Positions 1-64,000 of a stretch of 64,000 nucleotides of DNA are shown piece by piece. Source of the DNA: Planctomycetota bacterium (GTDB taxonomy: Bacteria; Planctomycetota; UBA1135; JADKAF01); NCBI GenBank assembly GCA_016793245.1, contig JAEUHW010000260.1, positions 1 to 64,000 on the forward strand, given 5' to 3'. Position 1 is the first letter of the stretch, and the number at the start of each line of letters is the position of its first letter. A program made the position numbers and the translations under genes. A model generated the notes under the pieces. It made no database searches, was not told the DNA's origin, and was given only the letters and a program-made list of their open reading frames with translations.

Positions 1-1188
1 CTGTTCGGCAGCTTCCCGCGCAGCTTCTGGCTGCTGATCGCGGGCATGTTCGTGAACCGCCTCGGCGCGTTCGTGCTGCCGTTCCTCGCGATCTACCTCC
101 GCGAGCACGAAGGCTTCGGAACCGCCGAGGTCGCGCGCATCTTGATGGGCTGGGGCATCGGCTGCGTGATCGCCGGCGTGATCGGTGGTCAGCTCACGGA
201 TCGCTGGGGCCGCAAGGCCACGATGCTGCTGAGCCTCTGCGGTGGGGCGGTGGTCTTGCTGGCCCTCGTGCACACGCATGACGCGCTGCTCTTCGCCGCG
301 CTCGCGCTGCTGCTCGGCTCGGTCGCCGAGCTCTATCGCCCCGCGGTGGCGGCGACGATCTCCGATCTCACGGCGCCGCATCAGCGCGCGCAGGCCTTCG
401 CGTATCTGACCTGGGCCTACAACCTGGGCTTCGCGATCTCGCCCGTGATCGCCGGCTGGTGCGCGAAGCACGTGGGCTTCGCCTGGCTGTTCTATGGCGA
501 TGCCGCGACGATGCTGCTCGCCGCCGCCGTGCTCGGACTCTTCCTCCCGGAGACGCGACCGCAGTTGCTCTCCGGCGACTCGCGGCCCGCGTTCCGCAGC
601 CTCGATGCGCTGCGCGATCGTCGCTTCCAGCCGCTGCTCCTCGCGGCGTTCGCGATCGGACTGGTGATGATCCAGTTCGCGACCTCGCTCGGGCCGCTCT
701 TGCGCGGCGACGGCATCGACCTCGAGACCTTCGGGCGGATCTCCGCGGTGAACGGGCTGTTGATCGTGCTCGTGCAGCCGTGGCTCGTGCCGCGTCTCGA
801 GCAGTGGGGACGCTACCGCGTGATCCCGCTCGCGGCGTTGCTCTTCTGCGGCGGCTTCGCGCTGCACGCCACGGCCGACACCGCGTGGATGCACGTCGCC
901 GTGCTCGCGAGCTGGACGCTCGGGGAAGTGGCGATCTTTCCTCTCTGCAATGCGGTGGTCTCCGAGCTCGCGCCGGAGTCGGCGCGCGGGCGCTACCAGG
1001 GGCTCTATTGGATGGCTTGGGCTTGCTCGAACGTCGTGGGGCCGCCGGTCGGGCTCCTGCTCCTCGCCGAGACCGGGGAGCTCGGTTGGGCACTGTTCCT
1101 CGCAGCACTCGGCTTCGTGGCCGCTTTCGCTCTCCTCGTCATGGCGCGGCGAATCCGAGCGGAAGCGCGAACGCCCCCGCTCGCGTAA
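1..1188 (+). CDS. MFS transporter, 5' end outside the window
   Basis: Integral inner-membrane transporter of the major facilitator superfamily; the substrate cannot be told. The reading frame is open from base 1, and the 15 codons before the first ATG at 46 read as a typical MFS lead-in (LFGSFPRSFWLLIAG), so the true start lies upstream. About 395 residues are visible, close to the usual 400 with twelve helices. The loop 2-3 signature GGQLTDRWGRK lies near visible residue 61, and hydrophobic segments fill the rest. The protein ends in a basic tail (MARRIRAEAR). The next gene starts 37 bases later on the same strand. Class confidence is high; the transport role is inferred from the family. Confidence 0.9.
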   Translation: MFGSFPRSFWLLIAGMFVNRLGAFVLPFLAIYLREHEGFGTAEVARILMGWGIGCVIAGVIGGQLTDRWGRKATMLLSLCGGAVVLLALVHTHDALLFAALALLLGSVAELYRPAVAATISDLTAPHQRAQAFAYLTWAYNLGFAISPVIAGWCAKHVGFAWLFYGDAATMLLAAAVLGLFLPETRPQLLSGDSRPAFRSLDALRDRRFQPLLLAAFAIGLVMIQFATSLGPLLRGDGIDLETFGRISAVNGLLIVLVQPWLVPRLEQWGRYRVIPLAALLFCGGFALHATADTAWMHVAVLASWTLGEVAIFPLCNAVVSELAPESARGRYQGLYWMAWACSNVVGPPVGLLLLAETGELGWALFLAALGFVAAFALLVMARRIRAEARTPPLA

Positions 1189-1225
1189 GCTCTCTCGACC
1201 TCCTTCCGCTGCTCGGTCTCGCGCG

Positions 1226-1669
1226 ATGAGCTTGCTCCGCTGTTCGCTCCTTCTCCTCTGCTCCTGGTTCGCCGCGGGCGCGGCGGTGGCGCAGAGCCCC
1301 GCCGGCGAAGCCGAGCGGATGCGCCTGCTGCGCCGCGCCGTCGATCGCTGGGCGGTGCGGCTCGCGAGCCGCTCGGAGGAGCAGCGCTACGAAGCGCTCT
1401 GCGCGCTGATCCGCATCGGGCTCGGCGAAGGTGACCGAGCCTTCGCGGCGAAGGCCGTCGCGGCGTACGAACATTTCGGCGCGCTGCACGCGCGGGAGCT
1501 GCGTTCGTCGCGCGTCGCGATCCTGGAGATGCGGCCGACGCTCTCCAGCTTGCAAGGATTGCGCCCGTTCACGACGAGCCTCGGCGTCGGCGCGCCGGTG
1601 ACTCTGCAGCTCCCGAGCGCGCGCACGACGCGCGTGCGCTCGACCATCGCCGTCCCTCTCGGTCGCTGA
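1226..1669 (+). CDS. small secreted protein of unknown function
   Basis: A 147-residue protein with a clear Sec signal peptide: a short basic start (MSLLRC), a leucine-rich core, and a likely cleavage AVA|QSP. ATG 1226 is chosen because translation from there begins with the signal peptide, whereas the same frame extended upstream would overlap the transporter gene. The mature part is short, helical and arginine-rich, and ends with a run of small and polar residues; no family was recognised. It sits between the transporter and the FG-GAP genes on the same strand and may be cotranscribed with either. Function unknown. Confidence 0.65.
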   Translation: MSLLRCSLLLLCSWFAAGAAVAQSPAGEAERMRLLRRAVDRWAVRLASRSEEQRYEALCALIRIGLGEGDRAFAAKAVAAYEHFGALHARELRSSRVAILEMRPTLSSLQGLRPFTTSLGVGAPVTLQLPSARTTRVRSTIAVPLGR

Positions 1670-1746
1670 AGTAGAACCAAATCGAGAAAGCCATGCCGGC
1701 CTCCGCGGGCGCGGCGTATCGCTCGCCGCCTCTCGGAGCACCCGCC

Positions 1747-3585
1747 ATGATCCGTCTCTCCGCCACGGCGCTCTGTCTGTCCGCGCTGCTCGCCGGTGCG
1801 CTGGCTGGGCAGAGCGCCCCGCGTCTGCAGCTCGTCTCTCCGACGCCGAGCGCGATCCTCGCCAACGCGGCGTCCCGCATCGAGATCGCGAGCACCGAGC
1901 CGCTCGATCCCTCGACGCTCGATGCGAGCGTGCGCGTCTGGGGTCGGTGGAGCGGCGCCATGACGGGAGTGCGTCGCCTCGAGAATCCCCAGCTCATCGT
2001 CTTCGAGCCCTCGCGCGCGTTCTTCGCCGGTGAAGCGGTGACCGTGATGGTCTCGAGCGCGCTGCGCTCGACGGCGGGCCTCGCGCTCGTCGGTGGCTTC
2101 AGCTCCGGCTTCGCGGTGGGCGGCGCTCGGGGCAGCGGCAGCTTCCCTCTCGCGCGCACCCAGTCGTTGCGGTCGACCGGCGAGGGCTTGATCCAGATCT
2201 ACGGCATCTACGCGGGCGACATCGATCGCGACGGCGCGCCGGACCTCTCCGCGGTGAACGAGACGAGCGAGGACGTGCGCGTGCTGCGCAACGACGGCTG
2301 CGGCGGCTTCGCGCCGTTCGTCACGCATGCCCTGCCCAACGGTTCGCGCCCGAGCACGAACGAAGGCGCGGACTTCGACGGCGACGGCATCACCGATCTC
2401 GCCATCGGCAACATCGCCGGGAACTCCATGAGCATCCTCCGCGGGGACGGCGCAGGCGGCTATCTGCCCGCGGTGACCTATCCCAGCGGCACGGGCACGC
2501 GCGGGCTCTGCGTGCTCGACGTCGAGGGCGATGGCGACATGGACGTCGTCACCGCGAATCGCGTGAGCTCGAACGTGGCCCTGCACCGCAATCGCGGCGA
2601 CGGGACTTTCGCTGCCGCGACCTTCTTCGATGGCGGCGGCACGGGCGAGACGGCGATCGCCGCGGGCGACGCGAACGGCGACGGCTGGGCCGACCTCTGG
2701 GTCGCGACGTTCACGTCGAGTCGCGTCACCGTGTTGTTGAACGACGGCACGGGCGCGTTCACGGCGTCTTCGTTCGCGACCGTGGGCTCGCGGCCCTGGA
2801 TGATCGCGCTCGGGGACATCGATGGCGATGGCGACCTCGATGCGGCGACCTGCGATTCGAGCGCGAACCGCGCTTCGCTCGTCCGCGGCAATGGCGCCGG
2901 AGGCGTGGGATCGGTGAGCAGCGTCGCGACGGGGAGCTTCCCGCTCGCGATCGACCTCGGCGATCTCGACGGCGACGGCGATCTCGATCTCGTCGCCTCG
3001 AATTACAGCGCCGGCACCTTCACCGTGTGGCGCAACACGGGGAACGGCACCTTCACCTCCCGTCAGGATCTCCCGGCCTCCAGCGCCGGCTCCTGCGTCG
3101 CGCTCGTCGATTACGATCGCGACGGCGATGTCGATCTCATCGGCATCGACGAGGTCGATGATCTCCTCTTCTTCTATCGTCAGAGCGGACCGAACGCGCC
3201 CGGCGTGCAAGCTCGGAGCTGCGAGGCGACGTTGCGGCTCGATGCGTTCGCGCAGCAGAGCGGCTTCGGTGCGAGCCAGCCGCTCGCGCTCCTCGGGGGC
3301 CGCACGCACTTCGTCGAGCTCTCGGGCGCGCCTGCGCGGCCGTGTCTGATCAGCCTGGGCTTCCCGAGCCCCACCGGCGTCCCGCTCTTCGGCGGCACGT
3401 GGCATCTCGCTCCGAGCACGCTCTTCGTTCTGCATGCCGGGGTGCTCGATGCCGCAGGTGAGCTCTCGCTCGCGATCCCGGTTCCAGGCGTGCCCGCTCC
3501 TTCGGCGAGCATCGCCTTGCAGGGGCTCGTGCTCGACGGCGCCGGCGTCGTGCTCTCGAACCCCGAGCAGGCAACGGTTCGCTGA
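1747..3585 (+). CDS. secreted FG-GAP/VCBS repeat protein with Ig-like N-terminal domain
   Basis: Predicted exported, calcium-binding beta-propeller protein of 612 residues. ATG 1747 gives a signal peptide (MIRLSATALCLSALLAGALAG|Q); the earlier in-frame ATG at 1693 would bury it. Residues about 25-120 resemble a Big_5/SbsA-type Ig domain (STEPLDPSTLDASVRVWG). Then come seven FG-GAP/VCBS units, each with a DxDGDG-type calcium loop (for example DFDGDGITDLAIGN and DLDGDGDLDLVASN). The last ~100 residues form a C-terminal module ending in ALQGLVLDGAGVVLSNPEQ, also seen in other secreted proteins here. The next gene is a close tandem paralogue. Adhesion or extracellular scaffolding is likely but not shown. 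Confidence 0.85.
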   Translation: MIRLSATALCLSALLAGALAGQSAPRLQLVSPTPSAILANAASRIEIASTEPLDPSTLDASVRVWGRWSGAMTGVRRLENPQLIVFEPSRAFFAGEAVTVMVSSALRSTAGLALVGGFSSGFAVGGARGSGSFPLARTQSLRSTGEGLIQIYGIYAGDIDRDGAPDLSAVNETSEDVRVLRNDGCGGFAPFVTHALPNGSRPSTNEGADFDGDGITDLAIGNIAGNSMSILRGDGAGGYLPAVTYPSGTGTRGLCVLDVEGDGDMDVVTANRVSSNVALHRNRGDGTFAAATFFDGGGTGETAIAAGDANGDGWADLWVATFTSSRVTVLLNDGTGAFTASSFATVGSRPWMIALGDIDGDGDLDAATCDSSANRASLVRGNGAGGVGSVSSVATGSFPLAIDLGDLDGDGDLDLVASNYSAGTFTVWRNTGNGTFTSRQDLPASSAGSCVALVDYDRDGDVDLIGIDEVDDLLFFYRQSGPNAPGVQARSCEATLRLDAFAQQSGFGASQPLALLGGRTHFVELSGAPARPCLISLGFPSPTGVPLFGGTWHLAPSTLFVLHAGVLDAAGELSLAIPVPGVPAPSASIALQGLVLDGAGVVLSNPEQATVR

Positions 3586-3725
3586 GCTGTTCCAGAAGGA
3601 GCAGCGGAACCCGCAGTGCGGGAGCAGGTGGGCGCATGGAGGTGATTCGCCTGCGCCGGTCAGAGCTGCGCCCACGGTTGGTCGAAGAACCCCTAGGATT
3701 TGCCGCTTCCTAACTGCCGCTCCCC

Positions 3726-3755
3726 GCTCGGGGCCGGCCTTCCCTGGCCCCGAGC
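3726..3755 (+). terminator. perfect 10-bp hairpin just upstream of an FG-GAP gene
   Basis: Inverted arms at 3726-3735 and 3746-3755 pair perfectly around a 10-base loop and end five bases before the ATG at 3761. It could terminate transcription from the upstream paralogue or mask the ribosome-binding region of the downstream one. No T-run follows, so a classical intrinsic terminator is not certain. Confidence 0.4.
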
Positions 3756-3760
3756 ATCCG

Positions 3761-5629
3761 ATGATGTCGCTCCTCACGCGCTGCACCGGATCCCCTCTGC
3801 TGCGCCCCGCCCTCTGCTCGGCCCTGATCGCGGCGAGCCCCGCGTTCGGGCAGCTCGCGCCCCGCCTGCAGCTCCTCGAGCCAGCGGCCAACTCACGGAA
3901 CGCCAGTCCGGCCGCCTCGATCCGCATGCGCTCGACCGAGCCGCTGGACGCGCAGACGATCGCCTCGAGCGTGTACGTCGCGGGTCGCTGGAGCGGTCCC
4001 GTAGCGGGCGTCGTGAGCCTGCTCGATCCGCAGACCATCGTCTTCGCGCCGGCCCGCGCGTTCTTTCCCGGTGAATCGGTGAGCGTGCGCGTCTCGAGCG
4101 CGTTGCGCTCCAGAGCAGGACTGTCGCTCCGCGGCGGGTTCGCGACGGGGTTCTGGATCGCCAGTGCCCCGGGCAGCGGCAGCTTCGCGCTCGCGCAGAC
4201 GATCTATCTGCGCGATCCGGGCGAGGTCCTTCTCCAGACCTACGGCGTCTTCGCGGCCGACCTCGACGGCGATGGCGCAGCCGATCTCAGCGCCGTGAAC
4301 GAGCAGACCGATGACGTGAGGGTGCTCCGGAATGACGGCTGCGGCGGCTATGCGCGCACAGCGACGAATCGTCTGCCGAGCGGCTCGCAACCCAGCACGA
4401 ACGAAGGCGCCGACTTCAACGGCGATGGGCGGATCGACCTCGCCGTCGGGGATCTCCTCGGCAATGCGATCAGCGTGCTGATGGGCAACGGCAGCGGTGG
4501 CTACGCACCCGCGCAGACCTATCCCACGGGTGTCATGCCGCGCGGCCTCTGCGTCCTCGACCTCGAAGGCGACGGCGATCTCGACATCGCCACCGCCAAT
4601 CGCTCTTCTTCGAACGTGGGCCTCCATCGCAATCGCGGTGACGGCACCTTCGATCCGGTGCAGCTCATCGACGGCGGTGGGTTCGGCGAGACGGCGATCG
4701 CCGCGGGCGACGCCAACGGCGACGGCTGGGCCGATCTGTGGGTGGCGAACTTCGCGTCGGACACCGTGACGACGCTGCTCAACGACGGGCAAGGCAACTT
4801 CACGGCGCTCTCCTGGGCGAACGTGGGCGCGCGCCCTTGGTCGATCGCGCTCGGAGATCTCGATGACGACGGCGATCTCGATGCCGTGACCTGCGACTCC
4901 GCGGCGGATCGTGCCTCGATCCTCCGCGGCGGGGGCGGAGGACACATCGGCTCGGTCACGAGCGTCCCCGTCGGGGCCTTTCCTCTCGCGGTCGATCTCG
5001 GCGATCTCGAGGGCGACGGCGATCTCGATCTCGTGGTCTCGACGTACTCGGGGGCAAGCTACGCGCTGTGGCGCAACGCAGGGGATGGGAGCTTCGCGGC
5101 GCGGCAGGACCTGCCTGCCTCTTCGGCGGGCTCATGCGCCGTGCTCGTCGATGACGATCGCGACGGCGATCTCGACGTGATCGGGATCGACGAGATCGAC
5201 GATGCTCTGCTGGTCTATCGCCAGACCGAGCCGAGCGCGCCGGGCACGCAAGCGCGGAGTTGTGACGCGGCGCTGCGCATCGACGGGAGCGCGCTGCGAG
5301 CCGGAGTCGCGGGGCGCCCTCCGCTCTTCCTGCGCGCGAACCGCGCGCACTTCGCGGGGCTCTCCGGACCGCCCCGCGCTCCGTGCGTCCTCTTCACGGG
5401 GCATCCCCTGAGCCTCGCTCTCGGAACTCCCTTCGGCGCCTGGAGTCTCGATCCGGCGCTGACCATGCTCGTCGGCACCGGCGCGCTCGGCGCGACCGGC
5501 GAGATCGCGCTGCGCTTCGACTTGCCTCCGGTCCCCGCGCGCACGGCGCCTTTCGCCCTCCAAGCGCTGGTGATCGCGCCGACGGGGGCCGTGCTCTCGA
5601 ACGCGGAGCAGGTGGTGGTCGGCGGCTGA
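3761..5629 (+). CDS. secreted FG-GAP/VCBS repeat protein, tandem paralogue
   Basis: A 622-residue paralogue of the preceding gene with the same order: signal peptide (AFG|Q), Big_5-like Ig domain (STEPLDAQTIASSVYVAG), seven FG-GAP calcium-loop repeats (DLDGDGAADLSAVN to DDDRDGDLDVIGID), and a C-terminal module ending FALQALVIAPTGAVLSNAEQ. ATG 3761 is followed at once by a second ATG; either gives a good signal peptide. The two copies align along their whole length with many substitutions, so the duplication is not recent. Surface or matrix binding is the family expectation. Confidence 0.85.
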   Translation: MMSLLTRCTGSPLLRPALCSALIAASPAFGQLAPRLQLLEPAANSRNASPAASIRMRSTEPLDAQTIASSVYVAGRWSGPVAGVVSLLDPQTIVFAPARAFFPGESVSVRVSSALRSRAGLSLRGGFATGFWIASAPGSGSFALAQTIYLRDPGEVLLQTYGVFAADLDGDGAADLSAVNEQTDDVRVLRNDGCGGYARTATNRLPSGSQPSTNEGADFNGDGRIDLAVGDLLGNAISVLMGNGSGGYAPAQTYPTGVMPRGLCVLDLEGDGDLDIATANRSSSNVGLHRNRGDGTFDPVQLIDGGGFGETAIAAGDANGDGWADLWVANFASDTVTTLLNDGQGNFTALSWANVGARPWSIALGDLDDDGDLDAVTCDSAADRASILRGGGGGHIGSVTSVPVGAFPLAVDLGDLEGDGDLDLVVSTYSGASYALWRNAGDGSFAARQDLPASSAGSCAVLVDDDRDGDLDVIGIDEIDDALLVYRQTEPSAPGTQARSCDAALRIDGSALRAGVAGRPPLFLRANRAHFAGLSGPPRAPCVLFTGHPLSLALGTPFGAWSLDPALTMLVGTGALGATGEIALRFDLPPVPARTAPFALQALVIAPTGAVLSNAEQVVVGG

Positions 5630-5701
5630 GCTCGGTCGCGATGGACGCCGCTCGGAGCGAAGGGCAACATGCGCGGCCCGCCCGAAGAGTCCACTGCGCA
5701 C

Positions 5702-8700
5702 ATGCCGATCTCGCGCTTCGCTTTCCGTTCCCTGACGTCCCTGGCTCTGCTGCTCGCGATGGGTGAGGCGAGGCTCGCCGCCCAAGCTCCCGCACCGGAG
5801 CCGCGCGCTCTGCGGAACGTAACTCTCGTCGGGCTCGAAGGCGCGCGGACGATCCTCATCGAGCAAGGGCGCATCGTCGCGCTGCAAGCGCTCGAGACGG
5901 AGATCCCCGCGCACTTCGAGATCACCGAAGGGGAAGGTCGCCTCGCGACGCCCGCGCTGATCGATGTCTGGACGCATGCGGGCTGTGCGACACCCGTGCC
6001 GCAGACCACGCGCGATCTCCCGGTGAACACCGGCGCCGATGCGCCGATCGAGATGCGCCGCGCGAATCGCAAGGGCCTGCAGCCGAGCTTCCGCGCCGCG
6101 AGTGTCCTGGCACTCACGCCGGAGGAACGCTCGGCGCGGCGCGAAGCGGGCTTCGCGTTGCTGTCGAGCTCGCCGAGCGGCCAGATCCTCGCGGGTTCGA
6201 GCGCGGTCGTACTGACGCGCGAGCTCGCCGCTCGCGATGCCGTGGTGCGCGCCGACGTGCTGCAGCACGCGGCGTTCCAGGCGACCGGCGAAGGCTATCC
6301 CACGACGCTGATGGGGTATCACGCGCAGTGGCGCCAGTTCTTCCTCGACGCGCGTTGGCAGCAGGAGCTCGAGCAGCGCCGCGCCGCGGGTCGAGTCGGT
6401 CCGCGCCCGCCCTTCGATGCCGATCTCGCCGCCGCGCAGCCGCTGCTCTCGCGCGCGCAGCGCCTCCTCTGCGAGTGCGCGAGCGCCGCGGACGCCGAGC
6501 GCTGGCTCGCGCTGGCCGCGGAGCAGCAGCTCGACATCGCGCTCGCCGGCGGCCGCGGGCTCGAGGAGATCGCCTCCCGCCTCGCGCAGGAAGGGCGCGT
6601 CGTCGTGCTCGATCTCGATGCGGGCGACGAGGTGAAGGTCGAGGTCGAGGAGAAGCTGCGCGGCGAGTGGCACTACAAGGAGCCGCTCGCCCTCCGCCAA
6701 GAGAAGCGCCGCCTCTATGAAGCGCGGCGCGACGGCGCGATCGCGCTGCAGCGCGCGGGGGTGCGCGTGCTCTTCGGCTCGCGCGGACGCAAGGCGCAGG
6801 AGCTGCTCGAGAGCGTGCGCGGGCTCGTGAAGCGGGGCTTCCCGAAGGAGCAGGCGCTCCTCGCTCTCACCAGCGATGCGGCGGAGTTCCTCGGGCTCGG
6901 CCGGGAAGGCGGACGGATCGAGGTCGGCCATGCCGCGCATCTCGCGCTCTGGGAGGGGCATCCCTGCGAGAGCGGCGCCGTGCTCCGCTCGCTCCTCATC
7001 GAAGGCGAGCTGCACGAGATCCCCGCGGCGAAGAAGAGTGCGAAGGGCGGCGCCGACGCGAAGGGAGACGTGAACCGAGCCGAGCTCGCCGGCAAGTGGA
7101 GCGGGCGCCTCGTCGAGCGCGACCAGGCCTTCGAGCTCGAGCTCGAGGTCGATGCCGAGGGCAAGGTGAGCGGGACGCTGCGCGCCTCCGTTCCCGATGC
7201 CGGAGAGATCGACACCGCGATCACGGGAGAGAGCACGGAGCAAGGCTTCGAGCTGCGCGCGAGCTTCTCTCTCGGCGGGCAGAACCTAGAGGTGAAGCTC
7301 AGCGGCAAGCGCAATGGCGACGCGATCGAGGGCGAGAGCGTGCTCGTGCAACCCGCCGGCGAGCAGCGCGATCGTTTCACTGGCAGCCGTGCGCCCGGCG
7401 GCGATGCGGCGGAGCCGCCCTCCGCGCTGCGCGCGGGCTCCGCGGGGGCGCGAGCGGCAGCGGCCGCAAAGGAAGCCGAGTCCAAGCGCTTCGAGCATCC
7501 GATCGAGACCGACGCCGATCGCAAGCCGGCGACGGCCTTCGGAACGAACGCGCTGATCCGCGGCGCCACGGTACACACCGCCGTCGAGCCCGCGTTTGTC
7601 GGCGAGGTGCTGGTCCGCGAGGGACGCATCGCCGCCGTCGGACGCGTTGGGGAGGTCACCTGGCCGAGCGGTGTCGAGGTGCAGATCGTCGATGCGACGG
7701 GGATGCACTTGGCGCCCGGCGTGGTCGACTGCCATTCGCACATGGCCATCGAGCGCGGCGTGAACGAAGGCACGCTCTCGATCACCGCCGAGGTCACGAT
7801 CGCCGACACGATCGAGCCCGATGACGTGTCGATCTACCGCGCGCTGGCCGGCGGCGTGACCACGATCCGGCAACTCCATGGCTCGGCCAACACGATCGGC
7901 GGGCGCGACTCGGTGCTGAAGCTGAAGTGGGGGCGGCGCGCGCAGGAGCTGCGCTTCGCCGGCGCTCCGGAAGGTGTCAAGTTCGCGCTCGGCGAGAACC
8001 CGACGCAAGCGCGCTCGGCGTCGAAGGACCGCTTCCCCGCGACGCGCCTCGGCGTGGAAGCGGTGATCCAGCGCGCGTTCGAGCGCGCCGCGGACTACGA
8101 GCGCGAGTGGGAGCGCTATCGCACCGCACGGGCGCGCGGAGAAGATCCCGCGCCGCCGCGTCGCGACGTGCGTCTCGACGCGCTGCGCGACATCCTGAGC
8201 GGGCGCATCGCCGTGCATTCGCACTGCTACCGCCACGACGAGATCCTGATGCTGATCCGCGCGTCGGAGCGGCACGGCTTCCGCATCGGGACGCTGCAGC
8301 ACGTGCTCGAGGGCTACAAGGTCGCGCACGAGATGGCGGCGGCAGGAGTGCCGGGCTCCGCGTTCTCCGACTGGTGGGCGTACAAGGTCGAGGCCTACGA
8401 CGCGATCCCGCAATGCGCGGCGCTGATGCACCAGGCCGGCGTGCTCGCATCGATCAACTCGGACAGCGACGAGATGATCCGGCGCCTCTACGTCGAGGCG
8501 GCGAAGTCGGTGCGCTACGCGGACATGGATCGCGTCGCGGCGCTGCGCCTCGTGACGCTGCATCCGGCGCTGCAGCTCGGGATCGGCGAGCGCGTGGGTT
8601 CGATCGAGGTCGGCAAGGACGCCGATCTCGTGCTGCTGAACGGCGATCCGTTGGGCGGGCTCTCGCGCGTGCAGTGGACGATGGTCGATGGCGCGCTCGA

Positions 8701-10111
8701 GTTCGCGCGGCGCGATGCCTTCGGCCTCGATGTCGAGGCGCTGAGCGTCCGCGCGATCGAGCTCGAGCAGATCGAAGTCCAGCTCGCGCCGGAGGCGCCG
8801 ATCACGGCCTTCGTCGGTGCCACGCTGCACACCGTCCACTCCGGATCGATCGAGCGCGGGACCTTGCTGGTGCAAGGCGGCGCGATCGTGGGGATCGGCG
8901 CGGCCGATCTCTCGATCCCCGCCGGCGCCAAGGTGATCGACCTCACCGGCAAGCAGGTCTGGCCGGGTCTCGTTTCGCTGGGCAGCGTGGTCGGTCTCTA
9001 CGAGATCGGCTCCATCGACGCCACGCTCGACGTGAACGAGATCGGCGGCGATCAACCGGACCTCCGCGCCGCGGCCTCGATCAACGCGGACTCCGCGCAC
9101 GTCGGCGTCACGCGGCGGAACGGCATCACGCGCTGCGAGGTCGCTCCGCAAGGCGGCGGTCCGCTGCGCGGCCGCTCGACGCTCGTGCGCTTGCTCGGCG
9201 ACACCTGGGAGGAGATGCGCGTCGAGGATCCCGCGTTGCTGCACGTGCGCTTCCCCGGCGGCGCGCAAGGCCGGCGGCGCGGTCTCGACGAGCATGCGCA
9301 CGATCATGCGCATGGCCGCGGGTGCAAGTGCGACGACCTCTCGCATCTCACGGCGGGGATCCCGCCGGCGCTGAGCTTCGAGCAGGAGGAAGAAGAAGAA
9401 CGCGAGGCCGTGAAGAAGCTGAAGGCCCACTTCGCCTCAGCGCGCGAGTACGGTCGGCGTAGGGATCTCGCCGCCGCCGGCGGCGAAGCGCGGGCCTACG
9501 ACGCGCGGCTCGAGGCGCTCGTGCCGTACGCGCGCGGCGAGCGGAAGATCGCGCTGCACGCCGACGATGCGCAGACGATCCTCGACGCGCTGAAGTTCTC
9601 CGCCGACGAGAAGCTCGACGCGGTGATCTACGGCGGGCGCGAAGCATGGAAGGTCGCCTCAGCGCTGGCGGCGCATGCGATGCCCGTCGTGATCGGTCCG
9701 GTGTGGGCGCTGCCGTCCACGCGCTTCGATCCCTACGACGCGGCGTTCGCCAACGCGGCGCTGCTGCATCGAGCCGGCGTGCGCTTCGCGATTCGCACCG
9801 CCGATCCGAGCAACGAACGGAACCTCGCCCTGCACGCGGCGACGGCGGCCGCCCACGGCTTGCCGGTGGAGGAGGCCGTCCGCGCGGTCACGCTCTACCC
9901 CGCCGAGATCCTGGGGCAATCCGATCGCTTCGGCAGCCTCGCGGTGGGCCGCGCGGCCGACCTCGTGGTGACGAGCGGTCATGTGCTCGATCCCGCGGCC
10001 GACGTGGAGCGGGTCTTCGTCGATGGCGTCGAGATCGATCTCGACGCCGATCGCCAGTCGCAGCTCTACGCGCGCTACAAGGCGCGCCTCGAGCGGATGA
10101 GCGGCAAATGA
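5702..10111 (+). CDS. secreted three-part amidohydrolase-superfamily protein
   Basis: A 1469-residue exported protein made of three amidohydrolase-like units. ATG 5702 gives a signal peptide (LAA|QAP). Unit 1 (about 30-450) is degenerate: PALIDVWTHAG keeps only one histidine of the usual HxH. A beta-rich spacer follows (about 465-560, GKWSGRLVERDQAFELELEV). Unit 2 (about 620-1020) looks catalytic: GVVDCHSHM with the HxH pair near residue 678, VHSHCYRHDE near 838, and the acidic SINSDSDEM near 918. Unit 3 (about 1040-1465) has SLGSVVGLYEIGS where the metal ligands should be and carries a histidine-rich insert (HAHDHAHGRGCKCDD). Substrate unknown. One active centre plus two degenerate partners is my reading. 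Confidence 0.85.
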   Translation: MPISRFAFRSLTSLALLLAMGEARLAAQAPAPEPRALRNVTLVGLEGARTILIEQGRIVALQALETEIPAHFEITEGEGRLATPALIDVWTHAGCATPVPQTTRDLPVNTGADAPIEMRRANRKGLQPSFRAASVLALTPEERSARREAGFALLSSSPSGQILAGSSAVVLTRELAARDAVVRADVLQHAAFQATGEGYPTTLMGYHAQWRQFFLDARWQQELEQRRAAGRVGPRPPFDADLAAAQPLLSRAQRLLCECASAADAERWLALAAEQQLDIALAGGRGLEEIASRLAQEGRVVVLDLDAGDEVKVEVEEKLRGEWHYKEPLALRQEKRRLYEARRDGAIALQRAGVRVLFGSRGRKAQELLESVRGLVKRGFPKEQALLALTSDAAEFLGLGREGGRIEVGHAAHLALWEGHPCESGAVLRSLLIEGELHEIPAAKKSAKGGADAKGDVNRAELAGKWSGRLVERDQAFELELEVDAEGKVSGTLRASVPDAGEIDTAITGESTEQGFELRASFSLGGQNLEVKLSGKRNGDAIEGESVLVQPAGEQRDRFTGSRAPGGDAAEPPSALRAGSAGARAAAAAKEAESKRFEHPIETDADRKPATAFGTNALIRGATVHTAVEPAFVGEVLVREGRIAAVGRVGEVTWPSGVEVQIVDATGMHLAPGVVDCHSHMAIERGVNEGTLSITAEVTIADTIEPDDVSIYRALAGGVTTIRQLHGSANTIGGRDSVLKLKWGRRAQELRFAGAPEGVKFALGENPTQARSASKDRFPATRLGVEAVIQRAFERAADYEREWERYRTARARGEDPAPPRRDVRLDALRDILSGRIAVHSHCYRHDEILMLIRASERHGFRIGTLQHVLEGYKVAHEMAAAGVPGSAFSDWWAYKVEAYDAIPQCAALMHQAGVLASINSDSDEMIRRLYVEAAKSVRYADMDRVAALRLVTLHPALQLGIGERVGSIEVGKDADLVLLNGDPLGGLSRVQWTMVDGALEFARRDAFGLDVEALSVRAIELEQIEVQLAPEAPITAFVGATLHTVHSGSIERGTLLVQGGAIVGIGAADLSIPAGAKVIDLTGKQVWPGLVSLGSVVGLYEIGSIDATLDVNEIGGDQPDLRAAASINADSAHVGVTRRNGITRCEVAPQGGGPLRGRSTLVRLLGDTWEEMRVEDPALLHVRFPGGAQGRRRGLDEHAHDHAHGRGCKCDDLSHLTAGIPPALSFEQEEEEEREAVKKLKAHFASAREYGRRRDLAAAGGEARAYDARLEALVPYARGERKIALHADDAQTILDALKFSADEKLDAVIYGGREAWKVASALAAHAMPVVIGPVWALPSTRFDPYDAAFANAALLHRAGVRFAIRTADPSNERNLALHAATAAAHGLPVEEAVRAVTLYPAEILGQSDRFGSLAVGRAADLVVTSGHVLDPAADVERVFVDGVEIDLDADRQSQLYARYKARLERMSGK

Positions 10112-10112
10112 C

Positions 10113-10165
10113 CCTGCGGGAAGAGGCCGCGATCGGCTCTCGTCGAGGGCGGCCTTTCTCGCAGG
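10113..10165 (+). terminator. long hairpin after the amidohydrolase gene
   Basis: Arms at 10113-10130 and 10149-10165 pair over 17 positions with one G-U pair and one bulged base, starting two bases after the stop codon. The inner part (GGCCGC/GCGGCC) is followed by TTTCT, so two mutually overlapping hairpins are possible. It lies between the amidohydrolase and epimerase genes and probably limits readthrough. Confidence 0.5.
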
Positions 10166-10186
10166 CCGCGGAGCGGCGGGGTGCGC

Positions 10187-11209
10187 ATGCGTAGCTTGGT
10201 GACGGGTGGGGCGGGGTTCATCGGATCGCATCTCGTGGAGCGCCTGCTCGCCGAGGGCGATGAAGTCGTCGTGCTCGACGACCTCTCGACCGGCAGCGAG
10301 GCGAACCTGGCGACGGTGATCTCGGACCCGCGCGTCGAGCTGCGCCGCGCATGTGCCGCGGACGAGCGTGCGCTCGAGGCGGCGCTCGACGGCTGCGCGC
10401 GCGTGTTCCATCTCGCGGCAGGGGTGGGCGTGCAGCGGCTCTTCGAGCAGCCCGTGGCGACCATCGAAGCCAATCTCGCTCCCGCGCGCGCGGTGTTCGC
10501 CGCGGCCGCTCGCTCCGGGGCCTTGGTCGTCTATGCCTCGAGCTCGGAGGTCTATGGCAAGGGGGTCCGCGTGCCGTTCGCGGAAGGGGACGAGCTCTTG
10601 CTCGGTCCGCCGACGAGCCCGCGTTGGAGCTACGCCTGCGCGAAGGCGATGGGGGAGTGGCTGGCACTAGCGCAAGCGCGCGAGCGCGGCTTGCGGGTCG
10701 TGATCGCGCGGCTCTTCAACACCGTGGGCCCGCGGCAGAGCGGGCGCTACGGCATGGTGCTGCCGCGCTTCGCGCGGCAGGCCCTGCTCGGCGAAGCGAT
10801 CGAGATCCACGGCGACGGATCCCAGACGCGCTGCTTCGCCGACGTGCGCGAGGTCGTGCGGGCGCTGGTCGAGCTCTCGGCGACGCCCGCCGCGATCGGG
10901 GAGATCGTGAACGTCGGCACCGACGAAGAGGTCTCGATCGCCTCGCTCGCCGGGCTCGTCGCGGAGCTCGCCTCCAGCGACACAGCGCCGCAGTTCGTCG
11001 AGCCGGAGCAGCTCTATGGCGCGCACTTCGAGGACCTGAAGCGGCGCGTCCCGCGGCTCGAGAAGCTGGAGCGCATGCTGGGGTGGCGCCCGCGACGTCC
11101 GCTCCGCGAGATCGCACACGAAGTCGTCGAGTCTCTCCGTGAAGCGGTGCTGTCCGGCCGTGGCGTCGCGCGGGGAAGCGCGGCGACGTCGAGAGCGGTC
11201 CGGACCTAG
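10187..11209 (+). CDS. NAD-dependent nucleotide-sugar epimerase/dehydratase (extended SDR)
   Basis: A cytoplasmic extended short-chain dehydrogenase of about 340 residues, the usual length for the family. The Rossmann motif GGAGFIG lies at residues 7-13 and DDLSTG at the end of the second strand suggests NAD and a sugar-nucleotide substrate. The catalytic pair Y149-x3-K153 is present (YACAK), as is the C-terminal GWRPRRPLREI typical of UDP-sugar epimerases and decarboxylases. A GTG at 10181 in the same frame is an alternative start. Neighbours are not polysaccharide genes, so the substrate cannot be inferred. Confidence 0.85.
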   Translation: MRSLVTGGAGFIGSHLVERLLAEGDEVVVLDDLSTGSEANLATVISDPRVELRRACAADERALEAALDGCARVFHLAAGVGVQRLFEQPVATIEANLAPARAVFAAAARSGALVVYASSSEVYGKGVRVPFAEGDELLLGPPTSPRWSYACAKAMGEWLALAQARERGLRVVIARLFNTVGPRQSGRYGMVLPRFARQALLGEAIEIHGDGSQTRCFADVREVVRALVELSATPAAIGEIVNVGTDEEVSIASLAGLVAELASSDTAPQFVEPEQLYGAHFEDLKRRVPRLEKLERMLGWRPRRPLREIAHEVVESLREAVLSGRGVARGSAATSRAVRT

Positions 11210-11413
11210 CGCCTAACCCGGACTTCGCGAAACAGGAAGTAGCAATAGAGGGAGCTTGGCATTTCCGCCGGGAGAGGCCAGGCTTGCGGTGTTCCCGTCG
11301 ATCCGCTTCGTCCTCCGATGTCGGCCAAGCCGAGCGTCGAAGGCGCATGGCGGTCCCCACCCTGCGGCAACCGGCCCGTTGTACGCTCCCTCCCAGTCTC
11401 GGAGTCCCTCGGT

Positions 11414-13390
11414 ATGACCTCGAACTTCTTCCAGGGCGCGCTGCGCCGCTTCGCGTTCGTCGCGGGCGCCGCTGCGTTGACCCTGACCTCGACCCACGCC
11501 CAGAACGACGAGTGCGTCGGTGCGCTCGCGATCGTGGACGGCTTGAACGGCCCGTACAACAACAGCACCGCCACCTACAATCCCGCCGACCTCGCCTTCT
11601 CCTGCGGCGGCACCGCGTCCCTTGCGAAGGACCTCTGGTTCAGCTACCTCGCGACCGTTTCCGGCTCGGCGACCTTCGAGACCTGCAATCCGGGTTTCGC
11701 GACCTTCGACACTCGCCTCGCCCTCTACAGCGGCTCCTGCGGAGCGCTGACGCTGATCGGATGCAGCGACGACGCCTGCAGCACGCAGTCGCGCGTCAGC
11801 GGCACCCTGATTTCCGGCACGACCTACTACGTCCGTGTCGCAGGGTACAACGGCGGCTCGGGCGCCTTCGCGGTCCGCGCGATCTCGGCGGATTCCTGCG
11901 AAGGCGCCGTGACGCTCGTGAACGGGCCGAACGGTCCGTTCTCCAGCGTCGGCGCGACGAACTCGACCCCCGCGTTCCCCTGCGCCTCCGGTGGAGCCGA
12001 CATCTGGTTCCGCTGGGTCGCGACCTGCACGGGCACGGCGACGGCCGACCTCTGCGCCTCGAGCTACGACTCCATCGTGGAGGCGTTCTCCGGCACCTGC
12101 GGAGCTCTGACCTCGATCGGCTGCAACGATGACGATCCGAGCTGCGGCCTCCGCTCCAAGTTGAGCTTCCCGGTCACCACCGGATCCACCTACCTCCTGC
12201 GCGTCGGCGGTTTCCTCGGGGCCACCGGAAACGTCAACATCACGATGAGCTGCAGCGGCGCTCCGGCGAACGACGAGTGCGCTGGCGCGATCGGTCTGCT
12301 GCTCGGAGCGAACGCCGGCTACAGCAACGTCCTTTCGACGACCTCCGCGACGACGCCCGCCTGCTCGCTCTCGGCCAACGACGTCTGGTTCCGCTTCACG
12401 GCGCCGAGCTCGGCGGACTACCGCTTCGAGACCTGCGGCTCGAGCTTCGACACGGTGATCGGGCTCTACTCGGGAAGCTGCGCCTCGTTGACCAGCATCG
12501 CCTGCAATGACGACGCCTGTGGCTTCGGTTCCTCCCTCACGGCGTCACTCGTGCGCAACACGACCTACTACCTCGCGGTCGCGGGCTTCAATGGCGCGAC
12601 CGGCAACATCACCGTCACCGTGACGGGCGGCATCGGCTACGCGAACGACGAGTGCGCCGGCGCGCTCCCGCTCGCGGTGGGCGTCAACGCTCCGTACACC
12701 ACGATCGGCGCCACGACCTCGACCGCCCCCGGCGCGTTCAGCTGCGGCGGCGGCGCGAATGACGCTTGGCACAGCTTCACGGCGCCTTGCGACGGCGACT
12801 GGGTGTTCGAGACCTGCGGTTCGGGCTTCGACACCGTGGTTCAGCTCTACAGCGGCACCTGCGGTGCGCTGACCTCGATCCAGTGCAACGATGACTTCTG
12901 CGGCCTGCAGTCGCGTGTCAGCGCCCCCGGCCTGACCACGGGCCAGACGGTCTACCTCCGCGTCGGCGGCTTCAACGGCGCGCAGGGGGCCTACCTGGTC
13001 CGCGCCACCTTGACCGGCAACATCGGGAGTTTCTCCAACATCGTCACCGGCTGCGGTGGCCTCACGCTGACCGCGACCGGCGCGCCGACGCTGGCCGGCT
13101 CGGTCACCTACGCTCTGGGTGGCTTCAGCGGCGCGACCTCGATCTGGTTCGGCGGCGCGATCGGTCCCTTCCAGGTCTGCCCGCCCGAGACCTGCGCTCT
13201 CGGTGCGGACTTCGGCATCGTCCTCGGTGGTGTGAACACGGTCACGATCGTGGTGCCCTGCGACATCTCGATCGTCGGTGGTTCGCTCGCTTGCCAAGGC
13301 GCGGATCTGCTGGCCGTCGCCGGCAACTGCCCGGCCGGTGAGCCCTTCACCGTGAACTTCTCCGACACGGTCGTCACGACGATCAACTGA
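11414..13390 (+). CDS. secreted protein with four NDECAGA-type beta-sandwich repeats
   Basis: A 658-residue exported protein. ATG 11414 gives a signal peptide (STHA|QNDE) with GGAG about nine bases upstream; the earlier ATG at 11318 hides it. Four repeats of about 120 residues follow. Each opens with NDEC or DSCEGA, has a central DxWF or DAWH and FETC(G/N), then LYSGSCGALT, a CNDD or CSDD motif, and TYYxRVAGYNG near the end. The pattern resembles the pre-peptidase C-terminal/CUB-like class. The last ~120 residues form a separate domain (CALGAD, PCDISIVGG, FSDTVVTTIN) shared with the next gene. Many cysteines suggest disulphides. Likely surface or adhesive; function unknown. Confidence 0.8.
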   Translation: MTSNFFQGALRRFAFVAGAAALTLTSTHAQNDECVGALAIVDGLNGPYNNSTATYNPADLAFSCGGTASLAKDLWFSYLATVSGSATFETCNPGFATFDTRLALYSGSCGALTLIGCSDDACSTQSRVSGTLISGTTYYVRVAGYNGGSGAFAVRAISADSCEGAVTLVNGPNGPFSSVGATNSTPAFPCASGGADIWFRWVATCTGTATADLCASSYDSIVEAFSGTCGALTSIGCNDDDPSCGLRSKLSFPVTTGSTYLLRVGGFLGATGNVNITMSCSGAPANDECAGAIGLLLGANAGYSNVLSTTSATTPACSLSANDVWFRFTAPSSADYRFETCGSSFDTVIGLYSGSCASLTSIACNDDACGFGSSLTASLVRNTTYYLAVAGFNGATGNITVTVTGGIGYANDECAGALPLAVGVNAPYTTIGATTSTAPGAFSCGGGANDAWHSFTAPCDGDWVFETCGSGFDTVVQLYSGTCGALTSIQCNDDFCGLQSRVSAPGLTTGQTVYLRVGGFNGAQGAYLVRATLTGNIGSFSNIVTGCGGLTLTATGAPTLAGSVTYALGGFSGATSIWFGGAIGPFQVCPPETCALGADFGIVLGGVNTVTIVVPCDISIVGGSLACQGADLLAVAGNCPAGEPFTVNFSDTVVTTIN

Positions 13391-13404
13391 TCGGATCCAG
13401 AGCT

Positions 13405-13433
13405 CTCCCGGCGACGGCTTCCGTCGCAGGGAG
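13405..13433 (+). terminator. hairpin after the NDECAGA-repeat gene
   Basis: A 13-position stem with one mismatch and a three-base loop (arms 13405-13417 and 13421-13433), 15 bases after the stop codon. It is the first of three hairpins in the 252-base gap 13391-13642. Confidence 0.55.
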
Positions 13434-13441
13434 TTCCGCGG

Positions 13442-13469
13442 GCGCGCGGGCTCCTAGGAGTCCGCGCGC
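13442..13469. repeat. GC-rich palindrome
   Basis: A 28-base near-perfect palindrome centred on CCTAGG, broken only by one symmetric wobble position. It lies between the hairpins at 13405 and 13482. It could be a second terminator stem or a dyad for a DNA-binding protein. Confidence 0.45.
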
Positions 13470-13481
13470 TCGCGCGTTTCG

Positions 13482-13500
13482 GGGAGCGCGCTTCGCTCCC
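13482..13500 (+). terminator. third hairpin in the same gap
   Basis: A 7-bp stem (13482-13488 with 13494-13500) and a 5-base loop, about 140 bases before the next ATG. It may act with the two preceding hairpins or belong to the leader of the downstream gene. Confidence 0.35.
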
Positions 13501-13642
13501 TGCGCCAGAATTCACACGCGACTTCGAAGGAAGTCGCAAAGTGGACTTGTCGAGACCGCGAGGGACAGGCAACCTAGCCCGGGCTACGCGTCCGATTCCC
13601 GATTCTTCCCCCACGCAACCTCTCCGCCTCCGAGACCTCGCC

Positions 13643-14476
13643 ATGTCCTTCGCCTCTCTTCGCTACGCAGCTCCTGCGTTGGCAGCACTCGCTCTCTGGT
13701 GCGCTCCGCTCGCCGCTCAGACCCCCGCCAACGACGAGTGCGCTGGTGCTACCGCGCTCGCCATCGGTGGGAACGGTCCCTTCGACTCCACCGGCGCCAC
13801 GACCTCGGCGTCCTCGTTCACCTGCAATCCCTCGGGCACGGACGACGTGTGGCACAGCTACACGTCGATCTGCACGGGGCAGGTCACCTTCGAGACCTGC
13901 GGCTCGGCGATCGATACCGTCCTCGAGCTCTACGACGGGACCTGCGGCGCGCTGAACTCGCTCGCGTGCAGCGACGACGCGGGTGGCACTTGCGGAGTCG
14001 CTTCCCGAGTCCGCGTGCGCCTCACGCAAGGCGTCACCTACTTCCTGCGCGTCGGCATCGCGACCGGACTCCCCGGAAGCTACAGCGTGCTCGTGAGCCA
14101 CAGCGGGAGCCTAGGCTCCTTCACGACGCTCGCGACGGGCTGCGATGGCGTGTCGATGACGGCGAGCGGAGCGCCTACCGTGGCGGGCGCGATCCGCTAC
14201 GACCTGAGCGGATCCACGGGTCTGCCCTTCCTCTGGATCGGCATGCCGGTCGGTCCGACCGTGATCTGCCCGGGCACGACGTGTGCGCTTGGCGCCGACA
14301 TCGGTGTCGCGGGCTCGAGCACCACGTTCCAGGCGACGCTGCCCTGCGATCCGACGATCCTCGGCGGCGTGATCGCCGTGCAGGGCGCCGATCTCCAGAT
14401 GACGACGGGGAGTTGCCCCGCGGGCGAGACCTTCCACTTCCGCTTCAGCGACACGATCGTCACGCAGATCGGCTGA
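13643..14476 (+). CDS. secreted protein with one NDECAGA repeat, paralogue of the upstream gene
   Basis: A 277-residue exported protein. ATG 13643 gives the signal peptide (APLAA|QTPANDEC). It holds a single repeat of the type seen four times in the upstream gene (NDECAGATAL, DDVWHSY, FETCGSAIDTV, CSDDAGG, TYFLRVG), followed by the same C-terminal domain (CALGADIGV, PCDPTILGG, GADLQM, FSDTIVTQIG). It reads as a shortened paralogue with one repeat. The gap between the pair contains three hairpins, so the two genes may be transcribed separately. Function unknown; surface location likely. Confidence 0.8.
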   Translation: MSFASLRYAAPALAALALWCAPLAAQTPANDECAGATALAIGGNGPFDSTGATTSASSFTCNPSGTDDVWHSYTSICTGQVTFETCGSAIDTVLELYDGTCGALNSLACSDDAGGTCGVASRVRVRLTQGVTYFLRVGIATGLPGSYSVLVSHSGSLGSFTTLATGCDGVSMTASGAPTVAGAIRYDLSGSTGLPFLWIGMPVGPTVICPGTTCALGADIGVAGSSTTFQATLPCDPTILGGVIAVQGADLQMTTGSCPAGETFHFRFSDTIVTQIG

Positions 14477-14510
14477 GCGCCTCGAAGGCCTCGGCTCATC
14501 GCTCCACGCG

Positions 14511-14534
14511 GAGCGGTGATCTCGATCACCGCTC
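14511..14534. terminator. hairpin between convergent genes
   Basis: A perfect 10-bp stem (14511-14520 with 14525-14534) and a CTCG tetraloop, between the stops at 14476 (+) and 14547 (-). A further perfect 13-bp stem at 14551-14579 lies inside the last codons of the minus-strand gene. Together they may work as a bidirectional terminator. Confidence 0.5.
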
Positions 14535-14546
14535 TGAGCATCGAAC

Positions 14547-15392
14547 TCAGGAAGCGCGCGAAGCTCCTTCGCGCGCTTCTTCGATTTCCTGGAGCTCCTG
14601 GCGAACCCGCTGCAAGCGAGCGGGTTCGAGCGCGAGGCTCGCGAGGGCACTCCTTTTCTCGCGCAGCTCGCGGCAGAGCAGGGTTCCGCGCTGGATCAGG
14701 CGCCGCTGCTCGGCGCGGCGGAGGCTCGAGAGCACGGTGACGGGCTCCAACCCCAAGCGCGGTACGAGCTCTTTCAGCCCGTGGTCGACGGGGTGATCCC
14801 AGCCGAGGAGTCGAAGGCCCATGCCTTCGCCGAAGCGGATCGCGTCGCTCGTGAAGCACGAGTTGGTCGCCAGGCAGAAGCTGCGATCAGGGCGGAGCGC
14901 GTCGAGATCGACGGCGCGGCCGAAGACGTAGAGCGCGACCTTCACGTCGACCTTGCCCTCGGCTCGGTTGCGGTATTTGCACTCGCAGAGGCGCTCTGCT
15001 TCCTCGCGCGTCGCCTCCACATCGATCTCGTGATCGACGAAGCGACCGGCGCGGTGGACGCCGACGCGCGTCGACCAACCCTGCGCCTCCAGCACGCGCG
15101 CGAGATAGCGTTCGAAGAGGTGGCCGTCCGGTCCGAGCGCACCCAAGGCCTCGCGCAAGCCGTAGCGCGCGGCGATGCCGCGCGAGCGCCGCGCGAGGAA
15201 GCGCCAGGCGTGGCGCAGGATCGAATGCGTGCTCGAGCCCTCGGCGACCCAGGGCACGATATGAGCCACGACCTCGTCGATCGTGGCCTCGTCGGCGCCG
15301 CTGCGGCGCAGCGAGGAGCGCAGCTTCGCTTCGTCGAAGCGCTGCATCTCGCCGGTGGACTTGCGTACGTTCGGGGCTCGGCGTCGGCGCAT
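14547..15392 (-). CDS. ATP-cone domain fused to a PD-(D/E)XK (Mrr-like) nuclease
   Basis: A 281-residue cytoplasmic protein. Residues about 8-72 match an ATP-cone, the nucleotide-sensing domain of ribonucleotide reductase and NrdR (VRKSTGEMQRFDEAKLRSSL). Residues about 92-165 look like a restriction-endonuclease fold of the Mrr type: FERYLARVLEAQGW, then HEIDVEA with D124, and LCECKYRN with E137-x-K139, the expected D...ExK centre. The C-terminal ~80 residues are arginine- and glutamate-rich and probably coiled. No methyltransferase is adjacent, so this is not a classical restriction pair. A nucleotide-gated nuclease is my inference; role unproven. Confidence 0.75.
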   Translation of the reverse strand: MRRRRAPNVRKSTGEMQRFDEAKLRSSLRRSGADEATIDEVVAHIVPWVAEGSSTHSILRHAWRFLARRSRGIAARYGLREALGALGPDGHLFERYLARVLEAQGWSTRVGVHRAGRFVDHEIDVEATREEAERLCECKYRNRAEGKVDVKVALYVFGRAVDLDALRPDRSFCLATNSCFTSDAIRFGEGMGLRLLGWDHPVDHGLKELVPRLGLEPVTVLSSLRRAEQRRLIQRGTLLCRELREKRSALASLALEPARLQRVRQELQEIEEAREGASRAS

Positions 15393-15558
15393 GAGCGCAG
15401 TGTAGAGAGCGGTCGCGGACTTTACATGCGCCTTACTGCCCTCCGCGCCAGAGAGCGTTTCCTAGGCCGTAGCGATTGGCGCGAACCTTCGTTCGCCTCG
15501 CGCGTCCCGCGCCCGCCGCTTCCTCGGCTCGTCCCCGCTACTCGATCGGAGTGACTCC

Positions 15559-18500
15559 ATGTTCGCTCAGGGCTCATCGTCCGTTCCGCGCGCTCTGCTC
15601 GCCGCGGCTTTGATCGCCGGCTGCGGCGCACCGCGTGCGTTGCTCGCGCAAGACGAGGTCGCGCGCCAGCTCGGTCTGGCTCGCGCGGCGCTGGAGCAGG
15701 ACGACCCCGAAGCCGCGGTCCGTGCGCTCCAACGCGCCCTCGATCTCCGCCCGCAGGACCCCGAGCTCCACTGGCGCCTCGGCCAAGCGCTGGCGCTCCG
15801 CGGAGACACGGCCGGGGCGCTGGCGGCGTGGAAGCGGACCCTCGAGCTCGCGCCTGGTCATCGGCGCGCCGCCAGCCTGATCGAGGCGCTGGAAGGATCG
15901 CTGCTCGAGGTGGCGCAGCGTTTGGTGCTGATCGAGGAGCTCGCCCTGGCTGGCCTCGACGAGCGCGCCGGAGAAGAGCTCGAGCGCTTGCGCGCAGCGC
16001 ATGCGCTGAGCGGCGCGAACCTGCAGCGCGCTTTGGAGCTGCGGCTCGCGCTGCTCGCGCGCGGCAGTGAAGGGCAAGCCGCCGAAGTGCTCGCGGGCCT
16101 GCGCGAGCTCGAGCTCCGCTTCCCCGTCGCGCCGGAGGAACCGCGGCGCGAGCTGCTCGTCGCGCGCGCCCTCGTCGCTGCCGAGCGGCGCGAGGAGGGC
16201 CTGCGGCGCCTAGACGTGCTGGCGCGGGGCAGCGGCGAGATCGCCGCCGAGTCCGCGCTCGAGCTCTTGCTCCTGCGGCGCGACGGCAGCGGCTCTCGCG
16301 CCGAAGAGCTCGAAGCGTGGACGGCCGCGCACGCGGCGCATCCGCGAGTGGAGGAAGCGCTGCGGGCCGCGCTCGAAGAGCGCATCGCCAGCGCGCAGCG
16401 CTTGTCGGTGCTCGCCCCGGAAGCTCCGCTCGGCGCGCCCGAGCGCGCCGTGATCGAGCTCGCGCTGCGCTTGGTGCGCGCGGATGCCCTGCCGAGCGCG
16501 AACCAGCGCGTGCTGCAACGCGTGACGAAGTTCCTCGAGCGGCGCGAGGGCGCGCGGCCGAGCGAAGCGCGCGGCGAGGGCTTGGAGCTCTTGGTCGCAG
16601 CGCCATGGTCTCCGGCGCAGCGCGGCGCACTGCGCGTCGAGCTCGCGGAGCGGCGCAGCGCGCGGGCCTGCGCGGAGATCGCGCGTCTCGCGGAGAGCGG
16701 CGAGCTCGCGCGCTTCACCGGCGAAGCCGCGGAGCTGGCGGTGCTGAACGCCGCGCTCTCCGCCTGGCGCGCACTGCGCGACGAGATGCCTGGCGCTCCC
16801 GACGATCGCGCGGCCCTCGCGGTGGCGCAGGCGCTCGTCGAAGCCGCGAAAGCCCTGCCCTGGCCGGCAGAACGACGAGCCCTCCTCGCTCCCGATCGTT
16901 GGGCCTTGGCTCTCGGCGCCGAGCTCCTCGGAGGTCCGCAGGCGGAAGTCGCGAAGGCTGCGCGCGGACTGCTACTCGGAATCCTCGAGCGCGCGGCCTC
17001 GCGCGATCTCGAAGCGGCCTCCGCGCTCGCCGAAGAGCTGTTCGGCCGCGTGAGCGCTTTCGACGCGCTGCGCACGGAGCTGCGGCGCCTCAGCGTGCTC
17101 TGGCGCCTCGCGTCGCTGGAGCAGAGCACGGAGCCGAGCTCGCGCGACGAACGTGCGCAGAGGCTCGCCGCCTTGCTGGCCGCGGAAGCGGAGCGCGCGC
17201 CGAGCGCCGCGAGCGCGCTCCTGCCGCGGGTGGGCGAAGCGCTCGCCAAACTCCTCGCCGGAGCCAGGGACGTCGATGCGGCGGAGTGGCTCCGCATTTG
17301 GTCGGAGATCGCGCGGGCCTTGCCAGGGACGCTGCGCTTCGAGCTCGAGCTCCGCCGCTCGCACGCGCGCATCGATCGCGCGCTCGATCTGGCCCGATCG
17401 GCGCAGAGCGCCGGACTCAGCTTTGCGGCCCTGCTCGAAGAGCTGCACACGCTCGTCGCCGAGCTGGACGCCCTCCAGGGCGGTCTCGCTCCGGAGGATC
17501 CGCGCGGAGCGCCATGCGAAGCGGAGCGCGTTCGCTTCTTCGCCGCGTTCGATGCCCTGGACGCGCCGAGCGATCATGCGCTCGAGCTGCTCGCCGACGG
17601 ACCAGGCCTGCGCCCGCACGTCGTCGCGCACCGCGCGTTGCTGCGCTTCGACCTCCTCCTCGCGCGAGCGCATCGCGCGCTGTCGACCGAGCTCGCGCGC
17701 GTGCCGCGCGCCGAAGCCGCTCCGCGTTCGATCCTCCGCGTTCTCGAGCAGCATGCCATGCTCGCCGCGGGTGCGGACCGCGACCTCCAAGCGCGCCACG
17801 AAGCGCTGCTGTCGCTGGGAGCGCAACTCGCGCAGAGCGAGGCGCTCTCCTGGTCGCTCGCCGTCTTCGCCGCGGTCGAGAACGCCGCGCGTGGCAACGA
17901 CGAGCTCGCCGCGCGCGCGCGCTTCGCGAGCGCCGGTGCTCGGCGCGCGGCCGGGTTCGCGCAGCGCAGCGGCGGCGCTTCGAAGGATCCCGCGCTCGGT
18001 GCCTTGCTCGAAGCGGCGCTCGAGGACTACGCCGTGATCCTCGCGCGCTGGCCGCGCACGAGCACGGCTTCGAGCTCCCTGCGTTCGGCGTATCAGCTCG
18101 CGTTGGATCTCGCACGCGCCGGTGCGTATCCGGCGGCTCGGTCGGCGTTGCTGCGCATCGCCGAGCAAGCGCCCGCGTTGCATGAGGATGATGCGCTGCG
18201 CTGCGCGATGGCGATCGCGGAAGTGGGAGAACTGCTCCAGGAAGCGGCGTTTCCGCTCCTCGAACGCGCGATCGGAGCACCGCAAGCACCCGCAACGAGC
18301 GAGCCCATGCTCGGTGCGGCGCCCTTGGATCTGCTCGAAGCCGTCCCGGAGGCGGAAGGCCGGTTGGCCGATACCTCTGCCGATGCCTTCTATCTGAGCC
18401 TGGGCGTTCCGCGGCAAACCGAGCAGCGCATGATCGCGCTCGAGCGTGCGATGGCGAACGCGCTCGCGCAGCGCGCGGCGCGCGCGCAGGCGGAGGCGAT

Positions 18501-20745
18501 CACTCAGACTGGAGCCACTGCGGCCTCGATCGAGGAGCTGCCCGCAGCTGAGATCGCGCGTCGCGTCGAGCGCTTCGAGGCCGCTCGCGCAGCCCTGCAG
18601 AGCGGGATCGATGGCGGGTTCTCGCTCGCGACGGCCGAGATCGCGCGCGGCGTCTTCGATGCGATCGCGGCGCACTGGACGCGCTTCGGACTGCACGAGC
18701 GCGCCGCCGTGTTCCTCGCGCAGGTCGCCGAGATCGACCTCGCGCATCCGCGCCGCTCCGAGCTGCGCCTCGACGCCGCGCTCGCGCTCTTGCAGCATGC
18801 GGCGAGCGGTGCCTCGCGCGCCAAGGATGCGGCGGCGCGCGCCGAGCTCGAGCGCCGCTACCAAGCGGGCCGCGATGCGCTCGGACAGCTCGCGAGCGAG
18901 GAGGGCTATTCGCAGGCGCTCCGCGATCGCGCGGTGGTGGCCGCGGCGCAGAGCTTTCTTGCGCAAGCGAGAGCCCTCGATGCGCACTTGGGCTCGCGGG
19001 CTCGCGGACCCTATGTGCGCGCGGCACGCGAGCTCGCTCGAGCCGAGAGCCTGCATCCGATGAATGCGGCGCTCGGGGCCGTGAGCGCCGAGCTGCTCTC
19101 GCTCGGCGATGAGCTCGCGACGCGTGGTCTCTCCGACGCTGCCGTCGAGATCTGGCGCGTGATCGTGGAGCAGTACCCGACGCGCGGATCTTCGCGCGAG
19201 GCAGCTTCGCGCATCGCGCAGAGCTACGCCGGCGCTCTCGATCGTCCGCTCGCGGCGGTCGATGCCTTCCTCGAGCTGCATCATCTCTTCGGTGGCGCGA
19301 ACCCCGAGCCGGCATCGCAGATCCTGGCGCTCGCCGCGCGTCTGCAAGCGCAGCGGCGCTGGGTCGAGGCGCTGCATGCGCTCGAGGTCTTCGTCGAGGG
19401 CTTCCCGTCGCATCCGGAGATCGCGAGCGCGTTGGAGCGCATCGGCGCCGTGCACTCCGAGAACGGCGCTTGGAACGAAGCTCTCGCTGCGTATCGCCGC
19501 GTGATCCAGGAGCACGAAGGCACGCCGGTGGCGCACGAAGCGCGCTGGGCCACGGCGCGCGCCTGGATCCACTTGAGCCGCTGGACGCAGGCGGAGGACG
19601 CCTACCGCGTCTGGCTCGAGAACGGCGGAGAGGAAGCGCGCCGCGCCGATGCCGAGCGCCGTCGCGTCGTGCTGAAGGACCTCGCCCGCCATCAGGGGCT
19701 CGTCGACGAAGAGGGCCAACGCAAGGCCTTCGACGCGCAGTTCCAGATCGCGCGCATCGTCGCCGAGCAGCTCGGCGAGATCGGCAAAGCGATCGACGAG
19801 TACGAGAAGGTGGCGCAGCGTTGGCCCGAGAGCCACCTCGCCGACGACGCGCTCTATCAAGTCGGCTTGCTGCGCTTCCAGCGCGGCGAGACCGAGGAGG
19901 GCCGCGGTGCGCTGCTGCGCCTCGCCGAACGCTACCCGAGCTCGCCGGCGAGCGACGACGCGCTCTTCGCCGTGGGGCAGAGCTTCGAACGCGAAGCGGA
20001 CGCCCTCGCCGAGGTCACCCGCGCGAGCTCGCTCGTGCAGGCCAACGAAGTCGCGCAGAAGCGCGCCTATCGCATGGTCGCCGACAACCGCCGCGATCAG
20101 CTCGAGCGCTCGGCGCAGCGCCTCGCCGAGGCGAAGAAGATCTCGAAGGACGAGGCCGATCGCGAATCGGCGTTCCTGGCACTCCAGACCTGCAACTTCG
20201 ACTTCGCCAACACGCAGAACGCCGCGAGCTGGGTCTCGCAGCAGATCGAGGTGCTCTCCGCGGAGCAGCTCGCCGATCGCCAGGACCGCATCCATGCCGC
20301 GCTGCGGCGCGCGGTCGGGGCCTTCGGTCGCGCGGCGCAGGTCGCTTCCGGCGACAAGGCCGACCAAGCGCTGCTCGAGCTCGCGCGCATCCAAGATGCG
20401 CGCCTCGGCGATGCCGAGGCCGCGCTGCGGACTTGGAGCGCCATCGCGACGCAGTACGCGGGTACCGCCGTCGCCGAAGATGCCAGCTGGCGCCTCGCGG
20501 AGGCGTATCAGCGCCGCGGCCGTCACGCTGAGGCGATCGAGGCGTATGGTGCCTTCCTGCGCAACTACCGCCGCAGCGCGCGCGCCGAAGCGGCGCAGAT
20601 CGCGATGGCCGAGGGCCTCGAGAACCTCGGCCGCTGGATCGAGGCGATGGACGCCTACCAGCGCTACCTGGAGAGCTTTCCCGAGGGTGGATCGGCGGCG
20701 CGTGCGCGCGAGCAGATCGCCTGGATCAAGACCTACCGCCTGTGA
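15559..20745 (+). CDS. very large exported TPR-repeat protein
   Basis: A 1728-residue exported protein, almost wholly alpha-helical and rich in alanine, arginine, glutamate and leucine. The signal region allows two readings: cleavage LLA|QDEV, or a lipobox (LIAGC) that would make it a lipoprotein. TPR units are clear near the start (residues about 30-110, DPEAAVRALQRALDLRPQDP) and throughout the last ~450 residues (AIDEYEKVAQRWPESHLADD, EAIEAYGAFLRNYRRSARAE), the latter like YbgF/BamD-type tail repeats. The middle is divergent helical repeat. The next gene, also TPR, begins 12 bases after the stop, so the two form an operon. Probably a periplasmic scaffold. Confidence 0.75.
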   Translation: MFAQGSSSVPRALLAAALIAGCGAPRALLAQDEVARQLGLARAALEQDDPEAAVRALQRALDLRPQDPELHWRLGQALALRGDTAGALAAWKRTLELAPGHRRAASLIEALEGSLLEVAQRLVLIEELALAGLDERAGEELERLRAAHALSGANLQRALELRLALLARGSEGQAAEVLAGLRELELRFPVAPEEPRRELLVARALVAAERREEGLRRLDVLARGSGEIAAESALELLLLRRDGSGSRAEELEAWTAAHAAHPRVEEALRAALEERIASAQRLSVLAPEAPLGAPERAVIELALRLVRADALPSANQRVLQRVTKFLERREGARPSEARGEGLELLVAAPWSPAQRGALRVELAERRSARACAEIARLAESGELARFTGEAAELAVLNAALSAWRALRDEMPGAPDDRAALAVAQALVEAAKALPWPAERRALLAPDRWALALGAELLGGPQAEVAKAARGLLLGILERAASRDLEAASALAEELFGRVSAFDALRTELRRLSVLWRLASLEQSTEPSSRDERAQRLAALLAAEAERAPSAASALLPRVGEALAKLLAGARDVDAAEWLRIWSEIARALPGTLRFELELRRSHARIDRALDLARSAQSAGLSFAALLEELHTLVAELDALQGGLAPEDPRGAPCEAERVRFFAAFDALDAPSDHALELLADGPGLRPHVVAHRALLRFDLLLARAHRALSTELARVPRAEAAPRSILRVLEQHAMLAAGADRDLQARHEALLSLGAQLAQSEALSWSLAVFAAVENAARGNDELAARARFASAGARRAAGFAQRSGGASKDPALGALLEAALEDYAVILARWPRTSTASSSLRSAYQLALDLARAGAYPAARSALLRIAEQAPALHEDDALRCAMAIAEVGELLQEAAFPLLERAIGAPQAPATSEPMLGAAPLDLLEAVPEAEGRLADTSADAFYLSLGVPRQTEQRMIALERAMANALAQRAARAQAEAITQTGATAASIEELPAAEIARRVERFEAARAALQSGIDGGFSLATAEIARGVFDAIAAHWTRFGLHERAAVFLAQVAEIDLAHPRRSELRLDAALALLQHAASGASRAKDAAARAELERRYQAGRDALGQLASEEGYSQALRDRAVVAAAQSFLAQARALDAHLGSRARGPYVRAARELARAESLHPMNAALGAVSAELLSLGDELATRGLSDAAVEIWRVIVEQYPTRGSSREAASRIAQSYAGALDRPLAAVDAFLELHHLFGGANPEPASQILALAARLQAQRRWVEALHALEVFVEGFPSHPEIASALERIGAVHSENGAWNEALAAYRRVIQEHEGTPVAHEARWATARAWIHLSRWTQAEDAYRVWLENGGEEARRADAERRRVVLKDLARHQGLVDEEGQRKAFDAQFQIARIVAEQLGEIGKAIDEYEKVAQRWPESHLADDALYQVGLLRFQRGETEEGRGALLRLAERYPSSPASDDALFAVGQSFEREADALAEVTRASSLVQANEVAQKRAYRMVADNRRDQLERSAQRLAEAKKISKDEADRESAFLALQTCNFDFANTQNAASWVSQQIEVLSAEQLADRQDRIHAALRRAVGAFGRAAQVASGDKADQALLELARIQDARLGDAEAALRTWSAIATQYAGTAVAEDASWRLAEAYQRRGRHAEAIEAYGAFLRNYRRSARAEAAQIAMAEGLENLGRWIEAMDAYQRYLESFPEGGSAARAREQIAWIKTYRL

Positions 20746-20756
20746 GGCCTGAACCC

Positions 20757-22046
20757 ATGAACACCACGATCCTCTCCCTCGGTCTCCTCTGCTGTGCCGC
20801 GTTCGCTTCGGCGCGCGCGCAAGACACGGTCGATCCGGAAGAACTCCATCGCGCCGGACGCGCGGCTTTGCTGCGCGGGGATGCACCTGCCGCGGTGGCC
20901 CTGCTGCAGCGCGCCGTCGAGGCCGACGCCGCGTGGGAGCATGTTCCCTGGCGCTTGGCTCTCGCGCGTGCGCTGCAGAGCGCTGGCGAAGGCGCGAAGG
21001 CCGAGCCGCTGCTGCGCACGGTGCTGGAGCGCGTGAGCGATCACGTCGAGGCCGGTCAGCTCCTCTCGGAGCTCCTCGCCGCGCGCGGGGATGCCGCCGG
21101 AGTTCGCGCCGTGCTCGAGCCGTTGCTCGCGTTCCGGAAGGACTACCGCATGCACCACCTCCTCGCGGAGGCCGCGTACGCGCTCGAGGACTTCGATCAG
21201 GCCGGGCGCTGGTATGCCGAAGCCGTGCGCTTGAATCCCGAGAGCGCTTGGGATCACTATCAGCTCGGCAACGTGCATCTCGGCGAACGCCGCTACGCGC
21301 GGGCCGCGGAGTCCTACGAACGCTCCCGCGAGCTCGGTCTCGGCGGAGCCGTGCTGCACTTCAAGCTCGCCTCGGCGTGGTTCAACCTCCGGAACTACCT
21401 CGGTGCGACGGCGCCGGTCGAGGTGGAGGCCGGCGCGGTCGGCGAGCTGCGGAGCGGCATGTACTTGATCGAGCCCTTGCCCGGTCGCCCGAACACCTTC
21501 CTCGGTGCACCGGCGCGCTCCGCGATCCACCAAGTCGCGATGGCCCGCGCGGGCGGCATGCAGAGCTCGCTCGACCTCGATCTCCTCGAAGCCGGGATCT
21601 GGCTGCAGAGCGGGCGCTTCGCCCGCGCGCACGCGCTGCTCCTCGCCACCGAGGAGAAGGTGCGCCCCGAGGATCGCGCGCTGCATTGCTTCCACATCGC
21701 GGAAGCCGCCCTCGCGCTGGATCGCGAAGCCGAGCACCTCGAGCGCTTGGAGCAAGCGGCCAAGCTCGACGAGAAGACTTATGCCTCCGCCTTGGTCGCC
21801 GGCTGCGTCGAGGTCGCGGAGCGCCGCTCACGCGCCGGCGATCTCCCCGCGGCCATCGGCTTCCTCGAGCGCGCGATCGCGCTCGCGCCCGAGAAGGCCT
21901 CGCTGCACGCCGATCTCGCGGATCTGCTCGCCGAAGTCGGGCGCGCACCGGACGCCGTCGCGCAGTGGCGCCTCGTGCTGGCCCTCGAGCCCGAGCACCC
22001 GCAGCGCACGCGCATCCTGAACGCGATCCAGCGCCACTCCCGCTGA
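20757..22046 (+). CDS. exported TPR-repeat protein
   Basis: A 429-residue exported protein. ATG 20757 gives a compact signal peptide with an ideal cleavage site (ARA|QDT); a GTG at 20742 in frame would overlap the previous stop. TPR-like repeats cover most of the protein: HRAGRALLRGDAPAAVALLQ near the start, YHYxLGNVHLGERRYARAAE-type units in the middle, and IGFLERAIALAPEKASLHAD near the end. It lies 12 bases after the larger TPR gene and is probably cotranslated with it. A palindromic repeat begins 12 bases after its stop. Likely works with its neighbour in the periplasm. Confidence 0.75.
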   Translation: MNTTILSLGLLCCAAFASARAQDTVDPEELHRAGRAALLRGDAPAAVALLQRAVEADAAWEHVPWRLALARALQSAGEGAKAEPLLRTVLERVSDHVEAGQLLSELLAARGDAAGVRAVLEPLLAFRKDYRMHHLLAEAAYALEDFDQAGRWYAEAVRLNPESAWDHYQLGNVHLGERRYARAAESYERSRELGLGGAVLHFKLASAWFNLRNYLGATAPVEVEAGAVGELRSGMYLIEPLPGRPNTFLGAPARSAIHQVAMARAGGMQSSLDLDLLEAGIWLQSGRFARAHALLLATEEKVRPEDRALHCFHIAEAALALDREAEHLERLEQAAKLDEKTYASALVAGCVEVAERRSRAGDLPAAIGFLERAIALAPEKASLHADLADLLAEVGRAPDAVAQWRLVLALEPEHPQRTRILNAIQRHSR

Positions 22047-22057
22047 CCCACCGCCGA

Positions 22058-22106
22058 CCCTCACTGTACAGTAAAGGTGCCAGGCACCTTTACTGTACAG
22101 TGAGGG
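22058..22106. repeat. dispersed palindrome, copy 1 (core GGTGCCAGGCACC)
   Basis: A perfect palindrome with 24-base arms (22058-22081 and 22083-22106) around a single A. It lies between convergent genes and contains the stop codon and last residues (LTVQ) of the minus-strand gene. Two more copies occur at 38284 and 40226. All differences between copies are mirrored in both arms, so pairing is kept. It looks like a REP-type mobile palindrome and can serve as a bidirectional terminator. Confidence 0.85.
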
Positions 22107-23991
22107 AGAGGCAGATCAGGGCCATCGCGGTGCCGTAGACCTTGCCGACCTCGGGGGAGTCGATCCAGGTGCCGTCGACTTCGCGCATCGATGCGATCTG
22201 CGCTTCGAGCTCGGCGAGGTAGCGCGTGCGCGGAGCGCCGGTGAGCTGGGTTGCGCACGCGGCGCGACCGAGCATGTCGAACCAGAAGAAGAAGCCGCCG
22301 TGGTGGTGCTCGTCGGAGTGGTCGTCGTAGCGGCGCACGGCGGCGAGGGCGTCGTGATGCTGGAACGCGAGGGCGAGCGCCTGCTCCAAGCGCTTCGCAT
22401 CGGAGCGCTCCGCGACGGCGAGTCCGAGCTCGCACCACGGCGCGCGGCACGCGGAGCTGATCGCCTGCTTCGGAGGTCGACCGAAGCCGTAGGGCCAACT
22501 GCCGCTCTCGCCGCGCACGCGCGCGAGCGCTTCGCCCGCGCTCGCGAGCTTCTCGGGCGGGAAGGTCGCGCCCTGCGCTCCGGCGCGCTGCAGCGCGTAG
22601 AGCACGAACCCCGTCGTGAACGCGTTCGGATACTCGTGGCGCCAGCCGCCGCCGTCGAGCTGCGAGCTCGCGAGCGCCTGCACGATCTCGCGGAGCTTCG
22701 CCTTCGCGGTCGCTGCGTGCTCGGGCTCGAGCTCGGCCGAGCGCGCGAAGAAGAGCGCGCGGCACGCGTGCGCCCAGACGATCTCGTCCTCGTCGTTCGC
22801 GGCGAGCTGCTGTTCGTCGAGCAGCGCGCTACGCAGCTCGTCGAGCACCGGGGCGATGATTTCGGGGTGCAGCAGCTCGCGGCCTTCGAGCAAGGCGAGT
22901 GCGGCGAGCGCGCTGACGGCCACGTGCACGTTGGGGAGGCTGTCGCTGCCGCCGAAGTCGTAGCGCGAGTCGCGATAGAGCCCGCGGCTCCGCGGCATGT
23001 CGACCAAGAACCAGAGCGCCGGCCGCGAGAGCTCTTCGCGCGGCTGGAGTGCCGCCCCCGTGGCGCTCGTGCGCAGCTCGCTCCCGCGCTCCGTCCCTTC
23101 CGGCAACTTTCGATAGCGCTCGTAGCCGAGCAGGAAGGGACCCCAGCGATCGAGCTCGAGCTGCGCCTTGCCGCTCCACGGCTCCGCGTCGCGGAGTGCT
23201 CCGAGCTTCTTCCAAACGGCATCGCCTTCGTCACCGCGGCCGAGCACGTGCAAGCAGGCGCCGCGCAGGAAGAGCGCCGCGGGTTGCTCGGGCTGCATCG
23301 CGAATTCCTTCTCGGCGCTCCAGTGATCGCCGCCCTGCATCGCCGCGAGTCCTCCGGAGAGGACCGGAGGCAGCACTTCGCCGAGCGTGCGCAGACGCGG
23401 AATCGCACGCTCACCGAAGAGTGCTTTCCCGTGCTCCGCGAAGATGCGCGCGAGCCGTCTTCCGAACCAGCGGTTCTCGTGCAAGCTCAAGCGATCGCAG
23501 ACGTGCACGAGCTCGCCGCGCGCATCGAGCAGCGCGAAGCCCGGCTCGATGAAACGCCGCGCCGTGAGGCCGTAGCGCTCGGCGAGCGCACGTCGCGCGT
23601 CCTTCTCGACGACGGCCGGGCCGCCTTCGCTATCATCGCCTCGGTCGAGCAGCGGCGCGAACGAGAGCTCGAGCGGCACGAAGTGCTCGTTCAGGAGCTC
23701 GATCACCGCGGGATCGGAATAGATCGCGCCGCGTTGCACCCAGTGCAGCTCTTGGCGGCGATCCATCGGCGAGCTCAGCGCGGCGGGCACGTACCAGAAG
23801 ATCGGCTTCTGCTCCTTCTCCGCACGCTCGAGCGCGCGCGCGTGATCGCGCTCCCAGCGGATCGCGTTCCCGCAGGTCGAGCGGTAGGGGCGCCGCGGCG
23901 GTGGACCTTGCGCGAGCAGGACCGTGGGGCAGAGGAGCGCCGCGGCGGCGAGCGCGAGCGGAGCGGCGAGAGCGCGAGGATCGTGCGGCAT
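22090..23991 (-). CDS. secreted thioredoxin-like plus alpha/alpha-toroid protein
   Basis: A 633-residue exported protein. The ATG at 23991 gives a signal peptide (VLLAQ|GPPP or LLA|QGP); upstream in-frame starts add an unlikely basic stretch. Residues about 40-190 look thioredoxin-like (EKEQKPIFWYVP and a later RRFIEPGFALLDARGELV) but lack a CxxC pair. A helical linker with a TPR character follows. Residues about 370-630 resemble the alpha/alpha toroid of prenyltransferase or squalene-cyclase repeats (LASSQLDGGGWRHEYP, RVRGESGSWPYG, MREVDGTWIDSPEVGKVYGT). The final residues and stop are encoded by palindrome copy 1. Ligand unknown. Confidence 0.7.
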   Translation of the reverse strand: MPHDPRALAAPLALAAAALLCPTVLLAQGPPPRRPYRSTCGNAIRWERDHARALERAEKEQKPIFWYVPAALSSPMDRRQELHWVQRGAIYSDPAVIELLNEHFVPLELSFAPLLDRGDDSEGGPAVVEKDARRALAERYGLTARRFIEPGFALLDARGELVHVCDRLSLHENRWFGRRLARIFAEHGKALFGERAIPRLRTLGEVLPPVLSGGLAAMQGGDHWSAEKEFAMQPEQPAALFLRGACLHVLGRGDEGDAVWKKLGALRDAEPWSGKAQLELDRWGPFLLGYERYRKLPEGTERGSELRTSATGAALQPREELSRPALWFLVDMPRSRGLYRDSRYDFGGSDSLPNVHVAVSALAALALLEGRELLHPEIIAPVLDELRSALLDEQQLAANDEDEIVWAHACRALFFARSAELEPEHAATAKAKLREIVQALASSQLDGGGWRHEYPNAFTTGFVLYALQRAGAQGATFPPEKLASAGEALARVRGESGSWPYGFGRPPKQAISSACRAPWCELGLAVAERSDAKRLEQALALAFQHHDALAAVRRYDDHSDEHHHGGFFFWFDMLGRAACATQLTGAPRTRYLAELEAQIASMREVDGTWIDSPEVGKVYGTAMALICLSLTVQ

Positions 23992-24067
23992 CGGAGCCTT
24001 GGGCGAAGAACGGCGAGATCCTGCGCAGTCGCTGGCGGCGCAGCAAGCGCGCGCTAGGTTGTGCGCC

Positions 24068-24862
24068 ATGAGCCCTGAGAACGGCATCGCCATCGCGTAC
24101 CTGCACTGGCACGCGGAAGAGGCCGCGGAGCGCGGCGCACGCCTCGCCGCGGCAGGCTACTCCGTGCTCGTGCTGAGCGCCGCCGACGGACCGCAGATGC
24201 AGCAGCTCCGCGCGCAGGTCCCCGCGGCGATCCTGATCGATCTCGACCGCTTGCCGAGCCACGGTCGCGCGGTCGCGTTCGCGGTGCGCGCATCGAAGGC
24301 GCTGCGCGCGGTGCCGCTGGTCTTCTTCGAAGGCGCGGCGGAGAAGACGGCTCGCTTGCGCGCCGAGATCCCCGACGCGACCTTCGTCACCTGGGCGAGC
24401 TGGAAACGCGCGCTGCGCGCGGCGCTCGCCGCGCCGCGGCTCTCCGCGCCCGTCGTGCCGCGCTCGACGAGCGGCACTTCAGGGACTCCGCTCTGGACCA
24501 AGCTCGGCGCGAAGAGTGGGCGCACGCTCCTCGTCGTCGATGCGCCGGACGGCTTCGCGACGCAGATGGAGTCGCTGCCCTCGGGTGTCGCGCTCGCGAA
24601 GCGCACGGGCTCGTTCGATCTCGGCCTCTGCTTCTCCGCGAGCCGCGCGCAGCTCGAACGGCAGTGGAGCAAGCTCGTGCCGCGGCTCGCCGACGGCGGC
24701 GCGCTCTGGATCTCCTGGCCGAAGCAGACCAGCGGCGTCGCGACCGATTTGAACGGCGATCTAGTGCGCGCCTTCGGCTTGGAGCAGGGGCTCGTCGACA
24801 CCAAGGTCTGCGCGATCGATGCGATCTGGTCGGGCCTCAGGTTCCAGAGGCGGCGGAGCTGA
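24068..24862 (+). CDS. pseudo-receiver plus DUF3052 protein
   Basis: A 264-residue cytoplasmic protein, divergent from the preceding secreted gene with a 76-base gap. Residues 1-125 have a receiver-like alternation (VLVLSAADG, AILIDLD, AVPLVFFEGAAEKT) but no convincing phosphoacceptor site, so a pseudo-receiver. Residues about 140-262 match DUF3052: LGAKSGRTLLVVDAPDGF, LPSGV, DLGLCFSAS, GGALWISWPKQTSG, and the strongly typical GLVDTKVCAIDAIWSGLRF. The role of DUF3052 proteins is not known to me; an RNA- or nucleotide-related function cannot be judged from sequence. Its stop is one base from the convergent permease stop. Confidence 0.7.
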   Translation: MSPENGIAIAYLHWHAEEAAERGARLAAAGYSVLVLSAADGPQMQQLRAQVPAAILIDLDRLPSHGRAVAFAVRASKALRAVPLVFFEGAAEKTARLRAEIPDATFVTWASWKRALRAALAAPRLSAPVVPRSTSGTSGTPLWTKLGAKSGRTLLVVDAPDGFATQMESLPSGVALAKRTGSFDLGLCFSASRAQLERQWSKLVPRLADGGALWISWPKQTSGVATDLNGDLVRAFGLEQGLVDTKVCAIDAIWSGLRFQRRRS

Positions 24863-24863
24863 G

Positions 24864-25994
24864 CTAGACGCGGAACGCGCGCCGCAGCAGCTCCGCGGCG
24901 AGGACTCCCAGCACGAGCAGCGGACCGAAGGCACCGAGCCAGGGCGAGACGCTCCCTTCGGAGGCGAGCGCGTTGCCGAGATAGGTGAGCGGATAGTAAC
25001 CGAGCAGCGCGATCCCCGCGGCGACGAGGAAGGTCGCGAGGCGCGCGCTCGTGCGCAGCAGTAGCGAAACGGGGATGCCGAGCAAGGCGAAGAGCAGCGG
25101 AGCGAGCGAGCTCGCTTCGCGCTGGCGGATCTCGTTCCAGATGTTCAGGCGCTGCTTCTTCTCGCGTTTGTTGAGCTGCTTCTCCTCCTTCGTCTCCGCG
25201 CGCGGCAGCGGCGTTCTTTCATTCGCGCTCGCGCGCGCGTGCAGCTCGGTCGTCGTCGTATAGGTCTCGCGCAAGCGCACCGGCAGATCGAAGGGCCGCG
25301 TGATGCGGACGTAGCCGCCGGCTTGGCTGCGGCCGTCGATGTAGAGCGCGTCGCGGAGATCGAGCAGGATCTGTTGTCGACCGTCGCCCGACTCCACCAA
25401 GCGCATCGTCGCTTCGCGCGCGCGGAGCTGGGCGCTGTCGGTCGCGTCGCGGTACGCGAGGAAGAGGTTCTGGAAGTCGCCCCGCTCGTCGCGGCTCGCC
25501 CACGACATATAGAACGAGGTGCTCTGCTCGCGACCGCGCGTCGAGAACGAGAGCTCGTTGATCCCCGAGGACTGCGGCTGGAGCACCGCCGCGGCGATCT
25601 TCTTCGCGATCTCGCTCTGGCGGCGCTTCATCTCGGGCTCGATCTCGCTCGAGAAGTGGAAGATCACGATCGAGAGGAGCGCGCCGAGCAGGACCGCCGG
25701 CGCCAAGAGCCGCCACAAGTGGATGCCGGCCATGCGGATCGCGATCAGCTCGCGCTCTGCCGAGAGCCGACCGTAGGTCGCGACGACCGCGATCAGGTAC
25801 ACCAGCGGCAGGAGATGCGGCACGATCCCGGCGCCGAGATGCGGCACGAGCTCGAGCGTCTGCAAGAGCGAAGAGCCGCGCGCGCGATAGGTCGCGCTGA
25901 CGACGATGCCGACGAGCGAGGCGAAGCCGATCCCCGCGCCGATCAGCACGAGGTTCCGCGTGAGCTCGAGGAAAATCGCTCGCTGGAGGCGCAA
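24864..25994 (-). CDS. LptF/LptG-type permease (YjgP/YjgQ family)
   Basis: Inner-membrane subunit resembling those of the LptB2FG exporter, which pulls lipopolysaccharide from the membrane towards the outer membrane. Six helices in the family order are visible: NLVLIGAGIGFASLVGIVVS, LLPLVYLIAVVATYG and VLLGALLSIVIFHF before a periplasmic domain of about 130 residues, then SLAPLLFALLGIPVSLLL, FLVAAGIALLGYYPLTY and FGPLLVLGVLAAEL. No ATG lies upstream in frame after the divergent amidase start, so TTG at 25994 (giving 376 residues, the usual size) is the best start; it is uncertain. No second permease or lptB is nearby. Confidence 0.8.
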   Translation of the reverse strand: MRLQRAIFLELTRNLVLIGAGIGFASLVGIVVSATYRARGSSLLQTLELVPHLGAGIVPHLLPLVYLIAVVATYGRLSAERELIAIRMAGIHLWRLLAPAVLLGALLSIVIFHFSSEIEPEMKRRQSEIAKKIAAAVLQPQSSGINELSFSTRGREQSTSFYMSWASRDERGDFQNLFLAYRDATDSAQLRAREATMRLVESGDGRQQILLDLRDALYIDGRSQAGGYVRITRPFDLPVRLRETYTTTTELHARASANERTPLPRAETKEEKQLNKREKKQRLNIWNEIRQREASSLAPLLFALLGIPVSLLLRTSARLATFLVAAGIALLGYYPLTYLGNALASEGSVSPWLGAFGPLLVLGVLAAELLRRAFRV

Positions 25995-26103
25995 GGCGTT
26001 GGACTCGGGGCCGGAAAAGGGGGCGTAGGACTCGCCGATGCGCGGAGCGGTGTCAACCGCAGGGGCGCCGAGTATCCTGCGCCGCCTTCTTCGGAGCCCG
26101 GCG

Positions 26104-26904
26104 ATGGATCTTGCGATCGCGCAGTTCGAACCCTGTCTCGGCCGATCCCGAGAGACCGAGCGGCGCCTGGAGGAGCTCCTGCCCGCGGCGCGCGGCGCCG
26201 ACCTCCTCGTGCTGCCCGAGCTCGCCAACTCCGGCTACGCCTTCGCCTCGCGAGAGCAGGCAAAAGAGTGCAGCGAGCTCGCCGATGGCGCAGGTCCGTT
26301 CCAACGCTTCCTGCGCGAAGCGTGCCGCCGCTACGAGATCGGCGCCATCGCGACCGGACTCTGCGAGCGCGCTGGTGAGACGCTCTACAACTCGGCCGTG
26401 CTCCTCGACGAGCGGCGCGGCGTCTTCGGCCTCTATCGGAAGCTCCACCTCTTCGACACCGAGAAGCTCGTCTTCGAGCCCGGCGACCTCGGGCTCCCGC
26501 TCTTCGAGCACCGCGGCGCGAAGCTCGGGTTGCTGATCTGCTTCGATTGGTTCTTCCCCGAGGTATGGCGCGCCTTGGCACTCGACGGCGCCGATCTGAT
26601 CGTGCATCCCTCGAATCTCGTGCTCCCCGGGCGCTGCCAGCGCGGCGTCCCCGTGCACGCGATGATCAACCGCTTGTTCATCGCGACGGCGAATCGCATC
26701 GGCACCGAGGGTAGCCTGCGCTTCACCGGCGAATCGCTGATCGTCGATCCGCGCGGCGAGGTGCTCGCGAAGGCCTCCGCGGAGCGCGGCGAGGTGCTGC
26801 GCGTCTCGATCGATCCCGCGCAAGCGCGGGAGAAGCGCGTGACGGCGCGGAACGATGCGCTGGGCGATCGACGACCCGAGCACTACTCGCGGCTCGTGCG
26901 CTGA
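26104..26904 (+). CDS. carbon-nitrogen hydrolase (nitrilase superfamily)
   Basis: A 266-residue cytoplasmic amidase of the nitrilase superfamily with the full catalytic triad: E39 in VLPELANSG, K113 in YRKLHLF, and C146 in LLICFDWFFPE. Length and the closing segment ESLIVDPRGEVLAKA fit the family. ATG 26104 has GGAG seven bases upstream; the in-frame ATG at 26038 adds a basic tail and is less likely. Substrate is not fixed by sequence; omega-amidase or N-carbamoyl-type amidase activity is possible. Its 3' end overlaps the convergent CPBP gene by 22 bases. Confidence 0.88.
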   Translation: MDLAIAQFEPCLGRSRETERRLEELLPAARGADLLVLPELANSGYAFASREQAKECSELADGAGPFQRFLREACRRYEIGAIATGLCERAGETLYNSAVLLDERRGVFGLYRKLHLFDTEKLVFEPGDLGLPLFEHRGAKLGLLICFDWFFPEVWRALALDGADLIVHPSNLVLPGRCQRGVPVHAMINRLFIATANRIGTEGSLRFTGESLIVDPRGEVLAKASAERGEVLRVSIDPAQAREKRVTARNDALGDRRPEHYSRLVR

Positions 26905-27782
26905 TCGGGCTCGGGTCCGGGCGGCTCGGGCAGCGATTGCAGGACGCTCTTCGCGCGGAAGAAGCCGAGCACGCCGAGCACGAGCAGGGCGGTCGAGGTC
27001 ACCGGCAGCCAGGTCGGGATCTCCTCGGGCTTCGAGGGATCGAAGCCCGACTGCGAGATCGCGAGCCCGAATCCGGCGCCGACGAGATTGTTGGTGAAGT
27101 GGCACCACATCGCCGGCACGAGCGAGTTCGTGCGCCAGCACACCCAGCCGAGCCACCACGCCAGCGGCACGAGCAGGACGGCGTAGCTCGGGTCGGGGTG
27201 CGCGAACGCGAAGAGCAGCGCGGACATCGTGATCGCGAAGGCCGGCGCGTACGCGCGCAGCATTCCGCGCAGCACGAAGCCGCGGAAGAGGCCCTCCTCG
27301 ATCAGCGCCGGCAGCACCGACATCAAGATCACGAGCACGATCGCCGCCGCGAGACCGGCGTTCGCGATGCCGCCGTGCAGCGCGTCCGAGTACTCCTCGC
27401 CGCTGCCGAAGATCGGCACCAGGAAGAAGCCGGAGATCAGCTTCACGCCGAGGGTTCCCAGGGCGAGCGGGATCCAGAGGCCGTGGTTCCAGCGTTCTCG
27501 ATCGAGGCGGAGGCCCAAGCGCAATCGCGGCGGCTCTCCGGCGTGCCAGATCGCGAGCGCGAGCACGATCGCGAACGCGCCCTGCCCCAGCAGGATCGCG
27601 ACGAAGAACCCGGGCGTCGTGGCGAAGAACGCTTCCGCGGCCTCGGCCGGATGCGTATCGGTGCCGCGCGCGAGGTAGAGGCCGATCGCGTGCAGCGCGA
27701 TCTGCGCGAGCAGCATCGCGATCGGGATCGACAGGAACCCGATCGCGAGGGCGGTGGAGGCGCTTCTTCGAGACTCGCTCAT
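26883..27782 (-). CDS. CPBP-family intramembrane metalloprotease
   Basis: A 299-residue integral-membrane protein of the CPBP (CAAX protease and bacteriocin-processing, Abi) family. The three signatures appear in order: EEGLFRGFVLRGML (EExxxR), LLFAFAHPDPS (FxxxH) and WCHFTNNLVG (HxxxN). ATG 27782 starts just before the first helix (LAIGFLSIPIAMLLAQIAL). The C-terminus carries a final helix and a short acidic tail. In other bacteria these proteases process small peptides or regulate membrane signalling; no obvious substrate gene lies next to it. It overlaps the 3' end of the amidase gene. Confidence 0.88.
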   Translation of the reverse strand: MSESRRSASTALAIGFLSIPIAMLLAQIALHAIGLYLARGTDTHPAEAAEAFFATTPGFFVAILLGQGAFAIVLALAIWHAGEPPRLRLGLRLDRERWNHGLWIPLALGTLGVKLISGFFLVPIFGSGEEYSDALHGGIANAGLAAAIVLVILMSVLPALIEEGLFRGFVLRGMLRAYAPAFAITMSALLFAFAHPDPSYAVLLVPLAWWLGWVCWRTNSLVPAMWCHFTNNLVGAGFGLAISQSGFDPSKPEEIPTWLPVTSTALLVLGVLGFFRAKSVLQSLPEPPGPEPDQRTSRE

Positions 27783-27852
27783 GTGCGCGGATGGTCGTCC
27801 GGTGCGCGGCGCCGCGCAAGCGCGCGGCGCCGTGAAGAAGCGCGCGCGGCGC

Positions 27853-29016
27853 TCATTGCAGCACGAAGCGCACGCCGTTCGAGCCGACGATGCCCGCCGA
27901 GTTCGCACCGACATCGCCGATCAAGAGCGCCTGGAGATGCCCCGATTGGCCCGGAACGCCAGGGCCGCCAGGAATGGCGACGGTGAAGCCCGCGCGCGTG
28001 CCGCTGTTCGGCACCGTGGCGACGGCGTACTCGGAGGTCGTGTGCAGGAAGCAGCCGTTCGCGCCGAGGAAGTCGAGCGGAACGCCGAGCTGCTGGAAAC
28101 CGAAGAAGAAGATCGCCGGAGCGGTGACGCTGCTGCCGAGAGTCACCGCGATCGTGAGCGCACGTCCGCCGGTGGGGCAGTCGCTGAGATCCAGTCGCGG
28201 CGCTTGCCCGCTCGAATCGTTGCACGGCGCCCCGAAGCGCGTCGCCGAGCCGCTGCAGGGCGGAACGATGCCCGCGACTTCGTACACGCGGCGCGTGATG
28301 AAGCCGTCGCCGATGAACAGCGAGCCGCTGCGCGTATCGATGCCCAAGCCCTCCGGGCTGATGCCGAGCCCGGCGAGCGGAATGTTGCGCACGAGGGTGC
28401 CCTGTCGATCGAGCTCGAGGACGAAGTCGCCGGTGTCTTCGCCGAGATAGAAGCGGCGGAGGATCGGGTTGTACGCGAGGCCGTCGGCGTCCGCGCTTCC
28501 CGCGGCGCCGATCGGGATCGACTGCACCGCGACGCCCGTGAGCGTGAACTCGCCGATCGCGCGCGTGCCGCTGTCCTGCGAGACGAAGAGGTGGCGCGTC
28601 TCGGGATCGAACGCGAGGCCGGAGGCATCGACGATGGTGGGCGTCGTGCGGAAGTTCACGCCGGTGAGCGTGCCATCGACGCGCATCTCGTAGACCACCT
28701 CGGCTTCGTCGACGACCCAGAGGTTGCCCGTCACCGGATCCACGGCGGCGCCGATGGGGAGGGGATTCGCCGTCGTGCCCGGAGGGATGGGGGCGGGGAA
28801 GGTCGCGAGCAGGTTCCCCGCGCGGTCGAAGCGCTGGATCAGGTCGTTGGTCTGGTCGACGGTCCAGAGCGTGTCGTTGATGGGGTCGTAGTCCACGCCC
28901 CCGACGAAGGACGTGCCGAGGGGCGGCACGTCGAATTGGTTCACGATGGTCGGGGTCTGCCCCGCGGCGGCTGCGAGCAGCGTGCCGAGGGCGAGGAGCG
29001 GAAGGATCTGGCGCAT
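27853..29016 (-). CDS. secreted beta-propeller protein (NHL/SdiA-regulated-like)
   Basis: A 387-residue exported protein. ATG 29016 gives the signal peptide (LLAAAAG|QTPT). Residues about 35-250 contain repeated propeller blades with D-x-x-(T/S)-(G/R)-x-L-(W/F)-V motifs (VDPVTGNLWVVDE, FDPETRHLFVSQD, YNPILRRFYLGED, IDTRSGSLFIGDG), like SdiA-regulated or esterase-like propellers. A second domain of about 120 residues follows (CSGSATRFGAPC to GHLQALLIGDVG, ending VGSNGVRFVLQ), matching the C-terminal module of other secreted proteins here. Divergent from the sigma-fusion gene, 207 bases apart. Ligand unknown. Confidence 0.75.
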   Translation of the reverse strand: MRQILPLLALGTLLAAAAGQTPTIVNQFDVPPLGTSFVGGVDYDPINDTLWTVDQTNDLIQRFDRAGNLLATFPAPIPPGTTANPLPIGAAVDPVTGNLWVVDEAEVVYEMRVDGTLTGVNFRTTPTIVDASGLAFDPETRHLFVSQDSGTRAIGEFTLTGVAVQSIPIGAAGSADADGLAYNPILRRFYLGEDTGDFVLELDRQGTLVRNIPLAGLGISPEGLGIDTRSGSLFIGDGFITRRVYEVAGIVPPCSGSATRFGAPCNDSSGQAPRLDLSDCPTGGRALTIAVTLGSSVTAPAIFFFGFQQLGVPLDFLGANGCFLHTTSEYAVATVPNSGTRAGFTVAIPGGPGVPGQSGHLQALLIGDVGANSAGIVGSNGVRFVLQ

Positions 29017-29223
29017 GGACCTGAGTGGGAAGGGCGGGTTGGGGAGGCGCCAAGTGGACCTGGCGAGGCCGATCCTCACCCGCGCGCTGGGTTCTGCCCA
29101 TACCCGAAAGCTCCTCCGCGGTTCTGCGATCCACGGGCGAGCGCGTACCCTTGGATTCGGATTCGCCTGAACCGCGCCGCTTCGCTCCGGGCAGGGGAGG
29201 GCGATCCCCGACCAGGCAACCCC

Positions 29224-32200
29224 ATGGACCGACCGGCCGCACCACTCGATCCGGACCTACTGCACCGCCATGCGCCCGGGCTCCGCGCGCTCGTGCGGAC
29301 CTTGGTCCTCGACGACAGCCGCGTCGACGACATCGTGCAGGAGACCTGGCTCGCGGCGCTGAAGCGCCCGCCCCAGCAGACCGAGAAGGCCGGCGCCTGG
29401 CTGGCGGTGGTCGCGCGTCGCATCGTGCAGCGCGGGAAGCGCGAGCGCGCGCGCCGCGCCCAGCGCGAGGAGCGCGCCGCGAAGCCGGAAGGGCTGCCGT
29501 CGGCGCAGGAGATCGTCGCGCGCGAGATGGCGCGCCGCGAGCTGGTCGACGTGGTGCTCGAGCTCGACGAGCCGTATCGCACGACGGTGCTGCTGCGCTA
29601 CTTCGAGGACCTGGGGCCGCAGGAGATCGCCGAGCGCTTGGAGGCGCCGCTCGAGACGGTGCGCACGCGCTTGAAGCGCGGCTTGGAGCGCCTCCGCGAG
29701 AAGCTCGATCGCAAGAACGGCGGGAACACGCGCGCTTGGCATCTCGCCTTGCTGCCGCTCGCGAACCTGCCGCTCGGCCCGTTCGCGCCGCTGCCCGCGC
29801 CGAGCGGGGGCGAAGGCGCGCTCGCGGGTGCCGGGAGCTCGTCGCCCGCGTGGCTCGGCGCCGGCGCGATCGCCGCGGGCGCCGCGGTGCTGGGCGCCGC
29901 CGCGCTGGGCTGGGCGTTGCTCCGCGGCGGCGCGGACTCCGGCGACAGCGCCGGGGAAGCGGTCGCGCTGGCACCTCTCGCGTCCGACGGCGCCTCGAAC
30001 GCGGCGCACGCCTCCGTGGCGCGCGAGACGAGCGCGAACGACGCCGCGACGCTGCTCCCCTTCGCGCTGCGCGAGCGCGCGACCGCGGCCCCTCTCGCGG
30101 CGATCGAGGTCGGCGCCTCCAGCGGTCCGTGGGCCGCGTTCGAGACCCTGGGCTGGGTGCGGCGGAGCTTCGAACGCGAGGAGGAGAACCCAGCACCCGC
30201 GCTCTCGCGCTCGCTCGGCGCGAGCGATGCGAACGGGCGCCTCTCGGTGCCGCGCGACGAAGCCGAGCGCTTCCCGTTCGTCCTCGATCCGCATTGGTCG
30301 CCGGTGCTCCCGCCCGAGAGCTTCGGCGCGGCGCGCGAGCTCGTGCTGGAACCCGCGGGTGTACTGCGCGGGCGCGTCCGCGCGGTCGGCGCCGCCGCGC
30401 AGCGCGCGATCGGCTCGGGTACCGCGATCGCCCGCCTCGTGCCGCTCGGGACGCGCGACGGTCGGCTGCACCTCGGCTTCTGGGATGCGCTGCGCGGGGC
30501 GCGCGGCGTCGCCGTGGCCCGCGATGGCGGGTTCCGCTTCGACTCGCTGCCGCTCGCGCTCGCGTATCGGCTGGAGGTCTACGCTCCCGGTGCGGGCCTC
30601 GCCGTGCGCGAGCGCATCGAGCTCTCCGCTCCCGGCGCGATGCCGGTCTCTGGCGATGCCGAGCTCGAGCTCACGTGGGATGCCGCGGGCGCGCGCGTCG
30701 AGGGCTTCGTCGGCGGCGCCGAGGGCTTCCCGATCGAAGGAGCGCGCCTCGCGCTGCACCACCTCGGCAGCTCGCGCGACGGCGTCGCCGCGGAGCGCGG
30801 GCGCGGGGACGCGCCGTTCGGTCCGCTCGAGCTGGACGCGATCGCGCGCCAGCGCGCGGACGACTCCGGGACTTTCGCCTTCGAGAACCTGCCCGACGGG
30901 CGCTACCGCCTCGAGGTGCGCGCCGACGGCTGCGAACCCGCGCAGCGCATCTTCGACATCGAGGCCGGCGCGGCAGAGCCGCTCGCGCTGCGACTCGAGC
31001 TCGGCGCCGCGCTGGAAGGGGTCGTCCGCGATGCCGCGGGCGCTCCGGTCGAGGGCGCGCTCGCGTTCGCGCTCACGCGCGCCGGCGACGCCCCCGTGCG
31101 CACCGACGCCGAAGGGCGTTTCCGTTTCCGCGAGCTCGGCGCGGGCGCGATCGAAGTGCTGGCGCGCGGCGCCGGCGGGATCGCCATGCAGCGCTTGGAG
31201 CTCCTCCGCGGCGAGGTCGGCTGGGTCGAGCTCGCGCTGGCGCCGCGCGCGCCGCGCGAGGCCGAGCGCGGTGGCGTCGCGCGAGAGCCCGCGCGCGAGA
31301 CGGTCGATCTCCGCGCGCGCCTCGTCGAGCGCGGCAGTTCGCGCCGCATCGTCGGCGCGCTCGTCGAAGTCGACCACGGTCGCGGGCGCGGCGCTGGTCG
31401 TGGCGACGGCGGCCCCGTCTTCGGCTCTCGGCCGCGCGCCGCGCTCAGCGACGCCGAGGGCGAGCTGCTCCTCGCGGGGCTCCGCGTCGGCCGCGCTCAG
31501 GTGCGCGTGCAGCGCGAGGGCTACGGCGAAGTCAGCTTCGAGCTCGAGCTCGCCCCCGGTGGCGAGGTGCAGGTGCTCGAGCTCGCGCCGGCGGCGCAGC
31601 TCGCCGGCGTCCTCCGCGATCGGAGCGGCGCGCCGCTCGCCGCTCGCATGGTCCTCGCGCGCGGGAACGGGGCGCGCGTCGCGGCGACCGACGCCGAAGG
31701 GCGCTTCGCCTTCGTCGACCTCGCCCCGGGGACCTGGTCTCTCGGCGTCCCCGGACCGAACTCGGTCGCGGCCCTGGAGCGCGGGATCGCCGCTCTCCTG
31801 CAGCTCGAGCTCGCGCCGGGAGCCGACGAGCGCTGCACGCTCGAGGTCGATCCTCTGCCCGAAGGGCGCGTCGAGCTGGTGCTCCAGAGCCAGCTCGCGA
31901 CGGCCGCGGCGCTCGAGCTCCGCGGCGTCGGAGCCCCGCTCGACGAGATCGAGCGACGGGGTCGCGTCGCGACCGGCGAGGCGGCGCGCTTCGCGGCGCT
32001 GCCTCCGGGGCGCTATCGGTTGATGGCGCGCACCGAAGATGGCGTGCTGCATCTGCGGGAGCTGGAGCTCGAGGGAGCCCTCGTCGAGATCGCCCTCGCG
32101 ACCGATGCCGCTCGACCGCTCGTGGCGCAGGGTCCTGCGGGGGTCGCGCTCGAGTTGCTCCATGCGGGCTTCGCGGAGACCAGGCCCAGCGGCGAGCGCC

Positions 32201-32472
32201 GCGAACGAGGCGGACGAGGTCCAGGGGCCTCGAAGGGGCGGCGGAGCGAAGCGCCTCGCGCGGTGGTGGTCGGTTCGGGGAGCTGGACCTTGGAGCTCGT
32301 CGCCCGCGACGAGAGCGGGCAGCTCTATCGCGGCCAGGTCTCGGTGAGCAGCGGCGAGGCTTCGCCGGCGCTCGCCGGTTCGACGCTCACGGCCGAGCTC
32401 GCGCCCTGGACCCCCGAGGTCCCGCCGAGCGCACCCGCCGCTGGCGAGCGGCGCGAAAAAGCCCGCCGCTGA
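29224..32472 (+). CDS. ECF sigma factor fused to a membrane helix and extracytoplasmic repeat region
   Basis: A 1082-residue fusion. Residues about 15-75 are sigma region 2 (DDSRVDDIVQETWLAALKRP) and 105-160 sigma region 4 with its helix-turn-helix (LGPQEIAERLEAPLETVRTRLKRGLERLR). After a proline-rich linker, residues about 211-234 form one hydrophobic helix (AWLGAGAIAAGAAVLGAAALGWALL). The remaining ~840 residues are carboxypeptidase-regulatory-like beta-sandwich repeats (GTFAFENLPDGRYRLEVRADG, GRFRFRELGAGAIEVLARG), as in the next gene. The likely topology is sigma inside, repeats outside. ATG 29224 is chosen because upstream frame lacks coding character. Release of the sigma part would need proteolysis. 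Confidence 0.8.
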   Translation: MDRPAAPLDPDLLHRHAPGLRALVRTLVLDDSRVDDIVQETWLAALKRPPQQTEKAGAWLAVVARRIVQRGKRERARRAQREERAAKPEGLPSAQEIVAREMARRELVDVVLELDEPYRTTVLLRYFEDLGPQEIAERLEAPLETVRTRLKRGLERLREKLDRKNGGNTRAWHLALLPLANLPLGPFAPLPAPSGGEGALAGAGSSSPAWLGAGAIAAGAAVLGAAALGWALLRGGADSGDSAGEAVALAPLASDGASNAAHASVARETSANDAATLLPFALRERATAAPLAAIEVGASSGPWAAFETLGWVRRSFEREEENPAPALSRSLGASDANGRLSVPRDEAERFPFVLDPHWSPVLPPESFGAARELVLEPAGVLRGRVRAVGAAAQRAIGSGTAIARLVPLGTRDGRLHLGFWDALRGARGVAVARDGGFRFDSLPLALAYRLEVYAPGAGLAVRERIELSAPGAMPVSGDAELELTWDAAGARVEGFVGGAEGFPIEGARLALHHLGSSRDGVAAERGRGDAPFGPLELDAIARQRADDSGTFAFENLPDGRYRLEVRADGCEPAQRIFDIEAGAAEPLALRLELGAALEGVVRDAAGAPVEGALAFALTRAGDAPVRTDAEGRFRFRELGAGAIEVLARGAGGIAMQRLELLRGEVGWVELALAPRAPREAERGGVAREPARETVDLRARLVERGSSRRIVGALVEVDHGRGRGAGRGDGGPVFGSRPRAALSDAEGELLLAGLRVGRAQVRVQREGYGEVSFELELAPGGEVQVLELAPAAQLAGVLRDRSGAPLAARMVLARGNGARVAATDAEGRFAFVDLAPGTWSLGVPGPNSVAALERGIAALLQLELAPGADERCTLEVDPLPEGRVELVLQSQLATAAALELRGVGAPLDEIERRGRVATGEAARFAALPPGRYRLMARTEDGVLHLRELELEGALVEIALATDAARPLVAQGPAGVALELLHAGFAETRPSGERRERGGRGPGASKGRRSEAPRAVVVGSGSWTLELVARDESGQLYRGQVSVSSGEASPALAGSTLTAELAPWTPEVPPSAPAAGERREKARR

Positions 32473-32581
32473 ACCACGCCTCCCTCGGCCGGGCAGCTCT
32501 AGGCGTTCTCCGACGACTTTCCCCCACGATGCGCGCAGCGCTCCTCGCGCGTCTCGCACCGATCACGAGTCCTCACTGCTC

Positions 32582-35500
32582 ATGCGCCCCCTGCACTTCC
32601 TCGCCGGCGCGGCCGGTCTCGCCGCGGTCCTCGCGGTCGCCGTCTTCGTCCTGAGCGATGACTCCTCGGGTGAGGGAGAGCTCACGGGTGCCGCGCGCGA
32701 GCGCGGCGGCCTCGCTCCGCTCGTCGCCGGCGAAGGCGCCGCCGACGGCGGTCTGCGCGCGGAAGCCAACGTGCTGCGCGGCAGCGGCGCGAGCGCGGAG
32801 CTCTTGGCTCCGGACGCGTCGCGCGCCGGTCGCGCCTCGAGCGGGCGCGTCGTTCGCGACCGCGACGGCGTCGGCGTGCCGAACCTCGCGCTGCGCCTCT
32901 CGACGCAGCATCCGCTCCGCGCGCAGCTCCGCGGCTGGAACCTGCGCAGCGAGATGCTCGGACGCTTCGTGCCCGGACTCGACGATGCGCTGAAGGCGAA
33001 GGGCTCGGCCGGCTTCGGCGAGCTCGCCAAGGTGCGCACCGACGACGGCGGGCGCTTCGCGGTGCCCGGCGATCACGAAGGCTGGTTCGTCAGCATCGAC
33101 GATCCCTTCTACTACCTCGTGCGCACCTCCGAGCCGATCTTCGGCCGTCGCGAGGAAGTGCTCGAGGTCGCCCTCGGCGGGCGCATCGCCGGCAAGGTCG
33201 CGCTGCCCGAGAAGCCGCAGAAGCCCGCGCTCGCGCTGCTCTCCTCCAGCGGCGGCGGCGGCGATTTCTTCGGCGGCCGCGGCGGTCGCGGCGGCGGACC
33301 GTTCCGCCAAGGCGGCTTCGATCCGAGCCAGATGATGCGCGGCGCCGAGCTCGATGCCGAGGGCGCTTTCGCCTTCGATGGCCTGCCGGCGGGCGAGGGC
33401 TCGCGCTACCAGGTATGGATCGTGGCGCCCGGCATCTCGACCTTCGCGGCGCCGCCGGTCGACGTGCAGCCCGGCGTCGAGCAGCGCGTCGATCTCGCGC
33501 TCGATCCCGGCATCGAGGTGCGCGGCCTGGTGCGCGATCGCTCCGGCGCGCCGATCCGCAACGCGCAGGTGCGCATCGCCTACGAAGGTCCGGCCTCCGA
33601 GCCGGAGGCCGCGGGCGGCGAGCGCGGCGGTCGCAACGAAGGCGGCCGCGGCGGTCGCGGTGGACGCGGCGAGAACGCGCCAAGCGATTTCGGCGGCCGC
33701 GGCGGCTTCGGCGGCTTCACGCGCATGCTCGCCACGGCGGAGAGCTTCCTCGAAGCGACGACCGATGCGTCGGGCGTGTTCGTGCTGCGCGGCCTCGGCG
33801 ACGGCGCGTATCGCGGCGAGTTCGTCGCCGCCGGCTACGTGCCCCAGATGGACAAGCGCTTCCAAGTGCGCTTCGGCAGCCACGACGAGCTCGCGATCGA
33901 GCTCGATCCCGCGCGCCGCATCGAAGGCTTCGTGAAGCTCGCCGACGGGCGCGCCGTGGCGGGCGCCGTGGTCACCGCCAGCGAAGTTCGCGAAGCCGAG
34001 GAGAACCTGGGCTTCGACTTCGCCAGCATGGCGGGACCGGGCGGCGACGGCGGTCGCGGCGGCATGATGCGCGATCTCTTCCGCGGCATGGGCCAGCGCG
34101 TGCCGCAAGCGGTGAGCGACGGGCGCGGGCGTTTCGAGATGCTCGACGTTCCGGCCTCGTGGAAGATCGCGCGCCTCGATGCTGAGACCGAGACGGGTCT
34201 GCGCGGCGGCAAGGAGCTCGGAGCGGCCGTCGCCGGTCAGCCCGACGTGGTCGAGCTGCTCGTCGCGCCGACGGCGAGCATCGTCGCCGAGCTCGCGTAT
34301 CCGGAAGGCAGCGCGCCGTCCGAGCAAGTGACGCTCTCGCTGCTCGGCGGCGAGATGCCCTTCCCGCAGCGCACCGAGAAGTTCACCTGGCCCGCGTCGC
34401 GCGTGGCCCTCGTCGACGTCGCGCCGGGCGAGTACACGCTGCTCGTGCAGGCGAAGGGCTTCGCCTCCGCGAGCGTCGACGTCGTCGTCGAGCAACCGGG
34501 CGCCGCGACCGAGGTCCTCGTCGCCCTGCGTCCGGGCGCCGAGATCCGCGGCCTCGCGGTCGAGAGCGTGGGCTCGCGGCCGATCGGCGGCGCGGAGATC
34601 ACGGTGGAGTTCGACTTCGGTGCGCTGCGCGATGGCGGCGGACGCGACGCGGGGATGCGCGATCAGCTCCGCAACCTGCGCTTCAACGCGCGCACCGATG
34701 ATCTCGGGCGCTTCGTCATCGCCGATCTCGCCGCGGGCAAGATCACGCTCCGCGGCGAGCATCCGGAATTCCCGAGCGGTCAGGGGGCTGCCACCGAGCT
34801 GAAGGAAGGCCAGATCGTCGAGGACTACCGCGTCGTCTTCACGCCGGGCGGCATCGTGACGGGCACCGTGGTCGATGCGCAGGGCGCGCCGCGCGAAGGC
34901 GCGACGGTGCTCGCGAGCATCGCGGGTTCCGGCGGCGGCGGCGGTCGTGGCGGTCGCGGCGGCTTCGGCGGCGGGCGACCCGCGCGCACCGATGCCAGCG
35001 GGCGCTATCGCATCGATCGCCTGCAGCCCGGCGAGTACATGGTCGCGCTCTCGAACGGCGGCGGCGGCGGTCGCGGCGGCGGAGAGATCGTCGGCAGCAC
35101 GAAGACCGTGCAGGTGCAGCCCGGCCAGACCGTCGTCGTCGACTTCGACGCCTCGGACGAGCCGCTCGCGAGCTTGGTCGGCACCTTGAAGCGAGGGGAC
35201 TCCGTCGTGCGCGGCGGGACCGCGCGCCTCACCGTCTCGGGCGGCGGTCGCATGTTGAGCGCGCGCATCGGCGAGGACGGCAGCTTCCGCTTCGACGAGC
35301 TGCCGCTCGGCACGCATCGTCTGAGCTTCCAGGTCGCGAGCGCCGACGAGACCAGCGGCGAAGGGCGCGGGCGTCGCGCGAACCGCGGCCCGAGCGGTGG
35401 CGGCGCCGGCGTGGAAGTCGCGTTGGAACAAGCCGGTGAGACGCAGCGCGAGTTCACCTTGCCCGGCGGGCGTATCGCGGGCCGCGTGAGCGCGCCGAGC

Positions 35501-36370
35501 GCCAACCTGCGCAACGTGCGAGTGCGCTTGCTCGCGGTCGAGTCCTCGGGCGCGGGTCGCGAAGTCTCGAGCGCGCAGGTCGATCGCGACACGGGTGCCT
35601 TCGCGTTCGAGAGCCTGGAGCCGGGGCTCTATCGCTTGGTCGCCGAGCCACCGCGTGGCGGCAACGGCGGTCCGGGTGGTCGCAACGCGCGCGGCGGAGC
35701 CGAAGGTGAACCGGCGCCGGCCGCAGCCGAGGTGCTCGGCGCCGTGTCGCAGGACGTCGAGCTCGCGGCCGACGCCTCGCGCGATGGACTCGAGCTCGCG
35801 TTCGTCGCGGGCGGCACGCTCGTCTTCAAGGTCGTCGACGATCAGGGACAGCCTGTGCCGAACGCGCGCGTCACGCTGCAGGGCAGCGAAGGTGCGACGC
35901 GCTCGATCGAGCAGTCCGGCGGCGGCGATCGCGAAGGTGCCGGGCGCGTCGAAGGTCTCGCCGCCGGGCTCTACGACGCGCGCATCACCGCGCGCGGCTT
36001 CGCCACGACGGCCGGCGGCTCGGTCGCGATCGCGGCGGGCGCCGAGGTCGAGCGCACCTTCCGCGTCGCGCGCGGCGTCGCGTTCTCGATCGAGATCGTC
36101 GACGCGGAGGGCAAGCCGGTCCCCGATGCGCGCATCGAAGTGCGCGGGGATGGCGACGAGCTCCTCGGGACCTTCCCTTCGCAAGGTGGCGGCCGCGGCG
36201 GCTTCAGCAGCGGCGGACGCCAGCTCGACGGCATCTACGCGCTGGGCTCCTACCCCGAGGGACGCTACCGTCTGGTGGTCGCTCGCGGCGCGTCGAGCAG
36301 CCAGCAATCGTTCACGGTGCGCCACGCCGATGGCGCGCGCGCCCGCGTTTCTCTCTCGAAGGATGCGTGA
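32582..36370 (+). CDS. membrane-anchored carboxypeptidase-regulatory-like repeat protein with RGG-type inserts
   Basis: A 1262-residue protein with an N-terminal signal anchor (HFLAGAAGLAAVLAVAVFVLS) and then eight or more carboxypeptidase-regulatory-like/CNA-B-type repeats, each with a G-x-F/Y-x-F-x-x-L-x-x-G-x-Y pattern (GAFAFDGLPAGEGSRYQVW, GVFVLRGLGDGAYRGEF, GAFAFESLEPGLYRLVAEP). Several loops carry low-complexity glycine/arginine inserts of GGRGGRGG type near residues 220-240, 340-375, 780-800, 820-830, 1025-1045 and 1200-1210. It starts 109 bases after the sigma-fusion gene and repeats the same fold, so a partnership is plausible. Surface scaffold or binding role is inferred. Confidence 0.75.
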   Translation: MRPLHFLAGAAGLAAVLAVAVFVLSDDSSGEGELTGAARERGGLAPLVAGEGAADGGLRAEANVLRGSGASAELLAPDASRAGRASSGRVVRDRDGVGVPNLALRLSTQHPLRAQLRGWNLRSEMLGRFVPGLDDALKAKGSAGFGELAKVRTDDGGRFAVPGDHEGWFVSIDDPFYYLVRTSEPIFGRREEVLEVALGGRIAGKVALPEKPQKPALALLSSSGGGGDFFGGRGGRGGGPFRQGGFDPSQMMRGAELDAEGAFAFDGLPAGEGSRYQVWIVAPGISTFAAPPVDVQPGVEQRVDLALDPGIEVRGLVRDRSGAPIRNAQVRIAYEGPASEPEAAGGERGGRNEGGRGGRGGRGENAPSDFGGRGGFGGFTRMLATAESFLEATTDASGVFVLRGLGDGAYRGEFVAAGYVPQMDKRFQVRFGSHDELAIELDPARRIEGFVKLADGRAVAGAVVTASEVREAEENLGFDFASMAGPGGDGGRGGMMRDLFRGMGQRVPQAVSDGRGRFEMLDVPASWKIARLDAETETGLRGGKELGAAVAGQPDVVELLVAPTASIVAELAYPEGSAPSEQVTLSLLGGEMPFPQRTEKFTWPASRVALVDVAPGEYTLLVQAKGFASASVDVVVEQPGAATEVLVALRPGAEIRGLAVESVGSRPIGGAEITVEFDFGALRDGGGRDAGMRDQLRNLRFNARTDDLGRFVIADLAAGKITLRGEHPEFPSGQGAATELKEGQIVEDYRVVFTPGGIVTGTVVDAQGAPREGATVLASIAGSGGGGGRGGRGGFGGGRPARTDASGRYRIDRLQPGEYMVALSNGGGGGRGGGEIVGSTKTVQVQPGQTVVVDFDASDEPLASLVGTLKRGDSVVRGGTARLTVSGGGRMLSARIGEDGSFRFDELPLGTHRLSFQVASADETSGEGRGRRANRGPSGGGAGVEVALEQAGETQREFTLPGGRIAGRVSAPSANLRNVRVRLLAVESSGAGREVSSAQVDRDTGAFAFESLEPGLYRLVAEPPRGGNGGPGGRNARGGAEGEPAPAAAEVLGAVSQDVELAADASRDGLELAFVAGGTLVFKVVDDQGQPVPNARVTLQGSEGATRSIEQSGGGDREGAGRVEGLAAGLYDARITARGFATTAGGSVAIAAGAEVERTFRVARGVAFSIEIVDAEGKPVPDARIEVRGDGDELLGTFPSQGGGRGGFSSGGRQLDGIYALGSYPEGRYRLVVARGASSSQQSFTVRHADGARARVSLSKDA

Positions 36371-36457
36371 GCGCGCTCCTTCCTGCTCCACTCAACCCTC
36401 GTTCTCGACTCTCCCTTACCTCGATGCTGCCCCGAGCGGGGCACAGGACATCCGATC

Positions 36458-37585
36458 ATGAAGACCCGCGCGTTGCTGCTCACGCTGGCGCTGCCCAGCT
36501 TGGCCTTGGCCCAAGAACACACCGTCCAGACCCCGGCGCAGAAGGGCAAGGCCCTGCGCACGAAGATCGAGAGCTCGTCGGAGTCGTCGACCTCGATGAC
36601 GATGACGATCAACGGCGAGGAGCGCGGCGGTGGCGGCGGTGACCGCACGACCAGCGCGAAGCAGACCATCGAGTTCGACGAGACGGTCCTCGACGCGAAC
36701 GACAAGGGAATCGCCACGAAGGTCCAGCGCACCTACACCAAGCTCTCCGGCTCGATGACGATGCCGGGCCGCGACGGCGAGGAGATGGAGACCGAGATCG
36801 AGGGCGCGCTCGAAGGGAAGAAGCTCTTCCTCGCGCAGGACGGCGACAAGGTCGTCGCGCACGAGAACGACGAGGATGGCGCCGCGTTGGAAGAGCGCCT
36901 CGCGCGCGGCCTGAAGGTCCGCACCGACGTGATGGGTCTCCTGCCGGAGAAGGCCGTCGCCGTGGGCGCTGAGTACGATCTCAGCAAGACGCTGCGCAGC
37001 GCGATGGCGAACCTGCAGCACCCGATGGCGCGCGCCGCGCAGGGTGAAGAAGGCGCGGACGCCGCCGGCGGTGGTCGCGGCGGACGCGGCGGTCGCGGCC
37101 AGGGCGGCTTCGGCGGCCGCATGGGTGGCGGCATGCAGGGCAACGAAGGCCTGGGCTATCTCATGAACGAGAAGCTGACGCTCGAAGCGAACGGCAAGCT
37201 CGAGGGCGTGTCCGAAGGGCTCGCCACGATCTCGTTCAAGGCGAAGGCCTCGGGCGAAGGCAATCCGACCGAGCTCGGCGTCGGCATGGCCGGCGGCATG
37301 GGCGGTCGTGGCGGTCGCGGTGGTCGCGGCGGCGAGCAGGGTGGTCAGGCTCCCGCGGTCGAAGGCACGGCGAACGTCGAGTGCACGGTCGAGGGCAAGC
37401 TCGTCGTCGATCTCGCGAAGAAGTGCATCGTCAGCTTGGAGCTCGAAGGCGAGTTCGAGATGGACTCCGAGACGAGCATGACGCGCGAAGGCCGCGACGG
37501 TGAGTCGATGGACATCGAGACCTCGATGGAGCGCAGCGGCTCCTTCAACCTGAAGGTCGCGGTGAGCGAAGCGAAGAGCGAGTGA
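36458..37585 (+). CDS. secreted RGG-rich protein of unknown family
   Basis: A 375-residue exported protein with a strong signal peptide (LPSLALA|QEHTV). The mature part is acidic and rich in Thr, Ser, Met, Glu and Gly. Residues about 203-228 and 280-300 are glycine/arginine repeats (GGRGGRGGRGQGGFGG; GGRGGRGGRGGEQGG) of the same kind as in the preceding gene. The flanking segments are beta-rich (TIEFDETVLDANDKGIATKV, NVECTVEGKLVVDLAKK). I do not recognise the family. It follows the large repeat protein by 87 bases and ends before a strong terminator, so both may share a transcript. Confidence 0.7.
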   Translation: MKTRALLLTLALPSLALAQEHTVQTPAQKGKALRTKIESSSESSTSMTMTINGEERGGGGGDRTTSAKQTIEFDETVLDANDKGIATKVQRTYTKLSGSMTMPGRDGEEMETEIEGALEGKKLFLAQDGDKVVAHENDEDGAALEERLARGLKVRTDVMGLLPEKAVAVGAEYDLSKTLRSAMANLQHPMARAAQGEEGADAAGGGRGGRGGRGQGGFGGRMGGGMQGNEGLGYLMNEKLTLEANGKLEGVSEGLATISFKAKASGEGNPTELGVGMAGGMGGRGGRGGRGGEQGGQAPAVEGTANVECTVEGKLVVDLAKKCIVSLELEGEFEMDSETSMTREGRDGESMDIETSMERSGSFNLKVAVSEAKSE

Positions 37586-37618
37586 TCCCGCTCGCGCGCG
37601 CGCTCTGACGCACGCATC

Positions 37619-37657
37619 GAGAGCACCGCCGGGGTTTGCTACCCTGGCGGTGCTCTC
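37619..37657 (+). terminator. strong intrinsic terminator
   Basis: A 17-bp stem with one G-U pair (37619-37635 with 37641-37657) and a TTGCT loop, followed by the pyrimidine-rich TCGCTTTCTCT. It lies 33 bases after the RGG-rich gene and 35 before the methyltransferase start. It also rules out an in-frame start at 37636, which falls in the loop. Confidence 0.75.
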
Positions 37658-37692
37658 TCGCTTTCTCTGCGCATTCGCGAGGAACGCCTCCG

Positions 37693-38283
37693 ATGACCTG
37701 GACCGAACGCTACGCCACGGGCGACACGCCGTGGGACTTGGGTGGACCGCATCCGGAGCTCGCGCGCCGCCTCGCCGCGGGTGAGCTCGATTCCCGGCGT
37801 TCCACGATGCGTCGCGCGATGGTGGCCGGCTGCGGTCGCGGCTACGACGCGGTGGCGCTCGCGCGCGCCGGCTGGCAGGTGACGGCGATCGACGGTGTCG
37901 CCGATCTCGAGCCCGTGCTCGCGCCGCAGCTCGCCGCACTCGGCGGCGCGTTCCTCGTCGCGGATGCGCTGGCGTACACGCCGGAGCAGCCCTTCGATCT
38001 CGTGTTCGATCACACCTTCTTCTGCGCGATCGACGTCGCGCAGCGCGCCGCGCACGGCGCGCTCACGCGGCGCGCGCTGCGCATAGGCGGCCTCTGCGTG
38101 GCCCTCGTCTTCCCCGTCGGCAAGCCGCATTCGGAAGGCGGTCCGCCCTTCGGCTTCGACGCGCATGACTTCTCGCGCGCGCTCGGCGCCGACTTCGAGC
38201 TTCTCCAAGACGAGCCCGTCACCGCCTCCGCTCCCGGCCGCCCCTGGCCCGAGCGCTGGGCCGTCTGGCGCCGCACCCGCTGA
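37693..38283 (+). CDS. SAM-dependent methyltransferase, TPMT-like
   Basis: A 196-residue cytoplasmic methyltransferase resembling thiopurine/thiol S-methyltransferases. The family opening W-x-x-(R/Y)-Y-x-x-G-D-T-P-W-D-L-G is present (TERYATGDTPWDLGGPHP), then the SAM loop AGCGRGYDAVALARAGW, the acidic end of strand 2 (VTAIDGV), and FDLVFDHTFFCAID after strand 4. ATG 37693 has GAGGAA upstream. The real substrate may be a small thiol, halide or metalloid; sequence does not decide. Its stop touches palindrome copy 2. Confidence 0.82.
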   Translation: MTWTERYATGDTPWDLGGPHPELARRLAAGELDSRRSTMRRAMVAGCGRGYDAVALARAGWQVTAIDGVADLEPVLAPQLAALGGAFLVADALAYTPEQPFDLVFDHTFFCAIDVAQRAAHGALTRRALRIGGLCVALVFPVGKPHSEGGPPFGFDAHDFSRALGADFELLQDEPVTASAPGRPWPERWAVWRRTR

Positions 38284-38328
38284 CCTGTTGCACAGTAAAG
38301 GTGCCAGGCACCTTTACTGTGCAACGGG
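38284..38328. repeat. dispersed palindrome, copy 2 (core GGTGCCAGGCACC)
   Basis: Perfect arms 38287-38305 and 38307-38325 around a single A, extended to 38284-38328 with one wobble. It starts directly after the methyltransferase stop and ends one base before the stop of the convergent gene. Compared with copies 1 and 3, the outer arm differs (TTGCACAG in place of TGTACAG), with the matching change in the other arm. Confidence 0.85.
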
Positions 38329-38329
38329 A

Positions 38330-40183
38330 TCACTTAGCGAGCGTGAGGTCGCCGATGTCCCAGATCTCGTTCGGCTCGAGCTTGCGAGGATCGATCGCGA
38401 GCGGGGAGAAGCCAGCGGCCTGGATACGCAGGCCGTATTCGCCGACGGGATAGGGGCCGAGGTCGAACGCGCCGGTCTTCGGATCCGCGGTCTCCACGGG
38501 CGATCCGTTGCCGTCGGACTTCCACGGGGAGAGCTGCACGTTGGTCGGCACGCTGCCGTCCGGTGCAACCACGCGACCGCGGATGCGGATCCAGTGCGGC
38601 GGAGGCAAACGCACTTCGAGCTCGCTCTCGCTCGGCACGACGTTCCGCAGCACGAGCTCGGGGAACACCGACTGGCGACGGAACGAGAGCCGCAGCGTCT
38701 GATCGCGTCGGCAGCCCTCGAGCGCGAAGCGCCCGTCCTCGCCGGTGTTCTCGAAGCGGTACCACGGCTCGGGCTCGTCGCTGCGCTCCGACTGCACCTC
38801 GACCATCACCTGGGAGCGCGGTGCGCCGTTCTCGTCGAAGACGCGGCCGCGGAAGGAGAACGCGAGAGGAAAGGTGGGGTCGCAGCGCGTCTCCGCGCCG
38901 GCGCGGAGCTCGACTTTCAGCGACAGCGTGCCGTGCGCTTCGCCGCGCACGCGCAGATCGTGCTCGCCCGAGCCGAGCCCGCGGAATCGATAGCCCCCGT
39001 CCTCCTGCGACTCGACGCGCTGGCGCGCGATGCTGTCCCACGCGCCGATCGCGAGCTCGACCTTCGGCAGCGGCGAGCCGCTCTCGTCGCGCACCGTGCC
39101 GAAGAGCTCCGCGCCGCGCTGAAGATGCACGGTGACGAAGTTCTCGCCGCCCGCGCGGAGCTCGAGCGTCTCGCGATGCGACGAGAGCTCGCGCAGGCGC
39201 ACCTCGAGCGGACAGGGGCCGACGGCGAGGTGGGGGAAGTGGAAGCGACCTTCGGCATCGGTGCGCGTGCGCGCTTCGCGCGGCCCCATCGCCGAGGTTC
39301 CGTCGGGGAGCTCGCGATGCGCTTGCTCGGTCGTGCCCGCTTGCACGAGCGAGCCGTCGACCGGGCGACCCTCGGGATCGAACACGATGCCGCGCAGCTC
39401 GGCGGCGCGCTCCGTGAGGCGGATCACGAGCTCCACCGTCGCGTGCTCGGAAGCCGTGCAGGTCGTGAGCGGAGATGCCGCATAGCCGGCGGCCCGCGCC
39501 CCGACGTGCACGTGCGTGTGCATCCACGGCAGATCGAAGCGCCCGCGCGCATCGGTGATCGCCAAGCGCTGCGCTTCGCCGCCACCCCAGCTCGCGACGA
39601 GCACCTCCGCGCCCGGAAGGGGCTGCTCGTGCTCATCGACGACGACGCCGCGGATCCGCACCTTGCCTTCAAGCGCGAGGGTGCGCTCCGCATTTTCTCC
39701 CGGCGCGAGCTCGAAGGCCTGGTACGCCTGGTCCTCGCCGCGCCACACCATCACCACGTAGCGACCCGCGGAGAGGTTCTCGTAGAGCGCTTGGCCCTGG
39801 GCATCGGCCTCCCGCGCACGGAGATCGAAGAGCTCGTCGGAGCCGCGCGGCCGCAGCTTCACCAGCACGCCGGGCGCGGGCTCCTGCTTCTCGCCCTGCA
39901 CGACGCGCACGCGCAGCGTCGCCAACGCCGACGCCGCCGGCGCGCTCATCTCCGACGGGCGCGCTTCCGCGAGCGACGGCTCTCCTTCCGCGGCGCGCCG
40001 CTCGCGCGAAGTGGTGGAGAGTGCCGCGCTCGACAGGCGCTCGCCTGGCTCGGACTGCGGAGCGAGCGCTGGCCGCAGCGCATCTTCTCCGCCGTCGCTC
40101 GCTCCGAAGCCGAGCCAGAGCACGACGCCGATCAGCAGCGCGAGACCGAGTCCGAGCAAGCCGAAGCGATTCCGCTGACTCAT
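38330..40183 (-). CDS. membrane-anchored carboxypeptidase-regulatory-like repeat protein
   Basis: A 617-residue protein with an N-terminal signal anchor (RFGLLGLGLALLIGVVLWLGF). ATG 40183 is supported by an AGGAGG seven bases upstream, one of the few strong ribosome-binding sites in the window. After a linker of about 60 residues come five or six carboxypeptidase-regulatory-like beta-sandwich repeats (VRVVQGEKQEPAPGVLVKLRP, GVVVDEHEQPLPGAEVLV, GIVFDPEGRPVDGSLVQ, GTVRDESGSPLPKVELAIG, GRVVAPDGSVPTNVQLSPW). The gene is bracketed by palindrome copies 2 and 3. Likely a cell-surface or periplasmic binding protein; ligand unknown. Confidence 0.78.
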   Translation of the reverse strand: MSQRNRFGLLGLGLALLIGVVLWLGFGASDGGEDALRPALAPQSEPGERLSSAALSTTSRERRAAEGEPSLAEARPSEMSAPAASALATLRVRVVQGEKQEPAPGVLVKLRPRGSDELFDLRAREADAQGQALYENLSAGRYVVMVWRGEDQAYQAFELAPGENAERTLALEGKVRIRGVVVDEHEQPLPGAEVLVASWGGGEAQRLAITDARGRFDLPWMHTHVHVGARAAGYAASPLTTCTASEHATVELVIRLTERAAELRGIVFDPEGRPVDGSLVQAGTTEQAHRELPDGTSAMGPREARTRTDAEGRFHFPHLAVGPCPLEVRLRELSSHRETLELRAGGENFVTVHLQRGAELFGTVRDESGSPLPKVELAIGAWDSIARQRVESQEDGGYRFRGLGSGEHDLRVRGEAHGTLSLKVELRAGAETRCDPTFPLAFSFRGRVFDENGAPRSQVMVEVQSERSDEPEPWYRFENTGEDGRFALEGCRRDQTLRLSFRRQSVFPELVLRNVVPSESELEVRLPPPHWIRIRGRVVAPDGSVPTNVQLSPWKSDGNGSPVETADPKTGAFDLGPYPVGEYGLRIQAAGFSPLAIDPRKLEPNEIWDIGDLTLAK

Positions 40184-40225
40184 GGCAGGCCTCCTACCGC
40201 GAGAGTAGAACCCACCACTCCCGGG

Positions 40226-40266
40226 CACTGTACAGAAAAGGTGCCTGGCACCTTTTCTGTACAGTG
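40226..40266. repeat. dispersed palindrome, copy 3 (core GGTGCCTGGCACC)
   Basis: Perfect 20-base arms (40226-40245 and 40247-40266) around a single T. It lies between two divergent genes and ends two bases before the sulfatase ATG, so the whole ribosome-binding region of the sulfatase is inside the palindrome. The centre (T for A) and one arm position (A for T, mirrored) differ from copies 1 and 2. Confidence 0.85.
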
Positions 40267-40268
40267 AC

Positions 40269-41777
40269 ATGCGCAGCATCCTCGCTCTGCTCCTTGGTGT
40301 CTGCGGTGCGCTCGCGGCGCAAGAGCCGACGGCGCCGCCGCCGAACTTGATCGTCTTCCTCGTCGACGATCTCGGCTGGCAGGACGCGAGCTACGCGTTC
40401 CACTCCGAGCGCACGATCTGGAACGAGCGCTATCGAACGCCGGCGCTCGAGGCGCTCGCCGCGAGCGGCGTCGCCTTCACGCAAGCGTACGCGCATTGCG
40501 TCTGCTCGCCGACGCGCGTGAGCTTGATGACGGGCCTCCATCCCGCGCGCCATCGCGTGACCAACTGGATCCTGCGGAGGGACACGCCGACCGACGGCGC
40601 GCACCCGACGCTCGCGATGCCGGAGTGGAACGTGAACGGGCTCAGCGACGATCCCGCGACGCCGCGCGCGCTCTGCGTGGAGACGCTCCCGCGGCTCCTG
40701 CAGCGCGCGGGCTACGCGACGATCCACGTCGGCAAGGCGCATTGGGGCGCGATCGGCACGCCCGGCTCCGACCCGCGTCGCCTGGGCTTCGACGTGAACG
40801 TCGCGGGTCACGCGGCGGGCGCTCCCGCGAGCTATCTCGCGCGCGAGAACTTCGCCGATCCGAAGCGACCCGAGCGCGTCTGGGACGTGCCGGGCCTCGA
40901 GCCTTACCACGGCTCCGAGCGCTTCCTCTCCGATGTGCTCACCGAGGAGGCGCTCCGCGAGATCGATCGCGCGCTCGCGCAGCGGAAGCCCTTCTTCCTG
41001 CACTTCGCGCACTACGCGGTGCATACGCCGTTCTCCGCCGACGCGCGCTTCATCGCGCGCTACCGCGAGCAGGGCTTGGACGAGAAGGAAGCGCAGTACG
41101 CGGCGCTGATCGAAGGCGTCGACGACTCGCTCGGGAAGCTCCTCGCGCATCTCGAGGCGCGCGGCATCGCCGAGCGCACCGCGATCGCGTTCCTCTCCGA
41201 CAACGGCGGTCTCAGCGCGAACAGCCGCGGCGGCGAGGCGCACACGCACAACCGCCCGCTCGCGAGCGGCAAGGGCTCTTCGCGCGAAGGTGGCCTGCGC
41301 ATCCCTCTCGTCGTGCGCTGGCCGGGTGTGGCGCCGCGCGGGGAACGCTGCGCGCATCCCGTGATCGTCGAGGACCTCTTCGCGACCTTGCTCGAGATCG
41401 CCGGTGCTGCTCCCGAGGAACGTCGCTCGCGCGACGCGCGCTCGTTCGCTCCCTCGCTGCGGGAGCCCCAGAGCATTGCATCAGAGCGCACGCTCGTCTG
41501 GCACTACCCGCACGTCTGGGGTCCTAAGGGCCCGGGCATTGGCCCTTACTCGGCGCTGCGCCGCGGCGATTGGAAGCTCGTCTACGACCACGCGACGCAG
41601 AGGCTCGAGCTCTTCGATCTCGTGCGCGACCTCGGCGAAGCGCGCGATCTCTCCGCCAGCGATCCCGAGCGAACGCAGGCGCTCGCGCGCGAGCTCGGCG
41701 CGGCGCTCTCCAACCTCGGAGCTCAGATGCCGCAGCGCCGCGAGGGCGGAGCTGCGGTGCCCTTTCCGGGAACCTGA
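40269..41777 (+). CDS. secreted sulfatase (arylsulfatase family)
   Basis: A 502-residue exported sulfatase. The signal peptide ends GALAA|QEP. Metal-binding VDDLGWQD lies at about 32-39, and the formylglycine signature C79-S-P-T-R83 is intact (CSPTRVSLMTG), so C79 should be converted by a formylglycine-generating enzyme. FLSDNGG near residue 315 gives further metal ligands. Planctomycetes use many such enzymes on marine polysaccharides, but the substrate here is not determined. The start codon sits two bases after palindrome copy 3, without a visible Shine-Dalgarno. No carbohydrate-active neighbours are seen. Confidence 0.9.
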   Translation: MRSILALLLGVCGALAAQEPTAPPPNLIVFLVDDLGWQDASYAFHSERTIWNERYRTPALEALAASGVAFTQAYAHCVCSPTRVSLMTGLHPARHRVTNWILRRDTPTDGAHPTLAMPEWNVNGLSDDPATPRALCVETLPRLLQRAGYATIHVGKAHWGAIGTPGSDPRRLGFDVNVAGHAAGAPASYLARENFADPKRPERVWDVPGLEPYHGSERFLSDVLTEEALREIDRALAQRKPFFLHFAHYAVHTPFSADARFIARYREQGLDEKEAQYAALIEGVDDSLGKLLAHLEARGIAERTAIAFLSDNGGLSANSRGGEAHTHNRPLASGKGSSREGGLRIPLVVRWPGVAPRGERCAHPVIVEDLFATLLEIAGAAPEERRSRDARSFAPSLREPQSIASERTLVWHYPHVWGPKGPGIGPYSALRRGDWKLVYDHATQRLELFDLVRDLGEARDLSASDPERTQALARELGAALSNLGAQMPQRREGGAAVPFPGT

Positions 41778-41903
41778 ACGAGAGTTCCGACGAAGTTGCC
41801 GCGCGGTTACGTGACCCGCGTGCTGGCCCGCGCTATGTTCCCGAGCTCGTCCCGATTCCGTGCGCCGCGGTCCCTGCTCCGGCGTTCCTGGTCGAGTTCT
41901 GCC

Positions 41904-43817
41904 ATGACGGCGCGCTTTTGCGTTTCTCTCCTCTCCGTTGGTCTCTCGCTATCGATCCTCGGCTCCGCGGCCTTCGCCCACGGTGGCCAGTATCGCGGCG
42001 CCGGTGGAACCCTGGTCCCCCCGGGCTCTAGCTCTACGGCGCCCGCGGTCTCCGCTCCGCCTCCTCCGAAGGCCAGCACCGACACCGGCACCTCCAGCAG
42101 CAACAGCGGGGCCGGAAGCGCCACCGCGGGCAGCAGCGGGAGCTCGATGTCGGCCGGGCTCGACATCTCGTTGCCCATCGATGCCTGGGACTACTGGTGG
42201 ATCGCGAACCGCATGCGCTTCCTCGACCTGCGCCGCCTGAGCCGCGCGCTCGACAGCGCGGTCGAGGATGGGCCCCTCGTCGCGAAGCCGCGCCTCGAGG
42301 AAGCGCTGCGCGCGCGGATCGGCGCGCGCTTGCACGCGCTGCTCGCGCCGGGTGCTGCGATCAGCGTCGATGAGCTGAGCGGCTTGCTCATCGCCGCGAG
42401 CAAGCTCGCGTGGCAGCCGAACGCGACCGCGCAGCTCTTCCGCGCGCACCTCCGCTCACCCGTGCAGGAGATCCGCGAGACCGCGACGCTCGCGTTGGGG
42501 TGGCTCGGCGAGCCGAGCTCGCTCCCGCTCCTCCTCGCGATCCTCGAGGACGCGCCCGCGGCGCGTGAAGCGACGCTTAACACGACCACCGACGTGCGCA
42601 CGCGCTCCTTCGCCGCGTATGCGCTCGCGCTCTTGCTCGAACGCAGGGACACGGCGTGGGACGAGAGCGGCTCCATGCTCGTCCGGAAGCACTTGCTGGA
42701 CATGCTCGACGGACGCGCGCTCGCGTTCGCGGAGCTCGAGGCCGCGGTGATCTCCGCGCTCGGGATCATGAAGCACGGCGAGGGCGCCGAGCGCGGGCTC
42801 GTGCTCGAGCGGCTCCAGGAGCTCCTGCGCGCCAAGGATCGACATGCGCTGGTGCGCGCGCAGGTGGCCACCGCCGGCGGCCGTATCGGTCGCGGCGTCT
42901 GGGCGAACACGCTGTGCGAAGTGCTGCGCGAAGAGGTCTTCGATTGGCCGGTGCGCGATTCGGCGGCCTTGGTGATGGGGGCCTTCGCTCCCGAGCTGGA
43001 CGCCGCGCAACGCACGGCCGCGCTGCAATCCCTCGAGCTCGCGCGTCGGCGCGCGAAGGGCCCGGGCGAGCGCGCGTTCACGACGCTCACGATCGCGCGC
43101 TTCGAGGACGCCGACTCGCTGAAGGCGCTCGAGCGCGAAGTCCTGCACGGACCGCACCTCGATCGCCCCTGGGCCGCCATCGGTCTCGGCCTCGCCGCGC
43201 GCGCGGCGATCGAGCGCGGCGAGGTCCCGATGTCGATGCGCTTCGCGCTGCGCGAGGGCTTCCGCCGCACCAAGGCGAGCGAGATCCGCGCGGCCTTCGC
43301 CATCGCGAGCGGGCTCGCCCGCGACGTCGATTTCGCGAAGGAGCTGCGCGAGGACTTCGCGGCGTCCTCCGTTCCGCGTCATCGCGGCCATCTCGCCGTC
43401 GCCTTGGGCCTGATCGGCGATCCGGAGGCGAAGGCGCTGCTGCGCGCGGCCCTGCCTCGCGCTTCGCGCGAGCCTGAAGAGGTCGGAGAGCTCGCGATCG
43501 GGTTGACCCTGCTCGGCGACCGCGATGCCGTGCCGTCGCTGCTCGAGCTGATGAAGGCCGGCAAGACCACGACCACGCTCGCGCCGCTCGCCGAGGCCCT
43601 TGGCCGCATCGGAGGCGCCTCGGCCGCCGAAGCGTTGCTCGTGCTCTGCGAGGACCAGACGAAGTCCGCGCTCGTCCGCGCGTTCGCGTTGGTCGGCCTG
43701 GGTCTCTGCGTCGAGGAGCAGGAGCTCCCGTGGAACGCGGCCTTCGCCGCCGACTTCAACTACATCGCGCCGCCGATCACGCTCTACGCGTCGAAGGGCT
43801 TGCTCGACATCCTCTGA
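41904..43817 (+). CDS. secreted HEAT-repeat protein
   Basis: A 637-residue exported protein. ATG 41904 gives a signal peptide (LSLSILGSAAFA|HGG), the only one in this window without Gln at +1. A Ser/Thr/Gly/Pro linker (about 35-85) is followed by roughly a dozen HEAT-like helical pairs (REFATLALGWLGEPSSLPLL-type, RGHLAVALGLIGDPEAKALL, LAPLAEALGRIGGASAAEAL, ALVRAFALVGLGLCVEEQEL). The C-terminus is APPITLYASKGLLDIL, and two shorter copies of this end occur downstream at 48617 and 49292. Likely a periplasmic protein-protein scaffold. Confidence 0.8.
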   Translation: MTARFCVSLLSVGLSLSILGSAAFAHGGQYRGAGGTLVPPGSSSTAPAVSAPPPPKASTDTGTSSSNSGAGSATAGSSGSSMSAGLDISLPIDAWDYWWIANRMRFLDLRRLSRALDSAVEDGPLVAKPRLEEALRARIGARLHALLAPGAAISVDELSGLLIAASKLAWQPNATAQLFRAHLRSPVQEIRETATLALGWLGEPSSLPLLLAILEDAPAAREATLNTTTDVRTRSFAAYALALLLERRDTAWDESGSMLVRKHLLDMLDGRALAFAELEAAVISALGIMKHGEGAERGLVLERLQELLRAKDRHALVRAQVATAGGRIGRGVWANTLCEVLREEVFDWPVRDSAALVMGAFAPELDAAQRTAALQSLELARRRAKGPGERAFTTLTIARFEDADSLKALEREVLHGPHLDRPWAAIGLGLAARAAIERGEVPMSMRFALREGFRRTKASEIRAAFAIASGLARDVDFAKELREDFAASSVPRHRGHLAVALGLIGDPEAKALLRAALPRASREPEEVGELAIGLTLLGDRDAVPSLLELMKAGKTTTTLAPLAEALGRIGGASAAEALLVLCEDQTKSALVRAFALVGLGLCVEEQELPWNAAFAADFNYIAPPITLYASKGLLDIL

Positions 43818-43840
43818 GCGCGGCTGGATCGTGAGCGCGG

Positions 43841-43860
43841 TCGGCACCGCGAGGTGCCGA
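43841..43860. terminator. hairpin between convergent genes
   Basis: A perfect 8-bp stem (43841-43848 with 43853-43860) and a GCGA tetraloop, midway between the HEAT-gene stop and the sigma-factor stop. Likely a bidirectional terminator. Confidence 0.5.
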
Positions 43861-43863
43861 GCC

Positions 43864-44448
43864 TCAGCCCATCTGCCGGAAGAGCCAAGCGCGAGCGACG
43901 GCCCACTCGCGCTTGATCGTGCGCTCCGACACCTCGAGCGCTGCCGCGGACTCCTCGACGGAGAGACCCGCGAAGAAGCGGAGCTGCACGATCTGCGCCA
44001 TGCGCGGATCGCGTTCCTCGAGCGCCGTCAGGGCCTCGTCGAGCGCGAGCAGGTCCACGGTGGCGAGCTCGGCGGGCGCCTCGATCTCCAGCTCGTCGAG
44101 CGCGTCGCTGCGCGGCACCTCACCGCCGCGCTTCAAGCGCTGGCGGCGACGGTGGCGCTCGACGAGGAGCTGCCGCATCACGCGGCTCGCCGCTCGAAAG
44201 TAATGGCGGCGATCGGCGAAGCTCGGCGCGGACTGCTGGAGGCGCAGCCAGGCGTCGTGCACCAGCGCCGTCGCCTGCAAGGTCGCGCCGCTGCGCTCCC
44301 CGCGAACGGCCGCGCGGGCGATCGTCTGGAGCTCGCCGTACACGGCCGCCAGCAACGCGTCCTGCGACCCCTCGCGCCCGGCTTCCGCGGCACGGAGGAG
44401 CCGCGTGACGTCGCCAGCATTGCGGTCGTCGGCATCCGAAGGGGTCAT
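43864..44448 (-). CDS. ECF sigma factor associated with a Ser/Thr kinase
   Basis: A 194-residue RNA polymerase sigma factor of the ECF class, of the subgroup found next to Ser/Thr kinases in planctomycetes and acidobacteria. Region 2 covers about 12-80 (LLAAVYGELQTIARAAVRGE, TALVHDAWLRLQ, RHYFRAASRVMRQLLVERHRR) and region 4 about 130-190, with the helix-turn-helix LSVEESAAALEVSERTIKREW. ATG 44448 gives the family's usual length; the longer frame to 44544 adds unmatched residues. It is divergent from the kinase gene by 119 bases, so the two probably share a control region and form one signalling unit. No anti-sigma gene is adjacent. Confidence 0.88.
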   Translation of the reverse strand: MTPSDADDRNAGDVTRLLRAAEAGREGSQDALLAAVYGELQTIARAAVRGERSGATLQATALVHDAWLRLQQSAPSFADRRHYFRAASRVMRQLLVERHRRRQRLKRGGEVPRSDALDELEIEAPAELATVDLLALDEALTALEERDPRMAQIVQLRFFAGLSVEESAAALEVSERTIKREWAVARAWLFRQMG

Positions 44449-44567
44449 CGCGATCGAGCTCGAGCCGTAGGAAATGCCTTTTCGTGGCCTTGCTTGCTCG
44501 AGTGTAGCACCTTGCAGGAGCATCGGCGGATGCGCTCGCCGCACGCCGGATCGCGAGGTCGATCTCG

Positions 44568-47279
44568 ATGGATGACTCCTGGGAACGATTGAAGACCGTC
44601 GCCGGCGACGCCTTGGAGCAGCCGCCGGCCGTGCGCGAGGCGTTCTTGCGCGCCGCCTGCGGCGAAGATGCCGACTTGTTCGCGGAGGCCTGCGCGCTGC
44701 TCGCCGCCGACGCCGACGCCGGTGACTTCCTCCGCTCGGAAGCCGAGCTTCCGCCCTCGGTCCGCAGGTTGGAGCGCGGAGCGACGGTCGGGCCCTATGT
44801 CATCGAAGAGCTCTTGGGCGAAGGGGGATCGAGCGAGGTGTATCGCGCGCGCCAAGCGGCTCCGATCCAGCGCGAGGTCGCGCTGAAGCTCCTGAAGCCC
44901 GGCATGGACTCGCGCGCGCTGCTGACGCGCTTCGCCGCGGAGCGCCAGACGCTCGCGCGTCTCGATCACCCGCACGTCACGCGCGTGTTGGATGCCGGTG
45001 CGCTCGAGAGCGGTCGGCCGTGGGTCGTGGTCGAGCTCGTGCAGGGGCTGCCGCTGACGCGCTTCGTCGCCCGCGAGAACCTGACGCTGCAGGCGCGGCT
45101 CGAGCTCTTCCTGCAGGTGTGCGATGCGGTGGCCCACGCGCATCGGCGGGGCGTCGTGCACCGCGACCTGAAGCCCGCCAACGTGCTCGTCTCGCGCTCC
45201 GAGGGCGCGCCGTGGGCCAAGGTCATCGACTTCGGCATCGCCAAGCTGCTGGAGTCGAGCGATGCAGGAGCTCCGCTCACGACCACCGGGATCCTGCTCG
45301 GAACGCCGGCGTACGCCAGCCCGGAGCAGCTCGACGAGCAGGGCGACGTCGATACGCGCACCGATGTGTGGTCTCTCGGGGTGATCCTCTACGAGCTGCT
45401 GACCGATTCGCGCCCGACCGATGGCAGCGATGGTCAGGAGCCTTCCATCGCGGAGCTCGTGCGCCGCGTGCGCAACGATGCGATCGAGCCGCCGTCGCGA
45501 CGGCGGCGCCGGAGGGCTCGCGAGACCCTGCGGATCGAGCTCGACTGGATCGTCGGCCACGCCCTCGAGCGCGATCGCGAGCGCCGCTATCCGACCGTCG
45601 ATGCTCTCGCCTTCGACGTGCGCCGTTTCCTCGCGCGCGAGCCGCTGAGCGTCGGGCCGCCGACCCTGCGCTACCGCATCGCGACGGCGGCGCGGCGGCA
45701 TCGCGCGCTCCTCGGCGCTGCCGCGTTCGCCATCCTCGCGTTGCTCGCCGGCAGCGTGGCTTCGTTCGTGGGCTTGCTCAGCGCACGCACCGCCAGGGAC
45801 GAGGCGAAGGTTGCGGCGAAGGCGGAACGCGTGCAGCGAACCCTCGCGGAGGAGCTCGCCGAGAGTCATCGCCGCGCGCGCGCGGACGCGGAAGCTGCGC
45901 TCGCGGAAGCGAGCGCGGTCGGCGAGTTCCTCTCCGATCTCTTGCTCGCCGTGGAACCGTCCAAGGCCGGACGCGAGGTGCGCGTCGTCGATGTGCTCGG
46001 CGTGATCGAGCCGCGCTTCGCGTCCGTGGCGGCCTTCCCCGTCGTCGCCGCTCGTCTCCGGCGCATCATCGCGCAGTGCTATCTCGGGCTCGGAGATTTC
46101 ACGGCGGCGGAGCCGCATCTGATGATCGCGCTCGAGCTCGGTCGCGAGCACTTCGCCGCGGACGATTGGCGCTACGTCGACATGCTCTCGATCCTCGCCG
46201 ATCTACGCGCGCGGCAGGGCCGCTTCACGGAGCTGGAACCCGTACTGGAGGAGCTCGACTCCCGTGCGCGCGCCTCCAAGGGACCGGAGCACCCGCTCGC
46301 GCGCTTCGTCCTCGATCTGCGGGCGAAGATCGCCTTCGATCGCGGTCGCCCGGCCGAGGCCGCCGCCGCGCTGCGAGGCCTGCTCGCGCTCGATGAGGCC
46401 GCGGGGCGCACGAAGGCGGTCCTGCAGACGCACGGGAATCTCTCGCAGATCTTGCTGACTCTCGGACAGAGTGAGGAAGCGCGCACGCACGCCGAGCGCG
46501 CCTATTCGATGGCTCGCGAGGACTATGGCGAAGATCATCCCCTCGCGATCGCCGCCGCGCGCAAGCTCGCCGCGGTGCATCTCCATCGGGGGGAATACGA
46601 CGCCCTCATCGCAGCGCTCGAGCCGCTCGTAGAGAAGGCCCGCGCCGTGCTCGGTCCCAAGAACCCGGATACGCTGGGCATCGAGAACTACCTCGCGCGC
46701 GGCTATCAGAAGACGCAGCGTCTGGAGGAAGCGGAGGCCCTGTACCGGCGCATCATCGCCACGCAGGCCGAAGCGATGAGCAAGGAGCATCCGCAGGCGG
46801 TGATGGCGGTCCAGAGCTTCGGCCAAGTGCTCGAGGCGCGGGGCGACCTCGCCGGAGCCGAAGAGGCGTTGCGCGACGTGGTACAGCGTTTCCGCTCGCT
46901 CCGCGGGGGCGATCATGCCGACACGTGGTACGCGCTCGCCTCGCTCTCGCGCGTGATGACGAGTCGCGGACGCTGCCTGGAGGCGGCGGAGCCCTTCGCC
47001 TCGGCGATCGACGGGCTGCAGCGCACGCTCGGGCCGGACAACCCGCGCACGATCGAAGCGCGCTCGGCTTGGGTGACGCATCTGCTGCGGCTCGGCGCCG
47101 TGCAGCGCGAGCAGCGGGCGCTCGCGGACGCACGCTCGTCCTGGGAGCGCGCGTTCGAGCTCGGAGGGGAGCTCGGCCAGGAAGATGCAAAACGAGAGGC
47201 CGCCGGGGCCCTGGGGGCGCTGGCGGAGGCCGAGGGCGATGCGGCAAGTGCGCAGCGCTGGCGCGAGCTGGCGCGCTGA
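44568..47279 (+). CDS. transmembrane Ser/Thr protein kinase with C-terminal TPRs
   Basis: A 903-residue Hanks-type kinase. Residues about 75-340 hold the kinase domain: glycine loop LGEGGSSEVYRA, catalytic lysine in VALKLL, catalytic loop VVHRDLKPANV near 198, DFGIA near 220, and TPAYASPEQ in the activation segment, so all key residues are present. One membrane helix lies near 378-405 (LLGAAAFAILALLAGSVASFVG). The outer ~480 residues carry TPR-like repeats (ARTHAERAYSMAREDYGEDHPLA, KNPDTLGIENYLARGYQKTQRLEEAEALY) of the kinesin-light-chain type. Paired with the divergent ECF sigma factor, a set-up common in planctomycetes. Signal and targets unknown. Confidence 0.9.
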   Translation: MDDSWERLKTVAGDALEQPPAVREAFLRAACGEDADLFAEACALLAADADAGDFLRSEAELPPSVRRLERGATVGPYVIEELLGEGGSSEVYRARQAAPIQREVALKLLKPGMDSRALLTRFAAERQTLARLDHPHVTRVLDAGALESGRPWVVVELVQGLPLTRFVARENLTLQARLELFLQVCDAVAHAHRRGVVHRDLKPANVLVSRSEGAPWAKVIDFGIAKLLESSDAGAPLTTTGILLGTPAYASPEQLDEQGDVDTRTDVWSLGVILYELLTDSRPTDGSDGQEPSIAELVRRVRNDAIEPPSRRRRRRARETLRIELDWIVGHALERDRERRYPTVDALAFDVRRFLAREPLSVGPPTLRYRIATAARRHRALLGAAAFAILALLAGSVASFVGLLSARTARDEAKVAAKAERVQRTLAEELAESHRRARADAEAALAEASAVGEFLSDLLLAVEPSKAGREVRVVDVLGVIEPRFASVAAFPVVAARLRRIIAQCYLGLGDFTAAEPHLMIALELGREHFAADDWRYVDMLSILADLRARQGRFTELEPVLEELDSRARASKGPEHPLARFVLDLRAKIAFDRGRPAEAAAALRGLLALDEAAGRTKAVLQTHGNLSQILLTLGQSEEARTHAERAYSMAREDYGEDHPLAIAAARKLAAVHLHRGEYDALIAALEPLVEKARAVLGPKNPDTLGIENYLARGYQKTQRLEEAEALYRRIIATQAEAMSKEHPQAVMAVQSFGQVLEARGDLAGAEEALRDVVQRFRSLRGGDHADTWYALASLSRVMTSRGRCLEAAEPFASAIDGLQRTLGPDNPRTIEARSAWVTHLLRLGAVQREQRALADARSSWERAFELGGELGQEDAKREAAGALGALAEAEGDAASAQRWRELAR

Positions 47280-47447
47280 AGGCCGAGCTCTCCTGCCTCG
47301 GGGGTACGGCGCGGCGCGAGATCGAGGTCGAGCGGCAAGTCCGCGAATGTTTGGCCCCGGGGTCGAGGCAACGGCGCTTGGTCCAGCGCAAGCGGTCGCC
47401 GGCAGGAGCCGAGGGCCGCACCTCACCGCCGCCTACCGGAGCCTCTC

Positions 47448-48548
47448 ATGTCGCGCTCTCTTCGCTTCCTCCTTCACGCCGGAGCCACCGCCTTGGTCCT
47501 CGGTTCGTCGCTCCTCGCCCAGACCCCCGTGGATCTCCGCACCTGGACCGGGGAGAGCTATTACGGAGCGGGCAGCAGCAATTGGACGGTGAACACCACG
47601 GGCGACACCGTCACTCAGAGCACGAACGGGAGCGTGACCTTCTTCTACGCTCCGGAGCAGACCTCGAGCGGGACCTTCGAAGGCGAGCTCACCGTCACGG
47701 GCGGAACCGACGACGACTACGTCGGCTTCGTCATCGGCATCCGCCCCGGCGCCACGACGACCCCCGCCTCGGAGTATCTCCTGATCGACTGGAAGCAGAT
47801 CACCCAGAGCTGGAACCACGGCGGGTGCACGCCCGCGACCACCGCTCGACGCGGGTTGGCCGTCTCGCGAGTGAACGGTCTGCCTACCGACGACGAGCTC
47901 TGGGGACATCTCAACCTGGATGTCGCTCCCTGCTCGACCGCGACCGACTCCGTCACCGAGCTGGCCCGTGCGGCGACGCTCGGCGATACCGGCTGGGGTC
48001 GAAGAGTGCCGTACCGATTCCGCTTCGAGTTCACGCCGACGCGCTTGCGCGTGCTGGTGAACTCCGTCGTCGAGTTCGACCTGAACGTCCGCGTGCCCGC
48101 CGGACACTTCGGGTTCTACAACTTCTCCCAGGCCGGAGTGAACTACCGTGCGTTCACCTCGAGCTGCACTGCCTCGGCGAACTCCTACGGCGCAGGGCAC
48201 GCAGGTACCCTCGGTATCCCGAGCTTGACGACTTCCGCGGCACCGCTGCTCGGCACCACGATCGATCTGCTCTTGGGGAACGCCCTGGGCTCGGCGACGG
48301 CGGGAGCGCTGCTCTTCGGCGCCGAAGCCGTGAGCATCCCCTCCGGTCTCGGTGGTGATCTGCTCGTGCTACCCGCGATCTCGATCTCGCTCGCGATCCC
48401 GAGCGCTGGCGCGAGCGTGCCCCTGGCGGTTCCGAACGATCCCTTCTTCTGCGGCGGACTGCTCTATCTGCAGGCCTTGCATCTCGACGGGGGCGCGAGC
48501 CAGGGCATCGCGTTCACGCCGGGGCTCGAGCTGGTCGGGGGGATCTGA
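47448..48548 (+). CDS. secreted thrombospondin-C-terminal-like protein
   Basis: A 366-residue exported protein with GGAG six bases before ATG 47448 and signal peptide GSSLLA|QTP. Residues about 25-235 resemble the thrombospondin C-terminal lectin-like beta-sandwich: GTDDDYVGFVIGI, EYLLIDWKQ, and RRVPYRFRFEFTPTRLRVLVN with VPAGHFGFYNFSQAGVNYR at the end. The last ~125 residues are the C-terminal module also found in other secreted proteins here (NSYGAGHAGTLGIPSL, GNALGSATAGALLFG, LYLQALHLDGGASQGIAFTPGLEL). Calcium or carbohydrate binding is suggested by the family, not shown. Confidence 0.8.
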   Translation: MSRSLRFLLHAGATALVLGSSLLAQTPVDLRTWTGESYYGAGSSNWTVNTTGDTVTQSTNGSVTFFYAPEQTSSGTFEGELTVTGGTDDDYVGFVIGIRPGATTTPASEYLLIDWKQITQSWNHGGCTPATTARRGLAVSRVNGLPTDDELWGHLNLDVAPCSTATDSVTELARAATLGDTGWGRRVPYRFRFEFTPTRLRVLVNSVVEFDLNVRVPAGHFGFYNFSQAGVNYRAFTSSCTASANSYGAGHAGTLGIPSLTTSAAPLLGTTIDLLLGNALGSATAGALLFGAEAVSIPSGLGGDLLVLPAISISLAIPSAGASVPLAVPNDPFFCGGLLYLQALHLDGGASQGIAFTPGLELVGGI

Positions 48549-48557
48549 GCTAGGCAT

Positions 48558-48600
48558 CGCGAACCGCAGCGTCGCGCGTCGAGCGGCGCAGCGGTTCGCG
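48558..48600 (+). terminator. hairpin after the thrombospondin-like gene
   Basis: Arms 48558-48567 and 48591-48600 form a perfect 10-bp stem with a 23-base loop that can pair a little further. It lies nine bases after the stop codon. No T-run follows. Confidence 0.35.
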
Positions 48601-48616
48601 GAGCGGCGCCAGCAAC

Positions 48617-48696
48617 GCGCCGCCGCTCACGCTCTGCGCTTCGAAGGCACGCTCCACGGTTCGAAGGGCGTGATCGACCTCTCGTGAGCGCGGCTG
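48617..48696 (+). pseudogene. remnant of the 3' end of the HEAT-repeat gene
   Basis: A short stretch whose frames read APPLTLCASKA and then TLHGSKGVIDLS-stop, close to APPITLYASKGLLDIL-stop at the end of the HEAT gene 4.9 kb upstream. Similarity continues nine bases past the stop codon (TGAGCGCGGCTG in both). The two parts are in different frames, so this is a degraded or doubly copied tail without its gene body. Confidence 0.6.
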
Positions 48697-48726
48697 CACT
48701 TTGGGGCGCTCGCTCCTCGGCGCTCC

Positions 48727-48939
48727 TCAGCTCGCGACCTCCACGCAGATCGCCGTCGTCTCGGGCCGCGGCACGCGTTCTCCCGCGGCTTTCAAGCCCT
48801 CGATGTGCAGCGCCACGGCCGTGCGCATACGCGCGGCGACTTGCTCGGGCGAGGCACCCGTGGCGACGCATCCCGGAAGGTCCGGCGAGTACGCGGCGAA
48901 ACCGGTCTCCGACTTCTCGATCAGGACGACGTATTTCAT
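48727..48939 (-). CDS. hicB: HicB-family antitoxin
   Basis: A 70-residue antitoxin of the HicAB system. The degraded RNase-H-like fold opens with MKYVVLIEKSETGFAAYSPDLPGCVATGAS, the normal HicB signature; the helix VAARMRTAVALHIEGLKAAGE follows, and the protein ends VEVAS. It is the short form without a DNA-binding tail. Its ATG overlaps the stop of the upstream hicA remnant (ATGA). It should neutralise HicA, but the neighbouring toxin gene is frameshifted, so here it may be an orphan antitoxin. Confidence 0.85.
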   Translation of the reverse strand: MKYVVLIEKSETGFAAYSPDLPGCVATGASPEQVAARMRTAVALHIEGLKAAGERVPRPETTAICVEVAS

Positions 48940-49138
48940 GGCTGCAGCCCTGCTTGCTTCCAGAGGCTCTTCAAGGTACCCCTGGGCACATCATCGCTGA
49001 ACCCGCCGGCGACGGTGACCACGCCTGGCTTCGTGGCGTGATCGACGTGGCGTGATGGAACTGTCGGTGGCTACCCTTCTGGCGAACCAGAACCCAGCCG
49101 TCGCTGCGCAGGATGGCGATCACGTCGCGGACGGACAC
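48936..49138 (-). pseudogene. hicA: hicA toxin gene broken by a 14-bp duplication
   Basis: HicA is an mRNA interferase of about 60 residues. From GTG 49138, with GGAGG upstream, the frame reads SVRDVIAILRSDGWVLVRQ and then KGSHRQFHHAT, with the catalytic histidine in GSHRQF, and then goes out of frame. An 11-base sequence is present twice, at 49032-49042 and 49046-49056, offset by 14 bases. Removing one copy restores KPGVVTVAGGFSDD and PRGTLKSLWKQAGLQP-stop, a normal HicA end of 62 residues whose TGA overlaps the hicB start. The gene as read makes a shortened, altered product. Confidence 0.8.
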
Positions 49139-49291
49139 ACGGACCTCCGGAGGAACGAGTTCGCTCCGGAGACGTAGGGGTCGGGCGGTGGTCACAGTTC
49201 TTCGAGCAGCGCGAGCCGCACGCTGCTGCAGTTGAGGTGAGTGTCGCGCCGGACTAGCGTCGGGGGTCGGCAAGCCTCCCGTGATCTCGAC

Positions 49292-49408
49292 GGCCTCTGC
49301 GTCGAGGAACAAGAGCTGCCGTGGATCGCGGCTTTCGCTGCAGACGGCGACGACTTCGCGCCGCCGATCACGCTCGACGCGTCGAAGGGCTCGCTCGACC
49401 TCTCGTGA
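49292..49408 (+). pseudogene. second remnant of the HEAT-gene 3' end
   Basis: In frame, this reads GLCVEEQELPWIAAFAADGD followed by DFAPPITLDASKGSLDLS-stop, very close to the last 39 codons of the HEAT-repeat gene (GLCVEEQELPWNAAFAADFN and APPITLYASKGLLDIL). No start or upstream repeats remain in the 150 bases before it. Together with the remnant at 48617 it brackets the hicAB locus. It ends 17 bases before the stop of the convergent gene. The rest of 49139-49291 shows no recognisable gene. Confidence 0.7.
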
Positions 49409-49424
49409 GTTCGGTCTACGCGCT

Positions 49425-52214
49425 CTACTTCAGCCGCTTCAGCGCAGCCTCGGCGGCCTGACCGACATCGCCCCAGGGCTCGAGCTTGCGCGCCCGAGTG
49501 TACGCCGCTCGTGCGCGATCGAGCTGCGCCGGCTCGACCTGCTCGCACGCGCGGCCGAGGAGCAGCCAGAGCGCCGCGTCGCGCGGGTGTTCGCGCGTCG
49601 CTTCTTCGATGGCGGGCAAGAGCTCGCTTCGCTCGGTGGGGCTCTTCGCGAGACGGAGGCGCGCGCCGAGCAGTGCGCGGCGATCTTCCGGCGAGCGCTG
49701 CGCGTGATCGGCGGAGATCGCCGCCAGCGCTTCGGTGGCCCCGCGGGTCTCGAGCTCGCCGTAGGTGCGGAGACGCGCGCAGCGGTTCTCCGGCACGGAG
49801 CTCAGGATCTTGCGCAGCGCTTCGACGTCGAGTGCCTGGATCGCCGAAGCGAATTGGCGCGGCTCGAGCTCGACGACTTTCGCGCTCGAGGCCGCGACTT
49901 CGATGCCGACGAGGATGCGACGTCCATCGGCGACCGCGAGCGTCGGCGCGAGCGGCTGCGATGCGCTCTCCGAGTCATCGAGAGCGCTCACGATCAGCCG
50001 TCCCGGATGGACCGCCATCGAGAACGCGCTCTCGTCCTGCGGCGCACGACTCGCGAGCCAGCTCGCCCAGTCGGCGCGCGCGGGCTCGACCCACGTCGCG
50101 CCGGCTTCGAGCAAGGCATGCGCACAGAGCACCGTGAGCAGGGCACGCCCAGGCGCATCGATCCCGGGACCGAACACGACGGAATCGAAGAGCTCGTCGA
50201 CCTCGAGCTCGCCCACCGGCAGCGGCGCGCCGCGGAGCTTCTGCGCGGCAGCTTGGACCTTCTCGACTGCCTGCGCGATCTCCGCGCGCGTGCGCGGCGC
50301 CGGAGCTTCGAGAAGGAGCCGCCCGAGAGCGTCGAGATCGGGCGCACTGAAGGGCTGCACCATGCCGTGTCGAGCGAGCGCGTCGCGCGCGATGCGCCGC
50401 AGCTCGTGGCTGGTTCCCGAGGAGAGCGCGAACTCGAGCTGCCCCTCGCGCAGCGCGACGCCGCGGACTTCCGGCGCGGCGAGGAGCAGCTCGCGCTCGG
50501 CGGCTCCGCGCACGTGCCAGATCCCCGCGCGCTCCTCCGCGGGGCGCCCCGTGATGAGCCATCCGCCGGGCGCGGGAACGATGGCTTGGATCGCGGTCCA
50601 ATCTCCTGCCCTTGAGATGGCGCCGTTCGCGAGCTCGACGACGTAGAGCCGCTCGCCGAAGCTCCCTAGCCGTTCATCGTGGCCATAGCCCTGCAGGATC
50701 ACGCGACGTTCCTCCGCGTCCTTCGTGATCTCCGAGATCTGGAAGCGGGGGAGCTCTGCCAGCTCGCTCTCCTGATAGCGCGAGTCGCGGCGCACGAGCA
50801 CGGAGCGCCTGGCGTACCAGGAGAAGCTCATCGCGGGATCCCGTTGCGCCTCGGCGGCGCGACCGACCAGGAGATGCTCCTGGGTGGAGGCAAGGCCGGT
50901 GCCGTGTCCGAGGAGCTCTTCGCCGAAGCTCCCGTTCTCGACGACGCGCAGCTCGCCCGCTCGATTGGTCGCATACCAGCGCCCGCGCCAGAGCTCGAGA
51001 CTCGCGAGCTCGTTCTCGTGGGCGATCAGCTCTTCGCTGGAGCCATCGGCTCTCCATACGCTCGCGCTACTCCAGTCGATCGCGAGCCAGCGGCCATCCG
51101 GCAGGGCCTGCAGGCGACTCAGATGGTTCACGGGGAACGTCGCGACGAGCTCGCTACTTTCCAGCAAGCGCTGCCAGCGCGTCGAGCGCGGCGCGGGCTG
51201 CTCGAGTTCGATGACGGGGAGCGCCTCTTCCGTGCTCTCGAGCTGGAGCGTCGCGAGGAGGTGATCGCGCTCCGGGCGCTCGAGCTCAGGAGCTCCGGGC
51301 CACAGCAGGCGCAGCATCAGAGTGCGTTGGCCCTCGAGCGGGATCGCGATCACGTCGAAGCTCAGCGTGCTCGAGCGACCGACGAGTCGACGAGAGCGGC
51401 ACCCGTCGCGCTCGATGGGCTCACGACGCACCTCGACGAAGTCGCCGTGGTCCTTCGCGAGGAGCTTCGCGCTCGCCGTCAGCGCGGCGTCGAGCGAGCG
51501 ATGCGTCTCCTCGAAGACGAAGAGCGCGCACGTCGCCATGCCGTCCTCCAGCGCAAGCAACGCTTGCGCGTCCGCTTGCTCGGAGGCCGTCCAGACGCTG
51601 GGGCGCAGCTCGAACGAGAGGCGAAAGCCGTCGACTTCGACCTGTCGGCGCGTCGGCGCAAGGCCATCCGCCCATGGACGACCAGGGCCAGGGAACTCCA
51701 GCCCTTCCACGACTTCGTTCGCCTTCTCGGCGAGCCAGGCGGCGCGCGATGCCGCGGCGAACGAGGCGATCGAATAGACGAGCCCCGGCCTCACGAGCAG
51801 ATCGACGTGGAACGCGAGCTTCTGCTTCTCGAGCTCGGTGGTGAACGCGCGCGTCACGCGTGTCCAGCGCGCCTCGCGCTGGACTTGAAAGGGCTCGTCG
51901 TGGCCGACGATCGTCATGAGATCGAGGAGTCGTCGATAGTCGGCGTCGTTCTCCGCCAAGGTCCGATGCTCGAGCACGATGGCGAACACGTCCCCCGCGG
52001 GGTCGCGGCGCGCGGCGGACTCGGTGCAGCGGAACTGGTCTTCACCAGCCGTTGGGTTCACCTGCTGGCGCTTCCAGTACTTGCCGAGCTCGAGCTTGGC
52101 GCCTTCCTCTCCGATGGGATAGCGCTTGGTCTGCGCGAGCGCGGGCAGCGCTGTCGTCGCGGCGATGCAGAGCGCGAGAGCGGCGCGAGGGAGGAGGGCA
52201 GAGAGTTGAGGCAT
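49425..52214 (-). CDS. large secreted protein of unknown family, paralogue A
   Basis: A 929-residue exported protein with signal peptide TTALPALA|QTKRY. No known family was recognised. The first ~330 residues are alpha/beta with PxxAExE-like segments; the middle (about 340-560) is beta-rich with propeller-like strands (HLSRLQALPDGRWLAIDW, GRWYATNRAGELRVV, GGWLITGRP). The last ~90 residues are TPR-like (RDAALWLLLGRACEQVEPAQ, ARAAYTRARKLEPWG). It is a full-length paralogue of the next upstream minus-strand gene, sharing the order signal peptide, N-terminal domain, beta-rich core and TPR tail. Role unknown. Confidence 0.7.
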   Translation of the reverse strand: MPQLSALLPRAALALCIAATTALPALAQTKRYPIGEEGAKLELGKYWKRQQVNPTAGEDQFRCTESAARRDPAGDVFAIVLEHRTLAENDADYRRLLDLMTIVGHDEPFQVQREARWTRVTRAFTTELEKQKLAFHVDLLVRPGLVYSIASFAAASRAAWLAEKANEVVEGLEFPGPGRPWADGLAPTRRQVEVDGFRLSFELRPSVWTASEQADAQALLALEDGMATCALFVFEETHRSLDAALTASAKLLAKDHGDFVEVRREPIERDGCRSRRLVGRSSTLSFDVIAIPLEGQRTLMLRLLWPGAPELERPERDHLLATLQLESTEEALPVIELEQPAPRSTRWQRLLESSELVATFPVNHLSRLQALPDGRWLAIDWSSASVWRADGSSEELIAHENELASLELWRGRWYATNRAGELRVVENGSFGEELLGHGTGLASTQEHLLVGRAAEAQRDPAMSFSWYARRSVLVRRDSRYQESELAELPRFQISEITKDAEERRVILQGYGHDERLGSFGERLYVVELANGAISRAGDWTAIQAIVPAPGGWLITGRPAEERAGIWHVRGAAERELLLAAPEVRGVALREGQLEFALSSGTSHELRRIARDALARHGMVQPFSAPDLDALGRLLLEAPAPRTRAEIAQAVEKVQAAAQKLRGAPLPVGELEVDELFDSVVFGPGIDAPGRALLTVLCAHALLEAGATWVEPARADWASWLASRAPQDESAFSMAVHPGRLIVSALDDSESASQPLAPTLAVADGRRILVGIEVAASSAKVVELEPRQFASAIQALDVEALRKILSSVPENRCARLRTYGELETRGATEALAAISADHAQRSPEDRRALLGARLRLAKSPTERSELLPAIEEATREHPRDAALWLLLGRACEQVEPAQLDRARAAYTRARKLEPWGDVGQAAEAALKRLK

Positions 52215-52338
52215 CGGTCGATGGGGCTCGGAGACGAAGGAGAGCAGCAGAACGAGGGGACGCCGGAGCGAAGCGCAGAGGGCGAGGATGCAACCGCAAG
52301 CATCGGAGAAGCGGAGGCCGTGATCCTGGCTCCGCCTC

Positions 52339-55152
52339 TCAGCGCTTCCAGCGCTCGAGGGCCGTTACGGCGGCTCTGCCGACGGCGGACCAGCTCTTCC
52401 GCGCGGCCCGCGCATAAGCGGCCCGCGCGAGCTCGAGCCGCGGAGGATCCGCGCGCTCGCACGCGGCCGCGAGATGATAGCTCGCCACGTCGCTCTCGGG
52501 ATGGCGGCGCAGCACTTCAAGCGCGAGCTCGATCAGCTCGGCGGCCTGCGCGGGTGTAGGCGGCACTTGTGAGCGCGCCCAGAGCTCCGCTTCGGCGGCG
52601 CCGCGCGAGCTCGCGGCGAACGGCTGCGCCAACACCGCGACCGCCGCGGCCTCGCCTCGGTGGGCCAGGTGCTCATAGATGCGCTCGCGCAGCAGGTAGT
52701 TCCGCTCGTGCGCGCGGAGGAGGGCGAGCAGCGCGGCGGTATCGACGTTCTCGAGCGCAGCGGCGAAGCCCGAGGGCATGCGCTCCGCTGTCGCGCGGAG
52801 GAGTCGCTCGGCGGAGAGGCCGAGCAGGATCGTCCGGCCGCGAGCCTCCCTGCGTGCGGTATCGCAAGGCCAGTCATAACCTTCGGAGTCGTCGAGCGCC
52901 AAGCGCACGCCATTCGGCGCGAGCAACGGCAGATCGAACAAGGAGCTCTCGACTCTCGCACCGGGGCCGACCCACGCGGCCCAGGTCGGCTCGGGCTCGT
53001 CGATCCAGACGGCGCGTCGGGCGAGGAGCGCGCGCATGTTCAGCAGCGCGCAGAGCGCGCGGCCGGGATAGCCCATGCCGCCGGCGAAGTGCATCGACTG
53101 CAGCAGGCGATCGCACTCGCGCGCGGCCGTGGGCAGCTCGGCTCCGCAGAGCTCTCGCGCGTCGGCTTGCACGCGAGCGAGCACCCGCTCGATCTCCCGT
53201 GCGGTCCCCGGCGCCGCGCTCGCCGCGAACATGCGCTCTCCGAGGAGGTCGAGATCCTCGGGAGCGAAGGGCTCGATGCGCGGCCCCATCTTCGCGACCT
53301 CGGCGAGTCCGATGCGGTGGAGCTCGTAACCGGCCGTGGTGCTGAGGCCGAACTCGAGGTGCTCTGCGTCGAGAGCCACGCCGAGGACTTCGCGACTCGC
53401 GACGAGGAGGCGCGGCGGTTCTCCTTCGACGATCTGCCAGATGCCGTAAGGCTCGAGTGGGGGGCGACCCGTGACCAGCCAGCCGCGCGGTGCGGGGCCG
53501 AAGCAGCGGAGCTCCCTCCAGATCCCCAGGCTGCGCAGCGCGCCGGTCGCGAGCTCGAGGACCAACAGCCGACATTGCGTCTCGCCGAGCTGTCGTCCGC
53601 GTTGGTCGGCGCGCAGCGCGAGTCGATGGCCCTGCTCATCGACTTGCATCTGTGTGACCTGCACGTCGCGGAGCTCCGCGAGGATCTGCTCGGCGCCGGT
53701 CGGCGTGCGACGCACGATGGTCGAGCTCCAGCCGCCGTAGCGCGACTCCAGATCGAGGAGCGGCGCGTTCGCTGTCGAGCGCGAGAGGAGGAGTTCGTCG
53801 CCGACGACGTGCAGGCACTGTGCGTCGATCGGCTCCACTTCGCCATCCGCGCGCGCGTCGGGGGCGGTCGCCGAGAGCTCGCGATTCCGCGCGGATATCC
53901 AGCGTCCCTGCCACAGTGCATGGGATCTGGGGAATAGGTCTCCTCCGGGGATCGGGCGGGCTCCCGAGGCGTCGAGGACCCGGCTCGTGCCGAAGTTCTC
54001 GAGGAGCCACGTCTGCGGCGCGACCCGCCGGACGGAGCGAACTTCGTCGCTCGGCGCGCGGGCCAGGAGCTCGCCTCGCGACAGGAGCTCGCGGAGCAGT
54101 GGGGCGTGCTCGACCTGGAAGCGGCTCGACTCCGCGGGGATCGGTGGCAGATCGGCGCTGAGCGGTGCGATGCGGAGAGAAGAGAAGCAGCGCTCGCGTT
54201 CGGCGCGCGCTTCTTCGGGCGCGCCGGGAGACCAATAGCGCAGCACGACGCCGAGGTTCGCATCGATGCGGAGGCTGAGCAGACGATGCGTGCGCTGCGA
54301 GGAGTGTGCGTCGAGGATCGAGCCTTCGAGCTCGCCGATGCGCGTCGGGCGCCAGGCGCCCGCGACGAGATCGGGCTCCTCTGCGCGGAGCCGCGCGCAC
54401 TCCCGAAAGAGCGCGTGCTCGTCGTCGGAGAGGTAGCTGGTCCTCACGACGAGACCCTGCGTTTCATCCGGCGCGAGCGCGCGCCATTCCTCACCCGGGC
54501 CGGGCTTCGCCTCGCGCAGCGCCGCAGGCCGAACTTGGAAGCCGAGCTCGAAGCTGCCGATCGCCACGCGTTGCTCGCGCGGGACGAGGTCGCGGCTCCA
54601 AGCGCTGTCTTCCGCCGGCCAGCGCAGTCCGTTCAGGAGCTCATCGGCGGCGGCCAGCAGCGCGGCTTCGCGCTCGCGCGGTGCCGAGGCGATGACCGAG
54701 TACGCGAGCGCATCTCCGTACACGAGGACCAAGATCCAGCGGCGTTCGCGGCCGGCGCTCTCCTGCGTGAAGGTCCGCGACGCTCGCTTGAAACCCGCGA
54801 CGGAGGAGAGCTCGAGCTCTACGTCGCGCCCCTCCGCCAGCAGCGTGTCGAGCACGCGGCGAGCATCGGCGGGGCACTCGACGCAGGTCTGATGCTCGCG
54901 CAGCTCGAGCTCGAGCGGCTCGAGCTCCCGTCCATCGGAGCTGCGCTGCTCGTGCACCCAACGCTGGACCTCGGGCCGCGTGTCCGAGCCGACGCGCTTC
55001 CATCTCGCATCGAGCACGAGGGTCGAGCCGACGGCGCCGATCGCTTGCGTCGTCTGCTGCGCGCGGAGCTCCGGCACGGCGCAGGCGATCAGCAGGGCAA
55101 CGCCTGCAATCCTCAGCAAGCGCGGCAGTTGGAAGGGCAAACGGGTGGACAT
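52339..55152 (-). CDS. large secreted protein of unknown family, paralogue B
   Basis: A 937-residue exported protein. ATG 55152 gives the signal peptide (AVPELRA|QQTT); a possible lipobox (LIAC) is an alternative. Order as in paralogue A: N-terminal domain (about 35-330), beta-rich propeller-like core (RRVAPQTWLLENFGTSRVLD, APRGWLVTGRPPLEPYGIW), helical region, and a TPR-like tail (SDVASYHLAAACERADPPRL, LARAAYARAARKSW). Segments such as GRP..E.YGIW and the final domain match paralogue A closely. The two are tandem, 125 bases apart, and probably cotranscribed from upstream of 55152. Unknown role. The 282 bases upstream (55153-55434) hold no recognised gene. Confidence 0.7.
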   Translation of the reverse strand: MSTRLPFQLPRLLRIAGVALLIACAVPELRAQQTTQAIGAVGSTLVLDARWKRVGSDTRPEVQRWVHEQRSSDGRELEPLELELREHQTCVECPADARRVLDTLLAEGRDVELELSSVAGFKRASRTFTQESAGRERRWILVLVYGDALAYSVIASAPREREAALLAAADELLNGLRWPAEDSAWSRDLVPREQRVAIGSFELGFQVRPAALREAKPGPGEEWRALAPDETQGLVVRTSYLSDDEHALFRECARLRAEEPDLVAGAWRPTRIGELEGSILDAHSSQRTHRLLSLRIDANLGVVLRYWSPGAPEEARAERERCFSSLRIAPLSADLPPIPAESSRFQVEHAPLLRELLSRGELLARAPSDEVRSVRRVAPQTWLLENFGTSRVLDASGARPIPGGDLFPRSHALWQGRWISARNRELSATAPDARADGEVEPIDAQCLHVVGDELLLSRSTANAPLLDLESRYGGWSSTIVRRTPTGAEQILAELRDVQVTQMQVDEQGHRLALRADQRGRQLGETQCRLLVLELATGALRSLGIWRELRCFGPAPRGWLVTGRPPLEPYGIWQIVEGEPPRLLVASREVLGVALDAEHLEFGLSTTAGYELHRIGLAEVAKMGPRIEPFAPEDLDLLGERMFAASAAPGTAREIERVLARVQADARELCGAELPTAARECDRLLQSMHFAGGMGYPGRALCALLNMRALLARRAVWIDEPEPTWAAWVGPGARVESSLFDLPLLAPNGVRLALDDSEGYDWPCDTARREARGRTILLGLSAERLLRATAERMPSGFAAALENVDTAALLALLRAHERNYLLRERIYEHLAHRGEAAAVAVLAQPFAASSRGAAEAELWARSQVPPTPAQAAELIELALEVLRRHPESDVASYHLAAACERADPPRLELARAAYARAARKSWSAVGRAAVTALERWKR

Positions 55153-55434
55153 GGCGGAGAGCTCGTGGAGTCGCGCTGCATGTTCTAATGGCGTCGGCGG
55201 ATTCGAGCCATGGCGATGCGAGAGGGCTGGGGGAGCTGGAGCGCGGGGCGCGACGCAGGCGCGGAGGGATGTGCTCGGCCGATCGGCTCGCGGGGCAGGC
55301 ATCGACGCTGAGAGGATCAGCGGCGATCGCCATCCCTCGTCGAGCTGCCCCGCGTGCCGAGCCGAGATCTCCGCGCCGCACGTCGCGGTTCGCGTGCCTC
55401 GGCATACAGCTCGGGAGAGCGCTAGGCTATCTCC

Positions 55435-55827
55435 ATGATGCAGGCCCTCCGGGAAGTCCTCGCCGCCGAGCCGATAATCGCCTATGCGCTGCTCTTCGGG
55501 TCGCGGGCCCGCGGCACAGCGCACGAAGACAGCGATGTCGATCTCGCGATCGGGGGGCGAGATCTAGCGTTCTCGCTTCTCGATCTGGGCGGGCTCATCG
55601 CGCGCCTCGAAGAGGTCGCCGGTGCTTCCGTGGATCTCGTGCTCCTCGACGAAGCGCCACCGGGGCTCGCGTTCCGCATCTTTCAAGAAGGACGGGTCCT
55701 CTTCGACCGCGATCATTCCGCGTTCCTCGAGCGGAAGGCGAAGGCGATGCTCGAGTACTACGACTGGCAGCCGATCGAGGCGCGGCTGGCTCGAGCGGTG
55801 CTGGAGGCGGCGCAACGTGGTCGATAG
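55435..55827 (+). CDS. MntA-like minimal nucleotidyltransferase (antitoxin)
   Basis: A 130-residue protein of the minimal nucleotidyltransferase class, the antitoxin in MntA/HepT systems. The active-site pattern G22-S23-x10-D34-x-D36 is complete (FGSRARGTAHEDSDVDLAI) and the third aspartate lies near D67 (ASVDLVLLDE). MntA antitoxins inactivate HepT by AMPylating a tyrosine in its RNase motif. ATG 55435 is followed by a second ATG at 55438. Its last 11 bases overlap the partner gene, which starts at a GTG, so translation is coupled. Confidence 0.85.
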   Translation: MMQALREVLAAEPIIAYALLFGSRARGTAHEDSDVDLAIGGRDLAFSLLDLGGLIARLEEVAGASVDLVLLDEAPPGLAFRIFQEGRVLFDRDHSAFLERKAKAMLEYYDWQPIEARLARAVLEAAQRGR

Positions 55828-56251
55828 CGCGTACCTCGCCAAGGCCTTCGCGGACATCCGCGATGGAGTCGCCCGGATTCGCGAAGTTCTGCCGGCCATG
55901 GTCGAGGAGCTCCGCGCGGATCGAACGCGCCGCGAAGTCGTGGTGCTGAATCTCTTCGTCGCGCTGCAGGAGTGTCTCTCCGTCGCGACGCACTGGCTCG
56001 CCGACGAAGCCCGTCGCATGCCGGTGAGCTATCGTGATGCGGTCGAGCGCTTAGGTGAGCTCGGAGTGCTTTCGCCGGAGCTCACGCAGCGCCTCGACTT
56101 CGCCAGCGAGTGGCGTAGCTCGATCGCTCTCCGCTCTGGGACGCTCGAGGTCGAACGCCTCCACGAAGTCGCTTCGCGGCACCTCGGCGATCTCGAGCTC
56201 TTCTGTGCCGCGGTGGCGCAGCGCGTCGCGGACGAGCGCAGCGAAGCCTGA
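55817..56251 (+). CDS. HepT-like (HEPN, DUF86) protein lacking the catalytic motif
   Basis: A 144-residue helical protein of the HepT/DUF86 family, starting at GTG 55817 inside the end of the nucleotidyltransferase gene. Family features are visible: DIRDGVARIREVLP near the start, NLFVALQECLSVATHWLADE in the middle, LGELGVLSPELTQRL, and a helical end. HepT RNases normally carry R-N-x-x-x-H-x-Y. Here the segment reads R100-S-S-I-A-L105-R-S107: the arginine is kept, but the catalytic histidine is leucine and the AMPylated tyrosine is serine. RNase activity is therefore unlikely. It may still bind the partner. Confidence 0.75.
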   Translation: MVDSAYLAKAFADIRDGVARIREVLPAMVEELRADRTRREVVVLNLFVALQECLSVATHWLADEARRMPVSYRDAVERLGELGVLSPELTQRLDFASEWRSSIALRSGTLEVERLHEVASRHLGDLELFCAAVAQRVADERSEA

Positions 56252-56269
56252 GCGCTTGCACGCGAGGAA

Positions 56270-56308
56270 CGCGCGAGCTTCCGCAAGGCTACGGATCGAG
56301 CTCGCGCG
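56270..56308. terminator. hairpin between convergent genes
   Basis: A 10-bp stem (56270-56279 with 56299-56308) extended by a 4-bp inner stem (TCCG/CGGA) after a three-base bulge. It lies between the HepT-like stop at 56251 and the kinase stop at 56327; likely a bidirectional terminator. Confidence 0.5.
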
Positions 56309-56326
56309 TGGGATGCTGCCCCCTCG

Positions 56327-59300
56327 CTAGGCCGCTCGTCGAACGCGGTTCGATCGATCGCGGGTCAGGAGCGCCACGAGAGGCGGGAGGAAGAGCATCA
56401 ACACGGCAGCGCTGGGTAGGGTCGTCGTGTCGCCGCGACTCGAGAGCTCGATCAAGAGCGCGAACAGGAGCGGCGTCGCGATGGCGCAAGTGCGCGCGGT
56501 GCTGGAGGCGGCGACGCGCCAACCGAACAGGGCCGCCATGGCGAAGAGGAGCGCGGGGCGCGGGCCATCGATGCCGAACCCGGTGAAGTGCATCTGGGTC
56601 GCGAGGGATGCCGCGCTCCATCCGACCCAGGCGATCCACGGTGCGTGGCGTGCGCACAGGAAGGAGCAGGGGAGCGCTCCGGCGACGAGGAGCAGGAGCA
56701 GGAAATGCAGCGCCACGAGCGGCGTGAGCCAGCGCGGCAGTGAGGAGTCGGCGCAAGAGCGGAGCTGCTCGGCTTGCTCTCGAGGCAGATCCACCGCATG
56801 CGCCGCGGCGCTCTGCAGCACCGCGGCCGCGAGGCGCGGCGAGAGATCGAGCTGACGGAGGTCATGCTCGGCGAAGGAGCGCAAGGCGCTGCGGCGCGCC
56901 GCTTCGGTGGGCGCATGCATCGCGACGCGGGCGTTCCAGATGGCGTCGAGGAAGTCGTAGCGCCTCGTAGGCGCTGTGCTCGGCGAGGCCCCCGCGAGCT
57001 GAGCTCCGATCGCGTAGCGACCGGGATCGCGGGTCGCGAGGAGCTCGAGATCGGCTCGTGCGTTCGGGAACGGCCACAAGTTCTCGGCTCCGATGTCGAA
57101 GAGCGCGAGCCGCGGATGGTGGGCCTTCGCGGCGATCCGGCGTTCGAAGCCGGAATGCCACGCGTCCATGTCTGCGGCCTTCGGCTCGGCATCGGCGGGG
57201 TCGAGACGCAGTGCCAGGGCCAGCTCGAGGGTGCTCGGGAGCGCGCTCCCCAGGAAGTAGTGGATCTCTCCGATCATCGCCGTTCCCGGCGAGACGTCGC
57301 TTCCGGTGCTCGAGCACCCTCGCAGCCCGTAGATCTCCGACAGCTGCACTTGCAGCTCCTCCTTCAGCACCTCGAAGCGCGGACCTTCGCCGTCCGCTGA
57401 GAGTCGACCTCTTACTCTGGCCAGCACCGAGCCGATGCGCGCGCCAGGGCCTCCGAGCTCTCGCTGATGGCGCGCTTCGGCGGCAGCGTGACCGAAGAGA
57501 CGCAGCCGACTGCGCGGTTCGAAATGGAGGCCGAGATCGCCCTCCCAGCGAAGCTCGATCGTCTCGCCCACTCGCAGAGGCTGCCGGTGCTCTCCCAGCA
57601 GGCGTGGCTCGATGCTCGCGTCTTCGAGGAGGAAGACGCCGAGCGTCGCGAGGAAGCCCGAGGACTTCGGCGCGTCCTTCGCGTTCCACCAGAGCGGCAG
57701 CCAAGCGGTATCGACGCCGCTCGCCGAGCGTACCCAGGTTGGGACACGTGCGTCGCGCGGGGCACGCAGCCAGGCGAGATGTCGCCAGAGGAACGACTCG
57801 TCGCGCTTCGCCGTGGCCGCGTAGTCCAGCGTGTCGTTGAGCACGAGCGGCATCTGCGTGCCGATCGACAACTTGCGTCGTGCCCAGCCTTCCACGCTGC
57901 CGGCGCGGATCTCGCGCAGCTCCTCCTCGATCTTCTCCGTGGTCTGCCTTCGAGATCCGGAGCCCAGCCAGGCTCGAGCGACCTCCGCGGTATCGCCGCG
58001 CCATGCTCGCCCGCGTGTGCCCGTGCCCTCGAACGCGATCTCCGCGAACCCGAAGACCGCGCCGTCGGCAAGTCCCTCGGCCAGCAATGCGAAGCGCGCG
58101 GCGAGCGCTTCGGCGCGCGGGAGCTCGCGCCAGCGCTGCGCTTCCGCGATGAGGCGCGGCGCTGCCGCGGCGCGCCGCGCACGGCACTCCCTCGAGGCTT
58201 CCGTACGGAGCGGGTCGTGCGACCCGAAGAAGCACTGCAGATCGACCGGCAGGCCGACCCAGATCGACCACGTGTGCAGCGCGAGCGCGCGCACCTCCAC
58301 CGTCTCCGCGGGATCGAGTGCGAGCGCCGCGAGGCGATCTTCGCCCGCAGGCGACCACCACGCCGCGAGCTGCGACGAGGACCACTCGATCGGCGGATGA
58401 CTCAGCTCATCGAAGCGGGAGCGTTCGTTGCGAGCCGAAGCGAGGCGGCGTCCGGACTCGCGATGCAGCGCGACGAGCACCTCTTCGCGCGCGTCGGCGC
58501 TCCAGGCGGCGAGCTCGACTCGAGCGCGGCGTTGGAAGGCCGCAGCGAACGCCGCGAGGCGACGACCTTTGCTCGGCGAACGCAAGGCGCTGGCGAAGGG
58601 GTCGGCCGAGAGTTGACCGAGATCGGGATCGACGCGCTCGAGCAGGGTCGGATCCGGCCACGGCTCGGCGCAGCCGAGCGCCGCGTGGACCACGAGCTCG
58701 AAGTCCCACGCTTCGCTCTCGCTCGTCATCGCGCGCGGTCGATCGACGCCCGGAGCGGCCCGGCGCTGCACGATCGCCGCAGCTTCCGCGAAGAGCGGTG
58801 CCGCGGACGCGAGGTCGCCGCGCTCGAGTTGCTCCGCGACGACCGCATGCAGGCTCTGCAGCAGCGGAAGGTCGAGCTCGGCCCACGCGGGATCGCCGTC
58901 GGCGAGATCTCGCGCGAGCTCCCGCAGTGGAGGGAGCGCCGCGCCGGGATAGCCGGCGGCGACGGCGCGCTTCGCATCGTCCATCCGCGAACGCCACGTC
59001 GAGCCCGGCAGCAGGAAGCCGAAGAAGAGCACGAGCCACGTGGCGGTCATCGCGGCGGCCGTGGTGAGCGCCACGCTGTGGCGACGCATGCGGCGCAGGG
59101 CGCGCTGGAGCGGGCTCGGAAGACGCGCGCTCACACCGCGTCCGGCGGCGAAGCTCTCGAGCTCCTCGCCGAACGCGAGCGCGGTCGCGTAGCGATCGGC
59201 CGGGCGCTTCGCGAGCGCCTTCAGGCACACCGCTTCCAGCTCCGCCGGCACGCGGGGCTCGAGCTTCCGCGGCGGTCGCGGATCTTCGTGGAGGATCGCG

Positions 59301-60172
59301 TGGATCGTCTCGTGCAGCGGTCGGCCGGCGAACGGTCCCTGTCCCGTCAGGCATTCGTAGAGCAACGCGCCGAGCGCCCACACATCGGTGAGCTCGCCGA
59401 CGCGCCCGTGCTGGCCGCGCGCTTGCTCGGGGCTCATGTACGCCGGTGTGCCGAGCAGCTCGCCGCTCAAGGTCTGCGGGTTGGCCTCCGCGTCGCGCGC
59501 GAGACCGAAGTCCGCGACGAAGGCATCGCCCGCCGCGTCGATCAGCAGGTTCTGCGGCTTCAGATCGCGGTGCACGATCCCCTGGCCATGCGCGTAGGCG
59601 ATCGCCGAGCTGACCTGGCGCATCACGCGGACCGCGCGTGAGGTCGTCAGAGAACCCTTGCGCGCGATCTCGTCGGCGAGCGTTCCGCCCTCGATGAGAT
59701 CCATCGCGTACCAGACGAAGCCCTCCGGCGTCTCCCCAACGTCGTGGATGGAGACGATGTTTCGATGACGCAAGCGCGCGAGGCTGCGCGCTTCGGTGCG
59801 GAAGCGCCGCAGCGCATCGCCGAAGCGGAGGTCACCTGGGCGCAGGACCTTCAGAGCGACGCTGCGGCCGAGCTCCGGCTGCGAGACGCGATAGACCACG
59901 CCCATGCCGCCGCGACCGAGCTCGCCCTCGATGCGATAGCGCTCGGGCAGCGTCGGCAACGGCAGCTCGGGCGGACCTTCGAGCGCTTCTTCGCCGAGGG
60001 AGAACCTAAGGCAATCGAGCGCGCGCCGAACGGCTTCGACCTCGGCCTCGCTCACCTCGAAGCGCGTCGCGAGCGCGGCGAGATCGAGCGGTTCCTCCGT
60101 CTCCAGTACTCGCGCGAGCTCCTCGGCGAGGCGCCCGAGCTGCTCATGGTGATCCAGAGGTTCGGCGCTCAA
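56327..60172 (-). CDS. transmembrane Ser/Thr protein kinase with polytopic C-terminus
   Basis: A 1281-residue Hanks-type kinase. The start is a TTG at 60172 that overlaps the sigma-factor stop by four bases (TTGA), so translation is coupled. Residues 1-70 are acidic; the kinase domain spans about 79-345 with GRGGMGVVYRV, VALKVL, IVHRDLKPQNL, DFGLA and TPAYMSPEQ, all key residues present. A helix near 365-390 (ALTTAAAMTATWLVLFFGFL) leads to an extracytoplasmic region of about 760 residues of unknown fold. The last ~125 residues contain four further helices (LVALHFLLLLLVAGALPC, ALLFAMAALFGW, IATPLLFALLIEL, AAVLMLFLPPLVALL). Sensor with its own membrane domain; signal unknown. Confidence 0.85.
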   Translation of the reverse strand: MSAEPLDHHEQLGRLAEELARVLETEEPLDLAALATRFEVSEAEVEAVRRALDCLRFSLGEEALEGPPELPLPTLPERYRIEGELGRGGMGVVYRVSQPELGRSVALKVLRPGDLRFGDALRRFRTEARSLARLRHRNIVSIHDVGETPEGFVWYAMDLIEGGTLADEIARKGSLTTSRAVRVMRQVSSAIAYAHGQGIVHRDLKPQNLLIDAAGDAFVADFGLARDAEANPQTLSGELLGTPAYMSPEQARGQHGRVGELTDVWALGALLYECLTGQGPFAGRPLHETIHAILHEDPRPPRKLEPRVPAELEAVCLKALAKRPADRYATALAFGEELESFAAGRGVSARLPSPLQRALRRMRRHSVALTTAAAMTATWLVLFFGFLLPGSTWRSRMDDAKRAVAAGYPGAALPPLRELARDLADGDPAWAELDLPLLQSLHAVVAEQLERGDLASAAPLFAEAAAIVQRRAAPGVDRPRAMTSESEAWDFELVVHAALGCAEPWPDPTLLERVDPDLGQLSADPFASALRSPSKGRRLAAFAAAFQRRARVELAAWSADAREEVLVALHRESGRRLASARNERSRFDELSHPPIEWSSSQLAAWWSPAGEDRLAALALDPAETVEVRALALHTWSIWVGLPVDLQCFFGSHDPLRTEASRECRARRAAAAPRLIAEAQRWRELPRAEALAARFALLAEGLADGAVFGFAEIAFEGTGTRGRAWRGDTAEVARAWLGSGSRRQTTEKIEEELREIRAGSVEGWARRKLSIGTQMPLVLNDTLDYAATAKRDESFLWRHLAWLRAPRDARVPTWVRSASGVDTAWLPLWWNAKDAPKSSGFLATLGVFLLEDASIEPRLLGEHRQPLRVGETIELRWEGDLGLHFEPRSRLRLFGHAAAEARHQRELGGPGARIGSVLARVRGRLSADGEGPRFEVLKEELQVQLSEIYGLRGCSSTGSDVSPGTAMIGEIHYFLGSALPSTLELALALRLDPADAEPKAADMDAWHSGFERRIAAKAHHPRLALFDIGAENLWPFPNARADLELLATRDPGRYAIGAQLAGASPSTAPTRRYDFLDAIWNARVAMHAPTEAARRSALRSFAEHDLRQLDLSPRLAAAVLQSAAAHAVDLPREQAEQLRSCADSSLPRWLTPLVALHFLLLLLVAGALPCSFLCARHAPWIAWVGWSAASLATQMHFTGFGIDGPRPALLFAMAALFGWRVAASSTARTCAIATPLLFALLIELSSRGDTTTLPSAAVLMLFLPPLVALLTRDRSNRVRRAA

Positions 60173-60771
60173 CGTCCGGCCTCCTCCAGGCGTCGCCCGA
60201 GGGCTACGGTGACGCGGCCGAGCACTCGGCGGATCGCGCTCTCGCTGCGTCCGGTCGCGTCCGCGATCGCCTCGATCGTCTGGCCCTCGAAGTGCCGGCG
60301 CAGCAGCACCTCGCGGTCGTCGGCATCGAGCTCGTCGAGCGCTGTCGCCAAGCGCTCGCGTTCGTCGCGTCGGATGAGGCTGGTCGCCGGTCCGTGACCG
60401 CTCTGCCGCAACTGCTGCAGCACCGTGGTCACCGCGCGTTCCTCTCGACCGAGCGCGCGTCGCGCGGCGCCGTGGCGGCTCGCGAGATCGAGGATGCGCC
60501 GATCGGCGATGCAGCAGAGCCACTGCGCGAAGCGGCGCTCGGGATCCTCAGCGCCGGCGGGATCGAAGCCGCCGACGTCGCGGTGGGCGTGCAGGAAGGT
60601 CTCCTGCAGCACATCCAGCGAGTCGACGCGCTGTCGCAGCTGCTCGCCGAGGCGGAAGCGAATGTAGAGCTGCAGTCGCTCCGCGGCGCGGGCGAAGAGG
60701 CGGTCGCAGGCGCTGGGCTCGCCCGCGCGGGCGGCGGCGAGCAGGTCGGGGAAGGGGGCGGGCGGGTTCAT
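60169..60771 (-). CDS. ECF sigma factor in operon with a Ser/Thr kinase
   Basis: A 200-residue ECF sigma factor. ATG 60771 gives the family length (MNPPAPFPDLLAAARAGEPS). Region 2 covers about 15-90 (YIRFRLGEQLRQRVDSLDVLQETFLHAHRDVGGFDP, WLCCIADRRILDLASRHGA) and region 4 about 140-195 (LDELDADDREVLLRRHFEGQ, then the helix-turn-helix IEAIADATGRSESAIRRVLGR). It is followed, with a TTGA overlap, by the kinase gene, so the two are made in step. No anti-sigma factor is seen; phosphorylation of the sigma factor by the kinase is a reasonable inference. Confidence 0.87.
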   Translation of the reverse strand: MNPPAPFPDLLAAARAGEPSACDRLFARAAERLQLYIRFRLGEQLRQRVDSLDVLQETFLHAHRDVGGFDPAGAEDPERRFAQWLCCIADRRILDLASRHGAARRALGREERAVTTVLQQLRQSGHGPATSLIRRDERERLATALDELDADDREVLLRRHFEGQTIEAIADATGRSESAIRRVLGRVTVALGRRLEEAGR

Positions 60772-60825
60772 CGAACGAGAGAGAGGGAACCCGCTCCCGT
60801 TCCGCCGGTCCAGTCCGAGAATTCG

Positions 60826-61659
60826 GTGCCGGAGCTCTCCGTTCGCCTCCCGAGCTCCGCCCTCGCCACATCGGCCGGCGGCGCCTATCGTCGGGGAGCG
60901 AGGTCTCTTCGCGAGCTCGCAGGGGAGGCCGAACTCGCGGCCGACGGGAGCTTCGCTCTGCGCGGTCTGGTGCCCGGGGTCTATCGCTTCGAGCTCCGCT
61001 ATCGGTGGATGGACCTGAGGCCGAACGGCGGCGGGAGCGGCAGCGCAAACCGACTGCCGCTCGAGATCCCCGAGGTCACGGCCACCGCCGGCGAGACGAG
61101 CGAGCTCGCGATCGACGCGACGCGTTTCGCGCCGGCGCATCTTCGGGGCCGGTTGCTCCTCGATGGCGAGCCGCCGTCGAATGCGGTGCTCGCGCTGTCG
61201 AGCTCGAGTGCCCGGCACGGCGCGTTCACGCCCGCGGCGGACGGCAGCTACGTGGCGCGCGAGCTGCTGCCGGGCAAGCTGATCGCCCAGCTCGTGCTCG
61301 AGTCGGGGAGCTCGGGAACGGAGGTCGCGATCTTCGGCGAGGAGGAACTCGAGCTCGCGCCCGGCGAAGAGCGCGTCGCCGATCTGCGCTTCGTCCGGCG
61401 CCGCTTGGAGCTAGAGCTGCTCGATCGCGACGGCGCCACGGCGCTCGCGCATGCGGAGCTGTCGTGGAGTCACGGGCGCCGTCGCGGGAGCGCGAAGGCC
61501 GATGACCGCGGCGTCGCGGTCATCGATCCCGCACCCGTCGGCCCGATCCGCATCTCCTGCTCGATCGGCGAGGGCGCGTCGCGGCGCAGCGAGGAACTGG
61601 GCACCGTGGAGCTCCCTGCCGGCGCGAAGGTCCATCGCGCGCAGCTCCGCCGCCCCTGA
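60826..61659 (+). CDS. carboxypeptidase-regulatory-like repeat protein, apparently truncated
   Basis: An open frame of 277 residues from GTG 60826, divergent from the sigma factor. It contains two or three carboxypeptidase-regulatory-like repeats (DGSFALRGLVPGVYRFELRYR, RGRLLLDGEPPSNAVLALSS, GSYVARELLPGKLIAQLVL, LELELLDRDGATALAHAEL) of the kind seen at 29224, 32582 and 38330. Unlike those it has no signal peptide or anchor, and a longer 5' end would run over the sigma-factor gene. It is probably an N-terminally truncated copy. The start is uncertain, and whether it is expressed cannot be told. Confidence 0.5.
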   Translation: MPELSVRLPSSALATSAGGAYRRGARSLRELAGEAELAADGSFALRGLVPGVYRFELRYRWMDLRPNGGGSGSANRLPLEIPEVTATAGETSELAIDATRFAPAHLRGRLLLDGEPPSNAVLALSSSSARHGAFTPAADGSYVARELLPGKLIAQLVLESGSSGTEVAIFGEEELELAPGEERVADLRFVRRRLELELLDRDGATALAHAELSWSHGRRRGSAKADDRGVAVIDPAPVGPIRISCSIGEGASRRSEELGTVELPAGAKVHRAQLRRP

Positions 61660-61847
61660 GCGCGAAGGTGTTCGCAACCGACCATGCCCGCCCGCGGGCG
61701 GCGCGGCCGGATTTCTCCCCGGTGGCCTTCCCGGCCCGCAGACCGCCCCTCAGAATCCGGAGACCTCCCGCAACCTCCGGTCACGGCGCGCTAGGAAGGA
61801 TCTCGTCCCACGCACCGATTCCCGGCTTCTCGCCACGGAGCAGGCTC

Positions 61848-63077
61848 ATGTCTCCTCGTCTCGGCTGCGGAGAGCGCACCCCGCGCGCGCTCTTCGCGAC
61901 ACTCGCACTCGGTCTCGGCGGCGCGTCCCTCGCGTCGGCCCAGCTCAATCCGCTCGACCATCACGATGCGGTCACGGAGTTCTTGGACCCCGGGAACGTC
62001 AGCGCGACGGAGACCGGTTACGTCTGCGATCGCTGGATGCTGGATCACTATCTGGGCGGTCTCCGCGAGATCACGCGGCTCCGCATCTCGGTGCAGGATC
62101 AGAACTGCGCGACGCGCGAGCCGATGCAGTTCGCGATCTTCGGCGAGGCGCTGGATGCGGGTGGGCAGCGCACGGGTCTGCCGCGCGAAGCGAACCCGGT
62201 GCTCCTCACGGCGCTGATCAACGGCCCCGGCTGCCCGACGGGGCAGGGCAACGGCGCCGCGCTCTGGGAGCTCACCTTCTCGGGACCGAACAATGCGCCC
62301 GTGGCGATCGGTCCGTTCACGACCGACCTCTTCACGGGCTTCCTGCGCGAAGGTGACGCGAGCTGGCCGAACAGCGACGGGCTCGCCGGCGTCGCCTCCG
62401 TCGCCGGCGTGACGCAAGGCCTGAACCCCGAGCAGCCGAACCCGCGCATGCTCACCGCGTTCAACGCGGCGAGCTCGGGCTGGCCGCGGAACATCCAGCG
62501 CATGGACTTCGTGCGCGGGAGCGGAGGCGGCGCCGCGACGCGCCTCTCGCCGGTCTACTGCACCGGGGACGAGATCGACGTGAACGGCCTCGTCGCGAAG
62601 ATCGGCAGCCGCGACACCACCAACACCTGGAGCCTGAACACCAACCTGGGCTCCGACAACTTCGGCTTCGCCGGCCGCTTCCCCGATCCGCGCAACCTGA
62701 ACGGGACGAATCCGCCGCGCCGCGATACGCCTCTCTTCGACGTGAGCCACGGCTCCGCCGTGACCTCGGGCATCTGCCGCATCTTCCTCTCCGAGCGCAC
62801 CGCGGTCGCCGCCTTCGGCACGCAGATCGACCTGCCGGGGATCGGAACGCTGGCGCTGGATCCCACGGGCACGCTCTTCACCGCCTCGGCGTCGGACCTC
62901 TTCGGTCTCACGCGCACCTTCAACGGCGGCTTCAGCTACTTCGTGCTCGACCTCACCGCGCTGAACGCGCGGCCCGCGTTCCAGCCGGGCCAGCGCTTCT
63001 ACGCGCAGGCGCTCGATATCAATCTGACGACAGGTCAGGGGGCGCTCTCGAACCTGATGTCTTGGGAGATCTTCTGA
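61848..63077 (+). CDS. secreted protein of unknown family
   Basis: A 409-residue exported protein with GGAG upstream of ATG 61848 and signal peptide GGASLASA|QLNPL. Residues about 30-210 contain a beta-rich region with FDHDAVTEFL-like opening (NPLDHHDAVTEFLDPGN), GYVCDRWMLDHYLGG, REITRLRISVQDQNC and FLREGDASWPNSDG. The later part is beta-rich, with paired cysteines, and ends RFYAQALDINLTTGQGALSN, similar to the ends of the other secreted proteins here. No family was recognised. It ends before a strong hairpin and a convergent FG-GAP gene. Confidence 0.7.
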   Translation: MSPRLGCGERTPRALFATLALGLGGASLASAQLNPLDHHDAVTEFLDPGNVSATETGYVCDRWMLDHYLGGLREITRLRISVQDQNCATREPMQFAIFGEALDAGGQRTGLPREANPVLLTALINGPGCPTGQGNGAALWELTFSGPNNAPVAIGPFTTDLFTGFLREGDASWPNSDGLAGVASVAGVTQGLNPEQPNPRMLTAFNAASSGWPRNIQRMDFVRGSGGGAATRLSPVYCTGDEIDVNGLVAKIGSRDTTNTWSLNTNLGSDNFGFAGRFPDPRNLNGTNPPRRDTPLFDVSHGSAVTSGICRIFLSERTAVAAFGTQIDLPGIGTLALDPTGTLFTASASDLFGLTRTFNGGFSYFVLDLTALNARPAFQPGQRFYAQALDINLTTGQGALSNLMSWEIF

Positions 63078-63085
63078 GCCACCGA

Positions 63086-63114
63086 GGAGCCGCACGCGCA
63101 TGGCGTGCGGCTCC
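63086..63114. terminator. hairpin between convergent genes
   Basis: A perfect 12-bp stem (63086-63097 with 63103-63114) and a GCATG loop, nine bases after the stop at 63077. A second, tighter hairpin (63132-63139 with 63142-63149, two-base loop) follows before the convergent stop at 63160. Together they should stop transcription from both sides. Confidence 0.65.
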
Positions 63115-63159
63115 GTGGGCGTCCGAGCCCTCGCGCTCTGGAGAGCGCGCGCTCGATGT

Positions 63160-64000
63160 TCAGCGTCGGCGGAGCAGCCAGACGTAGCTCGCGCCCTTCG
63201 CTTCGCCGGGCTCCAGGCACTTCTCGAGCTCGGCCTTGATCGCGTCGAGCTCCTGCTTCAGCGCTGCGCGCGAAGGATCGTCGGCCTCCATCTCGCGATA
63301 GCGCTCCTGGAGAGCGCGCTGCTTGCCGGCGAGCGCCGCCGCCGTCGCGAGCTCCTCCGCGCTGCCCTCGCGAAAGCGGCGCTGATACGAGTGATCTCCG
63401 ACGAGGAGATCGAGCTTGCCGTCGCGATCGAAGTCGGTCACGGCGATTTGCGCGCGGGCACCCATCGGCGGCGCTTCGCCTGGCGCGAGGAAGCTCGTCG
63501 CGAACTTCGAGCTCGACTTCGCGGAGACGAGCGGGATCGCCGCTCCGAAGCGCGGCGCCTTCGCCTCGCCTTCGTTGCGATGCAGCACGACGCTGCCGTC
63601 GCCGGAGCCGAGCAGGAGATCCCAGCGCCCGTCGCCGTCCCAGTCGGCGATCACCGGGCAAGCGTGGCAACGCACGCGCAGCGGCTCGCTGCCGAGGTCC
63701 ATGCGTCGCGACTCCTTCGCGTAGCGCGGCTCTTTCCGCGTGCCGAGGTTCTCGCGCCTCCAGAGCGTGCCGTCGAAGGCGCCGATCAACACGTCCAGAT
63801 CGCCGTCCGCGTCCCAGTCGACGAACGCGGGCCAGGAGCCGAAGGACGCGACGCGGAAGCGGATCGCGGTATCGTCGTTGCCCTTGCCCGCAGCGTCGAG
63901 CTCCTCGTACTTCACGAGCTCCTGCGGGTGATGCACGAGCGGTACCTGCGCTTCATCGCGGAGCGTAGTTCCTTTCGCGTAGCGCCCCTGGCCCAAGCCG
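63160..64000 (-). CDS. FG-GAP/VCBS repeat protein, 5' end outside the window
   Basis: The C-terminal ~280 residues of an FG-GAP/VCBS protein; the frame is open to the last base, so the start lies beyond. Three calcium-loop units are clear: FVDWDADGDLDVLIGAFDG, IADWDGDGRWDLLLGSGDG and VTDFDRDGKLDLLVGDHSY, each followed by W-x-R or H-x-N turns as in the family. The last ~60 residues are a basic, glutamate-rich helix (ALQERYREMEADDPSRAAL) ending WLLRRR. It differs in order from the FG-GAP proteins at 1747 and 3761 and is not a close paralogue. Confidence 0.8.
   Translation of the reverse strand, partial: GLGQGRYAKGTTLRDEAQVPLVHHPQELVKYEELDAAGKGNDDTAIRFRVASFGSWPAFVDWDADGDLDVLIGAFDGTLWRRENLGTRKEPRYAKESRRMDLGSEPLRVRCHACPVIADWDGDGRWDLLLGSGDGSVVLHRNEGEAKAPRFGAAIPLVSAKSSSKFATSFLAPGEAPPMGARAQIAVTDFDRDGKLDLLVGDHSYQRRFREGSAEELATAAALAGKQRALQERYREMEADDPSRAALKQELDAIKAELEKCLEPGEAKGASYVWLLRRR

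Follow-up and report, generated by a model that had tools for sequence, protein, structure and literature searches.

What keeps an ECF sigma factor in check when its own chain runs on through a membrane helix into a long outer region? This question is raised by a gene on the forward strand at positions 29224–32472 of the window, i.e., the whole 64,000-nucleotide stretch of planctomycete DNA analysed here. According to the original prediction, such an arrangement could sense the envelope directly and release the sigma factor by proteolysis, replacing the usual anti-sigma factor.

Domain organization of the gene 29224–32472

The gene is translated without a stop in a single frame into a protein of 1082 amino acids that, according to the translation, Pfam matches and an AlphaFold2 model, consists of an ECF sigma factor, a linker, a membrane helix and an outer rod. 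Sigma-70 region 2 (PF04542, Sigma70_r2, 1.4e-8) covers residues 12–78 (positions 29257–29457), and sigma-70 region 4 (PF08281, Sigma70_r4_2, 1.2e-11) covers residues 105–157 (29536–29694), with only 26 residues between the two matches. Pfam yields no other sigma match in this protein; it thus has regions 2 and 4 and neither region 3 nor region 1.1, as in ECF sigma factors (sigma-70 group 4). The N-terminal part scores 65.3 bits against the ECF superfamily model TIGR02937 (cut-off 42.9), with no narrower ECF group model above its cut-off among the NCBIfam matches listed for this part, and its solved ECF relatives are SigW, SigK, and SigL.

Upstream of 29224, the frame stays open back to 27754; the family alignment supports 29224 as the start of the gene, and positions 27853–29079 on the opposite strand belong to a gene of their own, which has a Pfam match. 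Long open frames arise by chance in G+C-rich DNA. Here, a chance frame or a frameshift artefact is excluded, because the frame carries the Pfam matches and the same genome holds 22 further paralogues in long stop-free frames.

Directly behind sigma region 4, at residues ~165–180 (29716–29763), the alignment of N-termini reveals the family motif W..aL.PLa, where the AlphaFold2 model has a short helix (residues 169–175) and where Trp172 is retained in 92% of family members; as a guess, this motif could form an inhibitory contact. In the family, it is followed by a variable stretch and then, often, by GalaMktK just ahead of the membrane helix. In the window protein, residues 184–217 of the linker are disordered in the model, Pfam detects no domain in the stretch that separates sigma region 4 from the helix (residues ~160–210), and the linker contains no cysteine. 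The single membrane-spanning helix occupies residues 213–234 (29860–29925) in the AlphaFold2 model, with the hydropathy peak at residues 215–233. The protein presumably has its N-terminus inside and its C-terminus outside, as the arginine-rich, basic sigma side must face inside.

The outer region of ~848 residues (29926–32469) is a series of tandem beta domains with the CarboxypepD_reg/pilin CnaB-like fold, as indicated by Pfam, AlphaFold2, and Foldseek. The CarboxypepD_reg domain is repeated (1.6e-40), its best match falling on residues 492–591 (30697–30996). Foldseek retrieved only pilin and CnaB-type rods for this region, with low whole-model TM-scores, and gave no hint of ligand binding. 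The AlphaFold2 model, built from 44 family rows, is of moderate overall confidence (pLDDT 68, pTM 0.40), its sigma part being confidently predicted and the region beyond the helix forming beta-strand domains. These limits agree closely with the original prediction, which had placed the sigma regions at about residues 15–160, the helix at 211–234 and an outer region of 840 residues with repeat domains; a frameshift separating two genes, which would have refuted it, is not present.

A planctomycete family among tethered and extended ECF sigma factors

A search with the sigma part as the query (E below 1e-15) identified 23 family matches in the same genome, nearly all of them in long stop-free frames. 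The family is carried by 104 out of 154 genomes of the same class and by 60 out of 294 genomes in a phylum-wide sample of Planctomycetota, with up to 55 matches detected per genome. A hydrophobic helix after sigma region 4 is present in 183 of the 194 members examined, i.e., in 147 out of 154 members of one set, where it had to lie at most 80 residues past region 4, and in 36 out of 40 members from other classes. Among 44 whole members scanned with Pfam, sigma regions 2 and 4 are each found in all 44, and CarboxypepD_reg in 42. Thus, the orthologue survey envisaged for the fusion returned relatives that almost always keep the parts together, and the architecture, its spread and its conservation are evident from the sequences themselves.

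Split pairs, with sigma factor and rod in separate genes, were not encountered among the short members that were read, these being contig ends, one frameshifted member (L220), soluble sigma factors (L102, L213–L215) and sigma-plus-helix proteins without a rod (L103, L219). In L220, the sigma part and the anchored rod are in different frames, with the break, an assembly error or a real one, within the linker. The soluble proteins (e.g., L102 4574–5230, reverse strand) are short ECF sigma factors without a helix, ending in ...REAAWIRSGRV, and sit upstream of a tethered member in four related genomes, possibly as a paired sigma system. The proteins without the outer rod (L103 8476–9210, forward strand; L219, frame 1) consist of sigma and membrane helix, and the GVLGMK motif is still present in one of them.

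The sigma parts of members are often less than 50% identical, and the best-conserved part of the family is its sigma motifs, with Asp36, Gln39, Trp59, Arg119, Arg149, Arg152, and Arg158 retained in at least 90% of members. This conservation, together with the sigma fold predicted with high confidence by AlphaFold2, makes it hardly credible that the sigma part is degenerate and inactive, a cytoplasmic remnant on what is now a surface rod.

Tethered ECFs and long extensions are already known as kinds (PMC8999054, PMC8103513). In IutY of Pseudomonas putida (ECF243), which acts in cell-surface signalling for iron uptake, the sigma factor is fused to a membrane anti-sigma domain and is freed by regulated proteolysis (PMC8999054). 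The window protein resembles IutY in having a membrane helix and an outside part C-terminal to the sigma factor; unlike IutY, it has no anti-sigma Pfam domain, and its outside part is a long beta-domain rod. A C-terminal extension with a membrane helix and an outside region is likewise found in actinobacterial SCO4117 and groups ECF48, ECF52, and ECF53, for which proteolysis has been proposed (PMC8999054). These proteins possess a zinc-finger-like anti-sigma segment and extensions of up to ~400 residues, whereas the window protein has a linker without cysteine and an extension of ~900 residues, and belongs to a planctomycete family. Hence, it shares with tethered ECFs of the IutY/ECF52 type the same-chain helix C-terminal to sigma region 4, and has neither an anti-sigma domain, according to Pfam, nor, in the absence of linker cysteines, a zinc finger between sigma and helix.

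Large C-terminal extensions are also a feature of other planctomycete ECFs and of ECF57, with Singulisphaera as a representative (PMC8999054). ECF57 is set apart by its description, which gives WD40-like repeats and a cysteine pair; in the window protein and 44 members, Pfam gives no WD40-like repeats and instead the CarboxypepD_reg domains of the rods. None of the papers searched describes an ECF combined with CarboxypepD_reg, and the family may already be numbered in the ECF classification. The combination of folds for which the original prediction had no name is thus real and yet no single curiosity: the window gene is, by sequence, a member of a large planctomycete family, and tethered ECFs offer precedents (PMC8999054).

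Internal starts at the membrane-helix boundary

In many members, a Shine–Dalgarno (SD) motif followed by an in-frame start lies at the boundary of the membrane helix. The combination is present in 83 out of 188 members, against 21.3 expected and a maximum of 31 in 200 shuffles, with the expectation obtained by shuffling synonymous codons within each gene, so that the protein is kept and the DNA alone is tested; since members are related, these counts are not independent. The same count in the +1 and +2 frames is five and one, respectively, near expectation, and control windows in the outer region show no excess. The excess amounts to 59 out of 149 vs. 16.2 expected in the first-found set and to 12 out of 23 vs. 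2.9 in the window's own genome. The region definition was derived from the first set, and hence particular weight falls on the later set from other classes, where the signal is replicated at the same thresholds (24 out of 40 vs. 5.8 expected).

The details resemble those of a genuine start. An in-frame ATG precedes the helix in 76 out of 126 members (16% expected), and the glycine at position –4 is encoded by GGA in 37 out of 44 cases, compared with 15 out of 110 at other methionines (Fisher test, 1e-16). Lys or Arg occurs within seven residues after the internal start in 81 of the 83 cases, as in an anchor or signal segment. The internal site carries the SD motif in 44% of members and thus resembles a real gene start, as ordinary starts in these genomes and loci carry it in ~24–26%.

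It has been proposed that ribosomes pause at SD-like motifs close to membrane segments, and the motif might accordingly be a ribosome-pausing signal that aids membrane insertion rather than part of a start. This is very improbable, as a GGAG-type motif is found 8 nt before the in-frame start in 31 out of 100 cases, compared with 3% of control ATGs, and the SD excess is confined to members with an in-frame start (106 vs. 57.9 expected), members without one having seven motifs against 7.3 expected.

Another explanation is that a sigma gene became fused to a downstream gene for an anchored rod, the internal start being a relic and full-length tethered sigma the only product made today. The sequence at the internal start, M-x-K-x-K followed by a hydrophobic helix, has exactly the look of an anchored secreted protein's N-terminus, and stand-alone anchored-rod genes do lie directly downstream of four members (the window gene, L104, L178, and L169). 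A relic, however, should decay, whereas the signal has been kept against synonymous drift in several classes, among members with sigma parts often less than half identical, and its SD frequency is at least that of ordinary starts; we therefore regard this explanation as unlikely, with some chance left to it. On a weakly supported tree, the internal-start trait needs ~55 changes, which points to easy gain or loss, or else to imperfect scoring.

Taken together, the codon-level evidence indicates that the internal start is under selection at the nucleotide level across the family. Given the excess of SD plus start over shuffles and none out of frame, many of the genes probably make two proteins, a tethered sigma factor and an anchored rod without sigma. 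Bacterial two-start genes that yield N-terminal proteoforms likewise have an internal SD and start and a shorter product in the same frame; here, the predicted short product would drop the whole sigma domain and keep anchor and rod, a pattern that extends over a family of paralogues in one phylum. A limited literature search found no published description of this two-start feature.

The window copy itself has neither SD nor start at the corresponding site (29812–29868, forward strand), and the same holds for its closest homologue, at locus L104, with which it groups in the tree with 98% local support; in L259, the relative that comes next, the internal start is present. Downstream of the window gene (32582–36370, forward strand) lies a gene for a protein of 1262 amino acids with an N-terminal hydrophobic anchor and CarboxypepD_reg repeats (eight stretches) and without a sigma part. 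A similar anchored CarboxypepD_reg gene is in the same place at L104 (10513–13548), overlapping the stop of the sigma gene, and no such gene was found within 2.5 kb downstream at L259. A general rule by which a downstream rod gene takes the place of the internal start in members that lack it was not significant (4 out of 50 vs. 0 out of 31, p = 0.29).

Several other genes lie near the window gene. A sulfatase (40269–41777; PF00884, 2.6e-42) has a 36% identical homologue at the L104 locus and, being common to both loci, suggests that the tethered sigma factor may serve the use of sulfated polysaccharides. A 375-amino-acid protein without a Pfam match (36458–37585) has a homologue in L104 that precedes the sigma gene there, and a serine/threonine kinase with TPR repeats is encoded at 44568–47279.

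Proposed mechanism and its meaning for sigma-factor control

We propose, with a probability of about 0.5, that the gene encodes a one-gene transmembrane sensor whose tethered sigma factor is freed by proteolysis, many family members having two starts. The C-terminal membrane helix would hold the ECF sigma factor on the inner side of the cytoplasmic membrane, with the long beta rod outside, and this tethering would keep sigma from acting. A signal or the binding of a putative ligand on the rod would cause the protein to be cut, either on the outside or within the membrane, the latter by an RseP-type site-2 protease, and the freed sigma part would then direct transcription, so that the window protein would sense the envelope. 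Where a member has a further ribosome-binding site and start immediately ahead of the helix, as many do, the rod would additionally be made with its anchor but without sigma, and this shorter product could join the full-length sensor in an assembly, compete with it or damp it; for the window copy, the adjacent downstream gene would supply the rod-only product.

In favour of this proposal, sigma regions 2 and 4, a single helix and the outer domains are all encoded in one frame. Against inhibition by tethering stands the lack of an anti-sigma-like domain ahead of the helix, which makes location the sole apparent inhibitor. Similarly, the resemblance of the outer domains to adhesive rods, and not to a known ligand pocket, speaks against a sensor, and the missing internal start in the window's own copy against the two-start part.

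An overlooked anti-sigma gene next door was rejected, as no anti-sigma family occurs among the first 25 families listed for 39 downstream and 38 upstream neighbours of members, where rods, FG-GAP, PMT_2, and related models were seen twice. For the cleavage step, the genome encodes a Peptidase_M50 gene with a two-half match in one 967-amino-acid open frame, as in RseP-type proteases. The original interpretation is thus partly supported: the lack of an anti-sigma neighbour is consistent with the claim that the arrangement replaces the usual anti-sigma factor, with sensing and proteolytic release as its inferred parts. A CPBP/Rce1-like intramembrane protease is encoded two genes upstream (26883–27914, reverse strand); it was rejected as a dedicated partner, being on the other strand, two genes off, and without a match in the L104 locus.

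Membrane-anchored DNA-binding regulators of the ToxR/CadC type are established, and a tethered sigma factor might, without being cut, work at the membrane in the same manner, recruiting RNA polymerase when the rod changes state. Cleavage in this family is indeed deduced rather than observed. Still, we consider this quite improbable, since initiation requires that sigma engage core polymerase, and since cleavage is what activates the tethered ECFs studied so far (IutY; PMC8999054). Release by proteolysis, as proposed here, has precedent in IutY, which Prc and RseP cut, and in SCO4117 (PMC8999054).

A recent review counts the control of ECF sigma factors that lack a visible anti-sigma partner among the open questions (PMC8103513). 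Tentatively, and at somewhat less than even odds, the family may represent phylum-wide one-gene envelope sensors, in which a tethered sigma factor is tuned by a sigma-less rod from the conserved internal start, and copies without this start can use an adjoining rod gene. With outer region, anchor and sigma factor in one chain, and as many as 55 copies detected in a genome, such sensors would give a direct answer to this question for a large share of these sigma factors, and the internal start predicts two products from one gene.
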